Shown: piece by piece, positions 1 through 64,000 of the stretch
Layout: each line of letters opens with the position of its first letter
Position numbering within the stretch: the stretch's first letter is position 1
Source of the DNA: an uncultured Spirochaetaceae bacterium
GTDB lineage: Bacteria; Spirochaetota; Spirochaetia; Sphaerochaetales; Sphaerochaetaceae
NCBI GenBank assembly: GCA_944389105.1
Contig: CALXLD010000024.1
Coordinates: 1-64,000, forward strand
Direction of reading: 5' to 3'
Length of the DNA stretch: 64,000 nt
Notes under the pieces: generated by a model
The model's input: only the letters and a program-made list of their open reading frames with translations
Told to the model about the DNA's origin: nothing
The model's database searches: none
Made by a program: the position numbers and the translations under genes

Positions 1-38
1 AAAAGAAACCCTTGCATTTCTTTATCTTGCAAGGGTTT
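1..38 (-). terminator. Rho-independent terminator of tRNA-Phe
   Basis: An 11-bp perfect inverted repeat (arms 6-16 and 28-38, AAACCCTTGCA and its complement) with an 11-nt loop is followed on the minus strand by CTTTT. It lies 16 nt after the 3' end of the tRNA-Phe gene, where a terminator is expected. Confidence 0.8.
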
Positions 39-54
39 AACTATTATTGTTTCG

Positions 55-127
55 TGCCGCCTCCAGGAATCGAACCAGGGACACAAGGATTTTCAGTCCT
101 TTGCTCTACCAACTGAGCTAAAGCGGC
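55..127 (-). tRNA. tRNA-Phe (anticodon GAA)
   Basis: The minus strand folds into a complete 73-nt cloverleaf. The 7-bp acceptor stem (GCCGCTT with AGGCGGC) has one G-T pair. The D arm reads AGCTCAGTTGGTAGAGC, the anticodon loop CTGAAAA presents GAA, and the T arm contains GGTTCGATTCC. The discriminator base is A, and CCA is not encoded (CGA follows), so a CCA-adding enzyme must complete it. Confidence 0.97.
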
Positions 128-152
128 AATTGTTTTTGTAACAACGTGTAAG

Positions 153-181
153 AAAATACCAATTGTATATAATAAAGTCAA
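153..181 (-). promoter_or_regulatory. Promoter of tRNA-Phe
   Basis: The minus strand has a -35 TTGACT (181-176), a 17-nt spacer and a -10 TATTTT (158-153). Transcription would start near 146, about 19 nt before the mature tRNA 5' end. Confidence 0.6.
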
Positions 182-282
182 TAGCTTTTTATCATAAAAT
201 AAAACAATCGTTTTACCCCTTTTGACACCCTTTTGACACACTGCAAACCGATTTGTCACGCGTGTGACAGAATTGTCTTTTT

Positions 283-780
283 CTATACACCACCTTCCCA
301 TCCCAAAGGATCTTTTTCAAGCCACATGTTGAAATATGTAACCGCTACCCCATTCTCTTTTCTCTGCCATTTCAGTGTCATAGGCTCCGTAAGTCCATTG
401 ACGCTGATTATGTCTGTTGTTCCATCATCGTTGTAGATATACACGACATAGCTTTTCAGCTCGTCTATTGTAGACTGGCTTGCATCCTTTATCCCTTCGC
501 CATCCATAAGTATCTCTGCAATGCTGGATGAAAGCTCCATGCCCGTACCATTGATATCATTGATTATGAAACTGATATTGTTATCATCATAGAAGCCAAC
601 AACAGCATAACTAAAAGGAATAGCATTCCCTGTATACGGATGACCAACATAAGTTCCGCTTATCCAATCTGGAAGATCTATCCACCCCAATCTTCCCCAA
701 GATGATTGTCCCGGTTGGCATGACGAAAGGATAAGGACAGCCGCAATCACTAAAATAACCATCAACGCTTTTCTTTTCAT
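283..780 (-). CDS. Small lipoprotein of unknown function
   Basis: This is a 165-residue protein with a short basic N-terminus, a hydrophobic helix and a lipobox LSSC near residue 21, so it is likely a membrane-anchored lipoprotein exported by Sec. The mature part is rich in Gly, Asp, Asn and aromatic residues, as in a beta-rich extracytoplasmic fold. No family was recognised. The ATG at 780 is preferred over a GTG six bases upstream because AGGAAGG ends 5 nt before it. The stop is TAG. The gene stands alone between the tRNA and an XRE regulator and has no clear terminator. A palindrome, TGTCAC-GCGT-GTGACA (254-269), lies just past its stop. Confidence 0.75.
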   Translation of the reverse strand: MKRKALMVILVIAAVLILSSCQPGQSSWGRLGWIDLPDWISGTYVGHPYTGNAIPFSYAVVGFYDDNNISFIINDINGTGMELSSSIAEILMDGEGIKDASQSTIDELKSYVVYIYNDDGTTDIISVNGLTEPMTLKWQRKENGVAVTYFNMWLEKDPLGWEGGV

Positions 781-810
781 ACTCACCTTCCTAGATACAG
801 GATAACACCA

Positions 811-909
811 TTAGGCAAGCACGCCGCCGGTACTAGATTTTTCCCCGCTATGAGAATCAATCCTTAGTATCCCCTCAACAAGAATCAGGTCCTCCTCGGT
901 AGCTGTCAT
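811..909 (-). pseudogene. Out-of-frame C-terminal piece of the XRE regulator
   Basis: This 32-codon open frame starts with an ATG that overlaps the TGA stop of the upstream XRE gene (ATGA). Its first half, TATEEDLILVEGILRID, has the acidic, helical look of the short C-terminal tail that follows the helix-turn-helix in many XRE proteins. The simplest reading is that a frameshift around 905-912 split one regulator of about 120 residues. A separate, translationally coupled micropeptide is the alternative. Confidence 0.45.
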
Positions 910-1172
910 GCAGTGTATGCTATTTCCATCACACGAGGAGAAAGCTCTATTTTGTTCTTATCTTTACCGATGACAAGCTCTTCTACTGTTTTGTGCAAGA
1001 AATTTGCCATGCTTAGTAGCTGCTCAATCTTTGGGAATGCGTGATTTTTTCGCTGCGTATTTACAGTGAAATAACTTATCCCAATATATTTGCACATATC
1101 TCTTAATGAACATTCAGAAGCAATCAGCTCTGAATCCACCCTTAGCCAAAAGGCCCTGCCATCAATTTCCAT
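906..1172 (-). CDS. XRE-family helix-turn-helix regulator, probably C-terminally truncated
   Basis: This 88-residue protein resembles a Cro/CI-type helix-turn-helix. LRDMCKYIGIS followed by YFTVNTQRK forms the helix-turn-recognition helix at about residues 23-42, and KIEQLLSMANFLHKTVEELV forms the fourth and fifth helices. It is a cytoplasmic DNA-binding protein of unknown target. The reading frame ends at a TGA, but helical sequence typical of the family tail continues in another frame (811-909). Three TATTTACA-type motifs at its start (1172-1232) could be an autoregulatory operator. No strong Shine-Dalgarno precedes the ATG. Confidence 0.7.
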   Translation of the reverse strand: MEIDGRAFWLRVDSELIASECSLRDMCKYIGISYFTVNTQRKNHAFPKIEQLLSMANFLHKTVEELVIGKDKNKIELSPRVMEIAYTA

Positions 1173-1232
1173 ATTTACATCTTTTGTGGATTAGCCTCTT
1201 CTGTAAATAAAAATGCTAAAAAAGTATTTACA
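1172..1232. promoter_or_regulatory. Repeated TATTTACA motifs upstream of the XRE gene
   Basis: TATTTACA occurs at 1172-1179 and 1225-1232, and its inverse TGTAAATA at 1202-1209. Repeated 8-mers in both orientations immediately before a helix-turn-helix gene suggest an operator. This is inferred from position only. Confidence 0.35.
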
Positions 1233-1552
1233 TTTAGTTTAAAAAGACTAACAAGCAGGACTACTGGATGGTTAGAATACCTCGTTTTCCTTCGCCTAAA
1301 AGAGAGGCGCTGCATAGTCTGGCATCTTCCAAAAGAATGTCCACCAGCGTTTTATTACAAGTCTACTTGATAGAGAGCTTGAGAAGTCTACCGCTGAACC
1401 CACTTGCCCCAATGATGACAGCGGAAAGATAAGGGATGGCCTACCCGATTAGGGACTGCCTCTTCAGGAGGCTGGCCACCTCTTTCGTACAATTCATTAT
1501 CCTCAATTGACTTATCTCAGAATATTCTGAAACTATGAAGTAATGAGGGATA
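1233..1552. other. Non-coding or decayed stretch
   Basis: No convincing intact gene is visible. The minus strand carries a degenerate open frame (see 1261-1497). Short hairpins occur: GCCTC/GAGGC near 1459-1473, and CCGCTG/CAGCGG near 1391-1426. The stretch separates the XRE gene from a DUF2238 gene and looks like the remains of a former gene. Confidence 0.4.
1261..1497 (-). pseudogene. Possible Rossmann-fold oxidoreductase remnant with two in-frame amber codons
   Basis: Read on the minus strand from ATG 1497, 79 codons are open except for TAG at codon 19 (1443-1441) and codon 45 (1365-1363), and the frame ends in TAG. Between the stops the translation AVIIGASGFSGRLLKLSIK resembles the glycine-rich first strand and helix of NAD(P)-binding reductases such as ArgC. 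This could be chance in a short sequence. A competing 54-codon frame exists on the plus strand from 1268. The call is tentative. Confidence 0.25.
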
Positions 1553-2191
1553 TCAGGAAGCTATACTTTTCTTCCTTCCCTTCCCGGAAACTAGAAGAAT
1601 TATAGTACCAGCTAAGCTGCCGATACTTCCGATTATCATATCATTCATTGTGTCTTTCAGCCCTGGATTCTGCCAATCCCTGCCAAATATCTCCCACTCA
1701 GAAAAAAGATTTCTCTGAACATCCAGACCTGTGACAACATCAACTGTGAACTCCCCTATTTCCCATATAGCAGCACCTGCAATACCTATCAGAAGGATTA
1801 TGAACAGGCAAAGCGGTGGAGGAAGCAGAGCCCTGGCAGGCTCTGGAAAGAAAACCTCAAAACAGGTGAGCACAATAAGCCCGCCCGAAGCAAAATGCAG
1901 AATCATATCGTAGAAAAAGAACCTGTGGTACAGGTCGAAACGATTACCGATATATGTTCCGACTATCGTGAAGACAAGATCCGCAGCAAGAACATGAAAA
2001 CTCAGTTCAGTATGCAGAACATGACGGAAAACAGAATCAAAAGCATTGACGATGAACAAGGCAATTGCACCATAGAGAATCATTCCGGGACTGACACCAG
2101 TGATGAAATCACAGAACATTGAAACCAGCAGATAGATACTGAAAACCAATCTCACTGCAGCAAGCTTTCTATTTCTTTCCATAGAAGCCAT
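1553..2191 (-). CDS. DUF2238 (YjdF-like) membrane protein
   Basis: The 212-residue integral membrane protein has about six hydrophobic segments. Family-like motifs are YDMILHFASG at about residues 94-103, WEIGEF near 143-148, and DTMNDMIIGSIGS near 180-192. The conserved charged residues within helices (D, H, E) match the DUF2238/YjdF family, whose function is unknown. The start lacks a clear Shine-Dalgarno, and ATG codons at positions 1 and 4 are both possible. The gene is monocistronic by position, with a cupin gene 94 bp upstream on the same strand. Confidence 0.75.
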   Translation of the reverse strand: MASMERNRKLAAVRLVFSIYLLVSMFCDFITGVSPGMILYGAIALFIVNAFDSVFRHVLHTELSFHVLAADLVFTIVGTYIGNRFDLYHRFFFYDMILHFASGGLIVLTCFEVFFPEPARALLPPPLCLFIILLIGIAGAAIWEIGEFTVDVVTGLDVQRNLFSEWEIFGRDWQNPGLKDTMNDMIIGSIGSLAGTIILLVSGKGRKKSIAS

Positions 2192-2285
2192 AGTAGCAGA
2201 AAAACAGATAATTATGATTAGACAGAACTCTGACTATGATAGAAAAGGGAAACGGCACAGAAAACATCTATGCCGCCTGTAATTC

Positions 2286-2642
2286 TCACCCTAAAATGAC
2301 TGCATCATCTGCTGTATACGACTGAAGGGAATTCTCCCGCACCTGAATACATACATAGCTGATCGGACTATCCAGGCTGGAAAAGAACTGCCGATGCGAA
2401 GAAGGAGAAATCCGGATCCAGTCACCTTCAGAGAGATCTACATTATCGCCATCAATAACGGCCTTCCCCTTTCCTGAAAGTATGAAATAGATTTCTTCAT
2501 TCTCTTTGTGAGCATGAATAAATGGAACAGAAGTCCCTGCAGGAAGTGTGTTGATGCTTATTTCAGCCCCAGTCAGACCGAGCTTATCATGAAGTTCGAC
2601 TCTCGCACCTTCTTCTTTGCTTATTTTCTTATATCCTTGCAT
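2286..2642 (-). CDS. Cupin-domain protein
   Basis: This is a single-domain cupin of 118 residues. The first cupin motif is FIHAHKENEEIYFILSGKG (about residues 41-59), with metal-ligand candidates H42, H44, E48 and E50. The second half carries GDWIRISPSSHRQF, whose His is the fourth ligand candidate. Such small proteins bind a metal or a small aromatic or sugar ligand, and the substrate cannot be told from sequence. The start is supported by GGAGG 7 nt before the ATG. It is transcribed divergently from an HxlR-type regulator across a 110-bp region holding a palindrome, so it is probably that regulator's target. Confidence 0.85.
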   Translation of the reverse strand: MQGYKKISKEEGARVELHDKLGLTGAEISINTLPAGTSVPFIHAHKENEEIYFILSGKGKAVIDGDNVDLSEGDWIRISPSSHRQFFSSLDSPISYVCIQVRENSLQSYTADDAVILG

Positions 2643-2693
2643 TTGATTTCCTCCATATTACAGGCAATATACAAGCAAAATCATGAGAATAAA

Positions 2694-2721
2694 AGTACGC
2701 ACAAAAAAGTAACTGCGTACT
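2694..2721. promoter_or_regulatory. Palindromic operator between the cupin and hxlR-type genes
   Basis: AGTACGCA (2694-2701) and TGCGTACT (2714-2721) form a perfect 8-bp inverted repeat with a 12-nt spacer. It lies in the divergent intergenic region of a regulator and its likely target. The dimension suits a dimeric winged-helix protein, so HxlR-type control of both genes is inferred. Confidence 0.6.
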
Positions 2722-2752
2722 ATTTTTAGAATGTGTATTAATATTATGGAAT

Positions 2753-3217
2753 ATGAAGCAGAAAAAAGATCTACCTGAGTGTCCAGTAGCGACAACCGTG
2801 AACCTGATCGGGAGCAAATGGAAGCTTCTGATAATCCGCAACCTAGCATCCCGTCCATGGCGTTTCAATGAACTAAGAAAATCACTCGATGGAATATCGC
2901 AGAAAGTACTTACATCAAGCCTTAGAGAACTTGAGAAAGATGGTCTTATTTATAGAAAGGATTTCTACACGAATCCGCCAAAAGTAGAATATGGACTAAC
3001 CGAACTAGGCTCTGAACTGGAAATACTATTGGATCAGATGGCAAAGTTCGGCAATTTTTACAAACAGAAATATAGTCAGTCAGATGGTGTCAGGAATTCC
3101 CCTAGCTTCTCTTCATCAGGAAGAATGAATGTAACCATTAGCGAGACATCAGGATGGAGGGAGAAGAAAACGCTTACAGCAGAAGTCGCTATATCACACT
3201 CAGACGAAAGAGGATAA
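2753..3217 (+). CDS. HxlR-family transcriptional regulator with read-through C-terminal tail
   Basis: Residues 1-108 form a typical HxlR/MarR-like winged helix: the N-terminal Cys in ECPVATTVNLIGSKWKLLIIRNL, the recognition helix in ISQKVLTSSLRELEKDGLI, and the wing before VEYGLTELG. Family members are usually 100-120 residues. Here the frame runs 46 residues further and overlaps the convergent gene by 142 bp, and that tail has no family likeness, so the ancestral stop was probably lost. The single conserved Cys suggests thiol or redox sensing. No Shine-Dalgarno is present; TATTAT lies 5 nt before the ATG. Confidence 0.85.
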   Translation: MKQKKDLPECPVATTVNLIGSKWKLLIIRNLASRPWRFNELRKSLDGISQKVLTSSLRELEKDGLIYRKDFYTNPPKVEYGLTELGSELEILLDQMAKFGNFYKQKYSQSDGVRNSPSFSSSGRMNVTISETSGWREKKTLTAEVAISHSDERG

Positions 3218-3795
3218 TCCGATAAAGGAGCAATCGAGAGAGTTGAGTACCCTGCAGACACAGCTTTTTCAAGTATATTCTTATACGCAGAGGCCAGCCG
3301 TTCTTTTGCCCTTGTTCCATCGCCATAGGCAATTCTGTGAGTCGTAAGCACCGCCTCCGCATTCCACCTTCTGATATCAGGGAAGAACTGCAGGGCTTCA
3401 TCTGTAATTGCAGCTGCGGCACTTTCATATGATGAGATATCCTCCGCAATTGCAGTCATTGTGCTGGTATCTATGGCAGAGACAAGCTCCTCGATAAACC
3501 CCTTTTCGATAATCACATCCTCAATGACAAAACCATCAAGTTCTATATACTTATCCGTGAAATCAAGCAGGAGCTGCCTGATCGGAATCCAGTCTCCATC
3601 CCCTTCAGAAAGGAATACTGCAAGATATCTTTTACCATAGTTCTCTTTATAGCTATCACGGACACGCACAGTCTTTCCAAGAAAGCAGGCTCTGCTGAAA
3701 GTATAGAAAAGCTCATCATCGAGATCAGCTCTAGGGTTCTCCCTGACCTTCCTAAGAAGATTCAGGAGCATTGAAGGATCTTTACTATTTCGCAT
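3076..3795 (-). CDS. Conserved hypothetical protein with a macro-domain-like C-terminus
   Basis: The 239-residue cytoplasmic protein has two parts. Residues 1-110 are alpha/beta and might be an SseB-like domain, but this is weak. Residues 145-239 (AVLTTHRIAYGDGTRAKERL, then NILEKAVSAGYSTLSIAPLS, then a final VSLMVTFILPDEE) follow the pattern of the second half of ADP-ribose-binding macro domains. The glycine loop that binds ADP-ribose phosphates is replaced by APLSDYPLSS. The first half of a macro domain is not evident, so it may be truncated or divergent. The promoter has TACAAT six bases before the ATG and no Shine-Dalgarno. Only 27 bp separate it from the divergent nucleotidyltransferase gene. 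Confidence 0.55.
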   Translation of the reverse strand: MRNSKDPSMLLNLLRKVRENPRADLDDELFYTFSRACFLGKTVRVRDSYKENYGKRYLAVFLSEGDGDWIPIRQLLLDFTDKYIELDGFVIEDVIIEKGFIEELVSAIDTSTMTAIAEDISSYESAAAAITDEALQFFPDIRRWNAEAVLTTHRIAYGDGTRAKERLASAYKNILEKAVSAGYSTLSIAPLSDYPLSSECDIATSAVSVFFSLHPDVSLMVTFILPDEEKLGEFLTPSD

Positions 3796-3822
3796 GATGT
3801 GATTGTAGCATAATATTGCACT

Positions 3823-4380
3823 ATGACTGTAATACTCCTTGCGGCAGGATTATCCAGCAGGATGGGATGCAACAAGCTGCTTCTGCCATTCAATGGAAAA
3901 GCACTGATTCTCTCAACTCTGGAAACCGTACTGACATACACAGATAAGGTTGTAGTCGTAACAGGCTATGAGCATGAGCATATAGAAAATGCTGTCGGAG
4001 AATATAATGTCAGAACCGTATATGCAGATAACTACAAAAATGGTCAGAAATACAGCACATTGCGAGGCATAGAAGAAACCGACGACGACTTTGCAGTTGT
4101 TCCTGGAGACCTTCCTCTCATAACCATCGATGATTTCAAAGGTACTGAAAAGCTTCTGGACACATATACAATCGCCAGAGCCTGCCATAAAGGGATTCCT
4201 GGCCATCCCGTAATGTACAGAAAGGAACATAGGGAAAAACTTCTGCAGTTTGACGGCACGATGCGTGAGTATCTTGCACAAAACAGCACAGGATTCTACG
4301 AAGGAGACATCGGGAGCATCATGGATGCTGATACTCCCGAACGCTATAGAATGCTGCTTGAGATGCAGAAATCAAACTGA
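3823..4380 (+). CDS. MocA/MobA-like nucleotidyltransferase
   Basis: This 185-residue protein begins with the NTP-transferase signature [19 protein letters not shown] (residues 5-23), with the GxSxRMG and K of the nucleotide-binding loop. VVPGDLPLI near residue 92 carries the metal-binding Asp, and GIPGHPVMY near 126 matches the MocA/YgfJ branch (molybdenum cofactor cytidylyltransferase-like). No molybdenum enzymes lie in the window, so the real substrate is uncertain. TAATAT lies six bases before the ATG and no Shine-Dalgarno is present. Its 3' end overlaps clpB by 9 bp in convergent orientation. Confidence 0.85.
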
Positions 4381-6939
4381 AACAGAGACTTTTCCGTTCT
4401 CCATCGAAAGATGTATGAAAGATCCTTCCTGAAGCTTGCCGGAGAGCATTGCACGCGAAAGCTCATTCTCTACCTCGTTCTGTATGCATCTCCTGATAGG
4501 ACGCGCACCATACGCCGGATCAAAGCCAGCTTTTGCGATATACTCCTCAACACTATCATCCCAGTCAAGATGATAACCCCTTCTCTGGACACGCTCTGCA
4601 AGCGTCTCAAGCTGAAGATGGACAATCTTCCTGATTTCCTTATCACCAAGCGGATTGAAGACGACTATCTCATCAATCCTGTTGATGAACTCAGGCTTGA
4701 ACGTATGTCTGATGATCTCCATGACATTCTGATCAGCATGCTCCGGATCTGCCAGGATTTCCTGGGACCCGAGGTTTGATGTCATGATGATAATTGTGTT
4801 GGTAAAATCAACAACACGTCCCTGCCCATCTGTAAGACGCCCATCATCAAGTACCTGAAGCAGGATATTGAACACATCAGGATGCGCCTTCTCTATCTCA
4901 TCGAAGAGAATCACAGAGTAAGGTCTTCTTCTTACGACCTCTGTAAGCTGACCGCCCTGATCGTATCCGACATATCCTGGAGGAGCTCCGATAAGACGCG
5001 ACACAGAGTACTTCTCCATATACTCAGACATATCTATACGGGTAAGAGCCTTCTCATCATCAAAGAGGAACGAAGCCAGAACCTTTGCAAGAAGTGTCTT
5101 TCCGACACCTGTAGGACCTGCGAAGAGGAATGATCCGAGAGGTCTGTGCTCATCGCCGATTCCTGCCTTGTTCCTTCTTATTGCATTGGCAACCGCTTCT
5201 ATTGCCTTTTCCTGTCCAATAACAGACTCAGAAAGGGTTTTCTCAAGATTCAGGTATTTCTCCATCTCAGATCCCATCATCTTGGCAACAGGAACACCTG
5301 TCCAGGCTGACACGACCTTTGCAATATCATCTTCGGTAACCTCTTCCCTGAGAAGTCTTCTGCCATCCTTCGTAAAGGAATTGACCTTATCCTCAGCTTC
5401 GGCAATCTCCCTCCGGATCTCAGGAATCTTACCATGCTTGATCATTGCAGCTGTATTCAGATCTCCCTGGCGTTCTGCATTCTGCTCTTCCTTTGAGAGC
5501 TTCTCCAGCTCACCTTTCTTCTCTCTGAGCGAAAGGATGGCCTCTCGTTCATTCTGCCACTCAAGATGAAGCGCATCATACCTGGACTGCATCTCGCCAA
5601 GCTCCGAATTTATCTTCTCGAGCCTATCCTTTGAGCCCTGATCATCCTCTCTTGAGAGAGCCTGTTTCTCGATTGAGAGCTGAAGCATCTTCCTATGAAG
5701 GTTATCAAGCTCAGCAGGCTGGCTCTCTATCTCCATCTTTATCTGTGAAGCAGCTTCATCGACAAGATCTATTGCCTTGTCAGGAAGGAAACGGTTAGTC
5801 AGATATCTGTCCGAAAGAACAGCTGCTGCAACCAGAGCCTCATCCTTGATTCTCACACCATGGTGCAGCTCATACTTTGGTTGGAGACCACGGAGAATAG
5901 AGATGGTATCCTCAACCGATGGTTCCTTTGTATATACTGGCTGAAACCTTCTCTCAAGAGCCTTATCAGATTCGATATACTTCCTGTATTCATCGAGTGT
6001 TGTCGCTCCAATAGCATGAAGCTCGCCTCTTGCAAGTGCAGGCTTGATAAGGTTTGAAGCATCTGTAGAGCCCTCAGCAGCACCAGCTCCGACGATAGTA
6101 TGAAGCTCATCGATGAAGAGAATGATCTTTCCTTCGCTTTTAGTAACTTCATTGATAACACCCTTGAGCCTCTCCTCGAATTCTCCTCTGAATTTCGCTC
6201 CAGCTATAAGAGAGCCAAGATCAAGAGAAAGGAGGCGTTTGTCGGCAAGGGACTCAGGGACATCGCCTTTAGCGATACGTTCCGCAAGCCCTTCGACAAT
6301 AGCAGTCTTACCAACACCAGGCTCTCCGATCAGAACAGGGTTGTTCTTTGTTCTCCGGCAAAGCACCTGCATGACACGCCTTATCTCCTCATCCCTTCCT
6401 ATCACAGGATCAAGCTTATCCTCAGCTGCCAGCCTTGTAAGGTCCTTGCAGTATTTATCCAGTGCCTGATAACCAGACTCAGGGTCCTGAGATGTTATTC
6501 TTTGGTTGCCTCTGATAGTCTGTAATGCTTTCAGTACCTCATCTTTTGACACACCAAGCGCTATAAGAGCATCTTTTTCCTGACACTCATCAGTAAGAAG
6601 CGCAATCAGGAAATGCTCTGCCGATATATATTCATCCTTGAAATCCGCTGCAACCTTATCACAGGATGCAAGAATCCTCGCAGCTGAACGGGAAAATGTT
6701 ACCTGTGCATCTCCATAAAGCTTAGGCAAAGAGGAGAGGATTCTCTCCATTGACGCTATAACAGCTTCCGGCTGCACTCCAAGCTTCTCAAAAAGAGGTC
6801 TGAGAACACCATCCTTCTGTTCAGTCAACGCAACAATTATATATGCAGGAGTGACTTCCGAATGCTTCTCCTGAGAAGCCTTACCAGCCGCCTCTTCTAT
6901 AGCGCTCTGCAGCTTAAGTGTAAATTTATCGTAATTCAT
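4372..6939 (-). CDS. clpB: ATP-dependent disaggregase ClpB
   Basis: The full-length 855-residue Hsp100 protein contains a Clp N domain (1-145), AAA-1 with Walker [10 protein letters not shown] near 205, a long coiled-coil M domain (about 405-520), and AAA-2 with Walker [10 protein letters not shown] near 605. The C-terminal D2 small domain includes [11 protein letters not shown]. With DnaK it extracts polypeptides from aggregates. A clear GGAGG lies 6 nt before the ATG. Upstream on the minus strand TTGTAC-16-TATAGA is a possible promoter; no CIRCE element is seen. A TetR-type gene lies 72 bp upstream on the same strand, so partial co-transcription is possible. Confidence 0.97.
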
Positions 6940-7011
6940 TTTATACCTCCAGAGTCTATATTCCGTACTTGAATCCGTACAAAGGGAATATAATAACGGA
7001 GGCGTAAATCG

Positions 7012-7611
7012 TTAAGAGTTTCTCAGTCCCTCTAAATAGCTTCCGATCATAATCATTGCCTCTTTCTTGTTGAAAGCCTTGAAGAAAGCAACCTGGAAGC
7101 ATTCCAGCTCTGCGAGATTGAAAATTGCCTCAGCTGTGGAATCTATATCGATCTTTCTTATATGGCTGTTATCGATAGCCTGTCTGAGCAGCCTCTTGAA
7201 AAGAATAGAGAGCTTAGCTGTCCTGTGATGTATTACATCTGCGAAATCCACCCCTTCCCTTTTTGCAGATACCATCACATCCATCAGATTCATGAGAGCC
7301 TGCTCATTCTCGACAGCAGTATCAATGATATCGGAGAGGATCAGCTTCATTCTGTCTATTTCATCGCCGCCATCATTACCCCAGGCAATTGCGGAATACT
7401 TTGCAAAAAGCTTGCCGGTGATGAGCTTTACAGCATAATAATAGATTTCATCCTTGTTGTGGAAATACTGATAGACAGTTGGTCTGGAAATTCCGGCGGC
7501 CTCCGCAATAAGAGAGAGATTTGAATCGTGATAACCTTCTTTTGCGAACACTTCAAGCGCTGTGCTGAGTATTGTGACTTTCCTTTCCTCGTGATCTATC
7601 TTTTTGGGCAT
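7012..7611 (-). CDS. TetR-family transcriptional regulator
   Basis: The 199-residue protein has an N-terminal TetR helix-turn-helix: ILSTALEVFAKEGYHDSNLS followed by IAEAAGISRPTVYQYFHNKDEI (residues 14-57). An all-helical ligand and dimerisation domain follows. The ligand is unknown. It is divergent from a LysE-type exporter gene with 77 bp between starts, so the exporter is its most likely target. clpB lies downstream on the same strand. The start has an extended -10 (TGC-TAACAT) exactly six bases before the ATG and no Shine-Dalgarno, which suggests a leaderless mRNA. Confidence 0.92.
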   Translation of the reverse strand: MPKKIDHEERKVTILSTALEVFAKEGYHDSNLSLIAEAAGISRPTVYQYFHNKDEIYYYAVKLITGKLFAKYSAIAWGNDGGDEIDRMKLILSDIIDTAVENEQALMNLMDVMVSAKREGVDFADVIHHRTAKLSILFKRLLRQAIDNSHIRKIDIDSTAEAIFNLAELECFQVAFFKAFNKKEAMIMIGSYLEGLRNS

Positions 7612-7688
7612 AACCGCATGTTAGCATATTTTTCTGAAAAATACACATGTACGGAAAAATGTAAGGAAAAAATAGTTATAATGTTCTC

Positions 7689-8252
7689 ATGGCAGAACTC
7701 ATCCTTTACATCACGGCTATGGCGATAACCCCTGGGCCCAATACCATTCTTTCAATGGCGAACGCTGCAAGGACCGGACTCAGGAAAGGCATCAGGCTGA
7801 ATCTGGGAATGCTTATAGGGATAACAGCAGTCACTCTTCTGGCATGGGGTACTGCGGAGCTTCTATACGCGATAATTCCAAAAGCAGAAATGGGTATGAA
7901 AGCAATCGCTTTTGCATATCTTGTCTTTCTTGCTATTAAAATGCTGCTGCCTAAATCAATAGAAGAAGGAGAAGGAGCAACCTTCATCCAGGGGCTTCTG
8001 CTTCAGCTGGTGAACGTAAAAGTCTATCTTCTTGCCATTACGGCAATCACGGCATATATAATGCCGCTCTCAGACTCTGCAGCAGAAACGGGATTGATAT
8101 CTCTTCTGATACCTGCAATCTGCTTTCTTTCAGGGCTTGTATGGGCAATAGGAGGTTCGCTGATAAAAACATTCTATTTAAGGCACAGCAGGCTGCTATC
8201 CATATTGTTCTCGCTGCTTCTTCTATGGTGTGCCGCAAGTATCTTTTTCTAA
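7689..8252 (+). CDS. LysE/RhtB-like transporter
   Basis: The 187-residue inner-membrane protein has about six transmembrane helices. The N-terminal signature ITPGPNTILSMANAARTGLRKG (residues 12-33) is the LysE-family motif, and LVNVKVYLLAITAITAY matches the conserved NPKxxLF region in a modified form (NVKVYLL). LysE proteins export amino acids or related solutes. The substrate here is unknown, but the divergent TetR gene suggests inducible efflux. TATAAT lies six bases before the ATG and there is no Shine-Dalgarno. Confidence 0.88.
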   Translation: MAELILYITAMAITPGPNTILSMANAARTGLRKGIRLNLGMLIGITAVTLLAWGTAELLYAIIPKAEMGMKAIAFAYLVFLAIKMLLPKSIEEGEGATFIQGLLLQLVNVKVYLLAITAITAYIMPLSDSAAETGLISLLIPAICFLSGLVWAIGGSLIKTFYLRHSRLLSILFSLLLLWCAASIFF

Positions 8253-8254
8253 CC

Positions 8255-8283
8255 TTGCACTTATTCGAAGAGTGAGATAGATT
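8255..8283 (+). promoter_or_regulatory. Promoter of tRNA-Arg
   Basis: TTGCAC (8255-8260), a 17-nt spacer and TAGATT (8278-8283) would start transcription near 8290, about 11 nt before the tRNA. Confidence 0.55.
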
Positions 8284-8300
8284 TCTTATGTTCAGTTTTA

Positions 8301-8372
8301 GCCTGCATAGCATAATGGATAGTGCATTCCCCTCCGGAGGGAAGGATGGCGGTTCGATTCCGCCTGTGGGTA
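8301..8372 (+). tRNA. tRNA-Arg (anticodon CCG)
   Basis: This 72-nt cloverleaf has a D arm GCATAATGGATAGTGC, an anticodon stem TTCCC/GGGAA around the loop CTCCGGA (anticodon CCG), and a T arm GGCGG-TTCGATT-CCGCC. The acceptor stem (GCCTGCA with TGTGGGT) has three G-T pairs, including position 1-72, so it is weaker than usual. The discriminator is A and CCA is not encoded. The gene is probably functional but could be degenerate. Confidence 0.85.
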
Positions 8373-8420
8373 GTAAAACCTGTCAGATCTGGAAATTTCT
8401 CTGCTATTATTCACATAGAG

Positions 8421-9896
8421 ATGAAAGACAGAACTTACATAGCAATTGACCTTAAATCATTCTATGCATCGGCTGAATGCCGGGCTCGTGGCCTTGATCC
8501 GCTTGATACGAATCTTGTCGTAGCAGATACAAGCCGTACGGATAAGACAATCTGCCTTGCAGTCTCCCCTTCGCTCAAGTCATATGGGATTCCTGGCCGC
8601 TGCCGCCTGTTCGAGGTAAAGGAAAGACTCAGGATAATCAACAGCAGAAGAAAGCATGCAGCTTCGGGAAAATCATGGTTCAGATCGGAATTAGATAGGA
8701 ATCCTGCTCTTCAGGTAGATTATATAGCGGCAAAACCTCGGATGGCTCTCTATATGAAGATAAGTTCGGAAATATATGGAATATATCTCAGCTACATAGC
8801 TCCGGAAGACATACATGTATATTCAATCGATGAAGTATTCATAGATGTTACGGACTATCTTCAGCTTTACCATCTCTCTGCCCGAGGCTTCGCTATGCGC
8901 CTCATACTGTCCGTCCTTGAGAAAACAGGAATAACAGCCACAGCCGGAATAGGACCGAACATGTATCTTGCGAAAGTTGCCATGGATATAATGGCGAAGC
9001 ATATTGAAGCAGATGCAAATGGCGTAAGGATAGCGGAACTGGATGAGATGAGCTACAGGGAAAAGCTATGGGACCATCAGCCGCTTACCGATTTCTGGAG
9101 GGTCGGACAGGGCTATGCAAAGAAGCTCGAAGAACACAGGCTATACACCATGGGGGATATAGCAAGGTGCAGTGAAGTAAATGAGGAGATCCTGTACAGA
9201 TTATTCGGAGTGAACGCAGAGCTTCTTATTGATCATGCCTGGGGATGGGAACCCTGCACTATGAAGGATATAAAGGAGTACAGGCCCGAATCCAGCAGCA
9301 TTGGATCGGGACAGGTACTGCCATCTCCTTATCCATTTGAAAAAGCCCGGATCATCATCAAGGAGATGGCTGATGCACTTTCCCTGAGCCTAGTGGAGAA
9401 AAGGCTGGTAACACAGCAGATAGTCCTGGCCGTCGGATATGATTCAGAGAATATGAAGAAATCATTCACGGGACTTACGAAGCAGGATCACTACGGAAGG
9501 ATTATTCCTAAAGGTGTCCATGGCTCTTTTTCATTCCCTTCTCCTACATCTTCCTCGAAGGAGTTAATAGAAGCCGCAATAGACATATTCAGCAGCATAA
9601 CAGATAGATCGCTCCTTATAAGAAGAGTATATCTGACAGCAATGAAAGTCATAGATGAAGAGACAGCAGGAAAGATGGGGCAAGGTGTCCAGCTGGAGCT
9701 CTTTACAGATATCAGCGAATATGAGGAAAGAAAGGAAATAATGAAAGCTGAAACAGAGAAGGAAAGGAAACTCCAGGATGCTACCCTGCTGATAAAAAAG
9801 AAATACGGCAAGAATGCGCTTCTCCGGGGAATAAGCCTTGAAGATGGTGCAACGGCAAGAGAGCGCAATGAGCAGATTGGAGGTCATAAGGCATGA
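8421..9896 (+). CDS. Y-family (UmuC/UvrX-type) translesion DNA polymerase
   Basis: The 491-residue protein has Y-family motifs: the first catalytic Asp in YIAIDLKSFYASAEC (residues 5-19), the SIDEVFID motif with the catalytic Asp-Glu pair near residue 137, and TAGIGPNMYLAKVAMD near 176-191. A helix-hairpin-helix and a little-finger region follow. It resembles UvrX of SPbeta-type phages more than DinB. The start was moved downstream of the longest frame, because the upstream part would run through the tRNA-Arg gene. It overlaps the next gene by 4 bp (ATGA), as in UvrX-YolD pairs. No LexA-type box was seen. Confidence 0.92.
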   Translation: MKDRTYIAIDLKSFYASAECRARGLDPLDTNLVVADTSRTDKTICLAVSPSLKSYGIPGRCRLFEVKERLRIINSRRKHAASGKSWFRSELDRNPALQVDYIAAKPRMALYMKISSEIYGIYLSYIAPEDIHVYSIDEVFIDVTDYLQLYHLSARGFAMRLILSVLEKTGITATAGIGPNMYLAKVAMDIMAKHIEADANGVRIAELDEMSYREKLWDHQPLTDFWRVGQGYAKKLEEHRLYTMGDIARCSEVNEEILYRLFGVNAELLIDHAWGWEPCTMKDIKEYRPESSSIGSGQVLPSPYPFEKARIIIKEMADALSLSLVEKRLVTQQIVLAVGYDSENMKKSFTGLTKQDHYGRIIPKGVHGSFSFPSPTSSSKELIEAAIDIFSSITDRSLLIRRVYLTAMKVIDEETAGKMGQGVQLELFTDISEYEERKEIMKAETEKERKLQDATLLIKKKYGKNALLRGISLEDGATARERNEQIGGHKA

Positions 9897-10279
9897 GTAA
9901 GTATGATGACATCATAAACCTGCCTCACCATGAATCAAAGACGCACCCAAGGATGCCAAGACCTGACAGAGCTGCACAGTTTTCCCCTTTTGCGGCCCTT
10001 ACAGGATTCGACAGCATCATAAAGGAAAAAGAAGCCGTGGGAGATAAGAGAATCATGCTGGATGAAGAGGCAAAAGCCGAGCTAGACAGGAAACTCAGCA
10101 TGTTTCTGAAAGATGGGAACAGCCCTGCCGTCACTATTACATATTACTGCAATGATGAAGATGCAGAAAAAGGAAGATACCTGAGCATTACCGGAAGAAT
10201 CCGGGAAATAGCAGAGGAAAGAATCATACTTGATACAGGGCATCAGATAATGATTGAGGACATCCTGGACATAGAGTGA
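9893..10279 (+). CDS. YolD-like protein
   Basis: The 128-residue cytoplasmic protein begins with IINLPHHESKTHPRMPRPDRAAQFSPFAAL, the hallmark of YolD-like proteins. A basic/acidic helical region and a C-terminal beta segment follow (YLSITGRIREI). These proteins are encoded next to Y-family polymerases and are thought to act as UmuD-like partners, although the mechanism is not well defined. Translational coupling through the ATGA overlap with the polymerase fits a two-gene mutagenesis operon. A shared terminator hairpin covers the 3' end. Confidence 0.9.
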   Translation: MSKYDDIINLPHHESKTHPRMPRPDRAAQFSPFAALTGFDSIIKEKEAVGDKRIMLDEEAKAELDRKLSMFLKDGNSPAVTITYYCNDEDAEKGRYLSITGRIREIAEERIILDTGHQIMIEDILDIE

Positions 10280-10305
10280 GCCCCACAAAGGGTGAGGCTT
10301 CACTC
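10274..10305. terminator. Bidirectional terminator between yolD-like and FKBP genes
   Basis: GAGTGAGCC (10274-10282) pairs with GGCTTCACTC (10296-10305), with one bulged base. The hairpin sits between convergent genes and overlaps both 3' ends. T-tracts are poor, so strength is uncertain. Confidence 0.45.
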
Positions 10306-11052
10306 ATCAGCATCCTCAACGCTCAGAAGCTCGACATCGAATATGAGAAGAGAATTAGGTCCTATTGAAGCCGGAGCATTAAGACCGTACCCAAGTTCAG
10401 GAGGAATCCAGAATCTGTAGCTGTCACCAGTCCTCATCAAGGACACTCCTTCACGGAAACCTTCAATCATGTTTCTGAGATCGAGCACACTCGGGACACC
10501 CCGCTCATATGAAGAATCAGCGAGTGTACCATCAAGAAGGGTAAGGCTGTAATTCACCGTAACAACAGAGTCCTGGTCTGCCTCTTCTCCGTCCCCTCTT
10601 TCCATTATTTCATACTGCAATCCGGACTCCGTGGTAATCACGCCATTGCGCTGGCCATTGACCTTAAGGAATTCCTCTGCATCCCTCTCATTCTGGCTGC
10701 TTACCTCGTCGAACTGCTGCTGGGCCTGAGCCATGCGTTCCCTCTGGTACATGCTGGCGATTCCATTCATCTCATCCTGCGTGAAGAACGAGGCACCGGA
10801 ACCATAATCAAGAACGCCTCTCGCCACATACTGATAATCGATATTATCCCCATATATGCCCGTCGAAGATGCGAACATATAGCCGAACACGTAGCTGAAA
10901 GCCTCATCAAGATCAACAGGCTCCGAAAGTCCATAGACACTCTCACCTGTCATCTCCGGAATAGCTTCACTCTCTCCAGCTACTGCAATACCTCTGCTGC
11001 ATGAAACGATAAGAACAGCAGAAAATAGCACTAATGCAACTTTCTTCAGCAT
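10300..11052 (-). CDS. FKBP-type peptidyl-prolyl isomerase lipoprotein
   Basis: The 250-residue protein has a lipobox LIVSC at about residues 14-18, so it is anchored in the cell envelope. Residues 45-135 form an FKBP N-terminal dimerisation region (MIP/FkpA style) with a Gln-rich helix. Residues 140-245 form the FKBP domain: TESGLQYEIMERGDG, VTVNYSLTLLDGTLADSSYERG, and the C-terminal PPELGYG. It catalyses proline isomerisation and likely helps fold exported proteins. AGGGAG lies 8 nt before the ATG. Confidence 0.92.
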   Translation of the reverse strand: MLKKVALVLFSAVLIVSCSRGIAVAGESEAIPEMTGESVYGLSEPVDLDEAFSYVFGYMFASSTGIYGDNIDYQYVARGVLDYGSGASFFTQDEMNGIASMYQRERMAQAQQQFDEVSSQNERDAEEFLKVNGQRNGVITTESGLQYEIMERGDGEEADQDSVVTVNYSLTLLDGTLADSSYERGVPSVLDLRNMIEGFREGVSLMRTGDSYRFWIPPELGYGLNAPASIGPNSLLIFDVELLSVEDADE

Positions 11053-11179
11053 TCTAGTCGCTCCCTATATTTCACCATAAAAAGATTAGCTAAAAGATTT
11101 TCAGTAGTAAAGATTAAAAAAAGGCCAAATCAACGCTTGAAATGCAGTTTTCCGCCATTTTTCACAATCAGGCAGCACA

Positions 11180-11204
11180 ATAAAAATATTAATATTATTT
11201 TTAT
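11180..11204. repeat. AT-rich palindrome upstream of the insertion sequence
   Basis: A perfect 9-bp inverted repeat, ATAAAAATA and TATTTTTAT, with a 7-nt loop lies between the FKBP gene and the tnpB element. It may serve as a terminator or be part of the insertion site. Its function is not known. Confidence 0.4.
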
Positions 11205-11262
11205 CCAAATATCAACAAGAAGATTCCATCCTCTACAGGGTGAAGATGAATTGTTAAAAATG

Positions 11263-11291
11263 TTGGCATATATAATCTGATATGATATAAT
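11263..11291 (+). promoter_or_regulatory. Promoter of tnpB
   Basis: TTGGCA (11263-11268), a 17-nt spacer and TATAAT (11286-11291) lie directly before the tnpB ATG at 11297. The predicted start of transcription coincides with the start codon, so the message would be leaderless. Confidence 0.65.
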
Positions 11292-11296
11292 GAATT

Positions 11297-12631
11297 ATGG
11301 ACGAATCAACACGCATCGAGAAGAATAATGCAATCAAGGAGCACGGCAAGGAAACCCGTGCCCGACACGCCTCGATGCGTCCTGTTGCCATTGAAATGAA
11401 GCTTGACCTGAAATGCCTTAGCAGGGCAGAACAGGAAAAGCTCTGGCACTGCTTCACCCAGTGCCGCTAGCTGTGCAATTACCTCATTTCACTTTCAGGT
11501 GACGATTTCAAAACATTCAATACGAGAACAAGAGACATCACATCCCTGGATAAGGAAGGTAATCCTGTTTCACGCTGCCTTACAATGCCTGCAAAGTTCA
11601 TCCAGGCGGTATACTCATCCTTGAAACAGGACATGGCCGCTCTTGCCGCAAAGCGTGAGAAGACAGGAAAGAAGAACGGTAAGCTGAAGTTCAGAAGCGG
11701 ATACAATGCAATAGAGCTTAATCAGTATGGGAACACCCACAGGATTCTCTTTGGCAATGATGGCAACAGGAATGGGAAGTACAGGAATACTGTCCACATA
11801 GCAGGCATCAAGCGGCCCATAAGGGTATTCGGGATGGAACAGATACCCGGTGATGCGGAATATGCCAATGCGAAGCTGATGAAAAGACCGTCAGGGATAT
11901 ACCTACTGCTTACTTGCTATGTGCCAAGGGATGCGAAGCGCGATGGAAAGGAGGAGAAGCCACCGATCGGCCTCGACTTCGGCATAAAGACAACGATAAC
12001 CACCTCCGAAGGAGATAAGTACGATATATCGGTCCGAGAACCGGAACGCCTCAAGGGGCTGCAGAAGAAGCTGGCCCGCCAGAAGAAGGGTTCCAGGGGC
12101 TGGTATGATACGAAACATCTCATCAGGAGAGAATATGAGAAGCTTTGCAACAAACGCAGGGCAAAGGCCAATCAGGTATACCATGACATCGTCACGGGAA
12201 GAAAGCTTATCGTCATGCAGGATGAGAATATCAAAGGATGGCATAAGGGACTGTTTGGAAGGCAGGTGCAGAACTCAGCACTGGGGACGCTGAATGCAAA
12301 GCTCAGTGCAAATCCCAATGTGCTTGTCGTAGACAGGTTCTTCCCGTCGACGAGGATGTGCCTCCGGTGCGGAGTCATCAATGAAGGCATCACGCTTTCT
12401 GACAGGATATTCACCTGCAGATGCGGATACACTGAGGAGCGTGATATGAAAGCTGCAAAGACACTGCTTCTTGCAGGAAAGCATAAACGATCCTGCACGC
12501 TTGCGGGACGCAAGTGTCCTCCGGAGGAGCGGAAGTCAGACTTCGATACCTCGTATGAGATATGGGAGCATTCTGCGAGACGCCCTGAGAAGGGAAAGAG
12601 CCCGGAAGCTCCATCCTCAAGCATCAGCTAA
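11297..12631 (+). pseudogene. tnpB: TnpB RNA-guided nuclease with an in-frame amber codon
   Basis: Read from ATG 11297 the frame has 444 codons and one TAG at codon 58 (11468-11470), inside the conserved sequence QCR-x-LCNYLIS. Everything else is intact. The RuvC triad is D227 (GLDFGIK), E310 (MQDENIKG) and D383 (EERDMKAA), and the zinc finger has C355, C358, C374 and C376. A shorter product could begin at ATG 11585 but would lack the wedge and recognition N-terminus. The TAG is probably a point mutation from a sense codon such as TGG or TAC. Suppression would restore a full nuclease. Confidence 0.85.
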
Positions 12632-12646
12632 GATGGAGTAGTTCAC
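12590..12646 (+). ncRNA. Predicted omega RNA 3' scaffold at the right end
   Basis: In this family the guide RNA overlaps the 3' end of tnpB and ends at the right-end hairpin. The hairpin CTCCATC/GATGGAG and the end TAGTTCAC are visible, and sequence immediately after 12646 would act as the guide. The 5' limit is not known. This is inferred from family knowledge. Confidence 0.45.
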
Positions 12647-12665
12647 CTGACGATCATGGAATCTT

Positions 12666-13037
12666 CTACCGCTTCAGCCTGTCCTTCCCTGCTTTTTCTG
12701 CCCACATTTCTGTATAGAACGAAAAGTATCCGTACCTTCTGAAAAACCCGAAATGGTAGAGGACAGCCCAGAGAAAAGAAGGAAGCCCGATAACAGCAAG
12801 ATAAAGCGGCCCGAGAACGAGACTCTGCCTAGTATGACCATATTCATGGTTCAGCATTGGAAGGGAGGCATTTCCTGGTACAAGACAGAACCAGCCAAGG
12901 GAAATGCCGCTGGAAAGACGCCATTCATAGAACCTTACTCTGCCTATCCGCCTTATCAGGCGGCCCCCAAGAAGCAGACGGAGGATAAACCCCATGGCTA
13001 TCTGAGGGAACTCCCAGACAAACAGCAGAAAGCTCAT
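12666..13037 (-). CDS. Small HEYGH-motif protein
   Basis: The 123-residue protein starts at ATG 13037, which overlaps the stop of the upstream MFS gene as ATGA; the longer open frame upstream is not used. It has hydrophobic stretches and the motif LNHEYGHTRQS near residues 63-73. This contains an HExxH zinc-binding pattern as in metallopeptidases, followed by GPLYLAVIGLPS. Similar short HEYGH proteins occur in many bacteria without assigned function. Whether it is a protease is unproven. It is the last gene of the long minus-strand run. Confidence 0.7.
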   Translation of the reverse strand: MSFLLFVWEFPQIAMGFILRLLLGGRLIRRIGRVRFYEWRLSSGISLGWFCLVPGNASLPMLNHEYGHTRQSLVLGPLYLAVIGLPSFLWAVLYHFGFFRRYGYFSFYTEMWAEKAGKDRLKR

Positions 13038-14182
13038 CTTAGATCCCTTAGAGCAAAAAAGAGTGCATGTAACCCTGCAAGCAGCCCGAATACTATGAAG
13101 ACAATCCTTATATCCAGAATATCTGCAAGAGGAGCCGCAACCAGCAGGCCACAAGGAATTGCAGAGGATGTAACAACTGCAAGAAACGACATAACCCTTC
13201 CCATCATTTCCACCTCACACTCATCCTGTATTTCCGAGTTCATAAAAGCAGTATAGCGAGGAGAGACAAATCCTATAATGGCATTTATCAGCGCATAGAG
13301 CATGAAAAAGGGAGAAAGACCTGCCACGACAAGCATCAATGCATATACGAAAAGGCTTACTGCTATTCCCCGCTTCCTGTTTCCTGTATAGACACCAAAG
13401 GAGAGGACAAGACCTCCCGCAACCATCCCGAAGCTATATGCTGCTTCAGATAATGCCAGAAGCGACTCCCCGCCACCATGAACACGTGCAACGAGAAGAG
13501 GCGTAAGAGCCGCCCCGGGGCTTATGAGGAAAAGCGCGATGAAATGGAAAACAAGCATCTTCCGTATAAGAGAATCCGAGATGGCATATCTGATACCAGA
13601 GGATAACGAAGAAGAGCTAGAGAGGTTCTCAGGAAGATGCAATGGAATCAACGCGCATATTGCAAGCAGCGCGGTAACAGCATCAATTGCCATCAGCCCG
13701 GAAACACCGGCAGCAGGAAGGAGAAGCCCTGCAAGCACGGGAGAAAGAAGCATCACAGCAGAACTGAGCAAGCCTCTCATCCCATTCGCCTTCTCCCTTC
13801 TTCCGTCTTCCGCCATCAGCGCTACAGCAGAGTCCACTGCAGGAGACTGCAGTCCTGAACAAGCAGAGCGGATCGCAAGGGAGATGATGAAAACTGCAAT
13901 GCTATCTCTTCCATATGAGATTGCAAGAATAAGGAATACCGCAACCAATGAAGAAACTGCATCCGAAAGGATGATTACGCTCTTTCTCTTCCTTCCATCA
14001 GAAAGAACACCGGAAAGCAGCATCAAGGCAATCTGCGGAATAAACATGGCAAGAGAAGACAGAAGCAGTACTTTCCCGGAAGAATAATCCAATGTAAGCG
14101 TCCAGATTATCCCGAACTGCGCAATCGAAGAGCCCAGAAGGGAAACTGCCTGCGGAAGGAGAAGAAGCAGCAGCTTACCCAT
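13034..14182 (-). CDS. Major facilitator superfamily transporter
   Basis: The 382-residue inner-membrane protein has about 12 hydrophobic segments. SGVLSDGRKRKSVIILSD (about residues 55-75) is the cytoplasmic loop motif A of MFS carriers, in a variant seen in macrolide-efflux-like (MefA/DHA3) members. The substrate is unknown. ATG 14182 is preferred because it overlaps the fumarase beta stop by only 8 bp and begins directly with the first transmembrane helix; a GTG or ATT further up would add eight residues. It is followed by an ATGA-coupled HEYGH gene. Confidence 0.88.
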   Translation of the reverse strand: MGKLLLLLLPQAVSLLGSSIAQFGIIWTLTLDYSSGKVLLLSSLAMFIPQIALMLLSGVLSDGRKRKSVIILSDAVSSLVAVFLILAISYGRDSIAVFIISLAIRSACSGLQSPAVDSAVALMAEDGRREKANGMRGLLSSAVMLLSPVLAGLLLPAAGVSGLMAIDAVTALLAICALIPLHLPENLSSSSSLSSGIRYAISDSLIRKMLVFHFIALFLISPGAALTPLLVARVHGGGESLLALSEAAYSFGMVAGGLVLSFGVYTGNRKRGIAVSLFVYALMLVVAGLSPFFMLYALINAIIGFVSPRYTAFMNSEIQDECEVEMMGRVMSFLAVVTSSAIPCGLLVAAPLADILDIRIVFIVFGLLAGLHALFFALRDLR

Positions 14183-14693
14183 TGAAAAGATTACCCCGGG
14201 AATCAATTATGCATACTACGGGAAAATCAGAAATCTCAAGTTTCAGAAGAGCTTCAGGGCCAAGTTCAGGATAGGCAATTATCTCCGAGCTTCTTATTCT
14301 GGAAGCATATAAGGCCCCACAGCCTCCATATGCCTGCAGATACAATCCGCCGCATTCCTTTACAGCTTCCCTCACAAGAGGTCCTCTAGGCCCCTTCCCG
14401 ACCATTACCTTCAGCCCTGCTTTCAGGAGAATGGGAGAAAACGGATCCATCCTCGCGCTTGTAGTCGGCCCGGCTGCACCTATGACAAAAGAAGGAGGTG
14501 CGGGACTTGGTCCCATATAATAAATCGCATTCCCCTCAAAATCAAAAGGAGGCTCTCTGTCAATTGCCTCGCAAAGCCTCTTATGGACCTGATCCCTTCC
14601 GACATACAGAGTTCCGGAAAGAAGGACATCATCCCCCGCATTTATAAGCTTAAGCTCTTCCTCTGCATATGGAAGATGAAGGCTCTTCATCAT
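14175..14693 (-). CDS. Class I fumarate hydratase, beta subunit
   Basis: The 172-residue protein matches the C-terminal domain of iron-sulfur fumarases and tartrate dehydratases. Its motifs include GDDVLLSGTLYVGRDQVHKRL (residues 20-40), GPTTSARMDPF near 75-85 and GKGPRG near 99-104. With the alpha subunit it hydrates fumarate to malate. It overlaps the alpha gene by 4 bp (ATGATG) and the MFS gene by 8 bp, so the subunits are translationally coupled. L-tartrate dehydratase is an alternative activity that cannot be excluded. Confidence 0.93.
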   Translation of the reverse strand: MMKSLHLPYAEEELKLINAGDDVLLSGTLYVGRDQVHKRLCEAIDREPPFDFEGNAIYYMGPSPAPPSFVIGAAGPTTSARMDPFSPILLKAGLKVMVGKGPRGPLVREAVKECGGLYLQAYGGCGALYASRIRSSEIIAYPELGPEALLKLEISDFPVVCIIDSRGNLFNG

Positions 14694-15529
14694 ATTTCCC
14701 CCTTTCTGAAGCGTACTACAGCCTTCCGTTCAGCCCAGCAATTCACGGTCATCGCAACAGGCAGACCTGCAATGTGAGTAGGTTCAGTAAGGACGGAGAC
14801 ACCCAGAGCTGTCGGCCTGCCCCCAAGCCCTCCCGGCCCTATATAGAGTTCATTCACTGCCTCAAGGATCCTATTTGAAAGCACTGTATCGTCAGAGCTG
14901 CGGAAAAAGGCTTTTTTTGACAGAAATGCAGCTCTGTCCATAGTTCCTCCGATTCCTATTCCAAGGAATACCGGAGGACATGGTTTACCACCAGCAGCCT
15001 TCATCATCTCGACAACAGCATTCACAACTCCATCTTCCCCAGCTGTAGGATTGAGCATCCTCACCGATGAGCAGTTCTCAGAACCGAATCCCTTGAGAAG
15101 GAAAGACAGCTCAACATCGTCTCCATCTGTAGTTTCATAGAAAATGAAGGCCGGAAGATTAGTACTTGTATTGCTTCTCTTCCTGACAGGATCGGAGACG
15201 ATGCTTTTCCGGAAAAAGCCTTTCTCCGAGGCTTCTGCCGCTCCCGCGAGGATAACTTTCTCGATATTTCCGATGCACGCATCGGAGTTTCTTCCGATTG
15301 AGGCAAGACACCAGAATGCCCCTGTATCCTGGCACATCGGAAGCCCAGTTCTCCCTGCAATCTCAAGATTCTCCTTTATCGCAGAAAGGACACTCAAGCT
15401 TTTTCCGCCTTCCGGTTCTGCATTGAGAATCGCTTCTTCAATCTCCGCAGGAAGCTTTCGTGAAGCATTTATAAGGCTTTCACTTACCCTCTCTGCAGCT
15501 TTCTGCAGCATCCCCCTGTCTTGTATCAT
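14690..15529 (-). CDS. Class I fumarate hydratase, alpha subunit
   Basis: The 279-residue protein is the iron-sulfur-binding N-terminal part of class I fumarase. Recognisable segments are LPMCQDTGAF near residue 64 (first cluster Cys), GFGSENCSSVRML near 148-160 (second Cys), PPVFLGIGIGGTMDRAA near 185-201, and a C-terminal NCWAERKA that supplies the third. It needs an anaerobic or reducing cytoplasm. The gene start lies inside the radical SAM gene; ATG 15529 gives a 50-bp overlap and ATG 15511 a shorter one. Confidence 0.93.
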   Translation of the reverse strand: MIQDRGMLQKAAERVSESLINASRKLPAEIEEAILNAEPEGGKSLSVLSAIKENLEIAGRTGLPMCQDTGAFWCLASIGRNSDACIGNIEKVILAGAAEASEKGFFRKSIVSDPVRKRSNTSTNLPAFIFYETTDGDDVELSFLLKGFGSENCSSVRMLNPTAGEDGVVNAVVEMMKAAGGKPCPPVFLGIGIGGTMDRAAFLSKKAFFRSSDDTVLSNRILEAVNELYIGPGGLGGRPTALGVSVLTEPTHIAGLPVAMTVNCWAERKAVVRFRKGEI

Positions 15530-16475
15530 TACTTTCCATCCTTTCCTCCAGCCTTCTGAGGAATTTTGATTTATCCGGGAAGACTCTTGGAGCCAGCAAT
15601 CTATGATATGGCGTTTCGGAAATCAGCCTTTCAATGATGATATCAGCAGAAAGATGGCGAAGAAAGAGCTCCGTGCTCTCAAGAGTCCTCTCCTCACCCA
15701 TCACCGTACAGACTCCGGAAAGATAATCATCAGCCAAAGCAGTCCCCCCGGTGATATGAAGATTATGGATCTTGACAGCTTCTGCTCCAGAATCATTCAC
15801 AGCTCTGGCTGTCGCGATGAAATCCTCTCGTCCTTCTCCAGGCAATCCCAGAATGATATGCACACAGACTTTCAGGCCATGGTTCTTGATCCTTCTGACT
15901 GCATCCATATACTCAGCAAGACCATGCCCTCTGTTTATGCTTCTCAGCGTATTGTCATTAGCGCTCTGCAGACCCAGCTCAACCCACACATCCCTCTCTT
16001 CCGTTATATAAGACTCCAGAAGATCCAGAACATCCTCACCCACGCAATCCGGGCGTGTAGATACAAGAAGTTCCCTGAACGGAAGAACGGAAAGCCCCTC
16101 ATCATATATCCGCTTTAGGTTTTCCGGATCATCATAGGTATTTGTCCAGGACTGGAACGAAAGGCTGAAAAGCCTGGCTTTATAACGGCGGGAAAGAAAT
16201 TCAGCACCCCTTTCAATCTGCTCTCTGACAGAAAGAAGCCTGGGAAGTATTGTGTCGGCCGTAGCCTTGTCATAGGATGCTGTCCTCCTGAAGCCGGACT
16301 CAGCAACTCTCTGGTAAACTGCTATCGAACCAGTACCATCACAGAATGCACAGCCGCCATGCTTTGTCTTATCACGGTTGGGGCAGGAAAAACCTCCATC
16401 GACACCTATTCTATATACAGCTTCCCCATACTTTTCCCTAAGATATGAGGAATAAGTCTTCCACCTTGAATACAT
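15480..16475 (-). CDS. TIGR01212-family (YhcC-like) radical SAM protein
   Basis: The 331-residue protein has an unusual radical SAM cysteine motif, CPNRDKTKHGGCAFC near residues 30-44, a wider spacing than CxxxCxxC and typical of the YhcC/TIGR01212 family. SFQSWTNTYDD, VSTRPDCV and WVELGLQSANDNTL follow the family pattern, with HIILGLPGEGREDF near residue 208. The reaction is unknown. It overlaps the patatin stop by 1 bp (TAATG) and the fumarase alpha gene by up to 50 bp. Confidence 0.9.
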   Translation of the reverse strand: MYSRWKTYSSYLREKYGEAVYRIGVDGGFSCPNRDKTKHGGCAFCDGTGSIAVYQRVAESGFRRTASYDKATADTILPRLLSVREQIERGAEFLSRRYKARLFSLSFQSWTNTYDDPENLKRIYDEGLSVLPFRELLVSTRPDCVGEDVLDLLESYITEERDVWVELGLQSANDNTLRSINRGHGLAEYMDAVRRIKNHGLKVCVHIILGLPGEGREDFIATARAVNDSGAEAVKIHNLHITGGTALADDYLSGVCTVMGEERTLESTELFLRHLSADIIIERLISETPYHRLLAPRVFPDKSKFLRRLEERMESNDTRQGDAAESCREGK

Positions 16476-18646
16476 TACTCTATCCCGACCATGAAAGAAA
16501 CACGCGGTGTCATTGAGATATGGAGAGCGGCCTTTATCTGGCCGAATGAAGTAGCAACCCCGACTCCGACATATCCTCCGATATCCATCTGGCTTCTATC
16601 CAGGGAAAGCTCAGAGTATGGGATCAGATCCCTTGAAACAGCAAGATCATCATGTTCTCCTCCGAAGGCTTCAAAGAAAACTCCGGCATCCACAAATATC
16701 GAGAGAGGAAGAGGAAGGCGGATACCTCCCATAAGATAGATATAATCAGAAGCAGCTATTCCCATATTCGTCGAGACATATGCATCGGCAAGATCCGCAT
16801 TACGTCTTATAGTAGCCGTCTCTCCTGAGAAGATGAACTTGAATATATCAGTAGGCCCGAAGCTGCCGAAGACATCTGCCTTGAATGCATAGGCAAGAGA
16901 AGGTGAAGGGAAATCCCCGCCGAACTCAAATGTGAGCTTAGTCTCCAGACCATTGCCCGAAGCATCTGTTCCATCATAGGCATCGTAAACAAATCCCAGC
17001 CCGATATACGGGTAGATAACATGCTTACCCAGATTATTTCCAAGATATGTATAACTGAAACCTACGACAGCATCGAGGCGGAAATCCCGTAAAGGGAGAT
17101 ATCCGATTCCGGCTTTGAAGAAAAGCGAGACATCATTGCTGAACTCGTAATCAATTGTTCCCGGAACAGAATTATAAGCCTGCTGCCCATATTTTATCCC
17201 TGCATCCCCATAAAGGAATGCAGATGAGAGGAATGGATAAGAAACCCCGGCTTCGACCGTTATTCCCTCATTTACAACAACCCCATATGTGAAATCAAGC
17301 CGCTCAAGAAGGGCAATCCGGCCGGAGATAGTGAAGTCAGGAGTATAGGCAAAGAATGTCTTTCCATCGTTCTCGCCATTATACCGGACGCCTATTCCGC
17401 CTGTAAGACCTAGATGGATACTGCCGGAAAGCGAAGGATAACGCTCGCCCATCACATATATAACACCATCCGATATCTCATAGGTAACAGCTTTCAGGCC
17501 CTCATGTCTTCTTATATCATCAAGTGTCCTTTCAAGCTCCGTAATTGTCTGATAATCCATTGGACGGCCTTCATAAAGGCGGAGCATCGAAAGCGCAGAA
17601 GAAGGAATAACATCATCGATTATCACATGCTCAATCGCAGCAGCAGGAAGCGAGCTGTAGCTTTCTCTCTCCATCGGCAGCCACCTGGAAAGCCTCCTCT
17701 CCAGCTCATCAAATACCCCCTGATTCTCTGTAACAGCAATCTCACCGGTTTCCAGGATCTCTTCACCTGATCCGAACGACATCGATGAAAAATCGGAGGT
17801 ATCGGGAACAATCACCCAGTCAGCTTCATCGTAGTTCTCAGCTGAGTTAGGTTCCGTCAGGTAATCAGAGAACTGCGAAAATGTCCCTGAGAGGGTGCTC
17901 ATGTCATTAGCATGCTCGCCATGTATGTGCCGGGCATCGTTCACATCGACCGCCAGGACTATATCAGCCCCAAGATCTCTGGCAATATCTGTCGGAAGAT
18001 TATCCTCAAGACCGCCATCCATGATATAGCTTCCATCCTCAAGCTGGACGGGCGCAAAGATCACGGGGATAGCCATTGATGCACGGACTGCATCAAAAAG
18101 AGAGCCTGTTGAGAAAACAACCTTCCTGTTGTTTGTTATATCGGCACCTATCGCTCTGAATGGAATTGAAAGATCATCAAAATCCTTTACGGAAAGTACC
18201 TTTGAAAGATACCTGCGCAGGAATCCATTTATGTACTGGTCATCAATAAGACCATTTGAAGCTCCTATCCCGGACGAACCGAATTCAACGGTAAGGAGAT
18301 TCGTGTCATAGTCAGTAAAAGGACTTGGTATAGTATCCGAGCCTCTGACCGCATAAAGGTGGAGGAAATAGCTCATCAGATCAGTCTCTTCGACAAGCTC
18401 CTCTAGCTCTTCCCCAGAATACCCCGCGGCATAGAGGCTTCCTATAACGGCTCCCATGCTCGTTCCTATGACCATATCAGGAACAATCCCGCGGCGATCA
18501 AGCTCCTTCAGGATGGCAATATGAGCAATGCCTTTAGCTCCGCCTCCGGACAGAACCAAGGCAAAACGAGGACGGAATATTGAAGCAGGAAGCATACTTA
18601 ATACGGCAGAAAACAGAACCAGAAATACCAGAATCTTCCTCTTCAT
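16475..18646 (-). CDS. Patatin-like phospholipase with C-terminal outer-membrane barrel
   Basis: The 723-residue exported protein has a signal peptide (about 1-24) and then a patatin domain with the oxyanion loop SGGGAKG (about 33-39), nucleophile elbow GTSMG (about 61-65) and catalytic DGG near 210. A POTRA-like segment (340-400) and a beta-barrel of alternating aromatic strands ending in Phe-Met-Val-Gly-Ile-Glu follow. This is the PlpD-type architecture: a lipase tethered or secreted through its own Omp85-like barrel. ATG 18646 is preferred over a GTG upstream because AGGGG is positioned for it; that site overlaps the fmt stop. Confidence 0.92.
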   Translation of the reverse strand: MKRKILVFLVLFSAVLSMLPASIFRPRFALVLSGGGAKGIAHIAILKELDRRGIVPDMVIGTSMGAVIGSLYAAGYSGEELEELVEETDLMSYFLHLYAVRGSDTIPSPFTDYDTNLLTVEFGSSGIGASNGLIDDQYINGFLRRYLSKVLSVKDFDDLSIPFRAIGADITNNRKVVFSTGSLFDAVRASMAIPVIFAPVQLEDGSYIMDGGLEDNLPTDIARDLGADIVLAVDVNDARHIHGEHANDMSTLSGTFSQFSDYLTEPNSAENYDEADWVIVPDTSDFSSMSFGSGEEILETGEIAVTENQGVFDELERRLSRWLPMERESYSSLPAAAIEHVIIDDVIPSSALSMLRLYEGRPMDYQTITELERTLDDIRRHEGLKAVTYEISDGVIYVMGERYPSLSGSIHLGLTGGIGVRYNGENDGKTFFAYTPDFTISGRIALLERLDFTYGVVVNEGITVEAGVSYPFLSSAFLYGDAGIKYGQQAYNSVPGTIDYEFSNDVSLFFKAGIGYLPLRDFRLDAVVGFSYTYLGNNLGKHVIYPYIGLGFVYDAYDGTDASGNGLETKLTFEFGGDFPSPSLAYAFKADVFGSFGPTDIFKFIFSGETATIRRNADLADAYVSTNMGIAASDYIYLMGGIRLPLPLSIFVDAGVFFEAFGGEHDDLAVSRDLIPYSELSLDRSQMDIGGYVGVGVATSFGQIKAALHISMTPRVSFMVGIE

Positions 18647-18654
18647 AAACACCC

Positions 18655-19581
18655 CTATTCAAGAACTTTCCCTATTGCATCGCGCCTGCCATTGATAAAT
18701 GAGGCAGCATCCATTTCCTTCTTCATTGGCGGAAGAACACGGCTTATATAGATATACCCATCACAAAGGGCTACCTTAAGTCCCTTGCCTTTCTCATATG
18801 AAACTATAGTACCTGGCTTTTCAGCAGGAACGGTGCTTTCAATCCCGAAAGCGCTTCCATAGACACCTGTTATGTACAGAGGAGAGCCATCCAGAAGCGC
18901 ATAAGCCTTAGGCCATGGATAGCATGCCCTGATCTGGGAGTGAACAGAAAGCGAGGTATCAGAAAAATCTATCCTTCCTGCTTCCTTTGTCACAAACGAA
19001 GTGAATGAAGGCTCCCCTGTCTGGCAGACTGCCTTTCTTTCTGGATCCTTCAGTACAGAAAGAACAAAATCAGGAATAAGGGAAGCTGCTTTCTCCGAAA
19101 GTCCTTCCTCTGTCTCCGTACCATCAAGAGGAATCCTGACTGCGTTGAAAACATCCCCCTCATCTACCCCAAGCCCGATCTTCTGCAGGGAAATACCAGT
19201 CTCCCTATCGCCGTTCCGTATCGCCTGATAGATAGGAGATGGTCCACGATAGAGAGGAAGAAGAGATGGATGCACGTTGAAGGTCTCAGAGAAAATCGAC
19301 AGGAACTTCGGCCCGAAGATCTTTCCATAGCAGAAAGAGAGCAATGTGTCCGCTCCATATGAAGCAATATGCTCACGCTCCACCCTCTTTATGCTCTCCG
19401 GCTGATAAACCTCAAGGCCGAGCTCAGCAGCCCTTACTTTGACAGGGGACGGAACAAGAGCCTTCCCCCTCTTCCCTGGAGCATCGGGGGCGGTTATCAC
19501 AAGTGCAATAAGCCCCTCTGCAGCAAGAGCTTCAAGAAGGGGAACAGCAATAGAACCTGTCGCTGCATAAACAATTCTCAT
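18655..19581 (-). CDS. fmt: Methionyl-tRNA formyltransferase
   Basis: The 308-residue enzyme formylates Met-tRNA for initiation, using 10-formyl-tetrahydrofolate. The signature NVHPSLLPLYRGPSPI (about residues 101-116) holds the catalytic Asn and His, and the Asp of the family lies in GVDEGDV near 141. The C-terminal OB-like domain includes IRACYPWPKAYALL. It ends in TAG. The start overlaps the def stop (TGATG), the standard def-fmt arrangement that pairs formylation with deformylation. Confidence 0.97.
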   Translation of the reverse strand: MRIVYAATGSIAVPLLEALAAEGLIALVITAPDAPGKRGKALVPSPVKVRAAELGLEVYQPESIKRVEREHIASYGADTLLSFCYGKIFGPKFLSIFSETFNVHPSLLPLYRGPSPIYQAIRNGDRETGISLQKIGLGVDEGDVFNAVRIPLDGTETEEGLSEKAASLIPDFVLSVLKDPERKAVCQTGEPSFTSFVTKEAGRIDFSDTSLSVHSQIRACYPWPKAYALLDGSPLYITGVYGSAFGIESTVPAEKPGTIVSYEKGKGLKVALCDGYIYISRVLPPMKKEMDAASFINGRRDAIGKVLE

Positions 19582-20093
19582 CAGACCCTCGCTTTCTGTC
19601 TGCGCCTTATTCTGTTTTTCTTCTCGTAGGCACGGATGACTTTATCTCTCTCCTTCTCATCAAGGTGATCTATATAAAGCTTACCATAAAGATGATCATT
19701 TTCATGCTGGATCACCCTTGCAAGAAGGCCATCAGCCTCAATGGTAAAAGCCTTTCCATTGACATCCTGAGCCTGGATTGTAACACGGAGAGGACGGACA
19801 ACATCATGATATACACCAGGAATCGAAAGACAGCCCTCTTCATAAACACCTGTTTCAATACTCGTTGCGATTATCGAGGGATTGATAAACACAATAGGCT
19901 TTTCACCCCTGATATGTACAACGAAGATTTTCTTGGAGACTCCGACCTGAGGACCAGCAAGCCCGACCCCGTCAGCCTCTTCAAGAGTATCAAGCATAGC
20001 ATCTGACAGCATCCTGACAGCTTCATCGAATTCAGTTATATCCGAACACTTTTCGGTGAGAACTTCATCTCCTATTTTATATATATCCAACAT
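19581..20093 (-). CDS. def: Peptide deformylase
   Basis: The 170-residue metalloenzyme removes the N-formyl group from nascent proteins. The three motifs are GVGLAGPQVG (42-51), EGCLSIPG with metal ligand C88, and QHENDH with H130, E131 and H134. The start ATG 20093 gives the usual MLDIYKIGDEVL beginning; a TTG two codons upstream is less likely. No good Shine-Dalgarno is present; AAGGGAAG lies about 15 nt upstream. fmt follows with a 1-bp overlap. Confidence 0.97.
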   Translation of the reverse strand: MLDIYKIGDEVLTEKCSDITEFDEAVRMLSDAMLDTLEEADGVGLAGPQVGVSKKIFVVHIRGEKPIVFINPSIIATSIETGVYEEGCLSIPGVYHDVVRPLRVTIQAQDVNGKAFTIEADGLLARVIQHENDHLYGKLYIDHLDEKERDKVIRAYEKKNRIRRRQKARV

Positions 20094-20117
20094 ATTCAAG
20101 GATGGTATACTTCCCTT

Positions 20118-20675
20118 TTATTCTTGGCAACAGACCAAAGCAGCCCGTTTCTCTATAGAATATGCCTTAAAATAAGCTTCCTCCAATGGGATCCAGCGTG
20201 TTTCAAATACCTTCGCCTTATCCTTGCCATTTCTTAGGCAGATTCTTCTCATCTGCTCCTCTTTTCCGATAGTGAGGAAAACAGAGAAATCATAGTATTT
20301 CCCAAATCGCGGGCTGAGGCTGTATGCACCCTCGACAATCACGGGCTTTGCAGTATCGATGAAAACAGGAACAGGATCATAATCCATTTCCGAGCAGCTG
20401 AACTTCCTGTAGGAGAAAGGCTTCCCGATTCTGAGGTTATCGACAACTTCCTCTAAAAACCTTTCATAATGAACATTTCCACCCGCTTCGCTATAGCGCA
20501 TATCGCTTCTTAGATCAGGAGGAAGGAAGAAATCATCCATATGAATGACACTCCCCTCTATCTCTGCAGCGAGAAGGGAAGAGAGCGTAGTCTTTCCGGA
20601 AGCGGACCTTCCGTCTATAGCAATAACCCTGGTTTCCTCAGAAATGAGCGAAAGTATCTCAGAGAGCGCACTCAA
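20118..20675 (-). CDS. Uridine-kinase-like P-loop kinase
   Basis: The 185-residue cytoplasmic protein has a Walker A GRSASGKT (22-29) and the motif VIHMDDFFLPPDLR near 44-57, with acceptor-site Asp residues as in uridine kinase and phosphoribulokinase relatives. VIVEGAYSLSP near 109-119 resembles the Walker B-like EGI/EGA motif, and a lid region RRICLRNGKDKAKVF follows. It overlaps the ECF S-component gene by 4 bp, so it probably phosphorylates the substrate brought in by that transporter, a nucleoside or vitamin-like alcohol. This last point is inference. Confidence 0.85.
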   Translation of the reverse strand: MSALSEILSLISEETRVIAIDGRSASGKTTLSSLLAAEIEGSVIHMDDFFLPPDLRSDMRYSEAGGNVHYERFLEEVVDNLRIGKPFSYRKFSCSEMDYDPVPVFIDTAKPVIVEGAYSLSPRFGKYYDFSVFLTIGKEEQMRRICLRNGKDKAKVFETRWIPLEEAYFKAYSIEKRAALVCCQE

Positions 20676-21202
20676 CCCATCTTCCTCCCGGTAAATCCTG
20701 CTTTATTGAGAGCCGCTGCTATTATAGGAATCAGGACAAGCTGCATGACAATTGCAGGGAAGCAGGAGATGAAATAGCTGGAAATCCACATAGGAAGAGA
20801 ATATGAACCACGCGCAAAGATGAAGGCTCTGGCACATCCTGCTGCAATACGCCCGAAAAGCATTGCTATCAGCAAGCTGATAAGCACATTTGCAGTAACC
20901 TTCTTCGTTTTCACCACTGCCATCATCAATCCAGCCATAAAACCATAGCATCCAAGCTCCACCATCATCTGCGGCAGCATTGGCGCACCTGGCATTCCTG
21001 TAAAAAGGGATGAAAGCAGAGGTCCTGCTATTCCGCAGAGGAGACCAAATGGCCATGAAGTGAGAATCCCGCAGAGAAGCACCGGCAGATGCATCGGTGA
21101 AAACAGAACCCCGCCATTCGGAATTGCATGGAAGGCCATTGGCAGTACGACACAAAGCGCAATGCAGACAGCTGTTGTCAAAGATTTACGAAGTATGGAC
21201 AT
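20672..21202 (-). CDS. ECF transporter S component
   Basis: The 176-residue membrane protein has about six transmembrane helices of the ECF substrate-binding type. It opens with MAFHAIPNGGVLFSPMHLPV (residues 22-41), and conserved small-residue helices and LLSSLFTGMPGAP follow. The family is a common orphan S component whose ligand I cannot name. It is the fourth gene of a complete A1-A2-T-S set and overlaps EcfT by 17 bp. The downstream kinase suggests that the cargo is phosphorylated after entry. Confidence 0.85.
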   Translation of the reverse strand: MSILRKSLTTAVCIALCVVLPMAFHAIPNGGVLFSPMHLPVLLCGILTSWPFGLLCGIAGPLLSSLFTGMPGAPMLPQMMVELGCYGFMAGLMMAVVKTKKVTANVLISLLIAMLFGRIAAGCARAFIFARGSYSLPMWISSYFISCFPAIVMQLVLIPIIAAALNKAGFTGRKMG

Positions 21203-21998
21203 TGAAAACTCCTTTCAGCGCAATGGCGCCGAGCAATATCAAAAGGGAGAAAACGAGAGAAAGGCTCTCCCGCCTCCCGAATGCTATTCTTATCTTCCTC
21301 TTCCTTCCCTTCTCTCCTGTATATCCCCTGGCTTCCATTGCCGAGGCAAGCTCATCTGCTCTCCTGAAAGCCGAAAGGAATAGAGGAAGAGCAAGAGGTA
21401 TCAGCGAGAGAGCCCTGTCCTTAATCTTCCTTCCTCCAGGAAGAGCTCCTCTGGCTCTGGCTGACAGAATGATTGATTCGCCCTCAGATGCGAGAACAGG
21501 AATGAAGGAAATCGCTATTGAGATAATCGAGGAAGCCTCATCCACTGGAATCTTCAGAAAAGAAAGAGGATGGAGGACCGTCCTGAGCCCATCTGTTATT
21601 TCAACAGGTGTGGCAGTTGCTGTAAGTACTGAAGAGAGAGCTGTAAGCAGCATTATGCTCATTATCATCCTGAGACCGAAGAGAACCCCATCCAATGAGA
21701 ATGTCACTATCCAGAAGGAAAAATACGGACGCTCAGATGGCTGGAAAAATGCATTCATAAGAAAAACAGTGAGAAGGAAAACCCTGAACCGCCAGAACAT
21801 AGCCGCAACTGGTTTTATCGGTACCCCGGCCATCCTGAAGACAAAAAGAAGGACTGACAATGAGAGAATATAGCCCCAGACAAAGCCTGAAGCCACAACA
21901 AATGCAGCAAACAGAATAGCAAAGTCGGTAATCCTGACTGCGTTATCAAGCTTATGGATGGAAGAGGAGCCCGGAGTATATGCACCAAGAAGGTTCAT
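21186..21998 (-). CDS. ecfT: ECF transporter T component
   Basis: The 270-residue protein has transmembrane helices in two blocks and the two coupling-helix motifs that contact the ATPases, ARARGA near residue 178 and AMEARGY near 217. These Ala-Arg-Gly motifs are diagnostic for EcfT/CbiQ. It joins the S component to the ATPase pair. It overlaps the EcfA2 gene by 4 bp and the S gene by 17 bp. Confidence 0.93.
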   Translation of the reverse strand: MNLLGAYTPGSSSIHKLDNAVRITDFAILFAAFVVASGFVWGYILSLSVLLFVFRMAGVPIKPVAAMFWRFRVFLLTVFLMNAFFQPSERPYFSFWIVTFSLDGVLFGLRMIMSIMLLTALSSVLTATATPVEITDGLRTVLHPLSFLKIPVDEASSIISIAISFIPVLASEGESIILSARARGALPGGRKIKDRALSLIPLALPLFLSAFRRADELASAMEARGYTGEKGRKRKIRIAFGRRESLSLVFSLLILLGAIALKGVFNVHTS

Positions 21999-22747
21999 CT
22001 TCTGCCTCCAAGCATCGAGGCAATCCTATCCACAAGGATATCAAAGGATACAGTCCTTCCTAATCCAAGGGATAATGAGAGCTCTGATATACCGGAAGAA
22101 ACGAGATCATCGGGAAGCCCATCTCCTGCAATCTGCCCATTATCGATAAGAATAACCCTGTCACTCATAGCAGTAAGATCCGGATCATGGGTGACAGCAG
22201 CTACAATGCGGCCTGAATCGCGGAATTCTGAAAAGAATCTCATTACGATATCATAAGAATGGCCATCAAGCCCGACTGTAGGCTCATCAGCAAGAACTAT
22301 CCGAGGATCAGAGACAATCACACCAGCTATGGCAGCTCTCCGTCTCTCCCCTCCTGAAAGCGAAAACGGAGATTCATACCATTTTGCTTCATCTATCCCC
22401 ATGATAGATAGCGCAGCAGCAGCTTTATCCTTCACATCACTCTTTCCAAGCCCGCTATGCCTGAGGGAGAAAGCAACATCTGAAAAGACATTCTCAGAAA
22501 AAAGCTGGCGCTCAGGAAACTGGAAAATCACACCGCAGCCAGGGACCTGTCCGGAAACCTCCTTGCCAGACAGAAGAAGACTGCCGCTTCTCAAGGGCAG
22601 GAGACCGGAAAGCATCGTCAGTATCGTAGTCTTGCCGCTTCCGCTTTTTCCTGTTATCGCAGTCAGCCCTTCCTTTAAAGTCAGCGACAGATCGGACAGC
22701 AGGAAATCATCTCTTCTGATGGAGGCATTTACTAATGATAATTCCAT
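21995..22747 (-). CDS. ecfA2: ECF transporter ATPase EcfA2
   Basis: The 250-residue ABC ATPase has Walker A GKSGSGKTT near 33-41, signature LSGGERRR near 127-134 and Walker B IVLADEPTVGLD near 150-161, followed by the switch His in AVTHDPD. It pairs with EcfA1 to power the transporter. Its start overlaps the EcfA1 gene by 16 bp. Confidence 0.93.
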   Translation of the reverse strand: MELSLVNASIRRDDFLLSDLSLTLKEGLTAITGKSGSGKTTILTMLSGLLPLRSGSLLLSGKEVSGQVPGCGVIFQFPERQLFSENVFSDVAFSLRHSGLGKSDVKDKAAAALSIMGIDEAKWYESPFSLSGGERRRAAIAGVIVSDPRIVLADEPTVGLDGHSYDIVMRFFSEFRDSGRIVAAVTHDPDLTAMSDRVILIDNGQIAGDGLPDDLVSSGISELSLSLGLGRTVSFDILVDRIASMLGGRR

Positions 22748-23535
22748 ATCGCCTCCTTCAGCTCTTCAGCTGTAAGCAAAGGAGGAAGCTTAAAACCCCT
22801 CTCCTCCAATGCCTTTCTCAAGCGGACAGCAAGAGGTGCTTTTATGCCAGCTTCTTCAAGAAGCTTATAGTCAGTAAGCACAGTCTCCGGGGTGCCATCT
22901 GCAATAATTCTTCCTCCTGAAAGAAGAATCACCCTATCAGCGGAAATGGCCTCATCGGCGCTATGCGTTATCGTGATGACCATGGAATCCTTCCAGATTG
23001 TATCCACCAGGGTCCTCATCTCCTTTCTGCCCTCTTCATCCAGCATGGTGAAGGATTCATCGAGCATTATGATCTCAGGCTCAGATGCAAGTATCCCAGC
23101 AAGCTGTGCTCTCTCCTTCTCTCCGCCAGAGAGCGTCTGCGGCATACGTTTCCGTGCTTCATACAACCCTGTGAGTTCCAGACTCTTCCTTACTCTCTCT
23201 GCAATATCCGGAAGATCATAATTCTCAGGACCGAATGCGGTATCTTCCTCAAGGACGGGAGAGACAAACTGACTGTCCGGATCCTGAAAGACTATTCCTA
23301 TCTTTTCCCTTATCCTTCTGATGTCCCCGTCTTTGACAGAACATCCATTTACTTTTATATCACCGCGCTTAAGCGGCAGAAGTCCATCAATGAGCTTTAT
23401 CAGAGTGGATTTGCCGGACCCGTTTGATCCAAGCAATGCAATTCTTGCAGCTCCCTCGGCGCAGAAGGAAACGGAGGAGATAACATCCCCCCTTCCATAT
23501 GAAAATGAAATATTCTCCACCGAGATGGATGGCAT
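22732..23535 (-). CDS. ecfA1: ECF transporter ATPase EcfA1
   Basis: The 267-residue ABC ATPase has Walker A GSNGSGKST near 34-42, Q-loop VFQDPDSQFV, signature LSGGEKER near 140-147, Walker B IIMLDESFTMLD near 160-171 and switch ITITHSAD. A C-terminal tail of about 40 residues is typical of EcfA1 proteins. It is the first gene of the ECF module, 51 bp after DUF3842, and co-transcription is likely. Confidence 0.93.
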   Translation of the reverse strand: MPSISVENISFSYGRGDVISSVSFCAEGAARIALLGSNGSGKSTLIKLIDGLLPLKRGDIKVNGCSVKDGDIRRIREKIGIVFQDPDSQFVSPVLEEDTAFGPENYDLPDIAERVRKSLELTGLYEARKRMPQTLSGGEKERAQLAGILASEPEIIMLDESFTMLDEEGRKEMRTLVDTIWKDSMVITITHSADEAISADRVILLSGGRIIADGTPETVLTDYKLLEEAGIKAPLAVRLRKALEERGFKLPPLLTAEELKEAIWNYH

Positions 23536-23586
23536 TTATTCTCCGGCATTCTTCAGAATGCAGCTATCGATAAAAGGGAAAAGCCT

Positions 23587-23997
23587 TCAGGCTGAAACTG
23601 CAGCTTCTGCTGCTTTTATTACGCCATCAATCATAGCAGAAAGCGATGTATCCTGTACACCCACAACTATATTTCCACAGATATTGACAGGAACAAGGAT
23701 CCTCTTCGCTCTGGCTTTTCCTACAGCTTCGGCCATTACAGGAGTAACCTCTCCATACATGCTATCAGCGATACAGATTCCAATTGGGCCGATTATGATA
23801 TCAGCACTCCGGGATAACACGACAACAGGATTCTCTCCGGTAGCTCCATGAGAAGCTCCAGCCTTGAGCATCTGCTGAGTAGCGATGCTGTTTGTGCCAA
23901 CAGCATTTATCTCCGCATCAGGGAAATGAGCTCTCAGGGCAGCGACAAGAGCCCTGCCAAGACCACCTCCCTGTCCATCTATAACCAGAATCTCCAT
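23587..23997 (-). CDS. DUF3842 family protein
   Basis: The 136-residue cytoplasmic protein begins with MEILVIDGQGGGLGRALV, a glycine-rich nucleotide-binding-like loop. It continues with NAVGTNSIATQQMLKAGASHGATGENP and then IIIGPIGICIADSMYGEVTPVMAEA, all characteristic of DUF3842. Function is unknown. The start was placed at ATG 23997 because AGGG precedes it and the family begins here; the longer frame adds 14 unrelated residues. It lies between priA and the ECF genes. Confidence 0.88.
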   Translation of the reverse strand: MEILVIDGQGGGLGRALVAALRAHFPDAEINAVGTNSIATQQMLKAGASHGATGENPVVVLSRSADIIIGPIGICIADSMYGEVTPVMAEAVGKARAKRILVPVNICGNIVVGVQDTSLSAMIDGVIKAAEAAVSA

Positions 23998-24061
23998 ACC
24001 CTGATAATCGCAGAGAGAAAGTGCAGAGTCAACACACATCCAGAACAGCAGATGCAGCCTC

Positions 24062-26023
24062 TTACATCAAGGACACCGGATCCATATCTATTTCGATATA
24101 GACTGATGACGGAACCTTAAATGAAGACAAGAGCTCATGTGCAAAACGGAGGAGCGCTGCAGCGCTGCCTGATCTTAGAAGAATATGATATCTGAAATAC
24201 TGGGCCTTCTTCTCTATCAGGCATGGAGAGGGAGAGAAAATCTCAATATCATCATATCCTCCACGCTCTTCCAGATTATAGGCTTCGTTCCCGAGCTCCT
24301 CTGCAGCAAGCCTGACTTTCTCCTCGTTTTTTCCCCGGAATGTAAGATTAAGAAGCCTTGAGAACGGCGGAAATCCAGTTGCTTTCCTCTCTGCAAGCTC
24401 CTTTTTATAGAACATCTCAAGATCATTCTCTGCAACAGCTGTGATTGCAGAGGCGAAAGGCTGCGTTGTCTGCACGATCACGAAACCATCATCGCGGTAT
24501 CTTCCAGCTCTTCCGGCAACCTGATGCAGAAGGTCAAAGGTTCTCTCAGAAGCTCTGAAATCGGGGATGGCAAGGGATGAATCAGCATTCAGGACTCCTA
24601 TAAGCGAGACAAACGGGAAATTAAGGCCCTTTGCTATCATCTGGGTCCCGAGAAGGATATCTATGCGGCCATCCCTGAAGCCATGGAGGATCTCCTGCGT
24701 CTTCCCTTTCCCGCTCTGGGCTATGTCTGTATCAAGGCGGGCAATGCGGGCGTACGGAAACAGTGCCCTTGCTTCCTCCTCTATATTCTCGGTACCGAAA
24801 CCATGCGGAGAAAGGTCCCGGGACTGGCACTCAGGGCAGACTTTCACAAGAGGCTCTGAATAACCGCATGTATGGCATACAAGCCTTCCTTCTTTCTTAT
24901 GATAAGTCATTGAGACGTAGCAGTTCGGGCATGTTATTATATGACCGCAGCCTGAACAGACATAATTGTATGTATAGCCACGCCTGTTTAGAAAAAGAAT
25001 AACTCCTTTCTTTTCTGCAAGAGTGTGCCTTATAGCTTCTTCAAGCTCTTTTGTTATATTCCTCTTCTCTCTAAGGCTATTGACTATCATGACCCGGGGA
25101 TACTTCCCCTCTCCGATCCGCTCCTGCATATCAATTCTGCGGATCCTGTGTTCTGCCATCATGTTCCAGGCTTCAAGGGAAGGTGTCGCCGACCCCATGA
25201 TAAGTACCGCATTCTCCTTCTTCACCCTGTATTCCGCAATCTGCCTTGCATGGTAGCGCGGAGTATTGCCGGACTTATAGGAAGTCTCATGTTCCTCATC
25301 CATGATAATAAGCCCAAGATTGCAGAACGGAGCAAAAACACTGCTTCTTGCTCCTATCACAATATCGATATCCCCGGCCATTATCCCATTCCATGCCTTA
25401 AGCCGCTGCGATGGAGTGAGAGAGGAATGAAGGATCGCGACACGCCCCGAAAAACGGGAATAGACCTCATCTGACAGCTGTTCCGAAAGTGTTATCTCAG
25501 GAACGAGGTAAAGAACCTGCTTACCCTGGCTGATCACATCTTCAGCTCTTCTCAGATACACCTCGCTCTTACCTGAACCGGTTACCCCGAAAAGATAGAA
25601 AATCCTGTCATTGCTTTTTCTGAGAACAGAAAGCGCATGCTCCTGTCCCGGTGACAGATGTTCAATTGCCCTGAACGATGAAGGCTCGAAAAACGGGCTG
25701 ACTTCACTTTCCCTTCTTCCGGAAGGAATCATCATGGAAAGATTCAGCCCTGTCGGAGAGAAATACATGGTCTTCATCCAGGATGCAAGATCAAGAAGAG
25801 CTTTTGTGAACACAGGTTCCTTATCTATTACCCGGGATATTTCCTTCAGCTCATAATCTCCCGAAGGCTTTTCATCTCCAGTATCTATGACAAAACCTGT
25901 CATCTTCCGTCTTCCGAAAGGAACAGCTACCCTCACTCCGAATTTCACATCCATGCTATCGGGAATGATGTAGCTGTAGCTTGCCTCATAAGGAAGATCA
26001 AGAAGGACTGTAGCGTATTTCAA
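24062..26023 (-). CDS. priA: Primosomal helicase PriA
   Basis: The 653-residue replication-restart helicase has an N-terminal DNA-binding domain (about 1-100), helicase Walker A GVTGSGKSEVY near 146, DEEHETSYK near 242, and a zinc-binding region with paired cysteines (CSGCG, CPNC, CHTCG, CPEC) around 355-400. The C-terminal motifs GTQMIAKGLNFP and QVAGRAGR follow. It is somewhat shorter than the E. coli enzyme (about 730). It overlaps the downstream end of the glycosylase-like gene by 4 bp. Confidence 0.96.
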   Translation of the reverse strand: MKYATVLLDLPYEASYSYIIPDSMDVKFGVRVAVPFGRRKMTGFVIDTGDEKPSGDYELKEISRVIDKEPVFTKALLDLASWMKTMYFSPTGLNLSMMIPSGRRESEVSPFFEPSSFRAIEHLSPGQEHALSVLRKSNDRIFYLFGVTGSGKSEVYLRRAEDVISQGKQVLYLVPEITLSEQLSDEVYSRFSGRVAILHSSLTPSQRLKAWNGIMAGDIDIVIGARSSVFAPFCNLGLIIMDEEHETSYKSGNTPRYHARQIAEYRVKKENAVLIMGSATPSLEAWNMMAEHRIRRIDMQERIGEGKYPRVMIVNSLREKRNITKELEEAIRHTLAEKKGVILFLNRRGYTYNYVCSGCGHIITCPNCYVSMTYHKKEGRLVCHTCGYSEPLVKVCPECQSRDLSPHGFGTENIEEEARALFPYARIARLDTDIAQSGKGKTQEILHGFRDGRIDILLGTQMIAKGLNFPFVSLIGVLNADSSLAIPDFRASERTFDLLHQVAGRAGRYRDDGFVIVQTTQPFASAITAVAENDLEMFYKKELAERKATGFPPFSRLLNLTFRGKNEEKVRLAAEELGNEAYNLEERGGYDDIEIFSPSPCLIEKKAQYFRYHILLRSGSAAALLRFAHELLSSFKVPSSVYIEIDMDPVSLM

Positions 26024-26694
26024 ACCTTGCGTCCCTCCGTCCCGATATTCTTTCTTATGAAAAGCATATCACTCCATATAGGCTTCTGGAGGGATGGGCT
26101 TTTCAGGTAATCCGACGGCGCATAGGTGACGAAGACCGGGATGTGATTCACAACGAACTTCCTTCCCCTCAATTCATCCATCGGAAGATTCTTCCTGAGC
26201 ATATATGAAGCAGTATCATGCCCCATCAAGACCATTGCCTCTGGTTTTATCATGGACATTTCCTGGCGCAGAGTATCCCTGCATCTGTCAGCGGCCTCAA
26301 CAGAAAATGACTGTACAGGGCATTTTATCAATGTCGTAAGGGCCCATTCTCCTTCTTCAAGAAGGAGCGAAAGCTTCCACCATGCCCTGAACTTCTCCAT
26401 GCTCTGCGGGGAGAAGATGATGCTTCCCTCTGGATATGGAGCAATGAAAAGCACTTTAGGATTCAATTTGATGACAGGTTCCGCAAATACTCCCCTCTTT
26501 TCATATCCATTGCACGAATGGCAGGAAGAAACCTCCCGGTACAGTACGGAAAAAGGAGATTCCTCTTTTTTCCTGTCTTCCTTTATTGTGTACGACAGAT
26601 AAGGAACTTTATCTCCAAGAGGATCTGAAAGGATTATCCTCTCAGCATCATCCATCAGGGACAGAAGATAGCTTTCAGTGAATTTATCTCCCAT
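26020..26694 (-). CDS. Uracil-DNA-glycosylase-superfamily protein with altered active-site motif
   Basis: The 224-residue protein has the layout of family 4/5 glycosylases. Four Cys (C58, C61, C125, C138) are placed to hold a [4Fe-4S] cluster. VLFIAPYPEG (81-90) sits where the GEAPG loop lies, TTLIKCPV corresponds to the NxxKCRP segment, PEAMVLMGHDTA follows, and FVTYAPSDYL lies where HPS is expected. The catalytic His of HPS is replaced by Ala (A192) and the GEAPG loop is changed, so activity or substrate may differ. The start overlaps truA by 11 bp. Confidence 0.7.
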   Translation of the reverse strand: MGDKFTESYLLSLMDDAERIILSDPLGDKVPYLSYTIKEDRKKEESPFSVLYREVSSCHSCNGYEKRGVFAEPVIKLNPKVLFIAPYPEGSIIFSPQSMEKFRAWWKLSLLLEEGEWALTTLIKCPVQSFSVEAADRCRDTLRQEMSMIKPEAMVLMGHDTASYMLRKNLPMDELRGRKFVVNHIPVFVTYAPSDYLKSPSLQKPIWSDMLFIRKNIGTEGRKV

Positions 26695-27526
26695 ATTCCT
26701 CCTCAAACCATCTGTACTTTTCCTCATCATAGCTGACATCTGCCAGGTACAGGCCATCAGGACTAGCTGTACGGAGCGCACGGTTTCTATCCCGGCTCTC
26801 AAGCCTTAGCCTGAAGCTTTCCGCGCTTTCATCATCCAGTGCCGCATAGACCATCGTACCGACCATGCTTCTTACCTGATGGTAAAGAAAAGCATTTCCA
26901 GCAGTCCTGTATCTGAAGACATCATTGCCGAAGCTGTCTTTTATTATATCCCATTCGGAGACATATATATCACGGAACTTCGATGGGGATGGGTCCCTGG
27001 CAGAGGCAAATGTCGTGAAATCATGAGTTCCCTGAAGGATTGCGGCATAGCTATTGAGGGTATCGAGGCTGGGAATCATCTTGAAAGCTGATACTCTCCC
27101 TGCATCCCAGGGAAGCATAGCATCTGTCGTTTTCATGAGATACCAGTATTCTCTGGACATTGTGGAAAAACGTGCATGGAAACCTTCCGGAGCTTCTTCG
27201 GATGAAAGGATCCTTATGCTTTTCGGAAGCTTCGTGTTGAGTATCAGGGAAAACAGCGAAGGATCAAGCGGTGAGGATGTATCAAAATGACAGACCTGCG
27301 AAAGAGCATGAACCCCACGATCTGTACGCCCCGATCCGTAGACCATGGTCTCTTTTCCAAGGATTCCCGCCAGGATTTCAGATATGGTTCCCTGTACTGA
27401 AACCGCATTTCCCTGAGCCTGCCAGCCATGGTAGAAAGAGCCATCATAGGCAAGACGGAGCATTATCCGCCTCTCTCCCTCTCCAGGAAGGCTGTAATTA
27501 GCAGGCCGCTTCCAGTCAGTACGCAT
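26684..27526 (-). CDS. truA: tRNA pseudouridine(38-40) synthase
   Basis: The 280-residue enzyme carries the catalytic Asp in GSGRTDRGVHALSQ near residues 62-75. FHARFSTMSREYWYLM and the C-terminal VRSMVGTMVYAA match TruA. It isomerises uridines in the anticodon arm of many tRNAs. The N-terminus MRTDWKRPANYS precedes the usual RIMLRLAYDGSFYHGWQ; a later start at Met 22 is possible. It overlaps acpS by 11 bp. Confidence 0.96.
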   Translation of the reverse strand: MRTDWKRPANYSLPGEGERRIMLRLAYDGSFYHGWQAQGNAVSVQGTISEILAGILGKETMVYGSGRTDRGVHALSQVCHFDTSSPLDPSLFSLILNTKLPKSIRILSSEEAPEGFHARFSTMSREYWYLMKTTDAMLPWDAGRVSAFKMIPSLDTLNSYAAILQGTHDFTTFASARDPSPSKFRDIYVSEWDIIKDSFGNDVFRYRTAGNAFLYHQVRSMVGTMVYAALDDESAESFRLRLESRDRNRALRTASPDGLYLADVSYDEEKYRWFEEEYGR

Positions 27527-27872
27527 CTTCTGCTACCACCATAGCGACAGCTGCTTCTTTCTCATGGCTCATTGAAAGATGGAATCTAAGCCCTTCTGCT
27601 TTCTCACTGGCCCTTCCTGAAAGAATAAAGAACGGCTTTCCATTCTCGTCCTCGCTTATTTCAATTTCCGTAAGCGAAAATCCCTTTATCCCAGTTCCGA
27701 GAGCTTTTGCAAAAGCTTCCTTTGCAGCAAACCGTGCAGCAAAATACTCCGATGAACGGACAGGAGCTTTTCTGAGTTCCTCCGGAGTGAATAACCTTGA
27801 AAGAAGCTTCTCCCCCATTCCTTCAAACCGTTCAGGAGAGGAGATATCAACACCGATACCCCTGATCATCAT
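27516..27872 (-). CDS. acpS: Holo-[acyl-carrier-protein] synthase
   Basis: The 118-residue phosphopantetheinyl transferase has the family motifs GIGVDISSPERF (5-16) with the Mg-binding Asp, and FAARFAAKEAFAKALG near 44-59 with the Glu-Ala pair. A C-terminal LSMSHEKEAAVAMVVAE follows. It transfers phosphopantetheine from CoA to acyl carrier protein. The start overlaps the upstream ybbR-like stop by 4 bp. This position, cdaA-ybbR-acpS, is a familiar housekeeping arrangement. Confidence 0.95.
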   Translation of the reverse strand: MMIRGIGVDISSPERFEGMGEKLLSRLFTPEELRKAPVRSSEYFAARFAAKEAFAKALGTGIKGFSLTEIEISEDENGKPFFILSGRASEKAEGLRFHLSMSHEKEAAVAMVVAEDAY

Positions 27873-28261
27873 TTCTCCTCGAAAAGGATTCTTACAGTAG
27901 AAGGACGGGCACTCACTACAAGCCCATCACGCGTATAGATATCATCACGGTAATCAAGGGAAATCGGCACTCTCACGATTCCCGGACCATCGACTGACGA
28001 GAAATCCGCCGTAGCCTTTATCTCCGATGGATCTACAAGATAGATGATGCTCTCGGGACCGGTTATGACAGCATCTACTGTGTCAGGAACAAGGGATGCC
28101 GCACTATAGCTTTCAGGAAGAATCACATCGAGAGGAAGTGTTACTACCCTGTCATTGACATTCATGAAACGTACAGCAAGCACAATGAAGAGAGCGGTAA
28201 GGAATGAGAAGATCTTAGGTATCCAGTTCTGCAGGACCGATGAAAGCACTTTATTCTTCAT
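27869..28261 (-). CDS. YbbR-domain protein (CdaR-like)
   Basis: The 130-residue protein has one N-terminal transmembrane helix (about 14-32) and a single extracytoplasmic YbbR repeat (about 35-128, ending VSARPSTVRILFEE). In firmicutes CdaR has several such repeats and regulates the membrane-bound diadenylate cyclase. Here only one repeat is present. It overlaps cdaA by 4 bp, so a regulatory partnership is likely but inferred. Confidence 0.85.
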   Translation of the reverse strand: MKNKVLSSVLQNWIPKIFSFLTALFIVLAVRFMNVNDRVVTLPLDVILPESYSAASLVPDTVDAVITGPESIIYLVDPSEIKATADFSSVDGPGIVRVPISLDYRDDIYTRDGLVVSARPSTVRILFEEK

Positions 28262-29082
28262 ACACTCTCTCCTTCCGGCCCCTCCGCCTTCTGCTGCGGT
28301 TCATCAGGAAGAACATCCCGATAGCTCAGAAGCTTGAGAAGCGTCTTCTTGATAGTCTCCGAAGACAGGTCATAATAAATGTTCGCATTGTATGCCAATG
28401 ATATCGCGCCAGTTTCCTCAGAAACAACAAGGATAACGGCATCGGATTCCTCTGCAAGACCCAGAGAAGCTCTATGCCTTGTTCCGAAAGTAGCCTTTAT
28501 GTTTCTCTGCTCTGACAGAGGAAGGTAGCAGGCCGCATATGTGATTCTTCCGCCCTGGACGACGCACGCACCATCATGCAGAGGTGTATCATGGTCGAAG
28601 ATAGTCAGGATAAGGGTCGATGAAAGATCCGCATTGAGCTTCGTGCCGGAATCAAGGATGGACTGTATATCGGTATGTCTTGGGAAGACTATCAGTGCCC
28701 CTCTCTTCTTCTCGACAAGGATATTGCAGGCATTGAGGATTGAATCAATCTGGTCACCTGTTGTCTGCTGCCCTCTGAAAAGCCTTGATTTCCTTGTGAA
28801 TGAAGACGAGAACGCCCTTCTGAGCTCAGGATGGTAGAAAACACATAGCAGCATCAGGAATGGGACTATCATCGTGTGGATGAGAGTAGTCAGCACATCA
28901 AGACGAAGCACGACGCAAAGAAGATACACGACAATCAGACCGAATATCAGACCGAATACCTCAGTTGCCTTGGTGTCAGCGATTGCGAGATAGAATCTGT
29001 AAATGATAAATGTAAGCACACCTACTTCCACGGCTATCCGTAGATATTCAGACCATTCCAATCCTGCAAATACCTGAAACAC
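28258..29082 (-). CDS. cdaA: Diadenylate cyclase CdaA
   Basis: The 274-residue enzyme has three N-terminal transmembrane helices (about 15-85) and a DAC domain with the catalytic motif DGA (170-172) and nucleotide motif GTRHRAS (200-206). It joins two ATP into c-di-AMP, a second messenger for osmotic and wall homeostasis. A charged C-terminal tail follows the domain. It is directly downstream of glpK with no gap and ATGA-coupled to the ybbR gene. Confidence 0.95.
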   Translation of the reverse strand: MFQVFAGLEWSEYLRIAVEVGVLTFIIYRFYLAIADTKATEVFGLIFGLIVVYLLCVVLRLDVLTTLIHTMIVPFLMLLCVFYHPELRRAFSSSFTRKSRLFRGQQTTGDQIDSILNACNILVEKKRGALIVFPRHTDIQSILDSGTKLNADLSSTLILTIFDHDTPLHDGACVVQGGRITYAACYLPLSEQRNIKATFGTRHRASLGLAEESDAVILVVSEETGAISLAYNANIYYDLSSETIKKTLLKLLSYRDVLPDEPQQKAEGPEGESV

Positions 29083-30594
29083 TCAACACTCCTTATCAGA
29101 CGGCATCCAGCCGAGTGTGCATCTTACAGCTTTCTTCCAGAATCCTACCTTGTTTTCCCTCTCCTTGTCATCCATTGTAGGCAGCCATCGCATCTGCTCT
29201 TTCCAATGTCCTGCAAGTTCTGCCATTCCTTTCCATACTCCGATGGTAAGCCCCGCAGCATATGCAGCGCCAAGGGATGTGGTCTCAACAATCTGCGGTC
29301 TTATGACAGGTACATTCATTATATCAGCCTGGAAAGCCATCAGAGGAATGGAATTTGTCATGCCGCCATCAACCTTCAGGCTCTGGATCTTTATTCCTCC
29401 ATCCATTTCCATAACCGAGAAAATATCATTTGCCTGAAATGCTGTAGCCTCAAGAACTGCCCTGCAGATATGAGCTCTTGTCGCATAACCGGTAAGACCG
29501 GCAATGACACCTCTGGCATCACTGCGCCAATACGGAGCGAAAAGCCCGGAGAAAGCCGGAACTATATACACACCGCCATTATCAGGGACAGAGGCAGCCA
29601 GGGCATCGAGCTCTTTAGGGGATGAAACCATCCTGAGCTGATCACGTGTCCATTGGACAAGAGAACCAGCAACAGCTACGGAGCCTTCGAATGCATAATA
29701 CATCTCCTGCCCTTCCAGTCTATAAGCAACAGTTGTCAGAAGCCCATGCTCTGAGAAACATGGCTCCTTTCCTATATTCGTCAGGAGGAAGCAGCCTGTA
29801 CCATATGTGCACTTGGACTCACCCTGCGAAAAACAAGCCTGTCCGAACAGAGCTGCCTGCTGGTCTCCAAGAATCCCTGCAACAGGAACAGAAGCCCCCA
29901 CAGGCCCGTCGGGATCCGTATAGCCATAAACAACTCCAGACGAAGAGACTATGGATGGAAGCATACCAGCCTTAATGCCTGTGACTTCAAGCATCTTCTC
30001 ATCCCATTGCCCGCTCTTTATATTCATGAGCATGTACCGGGAAGCATTGGTCACATCTGTTACAATTGCACTGCATCCGGTAAGGCGGGCAACAAGATAC
30101 GAATCGATGGTCCCGAAAACGATATCACCACGCTGTGCCGCATCACGGACTCTCTGCACGTTGTCCAGCATCCACCGTATCTTGCTTGCAGAGAAATACG
30201 GTGAATAAAGAAGCCCGGTGCGTTCGCGCAGCTCGCTCTCAGGAAGGATCTGAGAAAGCTTTTCTATGTACTCCTCGCCCCTGATATCCTGCCATACAAC
30301 TGCATTGTAGACAGGCTTTCCAGTCGTCTTTGAAAACGGGACTACAGTCTCCCGCTGATTGGTTATTCCGATAGCAGAAAGCAAAGATCCATCTATCCCG
30401 GCCTTTTCCAGAGCATCGGAAATAACAAAGGAAGTGTTCTTCCAGATTTCCTCAGCATCATGCTCTACCCAGCCTGGACGAGGGAATATCTGGCGATGCT
30501 CAATCTGCGAGGAGGAGACAATATCCCCCTCCTCATTGAATATCATGAAACGGGTACTCGTCGTACCCTGATCTATTGAACCTACATACTTCAT
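29083..30594 (-). CDS. glpK: Glycerol kinase
   Basis: The 503-residue FGGY kinase opens with YVGSIDQGTTSTRFMIF, the phosphate-1 motif. GWVEHDAEEIW, GITNQRETVV and WQDIRG follow for glycerol binding, and KVDGGMTNSIPLMAFQADI lies at the adenosine site near 405-425. It phosphorylates glycerol to sn-glycerol 3-phosphate. TATAAT (minus strand, 30608-30603) is 8 nt before ATG 30594 and 5 nt before an in-frame GTG at 30597, with no Shine-Dalgarno, so either a leaderless GTG start or a 1-2 nt leader is possible. It heads a co-oriented run of about 18 kb. Confidence 0.96.
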   Translation of the reverse strand: MKYVGSIDQGTTSTRFMIFNEEGDIVSSSQIEHRQIFPRPGWVEHDAEEIWKNTSFVISDALEKAGIDGSLLSAIGITNQRETVVPFSKTTGKPVYNAVVWQDIRGEEYIEKLSQILPESELRERTGLLYSPYFSASKIRWMLDNVQRVRDAAQRGDIVFGTIDSYLVARLTGCSAIVTDVTNASRYMLMNIKSGQWDEKMLEVTGIKAGMLPSIVSSSGVVYGYTDPDGPVGASVPVAGILGDQQAALFGQACFSQGESKCTYGTGCFLLTNIGKEPCFSEHGLLTTVAYRLEGQEMYYAFEGSVAVAGSLVQWTRDQLRMVSSPKELDALAASVPDNGGVYIVPAFSGLFAPYWRSDARGVIAGLTGYATRAHICRAVLEATAFQANDIFSVMEMDGGIKIQSLKVDGGMTNSIPLMAFQADIMNVPVIRPQIVETTSLGAAYAAGLTIGVWKGMAELAGHWKEQMRWLPTMDDKERENKVGFWKKAVRCTLGWMPSDKEC

Positions 30595-30602
30595 CACAGA
30601 TG

Positions 30603-30608
30603 ATTATA
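30603..30608 (-). promoter_or_regulatory. -10 box before glpK
   Basis: A consensus TATAAT on the minus strand ends 5 nt before GTG 30597 and 8 nt before ATG 30594. No good -35 was identified with confidence. It is the last clear promoter-like element before the long glpK-to-12.7-kb run. Confidence 0.45.
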
Positions 30609-30621
30609 ACACAGCAGCAAT

Positions 30622-33486
30622 TCACTGCGGTAAGCTCTCTATCTGCCAGTCATATTCCGATGCAGCCACGGCCTTTCTGTCAGTTATTGCAGCAACGGAG
30701 TATTTCCCTTCAGCAAGATATTCTGCAAATTTCCTGCCCCCTTCAGCGACATCCCCAAGCGTCAGATTAAGCACTTCCTCCTGCTTTCTCTCCCTGTCCT
30801 TATCGCTGATTCTGTAAATCATCCTTCTGATATCGACAAGTGATCTGACAGCGGGAGCCATTGGCCTCAGGTCTCGTGCAAGAACTCCGATGACAGCATC
30901 TTCCAGCCTGCCTTCGTTTATCTCAAGGCTTCCTGCTGCAGCGAGGAAATCCTTTATGCTTCCATCAAGACGAGGATCACGATAGGTATAGAATGTAAAT
31001 ATCCTCTCTATGTGATCGATATACGCTCCGGTGCCATATGCACCGCCTTTTTCCCTTATCAGGGACCAGAGCGATGTCTGCGAAAGAATCGAAAGGAATA
31101 TCCTGATACTCGATGAGAGCGGATTATCAATTCCAGGCGCATACCCTGCAAGTCCTGCAAATGAAACCGAGGATGAAAGGGTTCTGGCACTATACTGCGC
31201 CATTGCAGGAACTGTATGCCGAGACACACCCAGCGCACCGCCTCCAGGAACTCTCTGGATAAATGAGGCGGCAGTATCAGATGCAGCATCTATCAGATCA
31301 CTGTCGGTGGTTACATGAACCATCATACGCTCTCTATGAAGCATCTTCTCCCTTATCGAAAGGAAATCATTCCCAAGCGCCTTTAAATCAGAAGAAAGCA
31401 TCTCCTTAATCCGGTACCAGCAGGTGACTCCCGACAGCCTCTCCCCTATGTACAGAGACGGGGAGAGCGATGAAGCAGCAAGCGAGGAGGCATATGTATG
31501 GCCGTTCTGAACTACTGAACTGGAGAAATCCGTAGAAATGTCAGTCAGTGCTGCTTTTATTCTTGCCTCATCGGTAATCACACCATCAAACAGAACCTTC
31601 ATAAAGAGATCAAGACCTTCCCACTGCAAGTCGGGAAGCGATTTCAGCCTGCATACGAAAAAGGCTTTTTCCTTTCCATCCGACGTCGATCCTGACTCCA
31701 CATAGAAAGCATACCCTCCTGAGACGAACCGCAATGCAGTACTGACTTCCGGATAGCTCATTCCAGCAGCATCGCACATCGAATAAAGACGGGATAGCAC
31801 ATTCACTTTATCAAGCTCTTCGTAGCTGAAATCCGAAATATCAAAGACCAGATCGGTATAGACAATACCGCCAGATGCCATCGGAGCAGCTATCACGCCA
31901 TTCCTGCTGACATGGAAGATCCTGTCAAAGGCGCGCGGAAGATCATTGCGGGTAAGCCTTGGTATCGAGGAGACTGCCTCCGGCGTATCCGGTGTCAGCT
32001 GAAAATGCCTGAAAGCTTCCTCTTTTACAGAAGAGAACTCAGCCTTCCTTTCCTCAAGGACCTTCCCTATTGCCTCTTCGATTTCCTTTCCATGAGTGCA
32101 ATCCTTGCGGACAACAGTAAGAAGCCTGTGAGGATTATCCACCAGATTCTCCATAATCCAGTCCTCAAAGAATCTGGGGTTATCCCTCCACTTTCTCCTT
32201 ATCTCCGCAATCTGGAGAGACGGGGAAAGGAAAAGCGATGGATCCTTTCCGAAGGTAAGCCCTTTTTCAGCCTGGAAGAACAATCTCATTCCCTGAGGAA
32301 TTCCTCCGGGGATTTCCTTCAGAGAGAACTCCATTCTTCTTATTGCCGCCTCAACTGCTTTTCTATCAAGACCTGTTCTGGCAATTGATCTGAGGGCCGA
32401 GAGTATGAAAGCCTCCACAGCATCGGTATCGGAGGGATCCGAACCTGAGAACCCGGCACTGAATACAAGGTTTCTGTAGCTGGAACTCATACCGCTTTCC
32501 GTAGAGAGATCCTTTCCAAGCTCTGATTCTGCAATTGCCTTATAGAGAGGACATCCAGGAGATCCAAGAAGGATATCAACGATAAGGGAAAGAAGACTGC
32601 TCTCTCCCGGTTCTGCATTATCTCCAAGAAGCCATGAAACCATCACAGAGGCATCCTGCTCGCCTTCCTCTGCAGATGATACCGTCTCATAACGCCGGGG
32701 TTCAGTCCATCTCGGGGCAAGCTGTATGCGGTCAAGCTTCTTCCCGCTCTCTCCTTTAAGATACTCACTGTCAAGAAGATGAAGCCTTGCTTCTACATCC
32801 ATATCGCCATAAAGGAACAGCGTGATGTTGGCAGGTGAATAATACCTTCTATATGCATCAAGGTACTCTTCATATGTAAGACGGCATATTTCCCTTGCAT
32901 CCCCGCCCGATTCATACTGATACGGAGAATCGCCGAAAAGAGGCTTCACAGAGGCCGATGAAAGTACATATTCGTGCTCTGCCATCTCCCCTAGCATCTC
33001 AGAGAAGACAACACCTTCGAAATGAAGTCCGCCTTCAGAAGACAGCCTTATCCCTTCCTGCATGAATGTCTCTTCCCTGAGAAGAGGGGCAAAGACAGCA
33101 TCTGTATAGACTGAAAAAAGATTCCCGAAATCCTTCTCGACAGTAGAAGCTGCGGGGAAATATGTACGGTCTACGCCAGTCAGGGCATTGAGGAAGGTGT
33201 TGCAGCTATTTCTTACCAGGAGCATAAAAGGATCTTTCACAGGATACTTTCTGCTTCCGGACAGCACCGTATGCTCAATGATATGAGGTATTCCCTTGCT
33301 GTTCATCGGAGGCGTATATGCCGTATATGAGAAGAACTTCTCATTATCTGCGGCATCTACATAGTATACGGTGAACCCAGTCCGTTCATGAATGAACAGA
33401 ATCCCTTTCGCTCTATAATCAGGGAGATCTGAAATCTGCAGGACCCTGAAGCCCTCAATAACATCTCCTTCGTTGAAATCATGCAT
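30622..33486 (-). CDS. M16C insulinase-family metallopeptidase (presequence-protease type)
   Basis: The 954-residue protein has the inverted zinc motif HIIEH (H68, E71, H72) in KGIPHIIEHTVLSGSRKYPVKDPF, with the distal Glu expected about 75 residues later. DPFMLLVRNSCNTFLNALTGVDRTYFPAAS matches the PreP/M16C branch. The four-lobed clamshell continues to the C-terminus with KGGAYGTGAYID near 815. It degrades peptides of up to several dozen residues. No signal peptide is seen, so it is probably cytoplasmic. No Shine-Dalgarno is visible; TATCTT lies six bases before the ATG. Confidence 0.93.
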   Translation of the reverse strand: MHDFNEGDVIEGFRVLQISDLPDYRAKGILFIHERTGFTVYYVDAADNEKFFSYTAYTPPMNSKGIPHIIEHTVLSGSRKYPVKDPFMLLVRNSCNTFLNALTGVDRTYFPAASTVEKDFGNLFSVYTDAVFAPLLREETFMQEGIRLSSEGGLHFEGVVFSEMLGEMAEHEYVLSSASVKPLFGDSPYQYESGGDAREICRLTYEEYLDAYRRYYSPANITLFLYGDMDVEARLHLLDSEYLKGESGKKLDRIQLAPRWTEPRRYETVSSAEEGEQDASVMVSWLLGDNAEPGESSLLSLIVDILLGSPGCPLYKAIAESELGKDLSTESGMSSSYRNLVFSAGFSGSDPSDTDAVEAFILSALRSIARTGLDRKAVEAAIRRMEFSLKEIPGGIPQGMRLFFQAEKGLTFGKDPSLFLSPSLQIAEIRRKWRDNPRFFEDWIMENLVDNPHRLLTVVRKDCTHGKEIEEAIGKVLEERKAEFSSVKEEAFRHFQLTPDTPEAVSSIPRLTRNDLPRAFDRIFHVSRNGVIAAPMASGGIVYTDLVFDISDFSYEELDKVNVLSRLYSMCDAAGMSYPEVSTALRFVSGGYAFYVESGSTSDGKEKAFFVCRLKSLPDLQWEGLDLFMKVLFDGVITDEARIKAALTDISTDFSSSVVQNGHTYASSLAASSLSPSLYIGERLSGVTCWYRIKEMLSSDLKALGNDFLSIREKMLHRERMMVHVTTDSDLIDAASDTAASFIQRVPGGGALGVSRHTVPAMAQYSARTLSSSVSFAGLAGYAPGIDNPLSSSIRIFLSILSQTSLWSLIREKGGAYGTGAYIDHIERIFTFYTYRDPRLDGSIKDFLAAAGSLEINEGRLEDAVIGVLARDLRPMAPAVRSLVDIRRMIYRISDKDRERKQEEVLNLTLGDVAEGGRKFAEYLAEGKYSVAAITDRKAVAASEYDWQIESLPQ

Positions 33487-33572
33487 GAGAAGAAGATAAA
33501 CGAGACCCCCGATATTCTCAATAGGTCAGGACTCTTAGCATCAAGCACGGATAAAGGACGCTGAGATGGCGA

Positions 33573-33601
33573 TTGACACCCTGTCCCCATCCTCATACCC
33601 T
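33573..33601 (+). promoter_or_regulatory. Promoter of nfo
   Basis: TTGACA (33573-33578), a 17-nt spacer and TACCCT (33596-33601) end six bases before ATG 33608. This supports the internal start and a leaderless message. Confidence 0.5.
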
Positions 33602-33607
33602 CTCTAT

Positions 33608-34441
33608 ATGCGTTTCATAGGTCCACATGTATCGATAAAGGAAAATATAGCACTGTCTGTCAGAAGAGCAAAAGAGCTTGGAGCTACAGGCTTCGCTATA
33701 TTCACAAAGAACCAGCGCATCTGGTCTGCTCCGCCAATGAAAGACGAAGATGCTGCTCTTTTCAGGAAGAATATGGAGGAATGCGGCTACAGCAGCAATG
33801 CGGTTCTTCCACATGCTGGATACCTTATAAACCCCGCAAGCCCGGATAAGGAGCTATGGGAGAAGTCACTGAACCTCTTCATAGATGAAGCTTCCCGTAC
33901 AGACAGGCTTGGGCTGAAAATGCTTAATATCCATCCTGGAGCTTATAAAGAAGGAAGCAGGGAAGAAGGCATCAGAAGATGTGCGGCCATGCTTGACAGG
34001 GTTCTGGAGAGCATTCCAGGAATAATGATTGCTGTTGAAAACACCGCAGGTGCAGGAACAATCCTCGGATCTTCATTTGAAGAGCTTGATGCAATACTCT
34101 CTCAGGCAAAGTACAAAGAAAGGATAGGATTTACACTGGACACAGCCCATCTCTTCGGAGCTGGGTACGATGTAAAGAATGAGAGCGGAAGGATTCTTGA
34201 TGATTTCGTCTCAAGGTTCGGGAAGGAGAAGCTGTATGGAATGCATCTAAATGATTCAAAAGTCCCTCTTTCCTCACATAAGGACAGACATGAATCAATA
34301 GGAGAAGGCTTGATTGGCAGAGATGCTTTCATCGAAATCATCAGGCACAGCGCAACCGAAGGCATTCCGCTTATTCTTGAGACTCCTGATGAAGAAAAAT
34401 GGAAGGGAGAAATAGAGTTACTGCTTTCCTCAGAGCACTGA
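33608..34441 (+). CDS. nfo: Endonuclease IV
   Basis: The 277-residue AP endonuclease has a TIM barrel that binds three metals. Recognisable motifs are MRFIGPHVS (1-9), VLPHAGYLINPASPD near 66-80, LNIHPGAY near 109-116, VENTAGAG near 146-153, TLDTAHLFGAGYD near 181-193, and MHLNDSK with the SHKDRHESIGEG loop near 221-240. It cuts abasic sites. An upstream in-frame ATG at 33566 has AAGGA in front and would add 14 unrelated residues. The promoter geometry and family N-terminus favour 33608. The 3' end overlaps the convergent lipoprotein gene by 12 bp. Confidence 0.95.
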   Translation: MRFIGPHVSIKENIALSVRRAKELGATGFAIFTKNQRIWSAPPMKDEDAALFRKNMEECGYSSNAVLPHAGYLINPASPDKELWEKSLNLFIDEASRTDRLGLKMLNIHPGAYKEGSREEGIRRCAAMLDRVLESIPGIMIAVENTAGAGTILGSSFEELDAILSQAKYKERIGFTLDTAHLFGAGYDVKNESGRILDDFVSRFGKEKLYGMHLNDSKVPLSSHKDRHESIGEGLIGRDAFIEIIRHSATEGIPLILETPDEEKWKGEIELLLSSEH

Positions 34442-35794
34442 GAGGAACATACCAGCCCCTGCAGTACCAGCTCTTCTCAGAGCTTCCGCCCCAGCCTCTT
34501 CCTCGCTGTTTCCGCCTCCTGTCACGGTAAGTTCCCTTACAAGATAAGGTTCTTCATCACCGGCGTGGTAGAAGGAAAGCCTTGCTTCAGCTAGGACATA
34601 TACCCTTCCTGCCCCGCTATCTGAATCAGCAATGCCTACACGAAGAAGAATGTAGTTATCAAGATCTGGATAGAGCTCCATAAGAGAGGAAACAACATCC
34701 TTCTCCTCCTCTCCTTCACCTATTACAACCCTGAATCCTCCTGCAGAAGCAGACGAAAGATACGAAGCAAAAGCTGTATAAGCAGATGAAAGCTCAAGCT
34801 GTAGGCCATCTTCACCATATTCCGTTACCGAAATCACAGTATTAGCTGGAAGCATATTTCCAGAATCAACGTATCTGTACTCAACCGTGTTGTTCTCAAG
34901 AAGAGCAAGAAGCGGATCTAGAAAACCCTCCGGAGCTTTTGCTTCTATCGAAGATATAAGATCCTGTGGAACATAAGCAGAAAAATAGAGTGTTCCATTC
35001 CAGAGCATATATGGATTAGTACGGAAGAATGCTGCTATTCCATCACCATCGGTTCTTAGAACCACACTTGATTCGATATGCCCGCCATTCCCATTGACCA
35101 TTGTGTACCGGACTTCTACAAGTCCATTCACGATAGCAGGATGCATTATTCCACGCATGCGGTTCATTCTTACGGAAACATCAGTTCCTCTGCTGCCGCT
35201 TACAATGCGTATTCCTATGTTTTCAAGGTATCCAATGGCTTTATCAAGGAGGGCTTCCGGAGAATACTCATCATTGTTGACATTCCCAGAGAGAGAAAGA
35301 TCAAGAGCCCTCAGTATCGAAAGAAGCGTATCAGTATCTTGGTTTGCCCTATAGCTTTCAAGGGATGAATCAAGAAGCCTCCCTATTTCATCAGTTCTTT
35401 CGATAGCTGCGGAATACTCCTCGCTTCTTGAGCTGTAATAGATATCCTCCGGAATCTCCAGCATAGCATAATATGCAGTCCCTTCGTTAACCGGTGCTGA
35501 GTATGTATTCACAATAGAAGCACTTAGCGATGATATAGCATTGGTCGAGAGAAGTTCACGATAATAAGGAGAAACAGCATCATAGCCAAGTTCCGTTCCG
35601 AGCTGTTCAAGGATATTCATATAAGCTGCGGCACGTGCAGAGCTGTCATCAGACCCTGTTCCACTGCCAACAAAGGCAACTGCCGATGCAGGATGAGGTG
35701 TAACCCTGGTCCATTCCGGGCCTTCCGTGGATGTGAATGTGGAACATGAGAAGAGCAGGAATAATGACAGAAGCAGGATTGTCAGGTTTCTCAA
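34430..35794 (-). CDS. LPP20-like lipoprotein of unknown function
   Basis: The 454-residue protein has a lipobox LFSC at about residues 14-17, so it is lipid-anchored. AFVGSGTGSDDSSARAAAYMNILEQLG near residues 39-65 and the C-terminal GGNSEEEAGAEALRRAGTAGAG resemble LPP20-type domains, in which a conserved alpha/beta fold begins with a GxG-Ala-rich segment. Similar large lipoproteins occur in spirochaetes next to outer-membrane proteins. Function is unknown. The start overlaps the upstream barrel gene by 4 bp. Confidence 0.75.
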   Translation of the reverse strand: MRNLTILLLSLFLLFSCSTFTSTEGPEWTRVTPHPASAVAFVGSGTGSDDSSARAAAYMNILEQLGTELGYDAVSPYYRELLSTNAISSLSASIVNTYSAPVNEGTAYYAMLEIPEDIYYSSRSEEYSAAIERTDEIGRLLDSSLESYRANQDTDTLLSILRALDLSLSGNVNNDEYSPEALLDKAIGYLENIGIRIVSGSRGTDVSVRMNRMRGIMHPAIVNGLVEVRYTMVNGNGGHIESSVVLRTDGDGIAAFFRTNPYMLWNGTLYFSAYVPQDLISSIEAKAPEGFLDPLLALLENNTVEYRYVDSGNMLPANTVISVTEYGEDGLQLELSSAYTAFASYLSSASAGGFRVVIGEGEEEKDVVSSLMELYPDLDNYILLRVGIADSDSGAGRVYVLAEARLSFYHAGDEEPYLVRELTVTGGGNSEEEAGAEALRRAGTAGAGMFLSVL

Positions 35795-36813
35795 AAATCA
35801 CCTCCGAAGCCAAGAACAAGCATATGAGTTCCCTGCAGGTTCTGGTAGCCAAGACGCCAGAAGAATGAAGGAAGTGCCCTATGTTCATAGAATATGGAAA
35901 AGATAGATCTCCAGTCAAAGCCTCCGGTACCGCCTCCAACAAGAACTGATACACTTCCGCCTATACGCCCTTCCTGAAGAAGCGTGAAGTTTACAGATGG
36001 GAACAGCCTTGAAAGATTCATATAAGCTTCAAGCCCGATTCCACCATAGACATCGCTCTGTCCACCTGAATATCTGTAAGCAAATGAAACTATCGGAACA
36101 AAAGGGTAGATCAGATCGCTTCTTCCAAGCGATATCATCCCAAAGAGCTCAGGGGAAGAGAAATTAAACCCTGTCGACAGGCTTCCTGAAAGCTTCCACT
36201 CACCTTCTGGATCAAGCCTCATCCCAGGATAAGGATCATCAAGGTATACAGGTTCCAGCGTTACCGCCCCGCTATAATTATCACTTACCTCAAAAAGACC
36301 TCTGGTCCTTCCAAGATTATCTACAGCACGCAGTCTTGTTCCCCGCCTGATAGAACTTTCTGACAGAAGAGAGTAGGAACTATCAAGGACATAGCCAAGC
36401 GTAAAGCCTGAATCACTGTAGAGGGACTCTTCATAAAACAGGATGCTTCTCACGCTCTCATCGAGCGAGGAGAGAAGATTTTCCCTGCCATCTCCATAGA
36501 ACTCGACAAGAACTTCCTTGCCTGAGAACGAAAGGAGGAAAGAAGCTCGAGTGTTTCCATCCTCAAAATCCTCTTCCACGTATGACGAAGCATTGAAATC
36601 AATATCTCCCCTGCCATATGTAGCCTCGCCCACTGTTCTTGCGAGCTCTCCCAGGACATCTTCCGGAATACTCTCATCAGCTACTATATGGGATGAGAAA
36701 ACAGGAAAAAGCGAAAAGAGGATGAGGACTGCAGCTGCAAGCCCTCTCCTTATGTTCCTAGTTATATAATTGCAGCCATTGGAAAGCATCCAAGGCTTTC
36801 TGTTCATCTTCAT
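35791..36813 (-). CDS. Outer-membrane beta-barrel-like protein
   Basis: The 340-residue protein has a signal peptide after an extended N-terminus (RRGLAAAVLILFSLFPVFSSH, about residues 22-42). The remainder alternates hydrophobic and polar residues with Gly and aromatic girdles, ending LGFGGDF with a terminal Phe, as in outer-membrane barrels. The family is not recognised. The start ATG 36813 is supported by TTCACC-17-GATAAT ending 7 nt upstream; the longer frame would run into the promoter. It is coupled to the lipoprotein gene by ATGA overlap. Confidence 0.65.
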   Translation of the reverse strand: MKMNRKPWMLSNGCNYITRNIRRGLAAAVLILFSLFPVFSSHIVADESIPEDVLGELARTVGEATYGRGDIDFNASSYVEEDFEDGNTRASFLLSFSGKEVLVEFYGDGRENLLSSLDESVRSILFYEESLYSDSGFTLGYVLDSSYSLLSESSIRRGTRLRAVDNLGRTRGLFEVSDNYSGAVTLEPVYLDDPYPGMRLDPEGEWKLSGSLSTGFNFSSPELFGMISLGRSDLIYPFVPIVSFAYRYSGGQSDVYGGIGLEAYMNLSRLFPSVNFTLLQEGRIGGSVSVLVGGGTGGFDWRSIFSIFYEHRALPSFFWRLGYQNLQGTHMLVLGFGGDF

Positions 36814-36858
36814 AAGTGAAATTATCCCACATTTGCCTATATTGGTGAACATCAGAAA

Positions 36859-37704
36859 TCATGCGCTGAAATTATACTTCTCAAGCAGGGTATTGGCATC
36901 TTCAGTTATTCCGAAGATTGCGAATACGACCAGGATTATTGATGTAAGCACAGGGCCTCTGTTCAATGACTGGCTTATGCTTATTACAGAAGATGCAAGT
37001 CCCCAGTATACAGCAGGCTCCTTAGCAACAGCCTCCAGCCACTCTGCAAAAGACTCATCAAGATCAACATCGCTTTTGTAATGCTCTACGATTGCCATTA
37101 TCGTTGCTGCAACAACTCCTGCCGCAATAGCGACAGCTGAAGCTGCCGTAACCTTTCCCCAGAGGACGGTATCCGGAACAAATGAGTAGACAACAGCAGC
37201 AGTAAGCAGCACAGCGCTTTTTATCACGAGGGCAGTAAGATCATTATAAAACTCCTCCTGCTGGCTTGGCGTAAGGACTCTGACTTCATCTGCAACTGAC
37301 AGGAAAAGCCGCTCCTCAGCTTCCTTGATAGTCTCCCTGACTTTATCCAGCTCCTCTTCTGGAGCAAGACCATGAGCTGCTTCAATAACATCCTCCGCAT
37401 CATTGAATCCAGAAGTCTCCAGCGTAAAGAGAAGATACTCCCTGCCCTTCTCCTCTTCCAGCGTTCTGGTTGCTATATCAAAACCATCATGACCGTCAAG
37501 CAGTCCTCTTGTATCGATATCCTCCTCAACAAACTGACGGATATCATCAAGATAAAGATCAATTGCCCTGCCTGATGCGGAGACAAGCGCCGATGATGAT
37601 ATCGCACCGGGGCCGGACTGCGGTATCGAACATGAAACAACAAGAACTGAAACTATCAGAAGCATTGCTATGCATCTTTCTGCAATAATTCCTGCACTCT
37701 TCAT
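36859..37704 (-). CDS. Lipoprotein with C-terminal membrane segments
   Basis: The 281-residue protein has a lipobox VVSC near residues 22-25. A highly acidic helical region (70-150) lies between the anchor and three hydrophobic segments near 165-185, 190-210 and 240-268. A lipoprotein with additional transmembrane helices is unusual. No family was recognised. AAAGGAGG lies 8 nt before the ATG, a strong Shine-Dalgarno. It lies in a block of envelope genes with the same orientation. Confidence 0.65.
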   Translation of the reverse strand: MKSAGIIAERCIAMLLIVSVLVVSCSIPQSGPGAISSSALVSASGRAIDLYLDDIRQFVEEDIDTRGLLDGHDGFDIATRTLEEEKGREYLLFTLETSGFNDAEDVIEAAHGLAPEEELDKVRETIKEAEERLFLSVADEVRVLTPSQQEEFYNDLTALVIKSAVLLTAAVVYSFVPDTVLWGKVTAASAVAIAAGVVAATIMAIVEHYKSDVDLDESFAEWLEAVAKEPAVYWGLASSVISISQSLNRGPVLTSIILVVFAIFGITEDANTLLEKYNFSA

Positions 37705-37719
37705 TCTATGAATCCTCCT

Positions 37720-38226
37720 TTATGGAATTTCCAAACCAGCTATCAGCGAAATCCTGATCTTTGAATACTGAGGTACGGCTTCACGCAGCGTTCCGAGCCT
37801 GCCTTCCTCACTGGAGAATGCATCCTGAACCGAAATCCGGGGTTCAATGAAAAACCATGGAAACGAAAAGGTCCAGCCTGCAATTATTTCGGAAAACAGG
37901 ATAAACCTCTCCTCCGGAGCCTCAAGTCCCCAGAACATTCCCATCCGGATCATGGAAGCTCCGACATAGAAACCATGCTCTTCAAACGGGTAAACGGAAA
38001 CAATGAGCGCACTCTCCGCGAAATCCATCTCATGAGAAAACGAATGAGAGAATCTCAAAGGAACCGAAACGCGTATTCCATCCCACCTGTATGAAGCTTC
38101 CGCATCGAGCCTTAGTGCATCGAGGAATATCGAGTCTGCACAGCATAAATCAAATCCAATCTGCCATGCCGCAGGCAGTGCGGAAGCGGAGAAAAAGATA
38201 ATGATGGAAAAGAAAAGCCGTCTCAT
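37720..38226 (-). CDS. Exported barrel-like protein of unknown function
   Basis: The 168-residue protein has a signal peptide (RRLFFSIIIFFSASALPA, cleavage near 19). Alternating aromatic strands with few charged patches suggest a small outer-membrane barrel. Two Cys are adjacent near residue 28. The family is not recognised. No Shine-Dalgarno is visible; TAGCCT sits six bases before the ATG. It is followed after 15 bp by the lipoprotein gene. Confidence 0.6.
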   Translation of the reverse strand: MRRLFFSIIIFFSASALPAAWQIGFDLCCADSIFLDALRLDAEASYRWDGIRVSVPLRFSHSFSHEMDFAESALIVSVYPFEEHGFYVGASMIRMGMFWGLEAPEERFILFSEIIAGWTFSFPWFFIEPRISVQDAFSSEEGRLGTLREAVPQYSKIRISLIAGLEIP

Positions 38227-38301
38227 ACCAAAAGGCTAGACGGCAAAGATCCAATGGATAAGAGGCAATAACGGACAACTTTAAATAATTATTTTCATTC
38301 C

Positions 38302-38796
38302 TTATTCGGACTGTTCATCCTGCCATCCTAGTGCTTTTCTGAAAGCATCCTCATTTTTCTGGAATTCCCTGGAAGTAAACAGGACAGGCTTCGACTCACC
38401 GGAAACAGAAAGAGAAAGACCAGGATGATGGTCATCCACTTTCTTCATGGTATACCCCTCAATAGCGGATGTAAAACAGGACCATGAGGGCTTTACGCCT
38501 CCCTTCTCGCTTTTTCTTGAATAGAAAACAACTTCTGTTGCAGTAACAGCAAGAGCACCGCCAAGAAGCTCTGTACCATCCTTGACTATCATGGAACAGC
38601 GCTGGAAGAAGAAATCACCTTCTCCCCGGGCTTTCTCAACCATTTTCCTTGTCACAACTGATGTAGTTACATAATAAATGGCAATCAGAAGCAGAAGAGG
38701 CAGCAGAAGCGGGAAGATTATCATCTGCCTGAAAGCCGCGAAGTAGACAAACACTCCGAATACAGCAAGAAGCAATAAAAGAATAAGTCTCTTCAT
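38302..38796 (-). CDS. Two-helix membrane protein with a PH-like cytoplasmic domain
   Basis: The 164-residue protein has two transmembrane helices (about 3-19 and 24-46). A soluble beta-rich domain (65-160) follows with VTATEVVFYSRKSEKGG and LSLSVSGESKPVLFTSREFQ, the pattern of bacterial PH-like domains. Function is unknown. Its ATG overlaps the stop of the PTS EIIA gene by 1 bp, so the two are translationally coupled. Confidence 0.6.
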   Translation of the reverse strand: MKRLILLLLLAVFGVFVYFAAFRQMIIFPLLLPLLLLIAIYYVTTSVVTRKMVEKARGEGDFFFQRCSMIVKDGTELLGGALAVTATEVVFYSRKSEKGGVKPSWSCFTSAIEGYTMKKVDDHHPGLSLSVSGESKPVLFTSREFQKNEDAFRKALGWQDEQSE

Positions 38797-39209
38797 CAGA
38801 AAAGAACCTCCAGTATCTCATTGTCCGTAGCAGCTTCCATTATCCTCTCCCTGTCTGACGGATTCGACAGCACCCTGACAGCTGCGGAAAGGAAATCAAT
38901 ATGGCTTGCTGCAGCGTCATGCGGGATAAGCACCATAAGGAAAATATGGACAAGATCACCACCCATCATTATTCCTCCGGAGGACCTTCCTATGGAAACA
39001 TGAAGCTCGCTGATCCCATCGATGCGCGCATGCGGTATTACAATGGATGATCCTATTGCAGTAGAGCCTTCAGCTTCCCTTTTCATTATCGCGTCAAGAA
39101 CAGCGGCCTTGTTTACGGCAGAAAACGAAGAAACAAGCTCTTCAAGCGCCTCTTCCCAGCAATGTGCCTTCAATTCAGGAATAACGGAAACCAGAACGTT
39201 TTTATTCAT
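38796..39209 (-). CDS. PTS EIIA-2 (PtsN/fructose-type) protein
   Basis: The 137-residue protein is a fructose/mannitol-type EIIA. The phosphorylatable His lies in SSIVIPHARID near residue 60, after AIMKREAEGSTAIG, and is followed by a long amphipathic helix region. No EIIB or EIIC is nearby, so a regulatory PtsN-like role is more likely than sugar uptake. An extended -10 (TGC-TATAGA) lies 8 nt before the ATG with no Shine-Dalgarno. Confidence 0.85.
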   Translation of the reverse strand: MNKNVLVSVIPELKAHCWEEALEELVSSFSAVNKAAVLDAIMKREAEGSTAIGSSIVIPHARIDGISELHVSIGRSSGGIMMGGDLVHIFLMVLIPHDAAASHIDFLSAAVRVLSNPSDRERIMEAATDNEILEVLF

Positions 39210-39303
39210 ATGCAGAGTCTATAGCAAGAAACAATTTACTGGAAGATGCGGGAAAAAGTTAGCCGAAACGCAGGGTTGGAGAGGATTAAAAGGTAAAGGA
39301 GAA

Positions 39304-41373
39304 ATGAAAATGAAATCAAGACATTTCTTTATAGCCTCATTTCTGATCATCATGGCGCTGCTGTCTGCGTGTGAACAGGCAAGCAGCCAGGCAACACTGC
39401 GCGTCAATCTCAGGAAAGACAGATCGATTGTCCCGGAGAACTACCCTCTGGAAATCGAATCATACAGAATCACTGGCGATGGGCCGGGCAGCGAATCATT
39501 CAGCATTGAAACGAACAAGGAAACAGTATCTCTTGAAGGACTTGTAATCGGGGAATGGACAATCCTGGCAGAAGGTCTGAATTCCCAGAACGATGTTCTT
39601 GTCACGGGAAGTACCACACACAGACTTTCAGCAACAAACGGAAGCTGTACCATCATACTTGAGGATCTGGTAGGAAACGGATCGCTTGAAGTACTGCTGA
39701 CATGGGATCCTGAAAGGATAATAGGAGAAGCCTCAATCGAACTTGAACTCACACCGCAGTATGGGGAGAAAGAGACAAGGACACTTGAGCTCACATCCAT
39801 GAATACAGCCTCTGGAGAAGCATCTTATACAGGGACCGATTACCCAGCAGGTTCATACGTACTAGCAGCAAGGCTTTTCGACGGAAGCGTGCAGGTTGCA
39901 GGATTCATAGAAGCTGTACGGATAGCCGGAGACCAGGTTTCAAAAGGAGAAGTCAGGTTTGATCTCGACAAATATCCCGTGGATCCGGGAACCCTTGAAC
40001 TGGTAAACAATACAGGAGTACCCGTTTCATGCACAATCGAGGGACTGGAGGACACAATAGATGCAGATATCCCGATAACAGTAAGCATAACATCAGCAAC
40101 CGATGATGTTTCAGATTACAATATCTCATGGTATCTTGACGGAATCCTTATAGGAGAAGGTGCAGAAGCTGAATTCACCCCGAGCGTCGGCACTCATCGG
40201 CTGGATGTTGTTGCCTCCACATCGAGGCTGGGCACTTCTGGTTCGGCCTCAATGAATTTTGAAGCTGTCTCTGCTGCAGAACCTGGAGTTCCATCCAATG
40301 GCAATATAATCAATGACGGAGAGAATATAGAAATAAGCGGATCTGGAACAGTAAGCTTCCTGCCAGACGGAAGTGTAATGATAATCTCAAATGCAGAAAG
40401 GAAGATATACATTGCCTCCATGATAAGAAGCAGCATAGACATCAGAAGGGAATATTCCTTTGATGATCTTGCAATTTCCGGCTCCATCGTGGATGCCTGC
40501 TCAATGGAAGTCTCCGCGGGTCTTTCAAAGGTCGTTGCTGCATGCGAGGAACCGTATATGGCAATGGTCTTCAATTACAATCCATCGACTTATTCCCTTA
40601 CGAAATATTCAGAGGGAACAATAAAATTCCCAACTTCGGATTCTGCAGCAACCGCTGTAAAGAGTGTAGGAATAGTATCAGAAGTCACAAAGGATGGCGA
40701 AACAGGATATGGTTTTGTAGTGGCAAGGCACCCTGAACAGGACTACTGGGGAATATTCTATGTATCGCTTGTAAAGAATACAGGCGATGAGGACCTGGTT
40801 GATTTCGGTTTTGTCGCAGGCTCTGCTACGTCTTCTGCGAATATAGCCGGGAAGATAAGCACTACCGACCAGACTCTTTTCCAGGCTCTGGCAGACGGAA
40901 ATGCAATCTATCTTGGAGCTCCTGTGATAGCCTCTACTGCATTTTCAATGCATTCATTCGCCCCATCGGAGTTTGCAGAAGAGTATTTAGATGATTTCAG
41001 GAACATCACTACATGTTCCATCATCGGCGAAGACAATATCCTTCTTATGGGCAGCAGCATGATTATCCTGAACCAGACAGGCAGCTCATCCAACCGCGGA
41101 TGGTCCGTCATAAGCAGCACAGCGGCAGGCTCTGAAGCGAGCAGCCTTATCACGAGTGCAGACTTCAGATATGCATACTACATAGATATAGAAACAGATG
41201 AGATCGTCACACTGGCTATCAGATCAAGCGGTACGGCTGTAGAGGAAATAGGAAGAACATCAATTGCAGAAGATGGTATCGATACACTATCCCTGTCAAG
41301 AAGCGGTACAAACATCATTGCATACGATGCCAGCAATATGGATTCTCTGGCAATCTACAGAACGACAAGATAA
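39304..41373 (+). CDS. Large surface lipoprotein with Ig-like and beta-propeller-like regions
   Basis: The 689-residue protein starts at ATG 39304 behind AAAGGAG; the much longer open frame upstream runs antisense through the PTS gene and is not coding. The signal peptide ends in a lipobox LLSAC near 19-23. Residues 30-300 form beta-sandwich-like units, among them YNISWYLDGILIGEGAEAEF, which is Ig/PKD-like. Residues 330-680 repeat strand-rich blocks resembling a propeller. Function is unknown, with adhesion or ligand binding plausible. A terminator hairpin follows. Confidence 0.75.
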   Translation: MKMKSRHFFIASFLIIMALLSACEQASSQATLRVNLRKDRSIVPENYPLEIESYRITGDGPGSESFSIETNKETVSLEGLVIGEWTILAEGLNSQNDVLVTGSTTHRLSATNGSCTIILEDLVGNGSLEVLLTWDPERIIGEASIELELTPQYGEKETRTLELTSMNTASGEASYTGTDYPAGSYVLAARLFDGSVQVAGFIEAVRIAGDQVSKGEVRFDLDKYPVDPGTLELVNNTGVPVSCTIEGLEDTIDADIPITVSITSATDDVSDYNISWYLDGILIGEGAEAEFTPSVGTHRLDVVASTSRLGTSGSASMNFEAVSAAEPGVPSNGNIINDGENIEISGSGTVSFLPDGSVMIISNAERKIYIASMIRSSIDIRREYSFDDLAISGSIVDACSMEVSAGLSKVVAACEEPYMAMVFNYNPSTYSLTKYSEGTIKFPTSDSAATAVKSVGIVSEVTKDGETGYGFVVARHPEQDYWGIFYVSLVKNTGDEDLVDFGFVAGSATSSANIAGKISTTDQTLFQALADGNAIYLGAPVIASTAFSMHSFAPSEFAEEYLDDFRNITTCSIIGEDNILLMGSSMIILNQTGSSSNRGWSVISSTAAGSEASSLITSADFRYAYYIDIETDEIVTLAIRSSGTAVEEIGRTSIAEDGIDTLSLSRSGTNIIAYDASNMDSLAIYRTTR

Positions 41374-41379
41374 GAGGAT

Positions 41380-41411
41380 ATGGCCTGAGAGAAAACTCCC
41401 AGGCCATTTCT
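41380..41411. terminator. Bidirectional terminator between the lipoprotein and hydA
   Basis: ATGGCCTG (41380-41387) and CAGGCCAT (41400-41407) form a perfect 8-bp stem with a 12-nt loop, followed by TTTC on the plus strand. It serves the convergent lipoprotein and hydrogenase operon ends. Confidence 0.7.
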
Positions 41412-41412
41412 A

Positions 41413-43158
41413 TCATCCTTTGTAAACAGGTGTTTCCTTATACTCGGTATGAAGCAGATGATGGGCTTTCTCTGAAAGAGGAGCACCGAGATAATCCGAA
41501 TAAAGCTTCTGAATCGAAGGATTCTGATGAGAGCATCTCTTTACCGATTTCTCATCATCCTCATACAGTCCATCGATTCTCTCGCTGCGGACATCATCAT
41601 CTGTTCCATATGGCTGACCACCGCCTGCGATACATCCGCCGCGGCATGCCATGATCTCAACGAAATCAACATCTGATTTACGGCCGGCTTTCTTGTCCTC
41701 ACGGATCTGGTCAAGAAGAGATTTTGCATTTGCCATACCATGAACAACGGCAACCTTCACTTTCTGTCCCTCGACATCAACTTCTCCGCGCTTTACTTCA
41801 TCAAGGCCGCGTACAAGCTTGATCTCCGGGTCAGGAAGGTCCTTTCCAGTAAGGCCATAGTAAGCTGTTCTGATTGCTGCTTCCATTACACCGCCAGTTG
41901 CACCGAAGATCGTTCCAGCGCCGCTGTACTCACCGATAGGACTGTCAGCTTCCGAATCCGGCAGATTTCTGAAATCAAGGCCACGGGAAGCAATCAGCCT
42001 TGCAAGCTCACGTGTGGTAAGAACAAGATCAACATCCCATTCACCGCTTGAAGCAGCATGCTCTCCGTCCCTTCTTATCTCAACCTTCTTTGCAGTACAT
42101 GGCATGATAGCAACTGAATAGACCTTCTTCTTATCTATTCCTGCCTTTTCAGCCCAGTATGTCTTTGTTATAGCACCCTGCATCATCATAGGGCTCTTTG
42201 CAGATGAGAGGTTCTCAAGAAGATCAGGATAGTATTCCTCAACATATGCGACCCAGCCAGGACAGCAGGATGTCAGCTGGGGCATTACACCGCCATTCTT
42301 GATTCTATCAAGAAGCTCATAGCCCTCTTCCATGATTGTAAGGTCAGCACCGAAATTCGTATCGAAGACATAATCAATACCAAGACGGCGGAGTGCTGTA
42401 TAAAGCTTCTTTGTTGTAATCTCACCAGGTTTAAGGCCGAATTCTTCTCCGATTGCGACACGTACAGAAGGAGCCATCTGCACAGCAACGACCTTCTCAG
42501 GATCAGCAATAGCCTGCATCAGATCATTAGTCTGATCCTGCTCATAGATTGCACCGACTGGACAGTGAGTAATACACTGGCCGCATTTGATACAAGGGCT
42601 ATCATTGAGTGGAAGCTTCGCAGCAGGGCTCATTGTCGTATGATCGCCTCTGCCGATGAATTCAAGTGCATGTACGCCCTGAAGCTCCTGGCAGACCTGG
42701 ACACAGCGTCCGCACTTGATACACTTCTCCGGATCAAGAACGATAGCTCCAGTTGAACGATCCTTCTTATCCTCGGCAAGCCTGACTTCGAAAGGCTGTT
42801 CCCTGACACCATATTCAATAGCAAGCTTCTGAAGCTCACACTTGTTGTTGCGTGTACAAAGAAGACATGAGGACGGATGCGTAGACATTGTCAGCTCAAG
42901 AATAGTACGACGGACATTATACAGATCCTGATCATGTGTAATGATCTTCATGCCCTCCGCAGCTGGTGTTGAACAGGAACGGATTATCTTAGCAGAACCT
43001 TCCTGCTTGCAGACACAGAGTCCGCATGATCCGAATGGCTTAAGATCTGGATGATAACACAAAGTAGGAATTCTTATTCCTGCTTTCCTAGCCGCTTCAA
43101 GGACGGTTGTCCCCTCAGCCACCTCAACCTCGATTCCCTGTATAGTAAGATGAATCAT
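41413..43158 (-). CDS. hydA: [FeFe] hydrogenase catalytic subunit, bifurcating group A type
   Basis: The 581-residue protein has an N-terminal [2Fe-2S] domain (Cys near 34-62), a His-Cys cluster region (about 96-110), two [4Fe-4S] ferredoxin motifs (CIKCGRCVQVC and CIKCGQCITHCP, about 146-200) and the H-cluster domain. The H-cluster motifs are L1 TSCCPGW (296-302), L2 MPCTAKK (352-358) and L3 MACRGGC (503-509). With the other operon products it should couple H2 formation to NAD(P)H and ferredoxin. GGAGG precedes ATG 43158. Maturases HydEFG are not in the window. Confidence 0.95.
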   Translation of the reverse strand: MIHLTIQGIEVEVAEGTTVLEAARKAGIRIPTLCYHPDLKPFGSCGLCVCKQEGSAKIIRSCSTPAAEGMKIITHDQDLYNVRRTILELTMSTHPSSCLLCTRNNKCELQKLAIEYGVREQPFEVRLAEDKKDRSTGAIVLDPEKCIKCGRCVQVCQELQGVHALEFIGRGDHTTMSPAAKLPLNDSPCIKCGQCITHCPVGAIYEQDQTNDLMQAIADPEKVVAVQMAPSVRVAIGEEFGLKPGEITTKKLYTALRRLGIDYVFDTNFGADLTIMEEGYELLDRIKNGGVMPQLTSCCPGWVAYVEEYYPDLLENLSSAKSPMMMQGAITKTYWAEKAGIDKKKVYSVAIMPCTAKKVEIRRDGEHAASSGEWDVDLVLTTRELARLIASRGLDFRNLPDSEADSPIGEYSGAGTIFGATGGVMEAAIRTAYYGLTGKDLPDPEIKLVRGLDEVKRGEVDVEGQKVKVAVVHGMANAKSLLDQIREDKKAGRKSDVDFVEIMACRGGCIAGGGQPYGTDDDVRSERIDGLYEDDEKSVKRCSHQNPSIQKLYSDYLGAPLSEKAHHLLHTEYKETPVYKG

Positions 43159-43170
43159 CGCCAACCTCCA

Positions 43171-44958
43171 TTAATGAATCTCGATGGCCGAGAATTTGCA
43201 GGTTTCTTTGCAGACACCGCACTTGATACATACATTTCCATTAATCTTGTGAGGACTCTTAACCTCTCCGGAAATAGCACCGACAGGACACTTTCTGGCA
43301 CAAGCTGTACATCCTATACACTTTGAAGGATTGATTTCATAGCTTATGAGCTTCTTGCACTTTCCAGACGGACACTTCTTGTCAATGATATGAGCCTTGT
43401 ATTCCTCCGGGAAATAATGAAGCGTGGAAAGAACAGGATTAGGAGCTGTCTGACCGAGAGCACAGAGTGAGCCGATCTTCATTGCATGGGCAATCTGCTC
43501 AATCTGCTTGATGTCGTTCTCCTCTCCCTTGCCCTGTGTTATTTTCTCAAGGATATTGTAAAGGCTCTTTCCGCCGATACGGCAAGGTGCGCACTTTCCG
43601 CAGGATTCATCGACCGTGAAGTTGAGATAGAACTTAGCAACATCAACGATACAATCATCTTCATCCATAACGATCATACCGCCGGAGCCCATCATAGATC
43701 CGATTTTCTGGAGACCACCGAAATCAATAGGTGTATCAAGGTTCTCCTCGGTTATGACACCACCGGAAGGACCACCTGTCTGGACAGCCTTGAATTTCTT
43801 TCCATGTGCGATACCGCCGCCGATATCATAGACAATCTCACCGAGTGTTGTGCCCAGCGGGACCTCAGCAATGCCGGAGTTGCAGATATTTCCGGTAAGA
43901 GCGATGACCTTTGTACCATGGCTGTCTGGAGTTCCGATTGAAGCGAACCACTCTCCGCCATTGTTTATGATCTGTGCGACATTGGCCCATGTCTCAACAT
44001 TGTTTATGACAGTAGGCTTGCCCCAGAGTCCCTTGGAAGCTGGGAATGGCGGCCTCGGCTTAGGCATACCTCTGTGGCCTTCAATTGACTGCAGAAGAGC
44101 AGTTTCCTCTCCACAGACGAATGCACCAGCACCAAGCCTTATCTCGATATCATAATCAAAGCCGGAACCAAGGATATCCTTTCCGAGAAGGCCATACTCC
44201 CTAGCCTGCTTCATAGCAACTTCGAGACGATGGATTGCAAGAGGATACTCAGCACGGATGTAGATGAATCCCTGATGTGCACCTACAGTATGGCCGCAGA
44301 TTGTCATTGCTTCCAGAACTGAATGGGGATCTCCCTCAAGAGTAGAACGATCCATGTATGCACCTGGGTCACCTTCATCAGCGTTGCAGACAACGTACTT
44401 CACAGGATTTGTCTCCTGCTTTGTGAAATTCCACTTCATCCATGTAGGAAAGCCTGCACCGCCGCGGCCACGGAGACCGGCTGTCTTGAGTTCATTGATG
44501 ACATCATCCGGTGTCATCTCGAAAAGAACTTTCTCAAGAGCCTTGTATCCGCCTGCTGCAATATACTCATCAATATTCTCCGGATCGATGGAACCGCAGT
44601 TGCGGAGAACGATTCTCATCTGCTTCTGATAGAACTGGATATCCTCCACTTCCTCATAAGCCTTGTGCGGAGCTTTGTTGTAAAGAAGTCTGGTGACTTC
44701 CCTTCCCTTGATGACATGCTCAGCAATAAGCTCCTTTGCATCCTCTGGCTTTACCTGGACGTAGAAAGAGTCTTCAGGAAGGATCTTTACAATCGGTCCC
44801 TGCTCACAGAAACCGAAACAACCAGTCTTTATAACCTGAACCTGATCAGCAACACCCTGTGCTACAGCTTCATCGATAAGAGCATGATAGATCTGATCAG
44901 AGCGCGAAGATTCACATCCGGTACCACCGCATACTAGAATATAATTCTTGAAACCCAT
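43171..44958 (-). CDS. hydB: Hydrogenase NuoF-like flavoprotein subunit
   Basis: The 595-residue protein begins with a thioredoxin-like [2Fe-2S] domain (YILVCGGTGCESS and TGCFGFCEQGP, 1-90). NuoF core motifs follow: GLRGRGGAGFPTWMKW for FMN and NAD binding near 165-180, CNADEGDPGAYMDR, and the [4Fe-4S] site ESCGKCAPCRIGG near 475. Two C-terminal ferredoxin motifs (CIGCTACARKCP and CIKCGVCKETC) close it. It exchanges electrons between NAD(P)H, flavin and the hydrogenase. It starts 1 nt after the ATPase-fusion gene stop. Confidence 0.95.
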   Translation of the reverse strand: MGFKNYILVCGGTGCESSRSDQIYHALIDEAVAQGVADQVQVIKTGCFGFCEQGPIVKILPEDSFYVQVKPEDAKELIAEHVIKGREVTRLLYNKAPHKAYEEVEDIQFYQKQMRIVLRNCGSIDPENIDEYIAAGGYKALEKVLFEMTPDDVINELKTAGLRGRGGAGFPTWMKWNFTKQETNPVKYVVCNADEGDPGAYMDRSTLEGDPHSVLEAMTICGHTVGAHQGFIYIRAEYPLAIHRLEVAMKQAREYGLLGKDILGSGFDYDIEIRLGAGAFVCGEETALLQSIEGHRGMPKPRPPFPASKGLWGKPTVINNVETWANVAQIINNGGEWFASIGTPDSHGTKVIALTGNICNSGIAEVPLGTTLGEIVYDIGGGIAHGKKFKAVQTGGPSGGVITEENLDTPIDFGGLQKIGSMMGSGGMIVMDEDDCIVDVAKFYLNFTVDESCGKCAPCRIGGKSLYNILEKITQGKGEENDIKQIEQIAHAMKIGSLCALGQTAPNPVLSTLHYFPEEYKAHIIDKKCPSGKCKKLISYEINPSKCIGCTACARKCPVGAISGEVKSPHKINGNVCIKCGVCKETCKFSAIEIH

Positions 44959-44959
44959 C

Positions 44960-45820
44960 TTATTCTTTCTCCACAAGCTCGATCCTCAGATCTGAGAGGA
45001 CACGGCCATCTTTAAGATGCTCATTGACGATGCGGACAGCCGCCTCCTTGTCTACAGAGCCATAAACTACAAGACCTGTCTTCGGGGTGTAGACCTCAAC
45101 AACAGGTTCAGGATTAGGAGCAGCGCTCCCCGTCTGTGTGATTATCACATTATCGAGCCCAAGTCTCTCAACCTCATCTGCGATTGTATTGAGAGTGAGC
45201 TTGGCACCTGCATCAATTCCAGAGGTACCCATTGCAACAACAACATGGATATCACGTCCATGAATGTCGCGTTTTTTCAGATTCTTCTCCTCACGATTAC
45301 GAATCTCATGAAGATCAGAAAGCGAAAGCTTAGCCATAGATTTCTCCTTCTCAAGGCCGGAAAGGAGCTCTCTGAATCTCCTTATTCCAGTCGCACTGTC
45401 AGGGACCGCGTCCCTTTCTTCCAGAAGCTTCCGGGTCACTGCAGTCTCCCGTCCGTCCTTCCTTATCGTTACCGTTATGCTCTCATCCATTCCAAGAACA
45501 GGCAGCAGCGCTTCACTGAGATCCGCAAAGCTGCCATCATCATCAGCTGTGAATTCGAGCACCGTGATTCCATCTCCTCGTGTTAAGCGGCATCTGCCTC
45601 TGCTTCTCTCTTTTATGATATGAAGCCCTCGGCCTCGCCCTTCGCCCTTGGTAGTGTTCCCATCCTGAAACGGATCTCCTTTGATGGTATAGACGCCATC
45701 ATCCTCGATCCTTGCATTTACGATGCCATCCGATATCTCAACACGGATGTCCGTTCTTTCCGCACCTGCTTCCACACTGTTGGCAACAGCCTCAATAAGC
45801 AGAGCAGAAACATCATGCAT
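44960..45820 (-). CDS. GHKL ATPase domain fused to a cysteine-less HndB-like domain
   Basis: The 286-residue protein has two parts. Residues 1-95 are a histidine-kinase-type ATPase domain, with N-box EAVANSVEAGA (E10, N14), a DDG motif near 40-42, and G2 loop GNTTKGEGRGRGL (54-66). After a linker, residues 162-286 match HndB: MAKLSLSDLHEIR, VVVAMGTSGIDAGAK and TQTGSAAPNPEPVVEVYTP. The cysteines that hold the [2Fe-2S] cluster in ordinary members are Ser, Gly, Ala or Pro here. In related operons the ATPase and HndB are, to my knowledge, usually separate genes. It lies between the nuoE-like and nuoF-like genes with 1-bp contacts. Confidence 0.85.
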   Translation of the reverse strand: MHDVSALLIEAVANSVEAGAERTDIRVEISDGIVNARIEDDGVYTIKGDPFQDGNTTKGEGRGRGLHIIKERSRGRCRLTRGDGITVLEFTADDDGSFADLSEALLPVLGMDESITVTIRKDGRETAVTRKLLEERDAVPDSATGIRRFRELLSGLEKEKSMAKLSLSDLHEIRNREEKNLKKRDIHGRDIHVVVAMGTSGIDAGAKLTLNTIADEVERLGLDNVIITQTGSAAPNPEPVVEVYTPKTGLVVYGSVDKEAAVRIVNEHLKDGRVLSDLRIELVEKE

Positions 45821-46284
45821 CAGGCGAATTTATCCAGGATTCCGGATATCTGGTTCTTGGAAACCTTACCAAATACTTCTCCGGATATCGTCATAACAGG
45901 TGCAAGTCCGCAGCATCCGACACAGCGAACAGCCTCAAGCGAAAACTTTCCATCCTCGGTTAGTCCGCCGACTTCCAATCCGGCCTCTTTTCCAAGCTCC
46001 TCTACGATCATATCGCCGCCTTTAAGATAGCAGGCCGTACCAAGGCATACCTGGATATTGTATTTTCCGGGCTTGTTGAGTTTGAAGAAATGATAGAAAG
46101 TCAGTACACCCCATATCGTTGCCAGTGGAACACCTGTCTCCTTTGAAACTCCCTCAGCAGCTTCGCGTGAGACATAGCCGAATTCCTCCTGGACCCTATG
46201 GAGAATCATAATGAGATTACCCGGCTTATCTTTCCATTCGGAAATGTAAGCGTTAAGCTCATCAGAGAATATGCTCTGAGCCAT
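45820..46284 (-). CDS. hydC: Hydrogenase NuoE-like [2Fe-2S] subunit
   Basis: The 154-residue protein has a helical N-terminus and a thioredoxin-like [2Fe-2S] domain with CLGTAC and CVGCCG supplying the four Cys (about residues 80-125). It is the NuoE/HydC partner that passes electrons to the flavoprotein subunit. AAAGGAGGAG precedes the ATG. It is the first gene of the hydrogenase operon and divergent from rex. Confidence 0.95.
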   Translation of the reverse strand: MAQSIFSDELNAYISEWKDKPGNLIMILHRVQEEFGYVSREAAEGVSKETGVPLATIWGVLTFYHFFKLNKPGKYNIQVCLGTACYLKGGDMIVEELGKEAGLEVGGLTEDGKFSLEAVRCVGCCGLAPVMTISGEVFGKVSKNQISGILDKFA

Positions 46285-46313
46285 AACTCCTCCTTTGTTA
46301 AGTCACCAGTTAG

Positions 46314-46343
46314 ATATTATCTTATTGTCTCGCGCTTTTGCAA
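46314..46343 (-). promoter_or_regulatory. Promoter of the hydrogenase operon
   Basis: On the minus strand TTGCAA (46343-46338) is followed after 16 nt by GATAAT (46321-46316), or after 18 nt by TAATAT (46319-46314). Either gives a leader of about 25 nt that carries the strong Shine-Dalgarno of hydC. Confidence 0.5.
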
Positions 46344-46399
46344 TAAATCTTCAAAGAAAGACACATCAAGAACACAAAGATAACAACACACATCATTTA

Positions 46400-46431
46400 T
46401 TGACATGAAAGTGCAATTAATATACTTTCAT
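46400..46431 (+). promoter_or_regulatory. rex promoter with overlapping palindrome
   Basis: TTGACA (46400-46405) is a -35 candidate. ATGAAAGT (46405-46412) and ACTTTCAT (46424-46431) form a perfect 8-bp inverted repeat with an 11-nt centre that covers the likely -10 (TATACT 46421 or TACTTT 46423). An operator for autoregulation is likely. It does not match the usual Rex consensus TTGTGA-N6-TCACAA, so Rex binding is only a guess. Confidence 0.45.
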
Positions 46432-46454
46432 TCACATAAAGGGATGAATTGATA

Positions 46455-47096
46455 ATGAACAGTGATATGCTTGTAAGGATTACTCGCTATTTCAGGGCTC
46501 TTAATAGGCTGAGAGCTATCGGTTTAGAGAAAGTCTTCGCACACAATCTAGCAGATGCAGCAGGTGTATCAGCAGCTGTGGTGAGAAAAGACTTCTCGAT
46601 TCTTGAAATCCACGGGCAGAAAAGAGGCGGATATGAGATAACCGATCTTATTGATCGGATATCGAAGATACTGGGAAAAGGCGATCCGCAGAATGTGATA
46701 GTCATAGGCTGCGGACGCATCGGAAAAGCCTTGATGCACTATTCAGGGTTCGAACCTGACGGGATAAGGATAGTGGCAGGTTTCGATTCAGATCCGATAG
46801 TCTATTCAGATGTGTCACACCCTGTTCCGGTCTATCCTATGTCAAGGCTGGAGGAGATGGTCGAGGCCCTGGATGTCAAGGTTGCTATCATAACGGTTCC
46901 TGAATCAGCAGCCGCCGACACTGCCGAGAAGCTTCTGGATGCAGGAGTAAAAGGAATCCTTAACTTCTCCCCGATAACATTGAAACCCCACCCCGCCGTA
47001 CCGGGAGAGACCCCAGCAGTCATACACAACATCAACATCGCTCTCGAACTTGAGCAGATCTTCTATCAGCTTCAGTTTCCGGAGGGCAGAAAATAA
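46455..47096 (+). CDS. rex: Redox-sensing transcriptional repressor Rex
   Basis: The 213-residue regulator has an N-terminal winged helix (1-78), in which VSAAVVRKDFSIL is the recognition region. A Rossmann domain follows, with the NAD(H)-binding VIVIGCGRIGKAL (81-93) and FDSDP near residue 112. A C-terminal domain-swap helix ends it. High NADH releases it from DNA. It is divergent from the NAD-linked hydrogenase operon, a natural target. Its stop abuts the convergent glycosylase gene with no gap. Confidence 0.96.
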   Translation: MNSDMLVRITRYFRALNRLRAIGLEKVFAHNLADAAGVSAAVVRKDFSILEIHGQKRGGYEITDLIDRISKILGKGDPQNVIVIGCGRIGKALMHYSGFEPDGIRIVAGFDSDPIVYSDVSHPVPVYPMSRLEEMVEALDVKVAIITVPESAAADTAEKLLDAGVKGILNFSPITLKPHPAVPGETPAVIHNINIALELEQIFYQLQFPEGRK

Positions 47097-47837
47097 TCAG
47101 CTGCCTGCCCTGATCCAGGAGAAGAGATACTGCTGGGACAGGGCTTCATATGGATGGAAATAGGATGGGTCCTTATCTGGGTAATACTCCTTCATTACCT
47201 TCTTCATCCATACATCCATAGGGAATCCCTCCCTCCGCTGATATGAGAATATAAGGATGCATGAAGCTACCTTAGGCCCTATTCCCTTTATTGTCTGAAG
47301 CTTTGCCATTGCATCATCGAATGGAAGCGGATCTATTTCAGAAAGAATATCCTTCTTTTCAATGGCATCAAGAATGAAAGGTGCCCTGAATCCCGTACCA
47401 AGTGCTCTCAGTTCAGCCTCGCTTGCCCCCTTCATCTCCTCAGCAGTCGGAAATGAGTAGCGGCCAGGAGCAACTTCATGGCCATACCTCTTCGAGAGCC
47501 TGTTATAAAGCCCGGTGATCCTTTTTATATTGTTGTTCTGCGAAAGTATGAAGGATATCGTGGCAATCCAATGGTCCTGCTTCAGGAGCCTTATCGTACC
47601 GGTGCTTTCTACCGCCTGGTGAAGGATATCATCCTTGGAAGCTATCGCCTCTCTAGCTTTCTCATAATCGTATCCAAGATCAAAATAATCATAAAGGAAT
47701 GGATCAGAAGCGGCATCTTCCAGTCCTCTTATTGTATAGAGCTTCTCATTCAGCACAGCAGAGAAAAGGCCGTTCTCATCTTCTCTCCAGCTGAATGACT
47801 GTCCGCCCAGAAGAGTCTCCCTAAGATTTTCGTTCAT
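47097..47837 (-). CDS. Ogg1-like 8-oxoguanine/alkyl-base DNA glycosylase
   Basis: The 246-residue enzyme has an N-terminal beta domain (GGQSFSWREDENGLF) and a helix-hairpin-helix-GPD fold: TIKGIGPKVASCILIFSYQRREGFPMDVW at about 190-218, with the catalytic Lys in GPKVAS and the Asp in PMDVW. SFILSQNNNIKRI matches the Ogg1 base-flipping helix. It removes oxidised purines. The start ATG 47837 follows GGAGGG and overlaps the response regulator by 17 bp. Confidence 0.9.
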   Translation of the reverse strand: MNENLRETLLGGQSFSWREDENGLFSAVLNEKLYTIRGLEDAASDPFLYDYFDLGYDYEKAREAIASKDDILHQAVESTGTIRLLKQDHWIATISFILSQNNNIKRITGLYNRLSKRYGHEVAPGRYSFPTAEEMKGASEAELRALGTGFRAPFILDAIEKKDILSEIDPLPFDDAMAKLQTIKGIGPKVASCILIFSYQRREGFPMDVWMKKVMKEYYPDKDPSYFHPYEALSQQYLFSWIRAGS

Positions 47838-49299
47838 CACCGCCCTCCATATAATTCTTCCTAACATTATCCATATACTCGCCCGGTGTCATCCCCGTAT
47901 AGCGTCTGAATATGTGGAAGAAGTATCCGGGATTGCTGTATCCGACTTTCTCAGCTATCTCGCTGACAGTGCTCTGATGATAAACGGACATGAGCTTTCT
48001 CGCCTCATCAACTCTCGTTGTATTAAGATAGTCGGTGAAACGCTGCCCCATCTCCTTCTGGAACAGCCTTGAAAGATACTCCGGATTCATATAGACGACA
48101 TTCTCCGATATCCACTTAAGGGAAATATCCGGATTGGAAAAATTCGTATTGATGTACTTAACTATCGTCTCGATCGGGAACTGGTCCCTCGCCCTTGGTA
48201 CTTTATGGTCAACAAGCGACTTTGCAAGGAATATCAGATCATCAATGCTCCTCACATTCCCAAGCTCCTTGAGGACAAGCTCGTAATCGGTACTTCTTAT
48301 AGCCATGCGGACAAACAGCGACTCAGCATCATCAAGGCTCCTGGAACGCAGGACCTTTTCCATATCCTCGAAAAGGGATGGATCAGCATTGCCTGAGAGT
48401 GCTGCTCTATAACGCTGGGTAAGTGAATCATCCGTAGACTTCTGTACTGGATGGATCTTGACGATCTCACACTCCTCTTCATCGTAAATCACAGCTTCGG
48501 AAGCTGTCCCAATCTCCCTGACAAAATACCTGGCAAGCTCTTCAGGCGTTCCCCGAACCACATCAACAAGGACTCCCCGTCTCAGTGAGATTTCGTTTCT
48601 CAGGGTATCAAGCAATGAAAGCGAGGAGATATCAAGAATGATGAAAACCTTTCCCCCTGATGAAACGGGGAAAACAGGCATTCTCAGCCCAAGTTCCTTT
48701 ATCGCGGGAATCATAAGCGAGACGAATCTGTCTGCTTCAAGCACCTGGGAGACCATCATCGTAAGCACTTCATAAGAATCGAAGGGAATGAGCCGCTTGC
48801 TTCTGAGCATAACATCGGAAATTGCAGCAGGATCGGATAGAATTTCCATCATCATGCTGCGCTGCAGATAGAATATATACTTACCGTTATACTCTTTTTT
48901 CCCTTCATTCCTGCTGCTTCGGAGGTTCTCTACTTCCGCTTTGACCTCTTTCAGGTTATCGATGAGATCCTCTTTGAGCGCAGGCTTGAGCATATAATGC
49001 TTAACGCCATAGCGCATCGCGGTCTGTGCATATTCAAACTCACCGAATCCAGAAAGGATTATAAAGAGGGTATCCTTCATTTTTGAATGAACCTTCTTTA
49101 TAAGCTCAAGCCCATCAAGCTTCGGCATTCTTATATCTGTGATCACAATATCAGGATGTATACGGTTTATGAGATCATAAGCTTCCTCTCCATCGGATGC
49201 AGTAGCTGCAAGCTTTATTCCAAGCTCCTGCCACGGAATCCATTTGGATATAGAGGTGCGTACAATCTCTTCATCATCTGCCAGAATTGCTGTAACCAT
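47821..49299 (-). CDS. YesN-type response regulator with AraC output domain
   Basis: The 492-residue protein has a receiver domain (1-120) with phospho-acceptor D55 in IVITDIRMPKLDG. A poorly conserved middle region (130-380) and two C-terminal AraC helix-turn-helix motifs follow (ISLKWISENVVYMNPEYLSR and SEIAEKVGYSNPGYFFHIF). It is paired with the histidine kinase upstream, overlapping it by 26 bp. Such pairs usually control polysaccharide or sugar uptake genes, but none are nearby. Confidence 0.94.
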   Translation of the reverse strand: MVTAILADDEEIVRTSISKWIPWQELGIKLAATASDGEEAYDLINRIHPDIVITDIRMPKLDGLELIKKVHSKMKDTLFIILSGFGEFEYAQTAMRYGVKHYMLKPALKEDLIDNLKEVKAEVENLRSSRNEGKKEYNGKYIFYLQRSMMMEILSDPAAISDVMLRSKRLIPFDSYEVLTMMVSQVLEADRFVSLMIPAIKELGLRMPVFPVSSGGKVFIILDISSLSLLDTLRNEISLRRGVLVDVVRGTPEELARYFVREIGTASEAVIYDEEECEIVKIHPVQKSTDDSLTQRYRAALSGNADPSLFEDMEKVLRSRSLDDAESLFVRMAIRSTDYELVLKELGNVRSIDDLIFLAKSLVDHKVPRARDQFPIETIVKYINTNFSNPDISLKWISENVVYMNPEYLSRLFQKEMGQRFTDYLNTTRVDEARKLMSVYHQSTVSEIAEKVGYSNPGYFFHIFRRYTGMTPGEYMDNVRKNYMEGGDERKS

Positions 49300-50974
49300 C
49301 CTGCCTCCCTGGTACGGTAAAGGAAACTACTGCCATACCATCCTCATTCCTGAATTCAAGGCAATATCCATCTCCGAAGAGCAGATGAAGCCTTTCATCA
49401 ATATTCTGCAGCCCGATTCTCTCCGTGGATGACGAGACAATGCCTTCTTTAAGCTTCTCAGCCATATTCTCGGGAAAGGAAGATCCGGTATTCGACACCT
49501 CGCAGAGAATGCCATCAGCCACATTATGGCATCTTACCACTATTTCGGTCTTTATTCCGTTCTCCTCAACAGAGTGCTTCACGGCATTCTCGACAAGGGG
49601 CTGGATGGAGAATTTCGGAATCATCGTATTGAGCACAGATTCTTCAACATCGGCTTTATAGAAAATCGTATCTGGAAAACGGCATCTCTGGATATCAATA
49701 AAGCTGCCAAGGAGCTCCAGCTCCTTCTTTATTGTGACAAGGTCCTCCGATGAAACTGCCGCGCGGAAAAGAGATGCAAGGGAATAGCTCATCGAGGCTA
49801 TATCATCAGCATTGTATTTCTGGCTCAGCCAGTAAATGGAATCGAGTACGTTATAGAGGAAATGAGGATTGATCTGCTGTGTCAGCATCTTGATAGCGCT
49901 ATCCTTCATCATGATCTCTCTCCGGTAATTGTCCTCGACAACTTCCTTATACCCTCTGGCCATGTTGTCAAACCTGTCATTCAGCTGTGCAATCTCATCA
50001 GACCCTGGAAGCGACTGTATCTCAGCTGAGCTGCTGCCTTTTTCAAATGCATCCATCTTTTCCCTGAGTGCATTTATCCTGAAAATCATCCTCTTCACGA
50101 TATGGTGGAGAAGAAGAAGGAAGCAGATAAGCATGACAAGAAGAAATGCAAATGCCGCAAACACGCGTTCAGCAATTCCTCCATATAAAGCATCTCTGGG
50201 GATAGCAGCAATGTATGAGAATCCACTGAGAGGAAGAGTACCGTGATAGATGAAATACGGAACTGAATCCAGTGTAGTGCTGGTAACAGATACAGCCGGA
50301 AGGACCTTGCCTTCCGGATACTCGGAGTAAAGAAGCCTTCCTTCATCGGAGAAGACAAGAAGCATACCTGCATTGTCAGCTGTTTCTCTTAAGCTGGCTG
50401 CAAGAGAAGAGACATCAATCCTCACAGCCAGGACCGCAAGCTCATCAAGCGACAGGAACTCAAGTCTCCTGATTATCCGTATAAGATATATGCTGCCATC
50501 GTCCGAACCGAACCAGACAGCACTTCCATCTGCTGCGCGGACTGAAGGCAGCGCCTCCTCAAGAGATGCAGAGGAAAGAGTCATTCCGCTTCCGCTTTCA
50601 GCAATCCGTCCATCACATAGCAATGAAACGCCGGCAACGAATAATGAGCCATCATGCAGAGTGCTCAGCCTAGCAAGAACATCCCCCCATAGCTCATCCT
50701 CAAGTCTTTCTCCATCTCCGTCCTTTATCTCGGAAAGAGCAGCCTGGAAAAAATCATCCGTACAGATGAGATCGCTCAGCAAAAGCGCTGAAGAAAACAC
50801 GTAATCGGCCCTGGAAAGTATATTTCTGGTATTCTCGCTGTTGATTGAATAGACACGGCTGTCATACTCATCACGGAGACTGAAAAGAAGCAGGATAACG
50901 ACAAGAAGCATCGAAAAGAAGAATGCAACAAGAATCAGGGTAAGCTTTCTGGAAAGAGTGATTGCAGGCTTCAA
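49274..50974 (-). CDS. YesM-type sensor histidine kinase
   Basis: The 566-residue inner-membrane kinase has a first transmembrane helix at about 12-32 and an extracytoplasmic Cache-like sensor (35-275). A second helix near 280-300, a HAMP domain, and a His_kinase domain with the phospho-acceptor in QQINPHFLYNVLDSIYWLS (about 372-390) follow. The ATPase domain has N-box PLVENAVKHS and G2 GIGLQN-like sequence (ERIGLQNIDERL). It overlaps the binding-protein gene by 4 bp, which suggests ligand sensing through that lipoprotein. Confidence 0.93.
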   Translation of the reverse strand: MKPAITLSRKLTLILVAFFFSMLLVVILLLFSLRDEYDSRVYSINSENTRNILSRADYVFSSALLLSDLICTDDFFQAALSEIKDGDGERLEDELWGDVLARLSTLHDGSLFVAGVSLLCDGRIAESGSGMTLSSASLEEALPSVRAADGSAVWFGSDDGSIYLIRIIRRLEFLSLDELAVLAVRIDVSSLAASLRETADNAGMLLVFSDEGRLLYSEYPEGKVLPAVSVTSTTLDSVPYFIYHGTLPLSGFSYIAAIPRDALYGGIAERVFAAFAFLLVMLICFLLLLHHIVKRMIFRINALREKMDAFEKGSSSAEIQSLPGSDEIAQLNDRFDNMARGYKEVVEDNYRREIMMKDSAIKMLTQQINPHFLYNVLDSIYWLSQKYNADDIASMSYSLASLFRAAVSSEDLVTIKKELELLGSFIDIQRCRFPDTIFYKADVEESVLNTMIPKFSIQPLVENAVKHSVEENGIKTEIVVRCHNVADGILCEVSNTGSSFPENMAEKLKEGIVSSSTERIGLQNIDERLHLLFGDGYCLEFRNEDGMAVVSFTVPGRQDGYSNSGR

Positions 50975-52263
50975 ACCGATCCTCCTGCTTTCTGAAGGAT
51001 CAGAAAAGCCTCAGCAACGAATGCCTCTGCAGCCTCATCAGGTTCCATCTTCCCCTCTCTGAGCCATGCTTCATACGCTGCAAGACTCCTTGATATTTCG
51101 TGCGCTCCCAATGGAGGAATAGACCGCTGCATTCCATAGCCGGAAGACACAAGTTCCAGCTGGAAGCGCTCCTCGCTGTCAGATGGGGGAATGTCCCGGA
51201 ACAAAGGAACGCCGAAATCATAACGCAGTATTCTTCCGGCTTCCTCGGAAGTCAGAAGCCAGTCTAGGAATAATCCAGCCTCTTCTGCCTCAGAGGATGC
51301 GGCTGTTATTGCAAGATATGCATATGGTTCCGATACGGCAGAAGGTATAGCCTCTGCTTCTGAAGCGTCCTCAATCTCATTCGATGATACCAGCCTGTTC
51401 CAGAATTCACCATTCGAAGCCGTCGATAAGAAATCTTCTGAATTAAGATGCTGCACAAAGGAAAAATAAGATTGTGAACTTGAAGTATCATGCCTGGCAA
51501 TCTCAGCGTAGATATCACTGCCACGATGGCTCGCGACAGCTTCAAGCAGATCCAGGCCAGCAGGAACCGATGTCTTCATGCCCGTTGCCTCATAGACTTT
51601 CTTCCCTACCTCCTCAAGTTCCTGCATCGAAAAGGGATTATCAAGCTTAATGCCAAGATTATCAAGAAGAGCCTTATCGCAGAACATTACATGTGTTATC
51701 AGACCAACAGGAACTGCCTCGCTAAGAAGAAGCGAACGATTGCGGAAAGCAGACAGATGCATTCTATCGAGCTCAATGATATCGGAAAGCTTTCCCATTG
51801 CAGCATCGGAGGAGATATTCCCCCAGTACCCCGGATAATCAATGAATTCAGCCTTAATCGTGATTCCAGGATTAAGTTCCTGATAAACCCTTATAGCCTC
51901 CTCTGCAGCTTTCCTCCTCTCTCCAGTCTCCCACATCGATATAGTCAGCGTTGTTTCTTCATCATCTCTGCCTGCATATGGGATGTTTCCAAGAATATGG
52001 CTTCCGGAGAAGACCAGCCGGCGAGGCGGCTCGGCCTTATCATTCTTAACCGGACTCTCCTCCTTTTCTGCAATTGGCTCGGGTATTTCAGTTTCAATAT
52101 ATTCAGGTACAGCTGTTTCTTCTTCAGAAGGAAGCGGCTGAGGCTCTTTCTCCGGCAATGAGGAGCAGGAAAAAAGGGTTATGCAGAAAAAAACAATGCA
52201 GAAATATCTGATAATTCCTTTTCCTGTCTGAAATCTCACTTTCCAACCCCTTTTGCCCATCAT
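50971..52263 (-). CDS. Family 1 extracellular solute-binding-like lipoprotein
   Basis: The 430-residue protein has an N-terminal helix ending in the lipobox LFSC (about 30-33), then a Pro/Glu-rich tether (35-75). A domain resembling ABC sugar-binding proteins follows, with LTISMWETGERRKAAEEAIRVYQELNPGI near 105-134 and DWLLTSEEAGRIL near 345. No permease genes are adjacent. Being first in an operon with a YesMN-type system, it may be the sensor accessory rather than a transporter part. A GTG nine codons in, behind AGGGG, is an alternative start. Confidence 0.85.
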   Translation of the reverse strand: MMGKRGWKVRFQTGKGIIRYFCIVFFCITLFSCSSLPEKEPQPLPSEEETAVPEYIETEIPEPIAEKEESPVKNDKAEPPRRLVFSGSHILGNIPYAGRDDEETTLTISMWETGERRKAAEEAIRVYQELNPGITIKAEFIDYPGYWGNISSDAAMGKLSDIIELDRMHLSAFRNRSLLLSEAVPVGLITHVMFCDKALLDNLGIKLDNPFSMQELEEVGKKVYEATGMKTSVPAGLDLLEAVASHRGSDIYAEIARHDTSSSQSYFSFVQHLNSEDFLSTASNGEFWNRLVSSNEIEDASEAEAIPSAVSEPYAYLAITAASSEAEEAGLFLDWLLTSEEAGRILRYDFGVPLFRDIPPSDSEERFQLELVSSGYGMQRSIPPLGAHEISRSLAAYEAWLREGKMEPDEAAEAFVAEAFLILQKAGGSV

Positions 52264-52330
52264 ACACCATAACGACCATGTTTTCCTCTGTTTTCTACAT
52301 AAAGTAAATCGTATTTTTGCATTATATTAT

Positions 52331-52507
52331 TCGGGTTTTGAAGATAGAGTATGCTTGTCAAACGGGAGAACAATGATTGGTCTGACTCATGGTTAGCATG
52401 AAAAGACAACAAGGCCCTGCTGGTTCCGATCCCCCCTTCTTTTTTTCCGGCAGGAGTCCGCTATTCCCTCAGGCTATGCTTGAGAGCAGAGCATAGCCTT
52501 TTATTTT
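52331..52507 (+). ncRNA. Candidate small RNA ending in a strong terminator
   Basis: The intergenic region lacks open frames yet ends on the plus strand with a classic intrinsic terminator. A second hairpin, CCTGCTGG (52417-52424) with CCGGCAGG (52447-52454, one G-T pair), encloses a C- and T-rich loop, and TTGTC/GACAA can pair further upstream. TATATT/TATTAT near 52323-52330 may be the -10. It matches no tmRNA, SRP, 6S or RNase P signature that I know. The 5' end is a guess. Confidence 0.4.
52472..52507 (+). terminator. Intrinsic terminator on the plus strand
   Basis: GGCTATGCT (52472-52480) and AGCATAGCC (52490-52498) form a perfect 9-bp stem with a 9-nt loop, followed by TTTTATTTT. The T-tract is on the plus side only and enters the 3' end of the convergent minus-strand gene. 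No plus-strand protein gene lies upstream. Confidence 0.75.
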
Positions 52508-53457
52508 GTCCCAAGCCTTAGCGTTATCGGAAAATGATCTGAGTATCCAAGCCCTGTGGATGTATCATATTTCAATGGCCTATCCATCGAATCCTTCATA
52601 TTCCTCGTCGCTTTTATCTTCGCGCTCTCATATTCAAGTCCGCTTCCATCCCAGCACTCACCTGTTAGAAATACATTGTCATAGCTGTACCAGGACCCTT
52701 CATAAAAGTAAGTACCTTGTTCCTCAGGTACAGCATCCGGATCCAGAAGAGGCGAATAGTAAATCCTCTCCGCAGTCTTTGAAGGATCCCCTGTCAGATG
52801 GAATGCATTTGATGGATCATAGAGTTCCGGGAATATCGTAAAAGGGCCGGAAAGCAAAGGATCGGAATTGAAGTCTCCGGCTGCTATGCAGAGCGTATCA
52901 GGATTATCCTCAATGAGCATCGAAAGATGCCTTGCCTGCTCCATTCTCTCAGTATCTGCATCTTCAATCCGGCTTCTGAAATGGACTCCGAATACCTTCA
53001 CGACTTCATCCCCGATTCCAAACGAAAGCTCAAGAATCGGGCGGCAGCCAGGATAGGAATGAAGCGCAGATGAGAGAGGCTTCAGCTTTGAGATGAATCC
53101 TACAAAAAGACTGCCATTCCCGTCATCCGCAAGACCGTAATGAACATAGCCTTTATCCTTGAGCCCTGCTGTAAGAAGATCCGACAGCACCTCAATGCTC
53201 TCAACTTCCTGAAGTATTATCACATCCGAATCAGAATAGCTGCGCCCTAAAAGCACAGCAAGCTCTCTTATTCTCTTTCTATAAGCCTCTCCGTCATAAC
53301 CATCGGAGCGCCTGAAGCCATCGAACTCAGTTCCATCATCATAGCTATCAAAAAGCGCGTAGGCATTATAAGTCGTAATCTCAAAACATGCCTTCTCAGA
53401 GGAAGGCATGCATGAAACCGATACCAGAATCAAAATGAATAAAATGCAAAGCCTCAT
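52501..53457 (-). CDS. Endonuclease/exonuclease/phosphatase-fold lipoprotein
   Basis: The 318-residue protein has a signal peptide with lipobox SVSC (about 13-16). The EEP fold follows: ITTYNAYALFD (27-37), VIILQEVE near 79-86 with the metal-binding Glu, VHFRSR near 158, AAGDFNSDP near 192-200 with catalytic Asp and Asn, and the terminal SDHFPI with the catalytic His. It is an exported phosphodiesterase, possibly a nuclease that scavenges external DNA or a phospholipase. The substrate is not clear. Confidence 0.88.
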   Translation of the reverse strand: MRLCILFILILVSVSCMPSSEKACFEITTYNAYALFDSYDDGTEFDGFRRSDGYDGEAYRKRIRELAVLLGRSYSDSDVIILQEVESIEVLSDLLTAGLKDKGYVHYGLADDGNGSLFVGFISKLKPLSSALHSYPGCRPILELSFGIGDEVVKVFGVHFRSRIEDADTERMEQARHLSMLIEDNPDTLCIAAGDFNSDPLLSGPFTIFPELYDPSNAFHLTGDPSKTAERIYYSPLLDPDAVPEEQGTYFYEGSWYSYDNVFLTGECWDGSGLEYESAKIKATRNMKDSMDRPLKYDTSTGLGYSDHFPITLRLGTK

Positions 53458-53488
53458 ACAGCTTATACGCTGCAGGCGGCTGTTATGG

Positions 53489-54058
53489 TCAGATTTCGCT
53501 CTTTGAATTCACGATTCTTGAAAGCATACCATATGAAAGAGCTTCCTCTGCGGACATCCAGCAGTCTCTTTCTGTATCCTTCTCAACTTCGCTTACATCC
53601 TTTCCTGTAGCATCCGCGATGACTTTATCCAGCTTATGCCTCAGTGCCTCAAGCTTATCAGCATAGATAGCAACATCGATAGCAACGCCCTTCAGCTGGG
53701 AAAGCGGCTGGTGTATAAGGTATGTGGAATTAGGGAATCCTATCCTTCTTTCTTTAGGAACAGAGAGGAAGATAAGAGCCGCCGCAGAAGCAACAAGCCC
53801 CATTCCGATTACAGTAACAGGAGAAGAGACGAAGCGTATCATGTCATAGATGGCAAAGCCTGAATCAACATCTCCGCCAGGGCTGTTTATATAAACATAA
53901 ATCGGGTCATCAGACTCACTGTCCAGTACAAGCATCTGACGGGCAAACTCATCAGCCCTGTCCTTGTTTATCTCTCCGGAAATGAGGACTGTACGTGTCT
54001 TCAGCAGCCTGTCATTCAATCCAGGGTCCGGTCTGTATTCATTCTTATCGTTTTCCAT
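53489..54058 (-). CDS. clpP: ATP-dependent Clp protease proteolytic subunit
   Basis: The 189-residue serine protease has the catalytic triad S91 (GLVASAAALI), H116 (YLIHQPLS) and D165 (DTERDCWMSAEEA), and the oxyanion strand INSPGGDVDSG (58-68). It forms tetradecamers with ClpX or ClpA. ClpX and tig are not adjacent, so this may be a second ClpP paralogue. TATTAT lies 7 nt before the ATG with no Shine-Dalgarno. It is divergent from era across 63 bp. Confidence 0.96.
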   Translation of the reverse strand: MENDKNEYRPDPGLNDRLLKTRTVLISGEINKDRADEFARQMLVLDSESDDPIYVYINSPGGDVDSGFAIYDMIRFVSSPVTVIGMGLVASAAALIFLSVPKERRIGFPNSTYLIHQPLSQLKGVAIDVAIYADKLEALRHKLDKVIADATGKDVSEVEKDTERDCWMSAEEALSYGMLSRIVNSKSEI

Positions 54059-54085
54059 GACTTAAATAATAACTGCAACAAATCG

Positions 54086-54115
54086 TTGGGTCTAGCCTCA
54101 TCATCTTGCTATAAT
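54086..54115 (+). promoter_or_regulatory. Promoter of era
   Basis: TTGGGT (54086-54091) lies 18 nt before TATAAT (54110-54115), which carries an extended TGC. The -10 ends six bases before ATG 54122, so transcription is predicted to start at the A of the start codon. Confidence 0.6.
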
Positions 54116-54121
54116 ATCGCC

Positions 54122-55006
54122 ATGAAAGCAGCAACAGTATCTGTAATAGGAAGGCCATCGGCTGGAAAATCAACACTTGTGAATACAATAACCGGAATGA
54201 AAGTCTCTATAACATCTCCTACCCCGCAGACAACAAGAAACAAGATCAGGGGAATATACACAGACAGCAGAGGACAGCTGATCTTCACAGATACCCCTGG
54301 TTTCCACATCTCGGACAAGGAAATAAACAAGAGGATGCAGGATGTCACGGTATCATCACTGAAAGATTCTGACATGATCCTCTATCTTCTTGATGGAAAG
54401 AGAAAACCGGGAAAAGAAGAAGACACCATCGCAGAACTTGCTGCAGGAACAGGCGTTCCTGTCGTCGCTGTCCTCAACAAGGCCGATATCCTCTCCGATG
54501 AGGAGAAGAAAGAAGGAGAAGCCTATCTCAGGGAAAAATTCCCATCCTCCCCTGTTCTGATCGCCTCAGGAAAGGCAGATGACGGGGTTGATGAAATACT
54601 GATTGAGCTTTTCCGCCTCGCTCCCGAGGGAGAGCTTCTTTACGACGAGGATACATACACGGATCAGGATCTTGAATTCAGGATTTCCGAGATTATCAGA
54701 GAGAAGACAATAGAGAATCTTGCCGAGGAAATGCCCCATGTGATCTTCGTTGAAATCGAGGACATGGAGTATAACAAGGAAGAAAGCCATGTGTGGATAC
54801 GGGCTTCTATAAATACCGAACGCGATGGGCAGAAAGGAATAATAGTCGGCCGCGGCGGAGAGAATATAAAGAGGATAAGAAAGGAATCATTCAAGGAAAT
54901 CAGGAGAATATTCCCAGGTTCCAGGCTTACTCTTGACCTGAGGGTGAAATCACAGCCTGGATGGAGGAAGAACGGAAAGACCCTTGACAGGATATTCAGG
55001 GAATGA
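54122..55006 (+). CDS. era: GTPase Era
   Basis: The 294-residue GTPase assists 30S ribosome maturation. G1 is GRPSAGKST near 10-18, G2 TTRNKIRG, G3 DTPGFH near 58-63, and G4 NKAD near 119-122. A C-terminal KH domain contains GIIVGRGGENIKRIRKES near 237-255. ATG 54122 gives the family N-terminus MKAATVSVIGRPSAGKST; an in-frame TTG twelve codons upstream would start within the promoter. There is no Shine-Dalgarno. Confidence 0.96.
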   Translation: MKAATVSVIGRPSAGKSTLVNTITGMKVSITSPTPQTTRNKIRGIYTDSRGQLIFTDTPGFHISDKEINKRMQDVTVSSLKDSDMILYLLDGKRKPGKEEDTIAELAAGTGVPVVAVLNKADILSDEEKKEGEAYLREKFPSSPVLIASGKADDGVDEILIELFRLAPEGELLYDEDTYTDQDLEFRISEIIREKTIENLAEEMPHVIFVEIEDMEYNKEESHVWIRASINTERDGQKGIIVGRGGENIKRIRKESFKEIRRIFPGSRLTLDLRVKSQPGWRKNGKTLDRIFRE

Positions 55007-55007
55007 C

Positions 55008-55038
55008 CCAGTCCGGTTTCCATCACAGACCGAACTGG
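55008..55038. terminator. Weak bidirectional hairpin after era
   Basis: CCAGTCCGGT and ACCGAACTGG pair with one mismatch around an 11-nt loop between the convergent era and ABC exporter genes. No T-tract follows, so terminator activity is uncertain. Confidence 0.35.
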
Positions 55039-56753
55039 CTTCTGTAAAGCGAGGAATAGAACCCGCCCTTCTCCATCAATGATTCATGATTTCCTGATTC
55101 AATTACATCACCATCCTTTACGACAAGGATCAGATCCGCATTCCTGATTGTCGACAGCCTATGCGCCACGATAAATGATGTACGGCCCTTCATAAGATGC
55201 ATGAATGCCTGCTGTATCATCATCTCGGTTCTCGTATCGATGGATGATGTAGCCTCATCGAGAATCAGCATATCCGGCTGAGAAAGCATTATCCTGGATA
55301 TCGATATAAGCTGTTTCTGCCCTGCAGATATCCCATCGCTATCATCTGTGACATATGCGTTATATCCATCAGGGAGAGAAGCTATGAATGTATCGATATG
55401 GGAAAGCTTTGCAGCCTTCTCGATTTCCTCATCTGTAGCTTCAGGATTTCCAAGCGCAATATTCTCCCTGATTGTCCCGCTCTTAAGCCATGTATCCTGA
55501 AGAACCATGCCGAAGCTCTTTCTCAGGGATGTTCTGCTGACAGAAGCAATATCCTTGCCATCAATTGAGATTCTTCCGCTCTGAGGATCATAGAACCGCA
55601 TCAGCAGGTTTATGATGGTAGTCTTCCCAGAGCCAGTGGGGCCAACGATAGCAACCCTCATTCCAGGCTCCACAGCAAGGGAGAAATCCTTTATGAACTC
55701 TTTTTCAGATGTATACGAGAATCTCAGGTGCTCTATATCTACACGCCCAGAGGATACCTTCAGATCCGGCAAAGAAGCATCGGATTCTTCCTCTTCAGTT
55801 TCAAGGAAGTCAAAAATACGGGATGCCGAGGCAAGCGCATTCTGCAGCTCCGTCACGACTCCTGAAATCTCATTGAATGGCTTTGTATACTGGGAAGCAT
55901 AGCTGAGTATTGATGTCAGGCCACCGATTGACATAATGCCATACAGTGCTGAAATCCCCCCGGAGAGCGCCACACCTGTATAGACAAGGCTGTTTACGAA
56001 TCTGGTGACAGGATTGGTAAGGGACGAATAGAATGTGGCAAGAAGCGAATATTCTGCCCACTTTTCATTTATCCTGTCGAATTCCTCCTGATTCTTCTTC
56101 TCCCTGCCATATGCAGAGACCACAGAAGAACCTGTTATCATCTCATCAATGAATGAAGTCTGCACTCCCCTGGCTTCACTCTGCTTATAGAAAAGAGTGA
56201 ATGTCTTCTTTGCAATAAAGGAGGCGGTGAATAATGAAAGAGGTGTGACAAGAAGGACAACAAGAGCGACTATCCAGTTGACCAGGAACATCGATATAAG
56301 CGTCCCGATTATCGTGATCACGCCGGTGAAAAGCTGCGTGAAGCCCATCAGAAGGCCATCTGAGACCTGATCTGCATCTGTTATTATCCTTGAGACAATA
56401 TCCCCATGCGGATGGCTGTCTATATAGGAAAGAGGAAGTCTCTGGAGATGGTCGAAAGCCTCTTTCCTTATATCTCTTGATATCCCATAAGCCATGCTGT
56501 TATTCGTTCTGTTCATCAGATACTGCGCCAGTGCAGTTATCAGAGCAGAGACAACCATCGCAGCAAGCAAGGTCATGAAAAGCTTTCCGTCCCCTCCTGC
56601 GATAGCATCAATGGCTTTTCCTGTAAGAAGAGGAAAGATGATAGTAAACAGAACTGATACAAAGGCGAAGATAAGGGAAAGAGCAAGCTTAACCCTATAT
56701 GGTCTTATGTAGCTTCCTACGCGGCCAAGAACGGATAAATCAGGCTTCTTCAT
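55023..56753 (-). CDS. ABC exporter half-transporter, canonical Walker B Glu
   Basis: The 576-residue protein has six transmembrane helices (1-310) and an ATPase domain with Walker A GPTGSGKTT near 374. The signature ISAGQKQLIS is noncanonical (SAGQ for SGGQ), and Walker B MLILDEATSSID keeps the catalytic Glu. The switch His lies in VAHRLSTIR. It overlaps the upstream half-transporter gene by 4 bp and surely pairs with it as a multidrug/lipid-type exporter. The substrate is unknown. Confidence 0.93.
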   Translation of the reverse strand: MKKPDLSVLGRVGSYIRPYRVKLALSLIFAFVSVLFTIIFPLLTGKAIDAIAGGDGKLFMTLLAAMVVSALITALAQYLMNRTNNSMAYGISRDIRKEAFDHLQRLPLSYIDSHPHGDIVSRIITDADQVSDGLLMGFTQLFTGVITIIGTLISMFLVNWIVALVVLLVTPLSLFTASFIAKKTFTLFYKQSEARGVQTSFIDEMITGSSVVSAYGREKKNQEEFDRINEKWAEYSLLATFYSSLTNPVTRFVNSLVYTGVALSGGISALYGIMSIGGLTSILSYASQYTKPFNEISGVVTELQNALASASRIFDFLETEEEESDASLPDLKVSSGRVDIEHLRFSYTSEKEFIKDFSLAVEPGMRVAIVGPTGSGKTTIINLLMRFYDPQSGRISIDGKDIASVSRTSLRKSFGMVLQDTWLKSGTIRENIALGNPEATDEEIEKAAKLSHIDTFIASLPDGYNAYVTDDSDGISAGQKQLISISRIMLSQPDMLILDEATSSIDTRTEMMIQQAFMHLMKGRTSFIVAHRLSTIRNADLILVVKDGDVIESGNHESLMEKGGFYSSLYRSQFGL

Positions 56754-58468
56754 TCCTCACCCCCGAACTGAGAGGAGAAGATCTCCCTATATACATCACA
56801 TCTCTCAAGAAGCTCCTGATGCGTTCCGATATCGACAATACGCCCTCTGTCGAGAACTATTATCCTGTCCATTGCCATCAGGGAGCCAGCTCTCTGGGAA
56901 ACAGTCAGCACAGTCATGTTCCCAAGTTCAGACAGGTTATGCCTGAGCCTTGCTTCCGTCGCATAATCAAGCGCGGAGGAAGAATCATCGAGAATCAGGA
57001 TCTCAGGCTTCCTGACAAGTGCCCTTGCTATCGAGAGCCTCTGCCTCTGTCCTCCGGAAAGATTCTTTCCGCCTTCCTCCACCATCGACATGATTCCATC
57101 CTTCTTCTCCGAGACGAAATCATATGCCTCAGCAAGACGAAGCGCCTCGATAATCTCAGCATCTGTGGCATCGGGCTTTCCCCAGGCTATATTATCCCTG
57201 ATAGTGCCCTTGAAAAGCAGAGCTTTCTGCTGTACATATCCGATACGGCTTCTCAGGGCGCTTCTCTTCCATCTGAGCGTACTATGCCCAAGCACTGAGA
57301 CATTACCTTCGCTGGCATCGTAGAATCTAGGAATCAGGGACACAAGCGTAGTCTTTCCAGACCCCGTTCCTCCGATGATACCGATCCGCTCTCCCCTTTT
57401 CACCGAGAAATCCGCCTCCCTCAAAGAAGGCTCTCCACCTTCTCTGTAAACCATAGAGACTGAGCGGAACGACACGGCTTCATCACCTTCACCATCTTCC
57501 TCATAGCAGTTTTCGGCATCAATCATGGACGGGGAGACTTCAAACACGCTTTCTATTCGCTTCCAGGAAGCAACTGCCCTCGATATCGTTATGATCAGAT
57601 TTGCCAGCTTTATAAGCTCCGTGAGAATCTGGCTCATGTAATTAACGAGAGCTACTATCGCCCCCACTTCGATAAGATTCATCGAAAACCTGTTTTTCCC
57701 AGCATTGATAAGCACAGCTACGGCCAGGTTTATTATTGCATATGTAAGCGGATTCAGAAGAGCTGATATACGCCCCGAGGACAGCTGGATGCCAAGCAGC
57801 GATGAAAGCTCTGAGGAAAAAGAAGCTTCCTCGCTCCTCTCCTTTCCGAATGCTCTCAGCACCCTGATACCTGAAAGATTCTCCCTTACCCTGCCAAGAA
57901 TCTTATCAAGCGCACCCTGTACACTCCTATACATAGGGACTGTCCGCCTCATTATCAGGAAGACAACAAGTCCTAGAACGGGAATAACGCCTGCGAAAAT
58001 AAGAGCCAGAGAGCTATCAACGGTAAAAGCCATTATAGCAGCACCGAAGACGACAAACGGAGATCTCATAAAGAGACGGAGGAACATGTTTATTCCATTC
58101 TGAACGAGATTTGAATCGCTTGTGAGGCGCGTAATCAAAGTAGGATTGCCTATCTTGTCCCTGTCACTCTCCGATAGCTCGGTTATATGGCGATAAAGCG
58201 CGCTCTTCATCTTTGCCGCAAAGCCCGTTGCGGCTTTTGCCGCAAAATACTGTGCTGTAACTGACGACAGAAGCCCTATAATTCCAAGGGCAACCATCAG
58301 AAGTGCCATCATCAGGATATGATGCATATCGCCTTTTGCTATACCATCATCGATAAGCGAGGCAACTGCGAGCGGTACACAAAGCTCAAACACCGCCTCA
58401 AGTAATTTGAAAAGCGGTGCGAGTATACTTTCTTTTTTATAGTTCTTAAGAAAAGAGAAGAACAGCAA
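56750..58468 (-). CDS. ABC exporter half-transporter with degenerate Walker B
   Basis: The 572-residue protein has six transmembrane helices (1-300) and an ATPase domain with Walker A GGTGSGKTT near 360. The canonical signature is LSGGQRQRLSIARAL, but Walker B is ILILDDSSSALD, where Asp replaces the catalytic Glu, and the switch is VSQRAG with Gln for His. This makes one ATP site of the heterodimer hydrolysis-poor, as in TM287/288 and BmrCD. It is the first gene of the pair. Confidence 0.93.
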   Translation of the reverse strand: MLFFSFLKNYKKESILAPLFKLLEAVFELCVPLAVASLIDDGIAKGDMHHILMMALLMVALGIIGLLSSVTAQYFAAKAATGFAAKMKSALYRHITELSESDRDKIGNPTLITRLTSDSNLVQNGINMFLRLFMRSPFVVFGAAIMAFTVDSSLALIFAGVIPVLGLVVFLIMRRTVPMYRSVQGALDKILGRVRENLSGIRVLRAFGKERSEEASFSSELSSLLGIQLSSGRISALLNPLTYAIINLAVAVLINAGKNRFSMNLIEVGAIVALVNYMSQILTELIKLANLIITISRAVASWKRIESVFEVSPSMIDAENCYEEDGEGDEAVSFRSVSMVYREGGEPSLREADFSVKRGERIGIIGGTGSGKTTLVSLIPRFYDASEGNVSVLGHSTLRWKRSALRSRIGYVQQKALLFKGTIRDNIAWGKPDATDAEIIEALRLAEAYDFVSEKKDGIMSMVEEGGKNLSGGQRQRLSIARALVRKPEILILDDSSSALDYATEARLRHNLSELGNMTVLTVSQRAGSLMAMDRIIVLDRGRIVDIGTHQELLERCDVYREIFSSQFGGEE

Positions 58469-58508
58469 ATCTACCTCTCTCTCCTTTTCTCCAGATTTCC
58501 TGGAAACA

Positions 58509-60092
58509 TCAGTATCTCCTCAGGATACCAACAACTCTCTCCTTTCCGCATGCTTTGAGGAAAGAAGCAAGCTTTGGTCCCCTATCCTTGGCAATGAGCG
58601 CCTGATAAACCAGTCTGAAGAAATCGGAATTCTCCATTTCATTATCCTTTGCAGTCTGGTAGATGTATTCAGAGAACTCCTTCTCCGAAAGCTCATCAAG
58701 ATACTTGTCAGCAAAATCCGCAAGTTCCTTTATTGCGGCCCTCTCCTTATCGTCTGCCTCATAGAGATCATCTTCTTTTCTCAAGGAGAACCTGAATTCT
58801 TCCGGAGCATACTTGCCAAGCCAGGCCCATGCGCATTTCATGCGTACTCTGAGCCTTTCTTTCTGGCTCTCTGTCGCATCAGGGAATCTCTCCAGTACTT
58901 TCTCCACATCTCCGGAGTAAATCTGAAGGTAATTGCAGAGATGCCTGAATGGGATCTGGTATCCCGGTTCTGATGGGATATTCTTGTCATCGACCTGTGA
59001 AAGCTCGTAGATCCTTCTCTCTTTCTCTGCCTTCTTCTCATTTACCTGCATCAGGCCGAAGTAGATTCTCTCGGTATTGTCATAATCCTCATAGATCTTC
59101 AGCACATCGAGATCAAAGGAAATCGCAAATTCCGCAGATGGCCGTGTTCCTGCAAAAAGATAGCGCACTATCTCAGGAGGATAGACTTCAAGAACATCAT
59201 ACAGATCTACGACATCACCGCTTGATGAGGAGATTTTCCCGCCATGTCCTTTAATCTGGACAAAATCGTAGCGCATTGTAACAGGAGCTTCTCCACCAAA
59301 GACCTTTACGACATTCTTCGATGTGTCATACGACCCGCCTTCTGTCAGATGGTCCTTTCCGCCTGGTTCAAAATCAACGCCTTCCTTGACCCATCTCATA
59401 GGCCAGTCAATACGCCATGGAAGCTTTGTATTCGGAGTCGTCCTTATATCTATAGTCTCTGTCTTGCCGAGCTCATCATCGCGGTATGTGATTGCATACT
59501 CCCCATCCCAGTCAAGAACCGTTGTCGTATCCTTGTCGGTGAATGAGGAAAATACCGCTACAGGCCACCATGTCTCCGGCAGAGGTTCAGTCCTGTACTC
59601 ATTGAGGATTTTTCTTATCTCATCCCTATGCTCCAATGCATGCTTTATATCCTCAGCATAGTAAGAAGCCCTGTAGCGCTCAGCCTGATAAAGATACTCC
59701 GGATGGACACCGACTGCGGGAAGGATATCCTCAACAGCTTTCTCATTTGCCCTGGCATAATTCTCCGCACGGCCTGTGGTATCAGGAACAAGTGTTATGG
59801 GAAAACGAAGGAATTTCTCAAGCTTCTCCGGCTCCGGCATGTTCTTTGGTACTTTCCTGAAAACATCATAGTCGTCCCAGCTATATATGAATCTTACATT
59901 CTTTCCTTTCTCACGGAGAGCTCTCACTACAAGCTCTACTGTTATTATTTCCCTGAAATTACCGATATGGACAGTTCCGGATGGAGTGATTCCTGAAGCA
60001 CATGTATAAAGTGCCTTATCTCCTTTCTCACGAATTATCTTATCAGCAGTGATATCCGCCCAATGTGTACTCTGATTCTGAATCTCACTCAT
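58509..60092 (-). CDS. lysS: Class I lysyl-tRNA synthetase
   Basis: The 527-residue enzyme is the archaeal/spirochaetal class I form, not the common class II LysRS. Class I signatures are HIGN (42-45) and KISSS in KGHGGKISSSSGD near 280-292. The C-terminal alpha-helical region binds the tRNA anticodon. It charges tRNA-Lys. TTGCCA-18-CATAAT lies upstream on the minus strand with the -10 eight bases before the ATG, and no Shine-Dalgarno is visible. Confidence 0.96.
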   Translation of the reverse strand: MSEIQNQSTHWADITADKIIREKGDKALYTCASGITPSGTVHIGNFREIITVELVVRALREKGKNVRFIYSWDDYDVFRKVPKNMPEPEKLEKFLRFPITLVPDTTGRAENYARANEKAVEDILPAVGVHPEYLYQAERYRASYYAEDIKHALEHRDEIRKILNEYRTEPLPETWWPVAVFSSFTDKDTTTVLDWDGEYAITYRDDELGKTETIDIRTTPNTKLPWRIDWPMRWVKEGVDFEPGGKDHLTEGGSYDTSKNVVKVFGGEAPVTMRYDFVQIKGHGGKISSSSGDVVDLYDVLEVYPPEIVRYLFAGTRPSAEFAISFDLDVLKIYEDYDNTERIYFGLMQVNEKKAEKERRIYELSQVDDKNIPSEPGYQIPFRHLCNYLQIYSGDVEKVLERFPDATESQKERLRVRMKCAWAWLGKYAPEEFRFSLRKEDDLYEADDKERAAIKELADFADKYLDELSEKEFSEYIYQTAKDNEMENSDFFRLVYQALIAKDRGPKLASFLKACGKERVVGILRRY

Positions 60093-60221
60093 AATATGAA
60101 ATTATGCACTTAACATCGGAAGCTTGGCAACACACAATCTCAAGCTGCTCATTTCCGGTAGCAATTCCTCTTATAAAACCGCAGGAAGCCAGTCAGGCAG
60201 TTAAAATGTACCCAGCATGCT

Positions 60222-60250
60222 TTGCAACCTCCTCTTCCTATAGATATAAT
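60222..60250 (+). promoter_or_regulatory. Promoter of rlpA
   Basis: TTGCAA (60222-60227), a 17-nt spacer and TATAAT (60245-60250) end seven bases before ATG 60258. The message would begin at or next to the start codon. Confidence 0.65.
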
Positions 60251-60257
60251 GCATGAC

Positions 60258-60866
60258 ATGAAAAGACTCCTTTCCCTGCTGATTATCATATCTTTCATCA
60301 TGCCATCGCTCAGTGCCGAAATGGCTTCCTGGTATACATCCACCGAACCTGGATACTTCACAGCAAGCGGAACTCTTTTCACCGATTCCCAGCGAGGTGC
60401 TGCAAGCAATGATCTTCCTATGGGAACAGTAGTGGAACTGTCGAATCCTGCTACTGGCATCAGTGCTGTGACGACCATCATCGACACGCTGCCAGAGCTT
60501 CCTGAGGACAGGACAATCGCAGTAACTGAGGCAACTGCAAAAGAACTCAGCATGCTGGATACAGGCATTGCTGATATCAAGGTGTCAGTCATAAGAGAAG
60601 GCACGATAAAAAGAGAGCGGGAGGAGAACACCGGCTGGTACGCATTTGACCTTGGCGTGTTCACAGATACGGCAGATCTTGCACTGAAATACGGCAGATT
60701 GCTCGAAAATGGACTAAGGCCATATATCGAAGTAGAAGATGAGGGCGTCAGGCTCTCGGTCAGGCACGTCATGACCTATCAGCTGCAGGAAGCCGAGAAT
60801 ATGATAGCACTCTCAGGCATAGAGGCCCCGGAGCCAAGTCCGGAACCCAATCCATATTCAGAGTGA
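60258..60866 (+). CDS. rlpA: RlpA-like protein with SPOR-like C-terminus
   Basis: The 202-residue exported protein has a signal peptide (KRLLSLLIIISFIMPSLSA, cleavage near 20). A double-psi beta-barrel follows, with EMASWYTSTEPGYFTASGTLF and then AASNDLPMGTVVELSNPATG. RlpA proteins cleave or bind denuded glycan at the septum. VTTIIDTLPELPEDRTIAVTEATAKEL corresponds to the catalytic Asp region. Residues 130-185 look SPOR-like (WYAFDLGVFTDTADLALKY). The start was moved to 60258 because the upstream frame runs through the promoter. It overlaps the convergent dehydrogenase by 9 bp. Confidence 0.88.
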   Translation: MKRLLSLLIIISFIMPSLSAEMASWYTSTEPGYFTASGTLFTDSQRGAASNDLPMGTVVELSNPATGISAVTTIIDTLPELPEDRTIAVTEATAKELSMLDTGIADIKVSVIREGTIKREREENTGWYAFDLGVFTDTADLALKYGRLLENGLRPYIEVEDEGVRLSVRHVMTYQLQEAENMIALSGIEAPEPSPEPNPYSE

Positions 60867-61853
60867 CAGAACAGTCTTCCAGACAGAATCATCGGCAAAG
60901 ACGCCGAGCTTCTCGCTTTCTTCCCTGGTATTCTTAATGCCCTCTCCTGGGTAATGGATAGAGCATCCATTTCTAGGGCTTGATGCCTTTATATACTCCA
61001 AGGTCTCGCCGATCTTTGTCTCCATCGAGGCTTTGTCAGGGAAAATATCCAGGCTGAAAGCCATGAAAATCTGAGAGACCTCCGTCTCTATGGGGTATTT
61101 TCCGATTTCCACCGTCGTCTTTCCTCCAGATATGAGAGAAGCTATCAGATCCAGGGTGATTGCAAGACCTGACCCCTTCCAGAATCCTATAGGAAGCGCT
61201 TCCTTTGTCTCGGAAATGATCTTAGGATCCCTTGTTAGATTGCCATTCTCATCAAAACCGCCATCAACTGGGCATTCCTTATTCTCAAGGATGTATTTGC
61301 CAAGCTTTCCATAGCTGAACATTGACATGGCTATATCGACAAGAACGGGAGTATCTTTATACGGGACAGCAATTACAAGAGGGTTGTTTCCGATCCTTGG
61401 ATCCTTGCCTCCCCATGCCGGCATATTTGGCATTGTATTGGTCCACATGATGCCGATTGCACCCATCTTCACTGCTTCAAGACCATAGTTTCCTGCCCTC
61501 ATCCAGTGATTGGTATTGCGGAGCGCAACAATTCCTACACCATTTTCCCTAGATAGCTCCACTGCCCTCCTCATCGCCCTCCATGCATTGATATCACCGG
61601 GGCCTCTTTGTCCATCCCAGCGTTCAATAGCACCGAAACGGCTTTCAAAGACAGCTTTCCTGCGCACATCAATCAGCCCTCTGTCAATAAGCGAAATGTA
61701 TGAAGGGAATCTGTTCAGACCATGAGTATGGACGCCATCTGCAGATGAAGATGCAAAAAGGAAGGAGGAGAGGTCTGCATCCTCTCCATCCATTCCATGT
61801 TTCTCAAGAATACCCTTAAGAGTGATTCTCAGTTCTTCAAAAGGTATTCTCAT
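60858..61853 (-). CDS. Malate/L-lactate/ureidoglycolate-type dehydrogenase (YiaK-like)
   Basis: The 331-residue oxidoreductase belongs to the LDH2/MDG2 family. ADGVHTHGLNRFPSYI near residue 38 contains the catalytic His, VALRNTNHWMRAGNYG near 110 and GNNPLVIAVP near 157 are family motifs, and LPIGFWKGSGLAITLDLIASLISGG lies near 218-242. It reduces a 2-oxo acid with NAD(P)H; 2,3-diketogulonate or malate are candidates. The start ATG 61853 shares its A with the TAA of the hydrogenase gene, so it belongs to that operon. Confidence 0.9.
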   Translation of the reverse strand: MRIPFEELRITLKGILEKHGMDGEDADLSSFLFASSSADGVHTHGLNRFPSYISLIDRGLIDVRRKAVFESRFGAIERWDGQRGPGDINAWRAMRRAVELSRENGVGIVALRNTNHWMRAGNYGLEAVKMGAIGIMWTNTMPNMPAWGGKDPRIGNNPLVIAVPYKDTPVLVDIAMSMFSYGKLGKYILENKECPVDGGFDENGNLTRDPKIISETKEALPIGFWKGSGLAITLDLIASLISGGKTTVEIGKYPIETEVSQIFMAFSLDIFPDKASMETKIGETLEYIKASSPRNGCSIHYPGEGIKNTREESEKLGVFADDSVWKTVLSL

Positions 61854-63307
61854 TATTTTGCAGCAGGTTTTGCAGCTTTCGCGGCATTCCTGAGTTTCAT
61901 AGCAAGAGCAGGCTTTACGATTGTGCCAGGTCCTGCAATACATCCACCCTCGCATGCCATGATTTCCACAAGGTCAGCTTCAGGAGCCCTCTTCTCCCAT
62001 GTCTTCATCAGACGGACAGTCTTCTTGTCCAATCCATTGATAGGAAGAATGCGTGGATTCTTTCCATCCTCCTTGAAGCGGCGGAGAACACAGGAGGCGA
62101 CACCTGTAGAAACTGCGAATTCACGGCAGTCCTTGAAGGAATCTGTATCTCCAAGGGATTCTCCCTCCATCTCGCGGACATCAATTCCCTTAGCGACGAA
62201 GATGGAAGCAAGTTCTGCAAATGTGATGACACCATCCATATCATTGCGGTATCTCTTGGCAGCCTCAACCTTCTTCGCAAGACAAGGTCCGATAAATACC
62301 GACTTGCAGTCTGGATATTTCTCACGGACCATATGGGCAGTATATCCCATAGGAGAAAGAGCATCGGAGCGTCTTGTCTTCAGATAAGGTATATGGAGAT
62401 CTACAAGTTCCATATATGATGGGCAGCAGGAGGTTGTCATAAAGCCTTCGTTCTCGGAAATCTTCTTATAAAGCTCATTCGCTTCATTGACCGAAGTTAC
62501 CTCAGCACCTTCTGCAACTTCAACAACATCATAGAAACCTGCTTTCTTTATTGCTGCCTTAAGCTGTTCCAGTGTTCCTGGGAACTGTCCCTCGATAGCT
62601 GGAGCAATCATAGCAACAACCTTCTCCCCTCTCTTGAGCATCTTGAGGACAGGGAAAAGACCTGAGCGCTCAACAATAGCCCCGAAAGGACAGGAACGGA
62701 CACATTTTCCGCATCCTATGCATTTGTCATGCTCAATTTCAACAAAGCCCTGCTCGTTCTTCGTAACAGCATCAACAGGACAAGCTTCCTCACATGGGAC
62801 AGGAATATGCACAACAGCATGGAAAGGACAGACTTCCATACACTTACCGCATCTGATGCACCTATCCTCCTGTATATGAGCCTGGCCATTGATGAAGACT
62901 ATGGCATCCTTTGGACAGTTTGACATACATGGACGTGCAAAACAGCCACGGCATCCATCACTGATCCTGTACTGTGATTTAGGGCAGCCCGAACATCCTG
63001 TGATAATCGTCGTAAGAAGCGGTAGAGGTGGTTTATCCTCATCAAGAACTTCCTGCATATAAGATGCAAGCGGCTTCTCCTCGTCATCGTCTCTTTCGAT
63101 GTTTATACCAGCAAGAGCCATGATTCTGTATCTGACCATAGCTCTTTCCTTATAGATACAGCAGCGGAAAGGCGTGCGGGTTTTCGGAATAATCTCAAGA
63201 GGGAGCCTATCAGCCTGCTCAACGAGAGTATCGTCAAAGAAGCACTTAAGCACTTCAGTGTCGATCTTTCTCTTCATAAGAGTATACTGATTATTGAGCT
63301 CAAGCAT
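61853..63307 (-). CDS. Monomeric [FeFe] hydrogenase, group B type
   Basis: The 484-residue protein has several ferredoxin motifs (CSGCPKSQY, CRGCFARPCMSNCP, CIRCGKCMEVCP, CIGCGKCVRSCP, about 105-207). The H-cluster domain follows with L1 TTSCCPSY (291-298), L2 GPCLAKK (340-346) and L3 MACEGGCIAGPG near 452-463. The L1 and L2 variants and the N-terminal layout match the group B1/B3 branch, whose physiological role is poorly known. It overlaps the ferredoxin gene by 8 bp and the dehydrogenase by 1 bp. Confidence 0.93.
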   Translation of the reverse strand: MLELNNQYTLMKRKIDTEVLKCFFDDTLVEQADRLPLEIIPKTRTPFRCCIYKERAMVRYRIMALAGINIERDDDEEKPLASYMQEVLDEDKPPLPLLTTIITGCSGCPKSQYRISDGCRGCFARPCMSNCPKDAIVFINGQAHIQEDRCIRCGKCMEVCPFHAVVHIPVPCEEACPVDAVTKNEQGFVEIEHDKCIGCGKCVRSCPFGAIVERSGLFPVLKMLKRGEKVVAMIAPAIEGQFPGTLEQLKAAIKKAGFYDVVEVAEGAEVTSVNEANELYKKISENEGFMTTSCCPSYMELVDLHIPYLKTRRSDALSPMGYTAHMVREKYPDCKSVFIGPCLAKKVEAAKRYRNDMDGVITFAELASIFVAKGIDVREMEGESLGDTDSFKDCREFAVSTGVASCVLRRFKEDGKNPRILPINGLDKKTVRLMKTWEKRAPEADLVEIMACEGGCIAGPGTIVKPALAMKLRNAAKAAKPAAK

Positions 63308-63560
63308 TCTTTACTGCCTCCGCAAGGAGCTTACAGAACATGTCCTGATTTACCCCGCTATATACCTTGTCATTGATTGAAACATACGGTGCGCTGCCAT
63401 TTCCTACTTTGCACTCATCAAGACATGAACAGCCCTCGATTTCACACTCGGCAAGGATTGCCGGATCCACGAAATCATTATACAGAAGGAGGTCTGCGCC
63501 CCCCTGTACGAAACAAGCTGTTCCAAGGCAGATTCTTACCTTCACCTTTGATTTCTTCAT
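63300..63560 (-). CDS. Thioredoxin-like [2Fe-2S] ferredoxin
   Basis: The 86-residue protein has the HydC/NuoE-like cluster motif: C11 and C16 (CLGTAC), then C46 and C50 (CSCLDEC). It lacks the helical N-terminus of NuoE, so it is a stand-alone small ferredoxin, probably the electron partner of the group B hydrogenase. A Shine-Dalgarno AGGAGG (minus strand, in the gap after the phosphatase) precedes the ATG. Confidence 0.9.
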   Translation of the reverse strand: MKKSKVKVRICLGTACFVQGGADLLLYNDFVDPAILAECEIEGCSCLDECKVGNGSAPYVSINDKVYSGVNQDMFCKLLAEAVKNA

Positions 63561-63571
63561 TTGATATCCTC

Positions 63572-64000
63572 CTATAGATATTCCTGTGAAGTTTCCTTCA
63601 GATATATATTTTCAAGAGCGTTTCTCAGACGCCCTATTATAGTTCTTCTGATTCCGATCTCAACTGGGATATTCGGATCCTGGTGTGCCTCATTTATCTT
63701 GGTACCGACTATGAAATGCACCTGATCACTATCAAGAAGCATCTCCACGAACTTCTTCGCCGGATCATTGGGAAGCTCCGATGGATTTATTTTCTTCTCA
63801 AGTATCGTAGCAACTTTCGACAATGTAAGCATACCCTCTGTAACAAGATCTATTCCTTCCATCTTCGATGCCGGAGGAACATCCTTCGACCAGGAAGAGA
63901 GGTCAAGAGTAAGCTTCTTGCCAAAAAGACGGGAAACTATCTGGGCTGTAGTTCCTCCTGACACGATCTTCTTTCCATCGAATGACCTTATCTTCTCTCC
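63572..64000 (-). CDS. SpoIIE-type protein phosphatase, C-terminal part (runs off the window)
   Basis: Only the last 142 codons are in the window and the frame stays open to base 64000. The visible part, FDGKKIVSGGTTAQIVSRLFG, is typical of the SpoIIE/PP2C-like proteins encoded in clostridial [FeFe]-hydrogenase operons, in which the SGGTTA segment lies near the end of the phosphatase domain. A helical C-terminal region ending with an IGIRRTIIGRLRNALENIYLKE segment follows. The catalytic Asp residues would be upstream, outside the window. It is followed after 11 bp by the ferredoxin gene. Confidence 0.8.
   Translation of the reverse strand, partial: GEKIRSFDGKKIVSGGTTAQIVSRLFGKKLTLDLSSWSKDVPPASKMEGIDLVTEGMLTLSKVATILEKKINPSELPNDPAKKFVEMLLDSDQVHFIVGTKINEAHQDPNIPVEIGIRRTIIGRLRNALENIYLKETSQEYL

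Follow-up and report, generated by a model that had tools for sequence, protein, structure and literature searches.

A HydS-phosphatase-hydrogenase operon in an uncultured gut spirochaete, with a YiaK-type reductase gene as probable lineage-specific 3' passenger

Our analysis indicates that the 64,000-nt stretch of spirochaete DNA examined here (the window) very probably ends within a complete operon of the HydS-phosphatase-HydA2 (hfs) type, of which it contains the distal part and to which a yiaK gene is attached as a lineage-specific 3' passenger. The core is a known kind of operon that combines H2 sensing with ferredoxin-dependent H2 evolution (HydDB groups C3 and B). The operon type, the phosphatase link and the role of the group B enzyme are already known, and only the attached reductase, confined to one group of related species, is unusual.

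Results

The window end cuts a longer operon

The window lies on a contig of 78,795 bases (C24) in a draft genome of 47 contigs. Its last position, 64000, cuts the operon, and the remainder (the rest of the phosphatase gene, HydS, a first mini-ferredoxin and Rex) follows on the same contig.

Window 60222..60866, plus strand: RlpA-like protein, a convergent neighbour outside the operon, with a 9-bp overlap with the yiaK 3' end
Window 60858..61853, minus strand: YiaK-type 2-oxo-acid (2,3-diketo-L-gulonate) reductase, 331 aa (NF009750)
Window 61853..63307, minus strand: group B [FeFe] hydrogenase (HydB; HydA2/HfsD type), 484 aa (TIGR04105)
Window 63300..63560, minus strand: mini-ferredoxin 2 (miniFd2), thioredoxin-like [2Fe-2S], 86 aa, four cysteines kept (PF01257)
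Window 63572..64000, minus strand: SpoIIE/PP2C-type phosphatase, C-terminal 142 of 398 residues (PF07228)
C24 63572-64768, minus strand: the same phosphatase gene in full, 398 aa, read past the window
C24 64765-66555, past the window end and upstream of the phosphatase: HydS, group C sensory [FeFe] hydrogenase
C24 66552-66818, upstream of HydS: mini-ferredoxin 1 (miniFd1)
C24 66977-67645, upstream of miniFd1: Rex

A preliminary description of this DNA, made from the sequence alone, had reported a tightly coupled series of phosphatase, mini-ferredoxin, hydrogenase and reductase genes. The order, strand and spacings all hold, and profile scores confirm the identities. An 11-bp gap lies between the phosphatase stop, ending at 63572, and the miniFd2 start at 63560; miniFd2 and the hydrogenase overlap by 8 bp; and the hydrogenase stop and reductase start share the single base 61853 (TAATG). 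We place the reductase start at this ATG, inside the hydrogenase stop codon, and not at 61955, where a longer reading frame begins. HydS and the phosphatase overlap by 4 bp. These spacings and overlaps support a single, tightly coupled unit. A 158-bp gap separates Rex from miniFd1, and beyond Rex lie a LytB/IspH-like gene and then the SecF, SecD and YajC genes.

A conserved sigma-70-like promoter precedes miniFd1. The canonical Rex operator (TTGTTAA-N4-TTAACAA, up to four mismatches) is absent before miniFd1 in the window genome; Rex of this spirochaete lineage may prefer another site, and we do not treat the operator as family-defining. The 3' end of the phosphatase gene contains a promoter-like sequence (TTGAGA-N16-TATAAT, 11/12), but relatives do not conserve it, and it therefore does not argue for miniFd2 and HydB having a promoter of their own.

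The core of the operon is conserved

Gene neighborhoods were compared among 48 genomes of the genus, whose named relatives are Candidatus Ornithospirochaeta and uncultured Spirochaetales. Among the 39 readable loci, 36 hold HydS, the phosphatase and HydB side by side, and mini-ferredoxins could be recognised in most; three genomes (G003, G005 and G030) encode a divergent HydB (59-60% identical) and lack the set. The set also occurs in Sphaerochaetales, namely Sphaerochaeta and Bullifex (the cultured B. porci has the core operon), in gut Alphaproteobacteria, in one Bacteroidetes genome and in one Clostridia genome, where a second mini-ferredoxin was not recognised. The survey of relatives that had been proposed as a check thus found the core linkage conserved, both in the genus and in other Sphaerochaetales.

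HydB scores 511.6 bits against the group B model TIGR04105 (cut-off 450, residues 6-465). Its H-cluster loops read TSCCPSY, GPCLAKKVE and CEGGCIAGPG, with both cysteines of the SCC motif present, and the ligand and proton-relay cysteines (C294, C295, C342, C452 and C456) are at least 95% conserved in an alignment of 53 sequences. MiniFd2 scores 25.6 bits against PF01257 (cut-off 24.8) and is 78-100% identical wherever recognised within the genus. The genome encodes both HydG and PFOR, so the cell can probably build the H-cluster, and reduced ferredoxin should be at hand. Group B hydrogenases of gut bacteria carry out ferredoxin-dependent, PFOR-coupled H2 evolution (PMC12578642, 2025), and the earlier remark that their role is unsettled no longer holds.

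The phosphatase scores 41.3 bits against SpoIIE (PF07228; cut-off 25), and its catalytic, metal-binding aspartates (D23, D42, D168 and D225/D226) are invariant in the alignment. In an AlphaFold model the N-terminal part takes the PP2C/SpoIIE form, matching 3pu9 (Z 23.9, rmsd 3.2, 220 aligned). The segment inside the window falls entirely within an unannotated C-terminal domain: residues 236-398 matched no Pfam or NCBIfam model, yet they hold 32 invariant positions across 17 diverse sequences (among them GPP, GGT, TEG and AHQ). This domain is present in 18 of 198 Spirochaetota genomes, one copy each. At all 12 loci examined across the phylum it is fused to a phosphatase directly behind HydS, with HydB next in eight. 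The domain is confidently modelled (pLDDT 90). Foldseek gave no match at E <= 0.001 (best 3e-3), and the best VIA-align match was FhcB (Z 9.6, rmsd 3.0, 116 aligned); from the model, a Rossmann-like arrangement can be claimed and nothing closer. The domain looks like a coupler of the phosphatase to HydS or to the phosphatase target. No kinase, STAS or anti-sigma gene adjoins the phosphatase.

A YiaK-type reductase follows HydB in one group of related species

The reductase scores 393 bits against the YiaK model NF009750 (cut-off 316) and matches E. coli YiaK (PDB 1nxu) over its whole length (phmmer E 1.3e-87). Like the E. coli enzyme (PDB 1nxu, 1s20), it keeps the catalytic His44 and the other family-invariant residues. 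Members of the Ldh_2 family act on varied substrates. By sequence the window enzyme is of the YiaK type, with 2,3-diketo-L-gulonate as putative substrate.

The preliminary description singled out the reductase as a non-standard partner of a hydrogenase, and its distribution bears this out: yiaK stands behind HydB, on the same strand, in 10 of the 48 genus genomes, and was seen there in no other genus of the order. The other nine linked YiaK proteins are 59-69% identical to that of the window, and together with the copy in genome G033 the linked proteins form one clade (support 100/98). The nearest unlinked copies are those of G045, G046 and G027, some of them beside GH43, sugar-isomerase-like and ABC sugar-transport genes; G027 has both types. 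In a quickly built HydB tree the linked genomes fall in two subclades, which argues that the arrangement is old within this HydB clade, and 14 of the clade's 24 species lack the link. In G033, where HydB is 97% identical to the window's, yiaK is located elsewhere, with the same RlpA-LysRS-ABC neighbours as the window yiaK; on this sequence comparison, the HydB-yiaK link is lost in that genome. The simplest history is one recruitment followed by losses. In other members of the order, the gene that follows HydB commonly encodes a GAF protein similar to free methionine-(R)-sulfoxide reductase, so this position appears to take changing cargo.

The gap between HydB and yiaK in the ten linked genomes ranges from -1 to about 100 bp, mostly 39-65 bp. 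Eight of the ten carry a terminator-like hairpin (at least seven pairs, usually with a T-run) that comes after the HydB stop and ahead of the yiaK ribosome-binding site; the hairpin is missing in G035 and in the window genome, where the genes overlap at TAATG. A similar hairpin in the 5' coding region of the window yiaK was set aside as a chance-level pattern (mean 6.5 in shuffles of the region).

These data bear on whether the reductase functions as part of the operon. As such it could serve as a second, NAD(P)H-consuming electron sink, co-induced with the hydrogenase by the H2 signal, and with H2 release blocked it would channel reductant into a sugar acid or 2-oxo acid. The genes have stayed adjacent on one strand in ten genomes despite the divergence of YiaK, the linked copies and that of G033 form a single clade, and the arrangement is old, spanning two HydB subclades. 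The gap is nearly filled by the hairpin and the ribosome-binding site, leaving little space for a separate promoter, and in the window genome TAATG couples the two genes. Against this stand the absence of the link from the other genera of the order and from most species of the HydB clade, the hairpin in most carriers and the displaced yiaK of G033; the flanking genes are also syntenic, so inertia may explain the persistence. YiaK-type enzymes use NAD(P)H, whereas the group B hydrogenase uses ferredoxin. The linked copies also lack a distinguishing active-site change: two positions differ consistently from unlinked copies, and neither is family-invariant. We consider functional membership unlikely, both as a co-induced sink and as an outlet for blocked H2 release. 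The earlier suggestion that the reductase is the hydrogenase's electron sink is accordingly weakened to a doubtful possibility by the differing cofactors, the patchy linkage and the hairpin. Electrons are unlikely to pass directly between the two enzymes; the genes may share expression. A more elaborate scheme would be a long shot: that the H2-sensing operon gained, within a single gut-spirochaete clade, a terminator-gated NAD(P)H reductase, so that H2 switches between H2 release and the passing of NADH onto a sugar acid, with phosphatase residues 236-398 as a dedicated receiver of the HydS signal.

That the hydrogenase-yiaK junction of the window genome is an assembly artefact uniting two unrelated places is very improbable: the 47-contig draft, the two genes on different contigs in G033, the RlpA-LysRS-ABC neighbours shared with the G033 yiaK and the position of ThrRS (the operon's usual downstream neighbour) on another contig in the window genome would fit it, but the two genes are joined in this order in nine further assemblies, the window yiaK belongs to the linked clade, and breaks at yiaK/ThrRS in the window genome and at HydB/yiaK in G033 account for both maps.

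HydS is a probable H2 sensor

HydS contains an H-cluster domain (PF02906, 142.8 bits), an Fe-S domain (PF04060) and ferredoxin-type 4Fe-4S motifs, along with a weak PAS_9 match (E 2.4e-4; 21.8 bits, below the Pfam cut-off of 27). In alignments of 48 HydS and 53 HydB proteins, HydS reads T-A-C-P where HydB has T-S-C-C. The relay cysteine is replaced by alanine in all common variants seen, and all H-cluster ligand cysteines and loops are retained. A missing proton-relay cysteine is also known among other sensory [FeFe] hydrogenases. The residue's absence from HydS and presence in HydB fit a sensing role for the first and a catalytic role for the second, and on sequence grounds HydS is a probable H2 sensor.

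HydDB defines [FeFe] group C3 as "phosphatase-linked" (PMC5037454), and two of its features, a multidomain H-cluster protein and a co-encoded Ser/Thr phosphatase, are present here. The preliminary description took the SpoIIE linkage as a sign of redox sensing. A role that is probably regulatory as well as catalytic stands; the phosphatase, however, partners HydS just past the window end. What is sensed is therefore more likely to be H2, or the H2/ferredoxin state, than redox state read through the group B enzyme. As a novelty the phosphatase-hydrogenase link does not survive, since it is known from HydDB group C3, from hfs of Thermoanaerobacterium and from hydS-phosphatase-hydA2 of Ruminococcus albus. 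Among open-access papers we found none on a group B hydrogenase with SpoIIE, or on a diketogulonate reductase with a hydrogenase.

HydS might instead be a second catalytic hydrogenase and no sensor, with the phosphatase controlling enzymes directly by dephosphorylation. Every H-cluster ligand cysteine is indeed present and the relay cysteine alone is missing, but its replacement by alanine in every common variant seen, the C-terminal Fe-S/PAS region, the reported need for R. albus HydS during growth at high H2 and the rise, not fall, of hydrogenase activity upon hfsB loss (PMC11837493; PMC5707799) make this highly unlikely.

Discussion

Gene order, conservation, motifs, the linked-yiaK clade and the hairpins are demonstrated here at the level of sequence, and they suggest how the operon could work. 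HydS would bind H2 at an H-cluster without the proton-relay cysteine, and would thus sense it with no turnover. Judging from work on R. albus and hfs, its Fe-S/PAS tail may tune the SpoIIE phosphatase encoded with it, and the phosphatase would in turn dephosphorylate a regulator encoded elsewhere and adjust fermentation-gene expression. HydB, possibly with a mini-ferredoxin, would re-oxidise PFOR-reduced ferredoxin to give H2, as shown for its homologues. The yiaK gene, a likely 3' passenger whose relatives include copies in sugar-utilisation gene clusters, would depend for its expression on read-through of the hydrogenase terminator in most carriers and on translational coupling in the window genome; its tie to hydrogenase function would be shared expression at most.

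Uncultured gut spirochaetes (Candidatus Ornithospirochaeta and relatives) thereby join the bacteria with an H2-sensing, H2-evolving operon, of a type known to steer ethanol, acetate and H2 output in clostridia. The conserved HydS-phosphatase pair and the shared unannotated phosphatase domain point to one signalling mechanism across phyla. The reductase add-on matters only if co-regulation is shown.

The closest parallels are two published loci. Ruminococcus albus 7 carries on pRUMAL01 the order Rex-adhE-phosphotransferase-Fd-Fd-HydS-SpoIIE-HydA2, published as HydS/HydA2 (PMC10838669; PMC6776011); its HydA2 belongs to group B (577 bits against TIGR04105), and HydA2 mRNA is 90-fold lower once a partner takes away H2 (PMC10838669). 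As here, Rex is nearby, mini-ferredoxins and HydS (PAS-type in R. albus) are present, the SpoIIE phosphatase is directly behind HydS and the group B hydrogenase comes next, with 32% (phosphatase) and 36% (hydrogenase) identity to the window genome's proteins. In R. albus, however, adhE and the phosphotransferase separate Rex from the ferredoxins, no mini-ferredoxin lies between phosphatase and HydA2, and there is no yiaK. Thermoanaerobacterium hfsABCD (PMC11837493; PMC5707799) encodes a PAS hydrogenase (hfsB), a phosphatase (hfsC) and a ferredoxin hydrogenase (hfsD) (PMC11837493) in the same order as here, and deletion of hfsB raises adhE expression (PMC5707799). The comparison covers hfsBCD; hfs differs in lacking yiaK and in a Rex site predicted at -78 upstream in T. 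saccharolyticum (PMC5886521). E. coli YiaK is encoded among sugar-acid uptake and catabolism genes, whereas the window yiaK stands behind a hydrogenase. With HydDB groups C3 and B (colonic-type) the operon shares an H-cluster sensor with an adjacent Ser/Thr phosphatase and a monomeric group B enzyme; it differs in uniting both groups in one operon with two mini-ferredoxins and a lineage-specific reductase.

Architecture and borders of the hydrogenase operon

The SpoIIE phosphatase ends in a domain that is strongly conserved, even between phyla, and that is matched by no model in Pfam or NCBIfam. In all 12 spirochaete loci examined, the protein carrying this domain is immediately preceded by HydS, the sensor hydrogenase.

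63575-64000, continuing to 64063 of the contig (C24), minus strand: C-terminal domain of the SpoIIE phosphatase

Upstream of the conserved sigma-70-like promoter that precedes miniFd1 lies a candidate CRP/FNR-type dyad (TGTKA-N6-TCACA), perfect in genome G015 and degenerate in the window genome.

L004 (a stretch of C24) 8935-8962, C24 about 66934-66961, and relatives: CRP/FNR-type-like dyad

At the other end, yiaK and the convergent RlpA-like gene share 9 bp (60858-60866), and therefore leave no space between them for a terminator. The next gene after the operon in relatives is frequently threonyl-tRNA synthetase, which in genome G000 is preceded by a T-box leader.

L197 (a locus on G000 contig C31) 8911-9136: T-box leader (Rfam RF00230, 108.6 bits)

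A second hydrogenase cluster

Elsewhere in the window, a further cluster encodes a bifurcating-type HydA, identified by HMM, and NuoF-like, ATPase-like plus [2Fe-2S], and NuoE-like genes, assigned by reading. A second Rex-like gene, likewise assigned by reading, adjoins it in divergent orientation.

41413-47096, minus strand: second hydrogenase cluster

The gene behind the group B hydrogenase in relatives

Immediately 3' of the group B hydrogenase, Bullifex, Sphaerochaeta and part of the genus encode a ~160-aa GAF protein, whose structure matches are YebR-type free methionine-(R)-sulfoxide reductase.

Locus L133, 8464-8949: GAF protein gene
Locus L141, 8478-8957: GAF protein gene
Locus L074, 6126-6611: GAF protein gene
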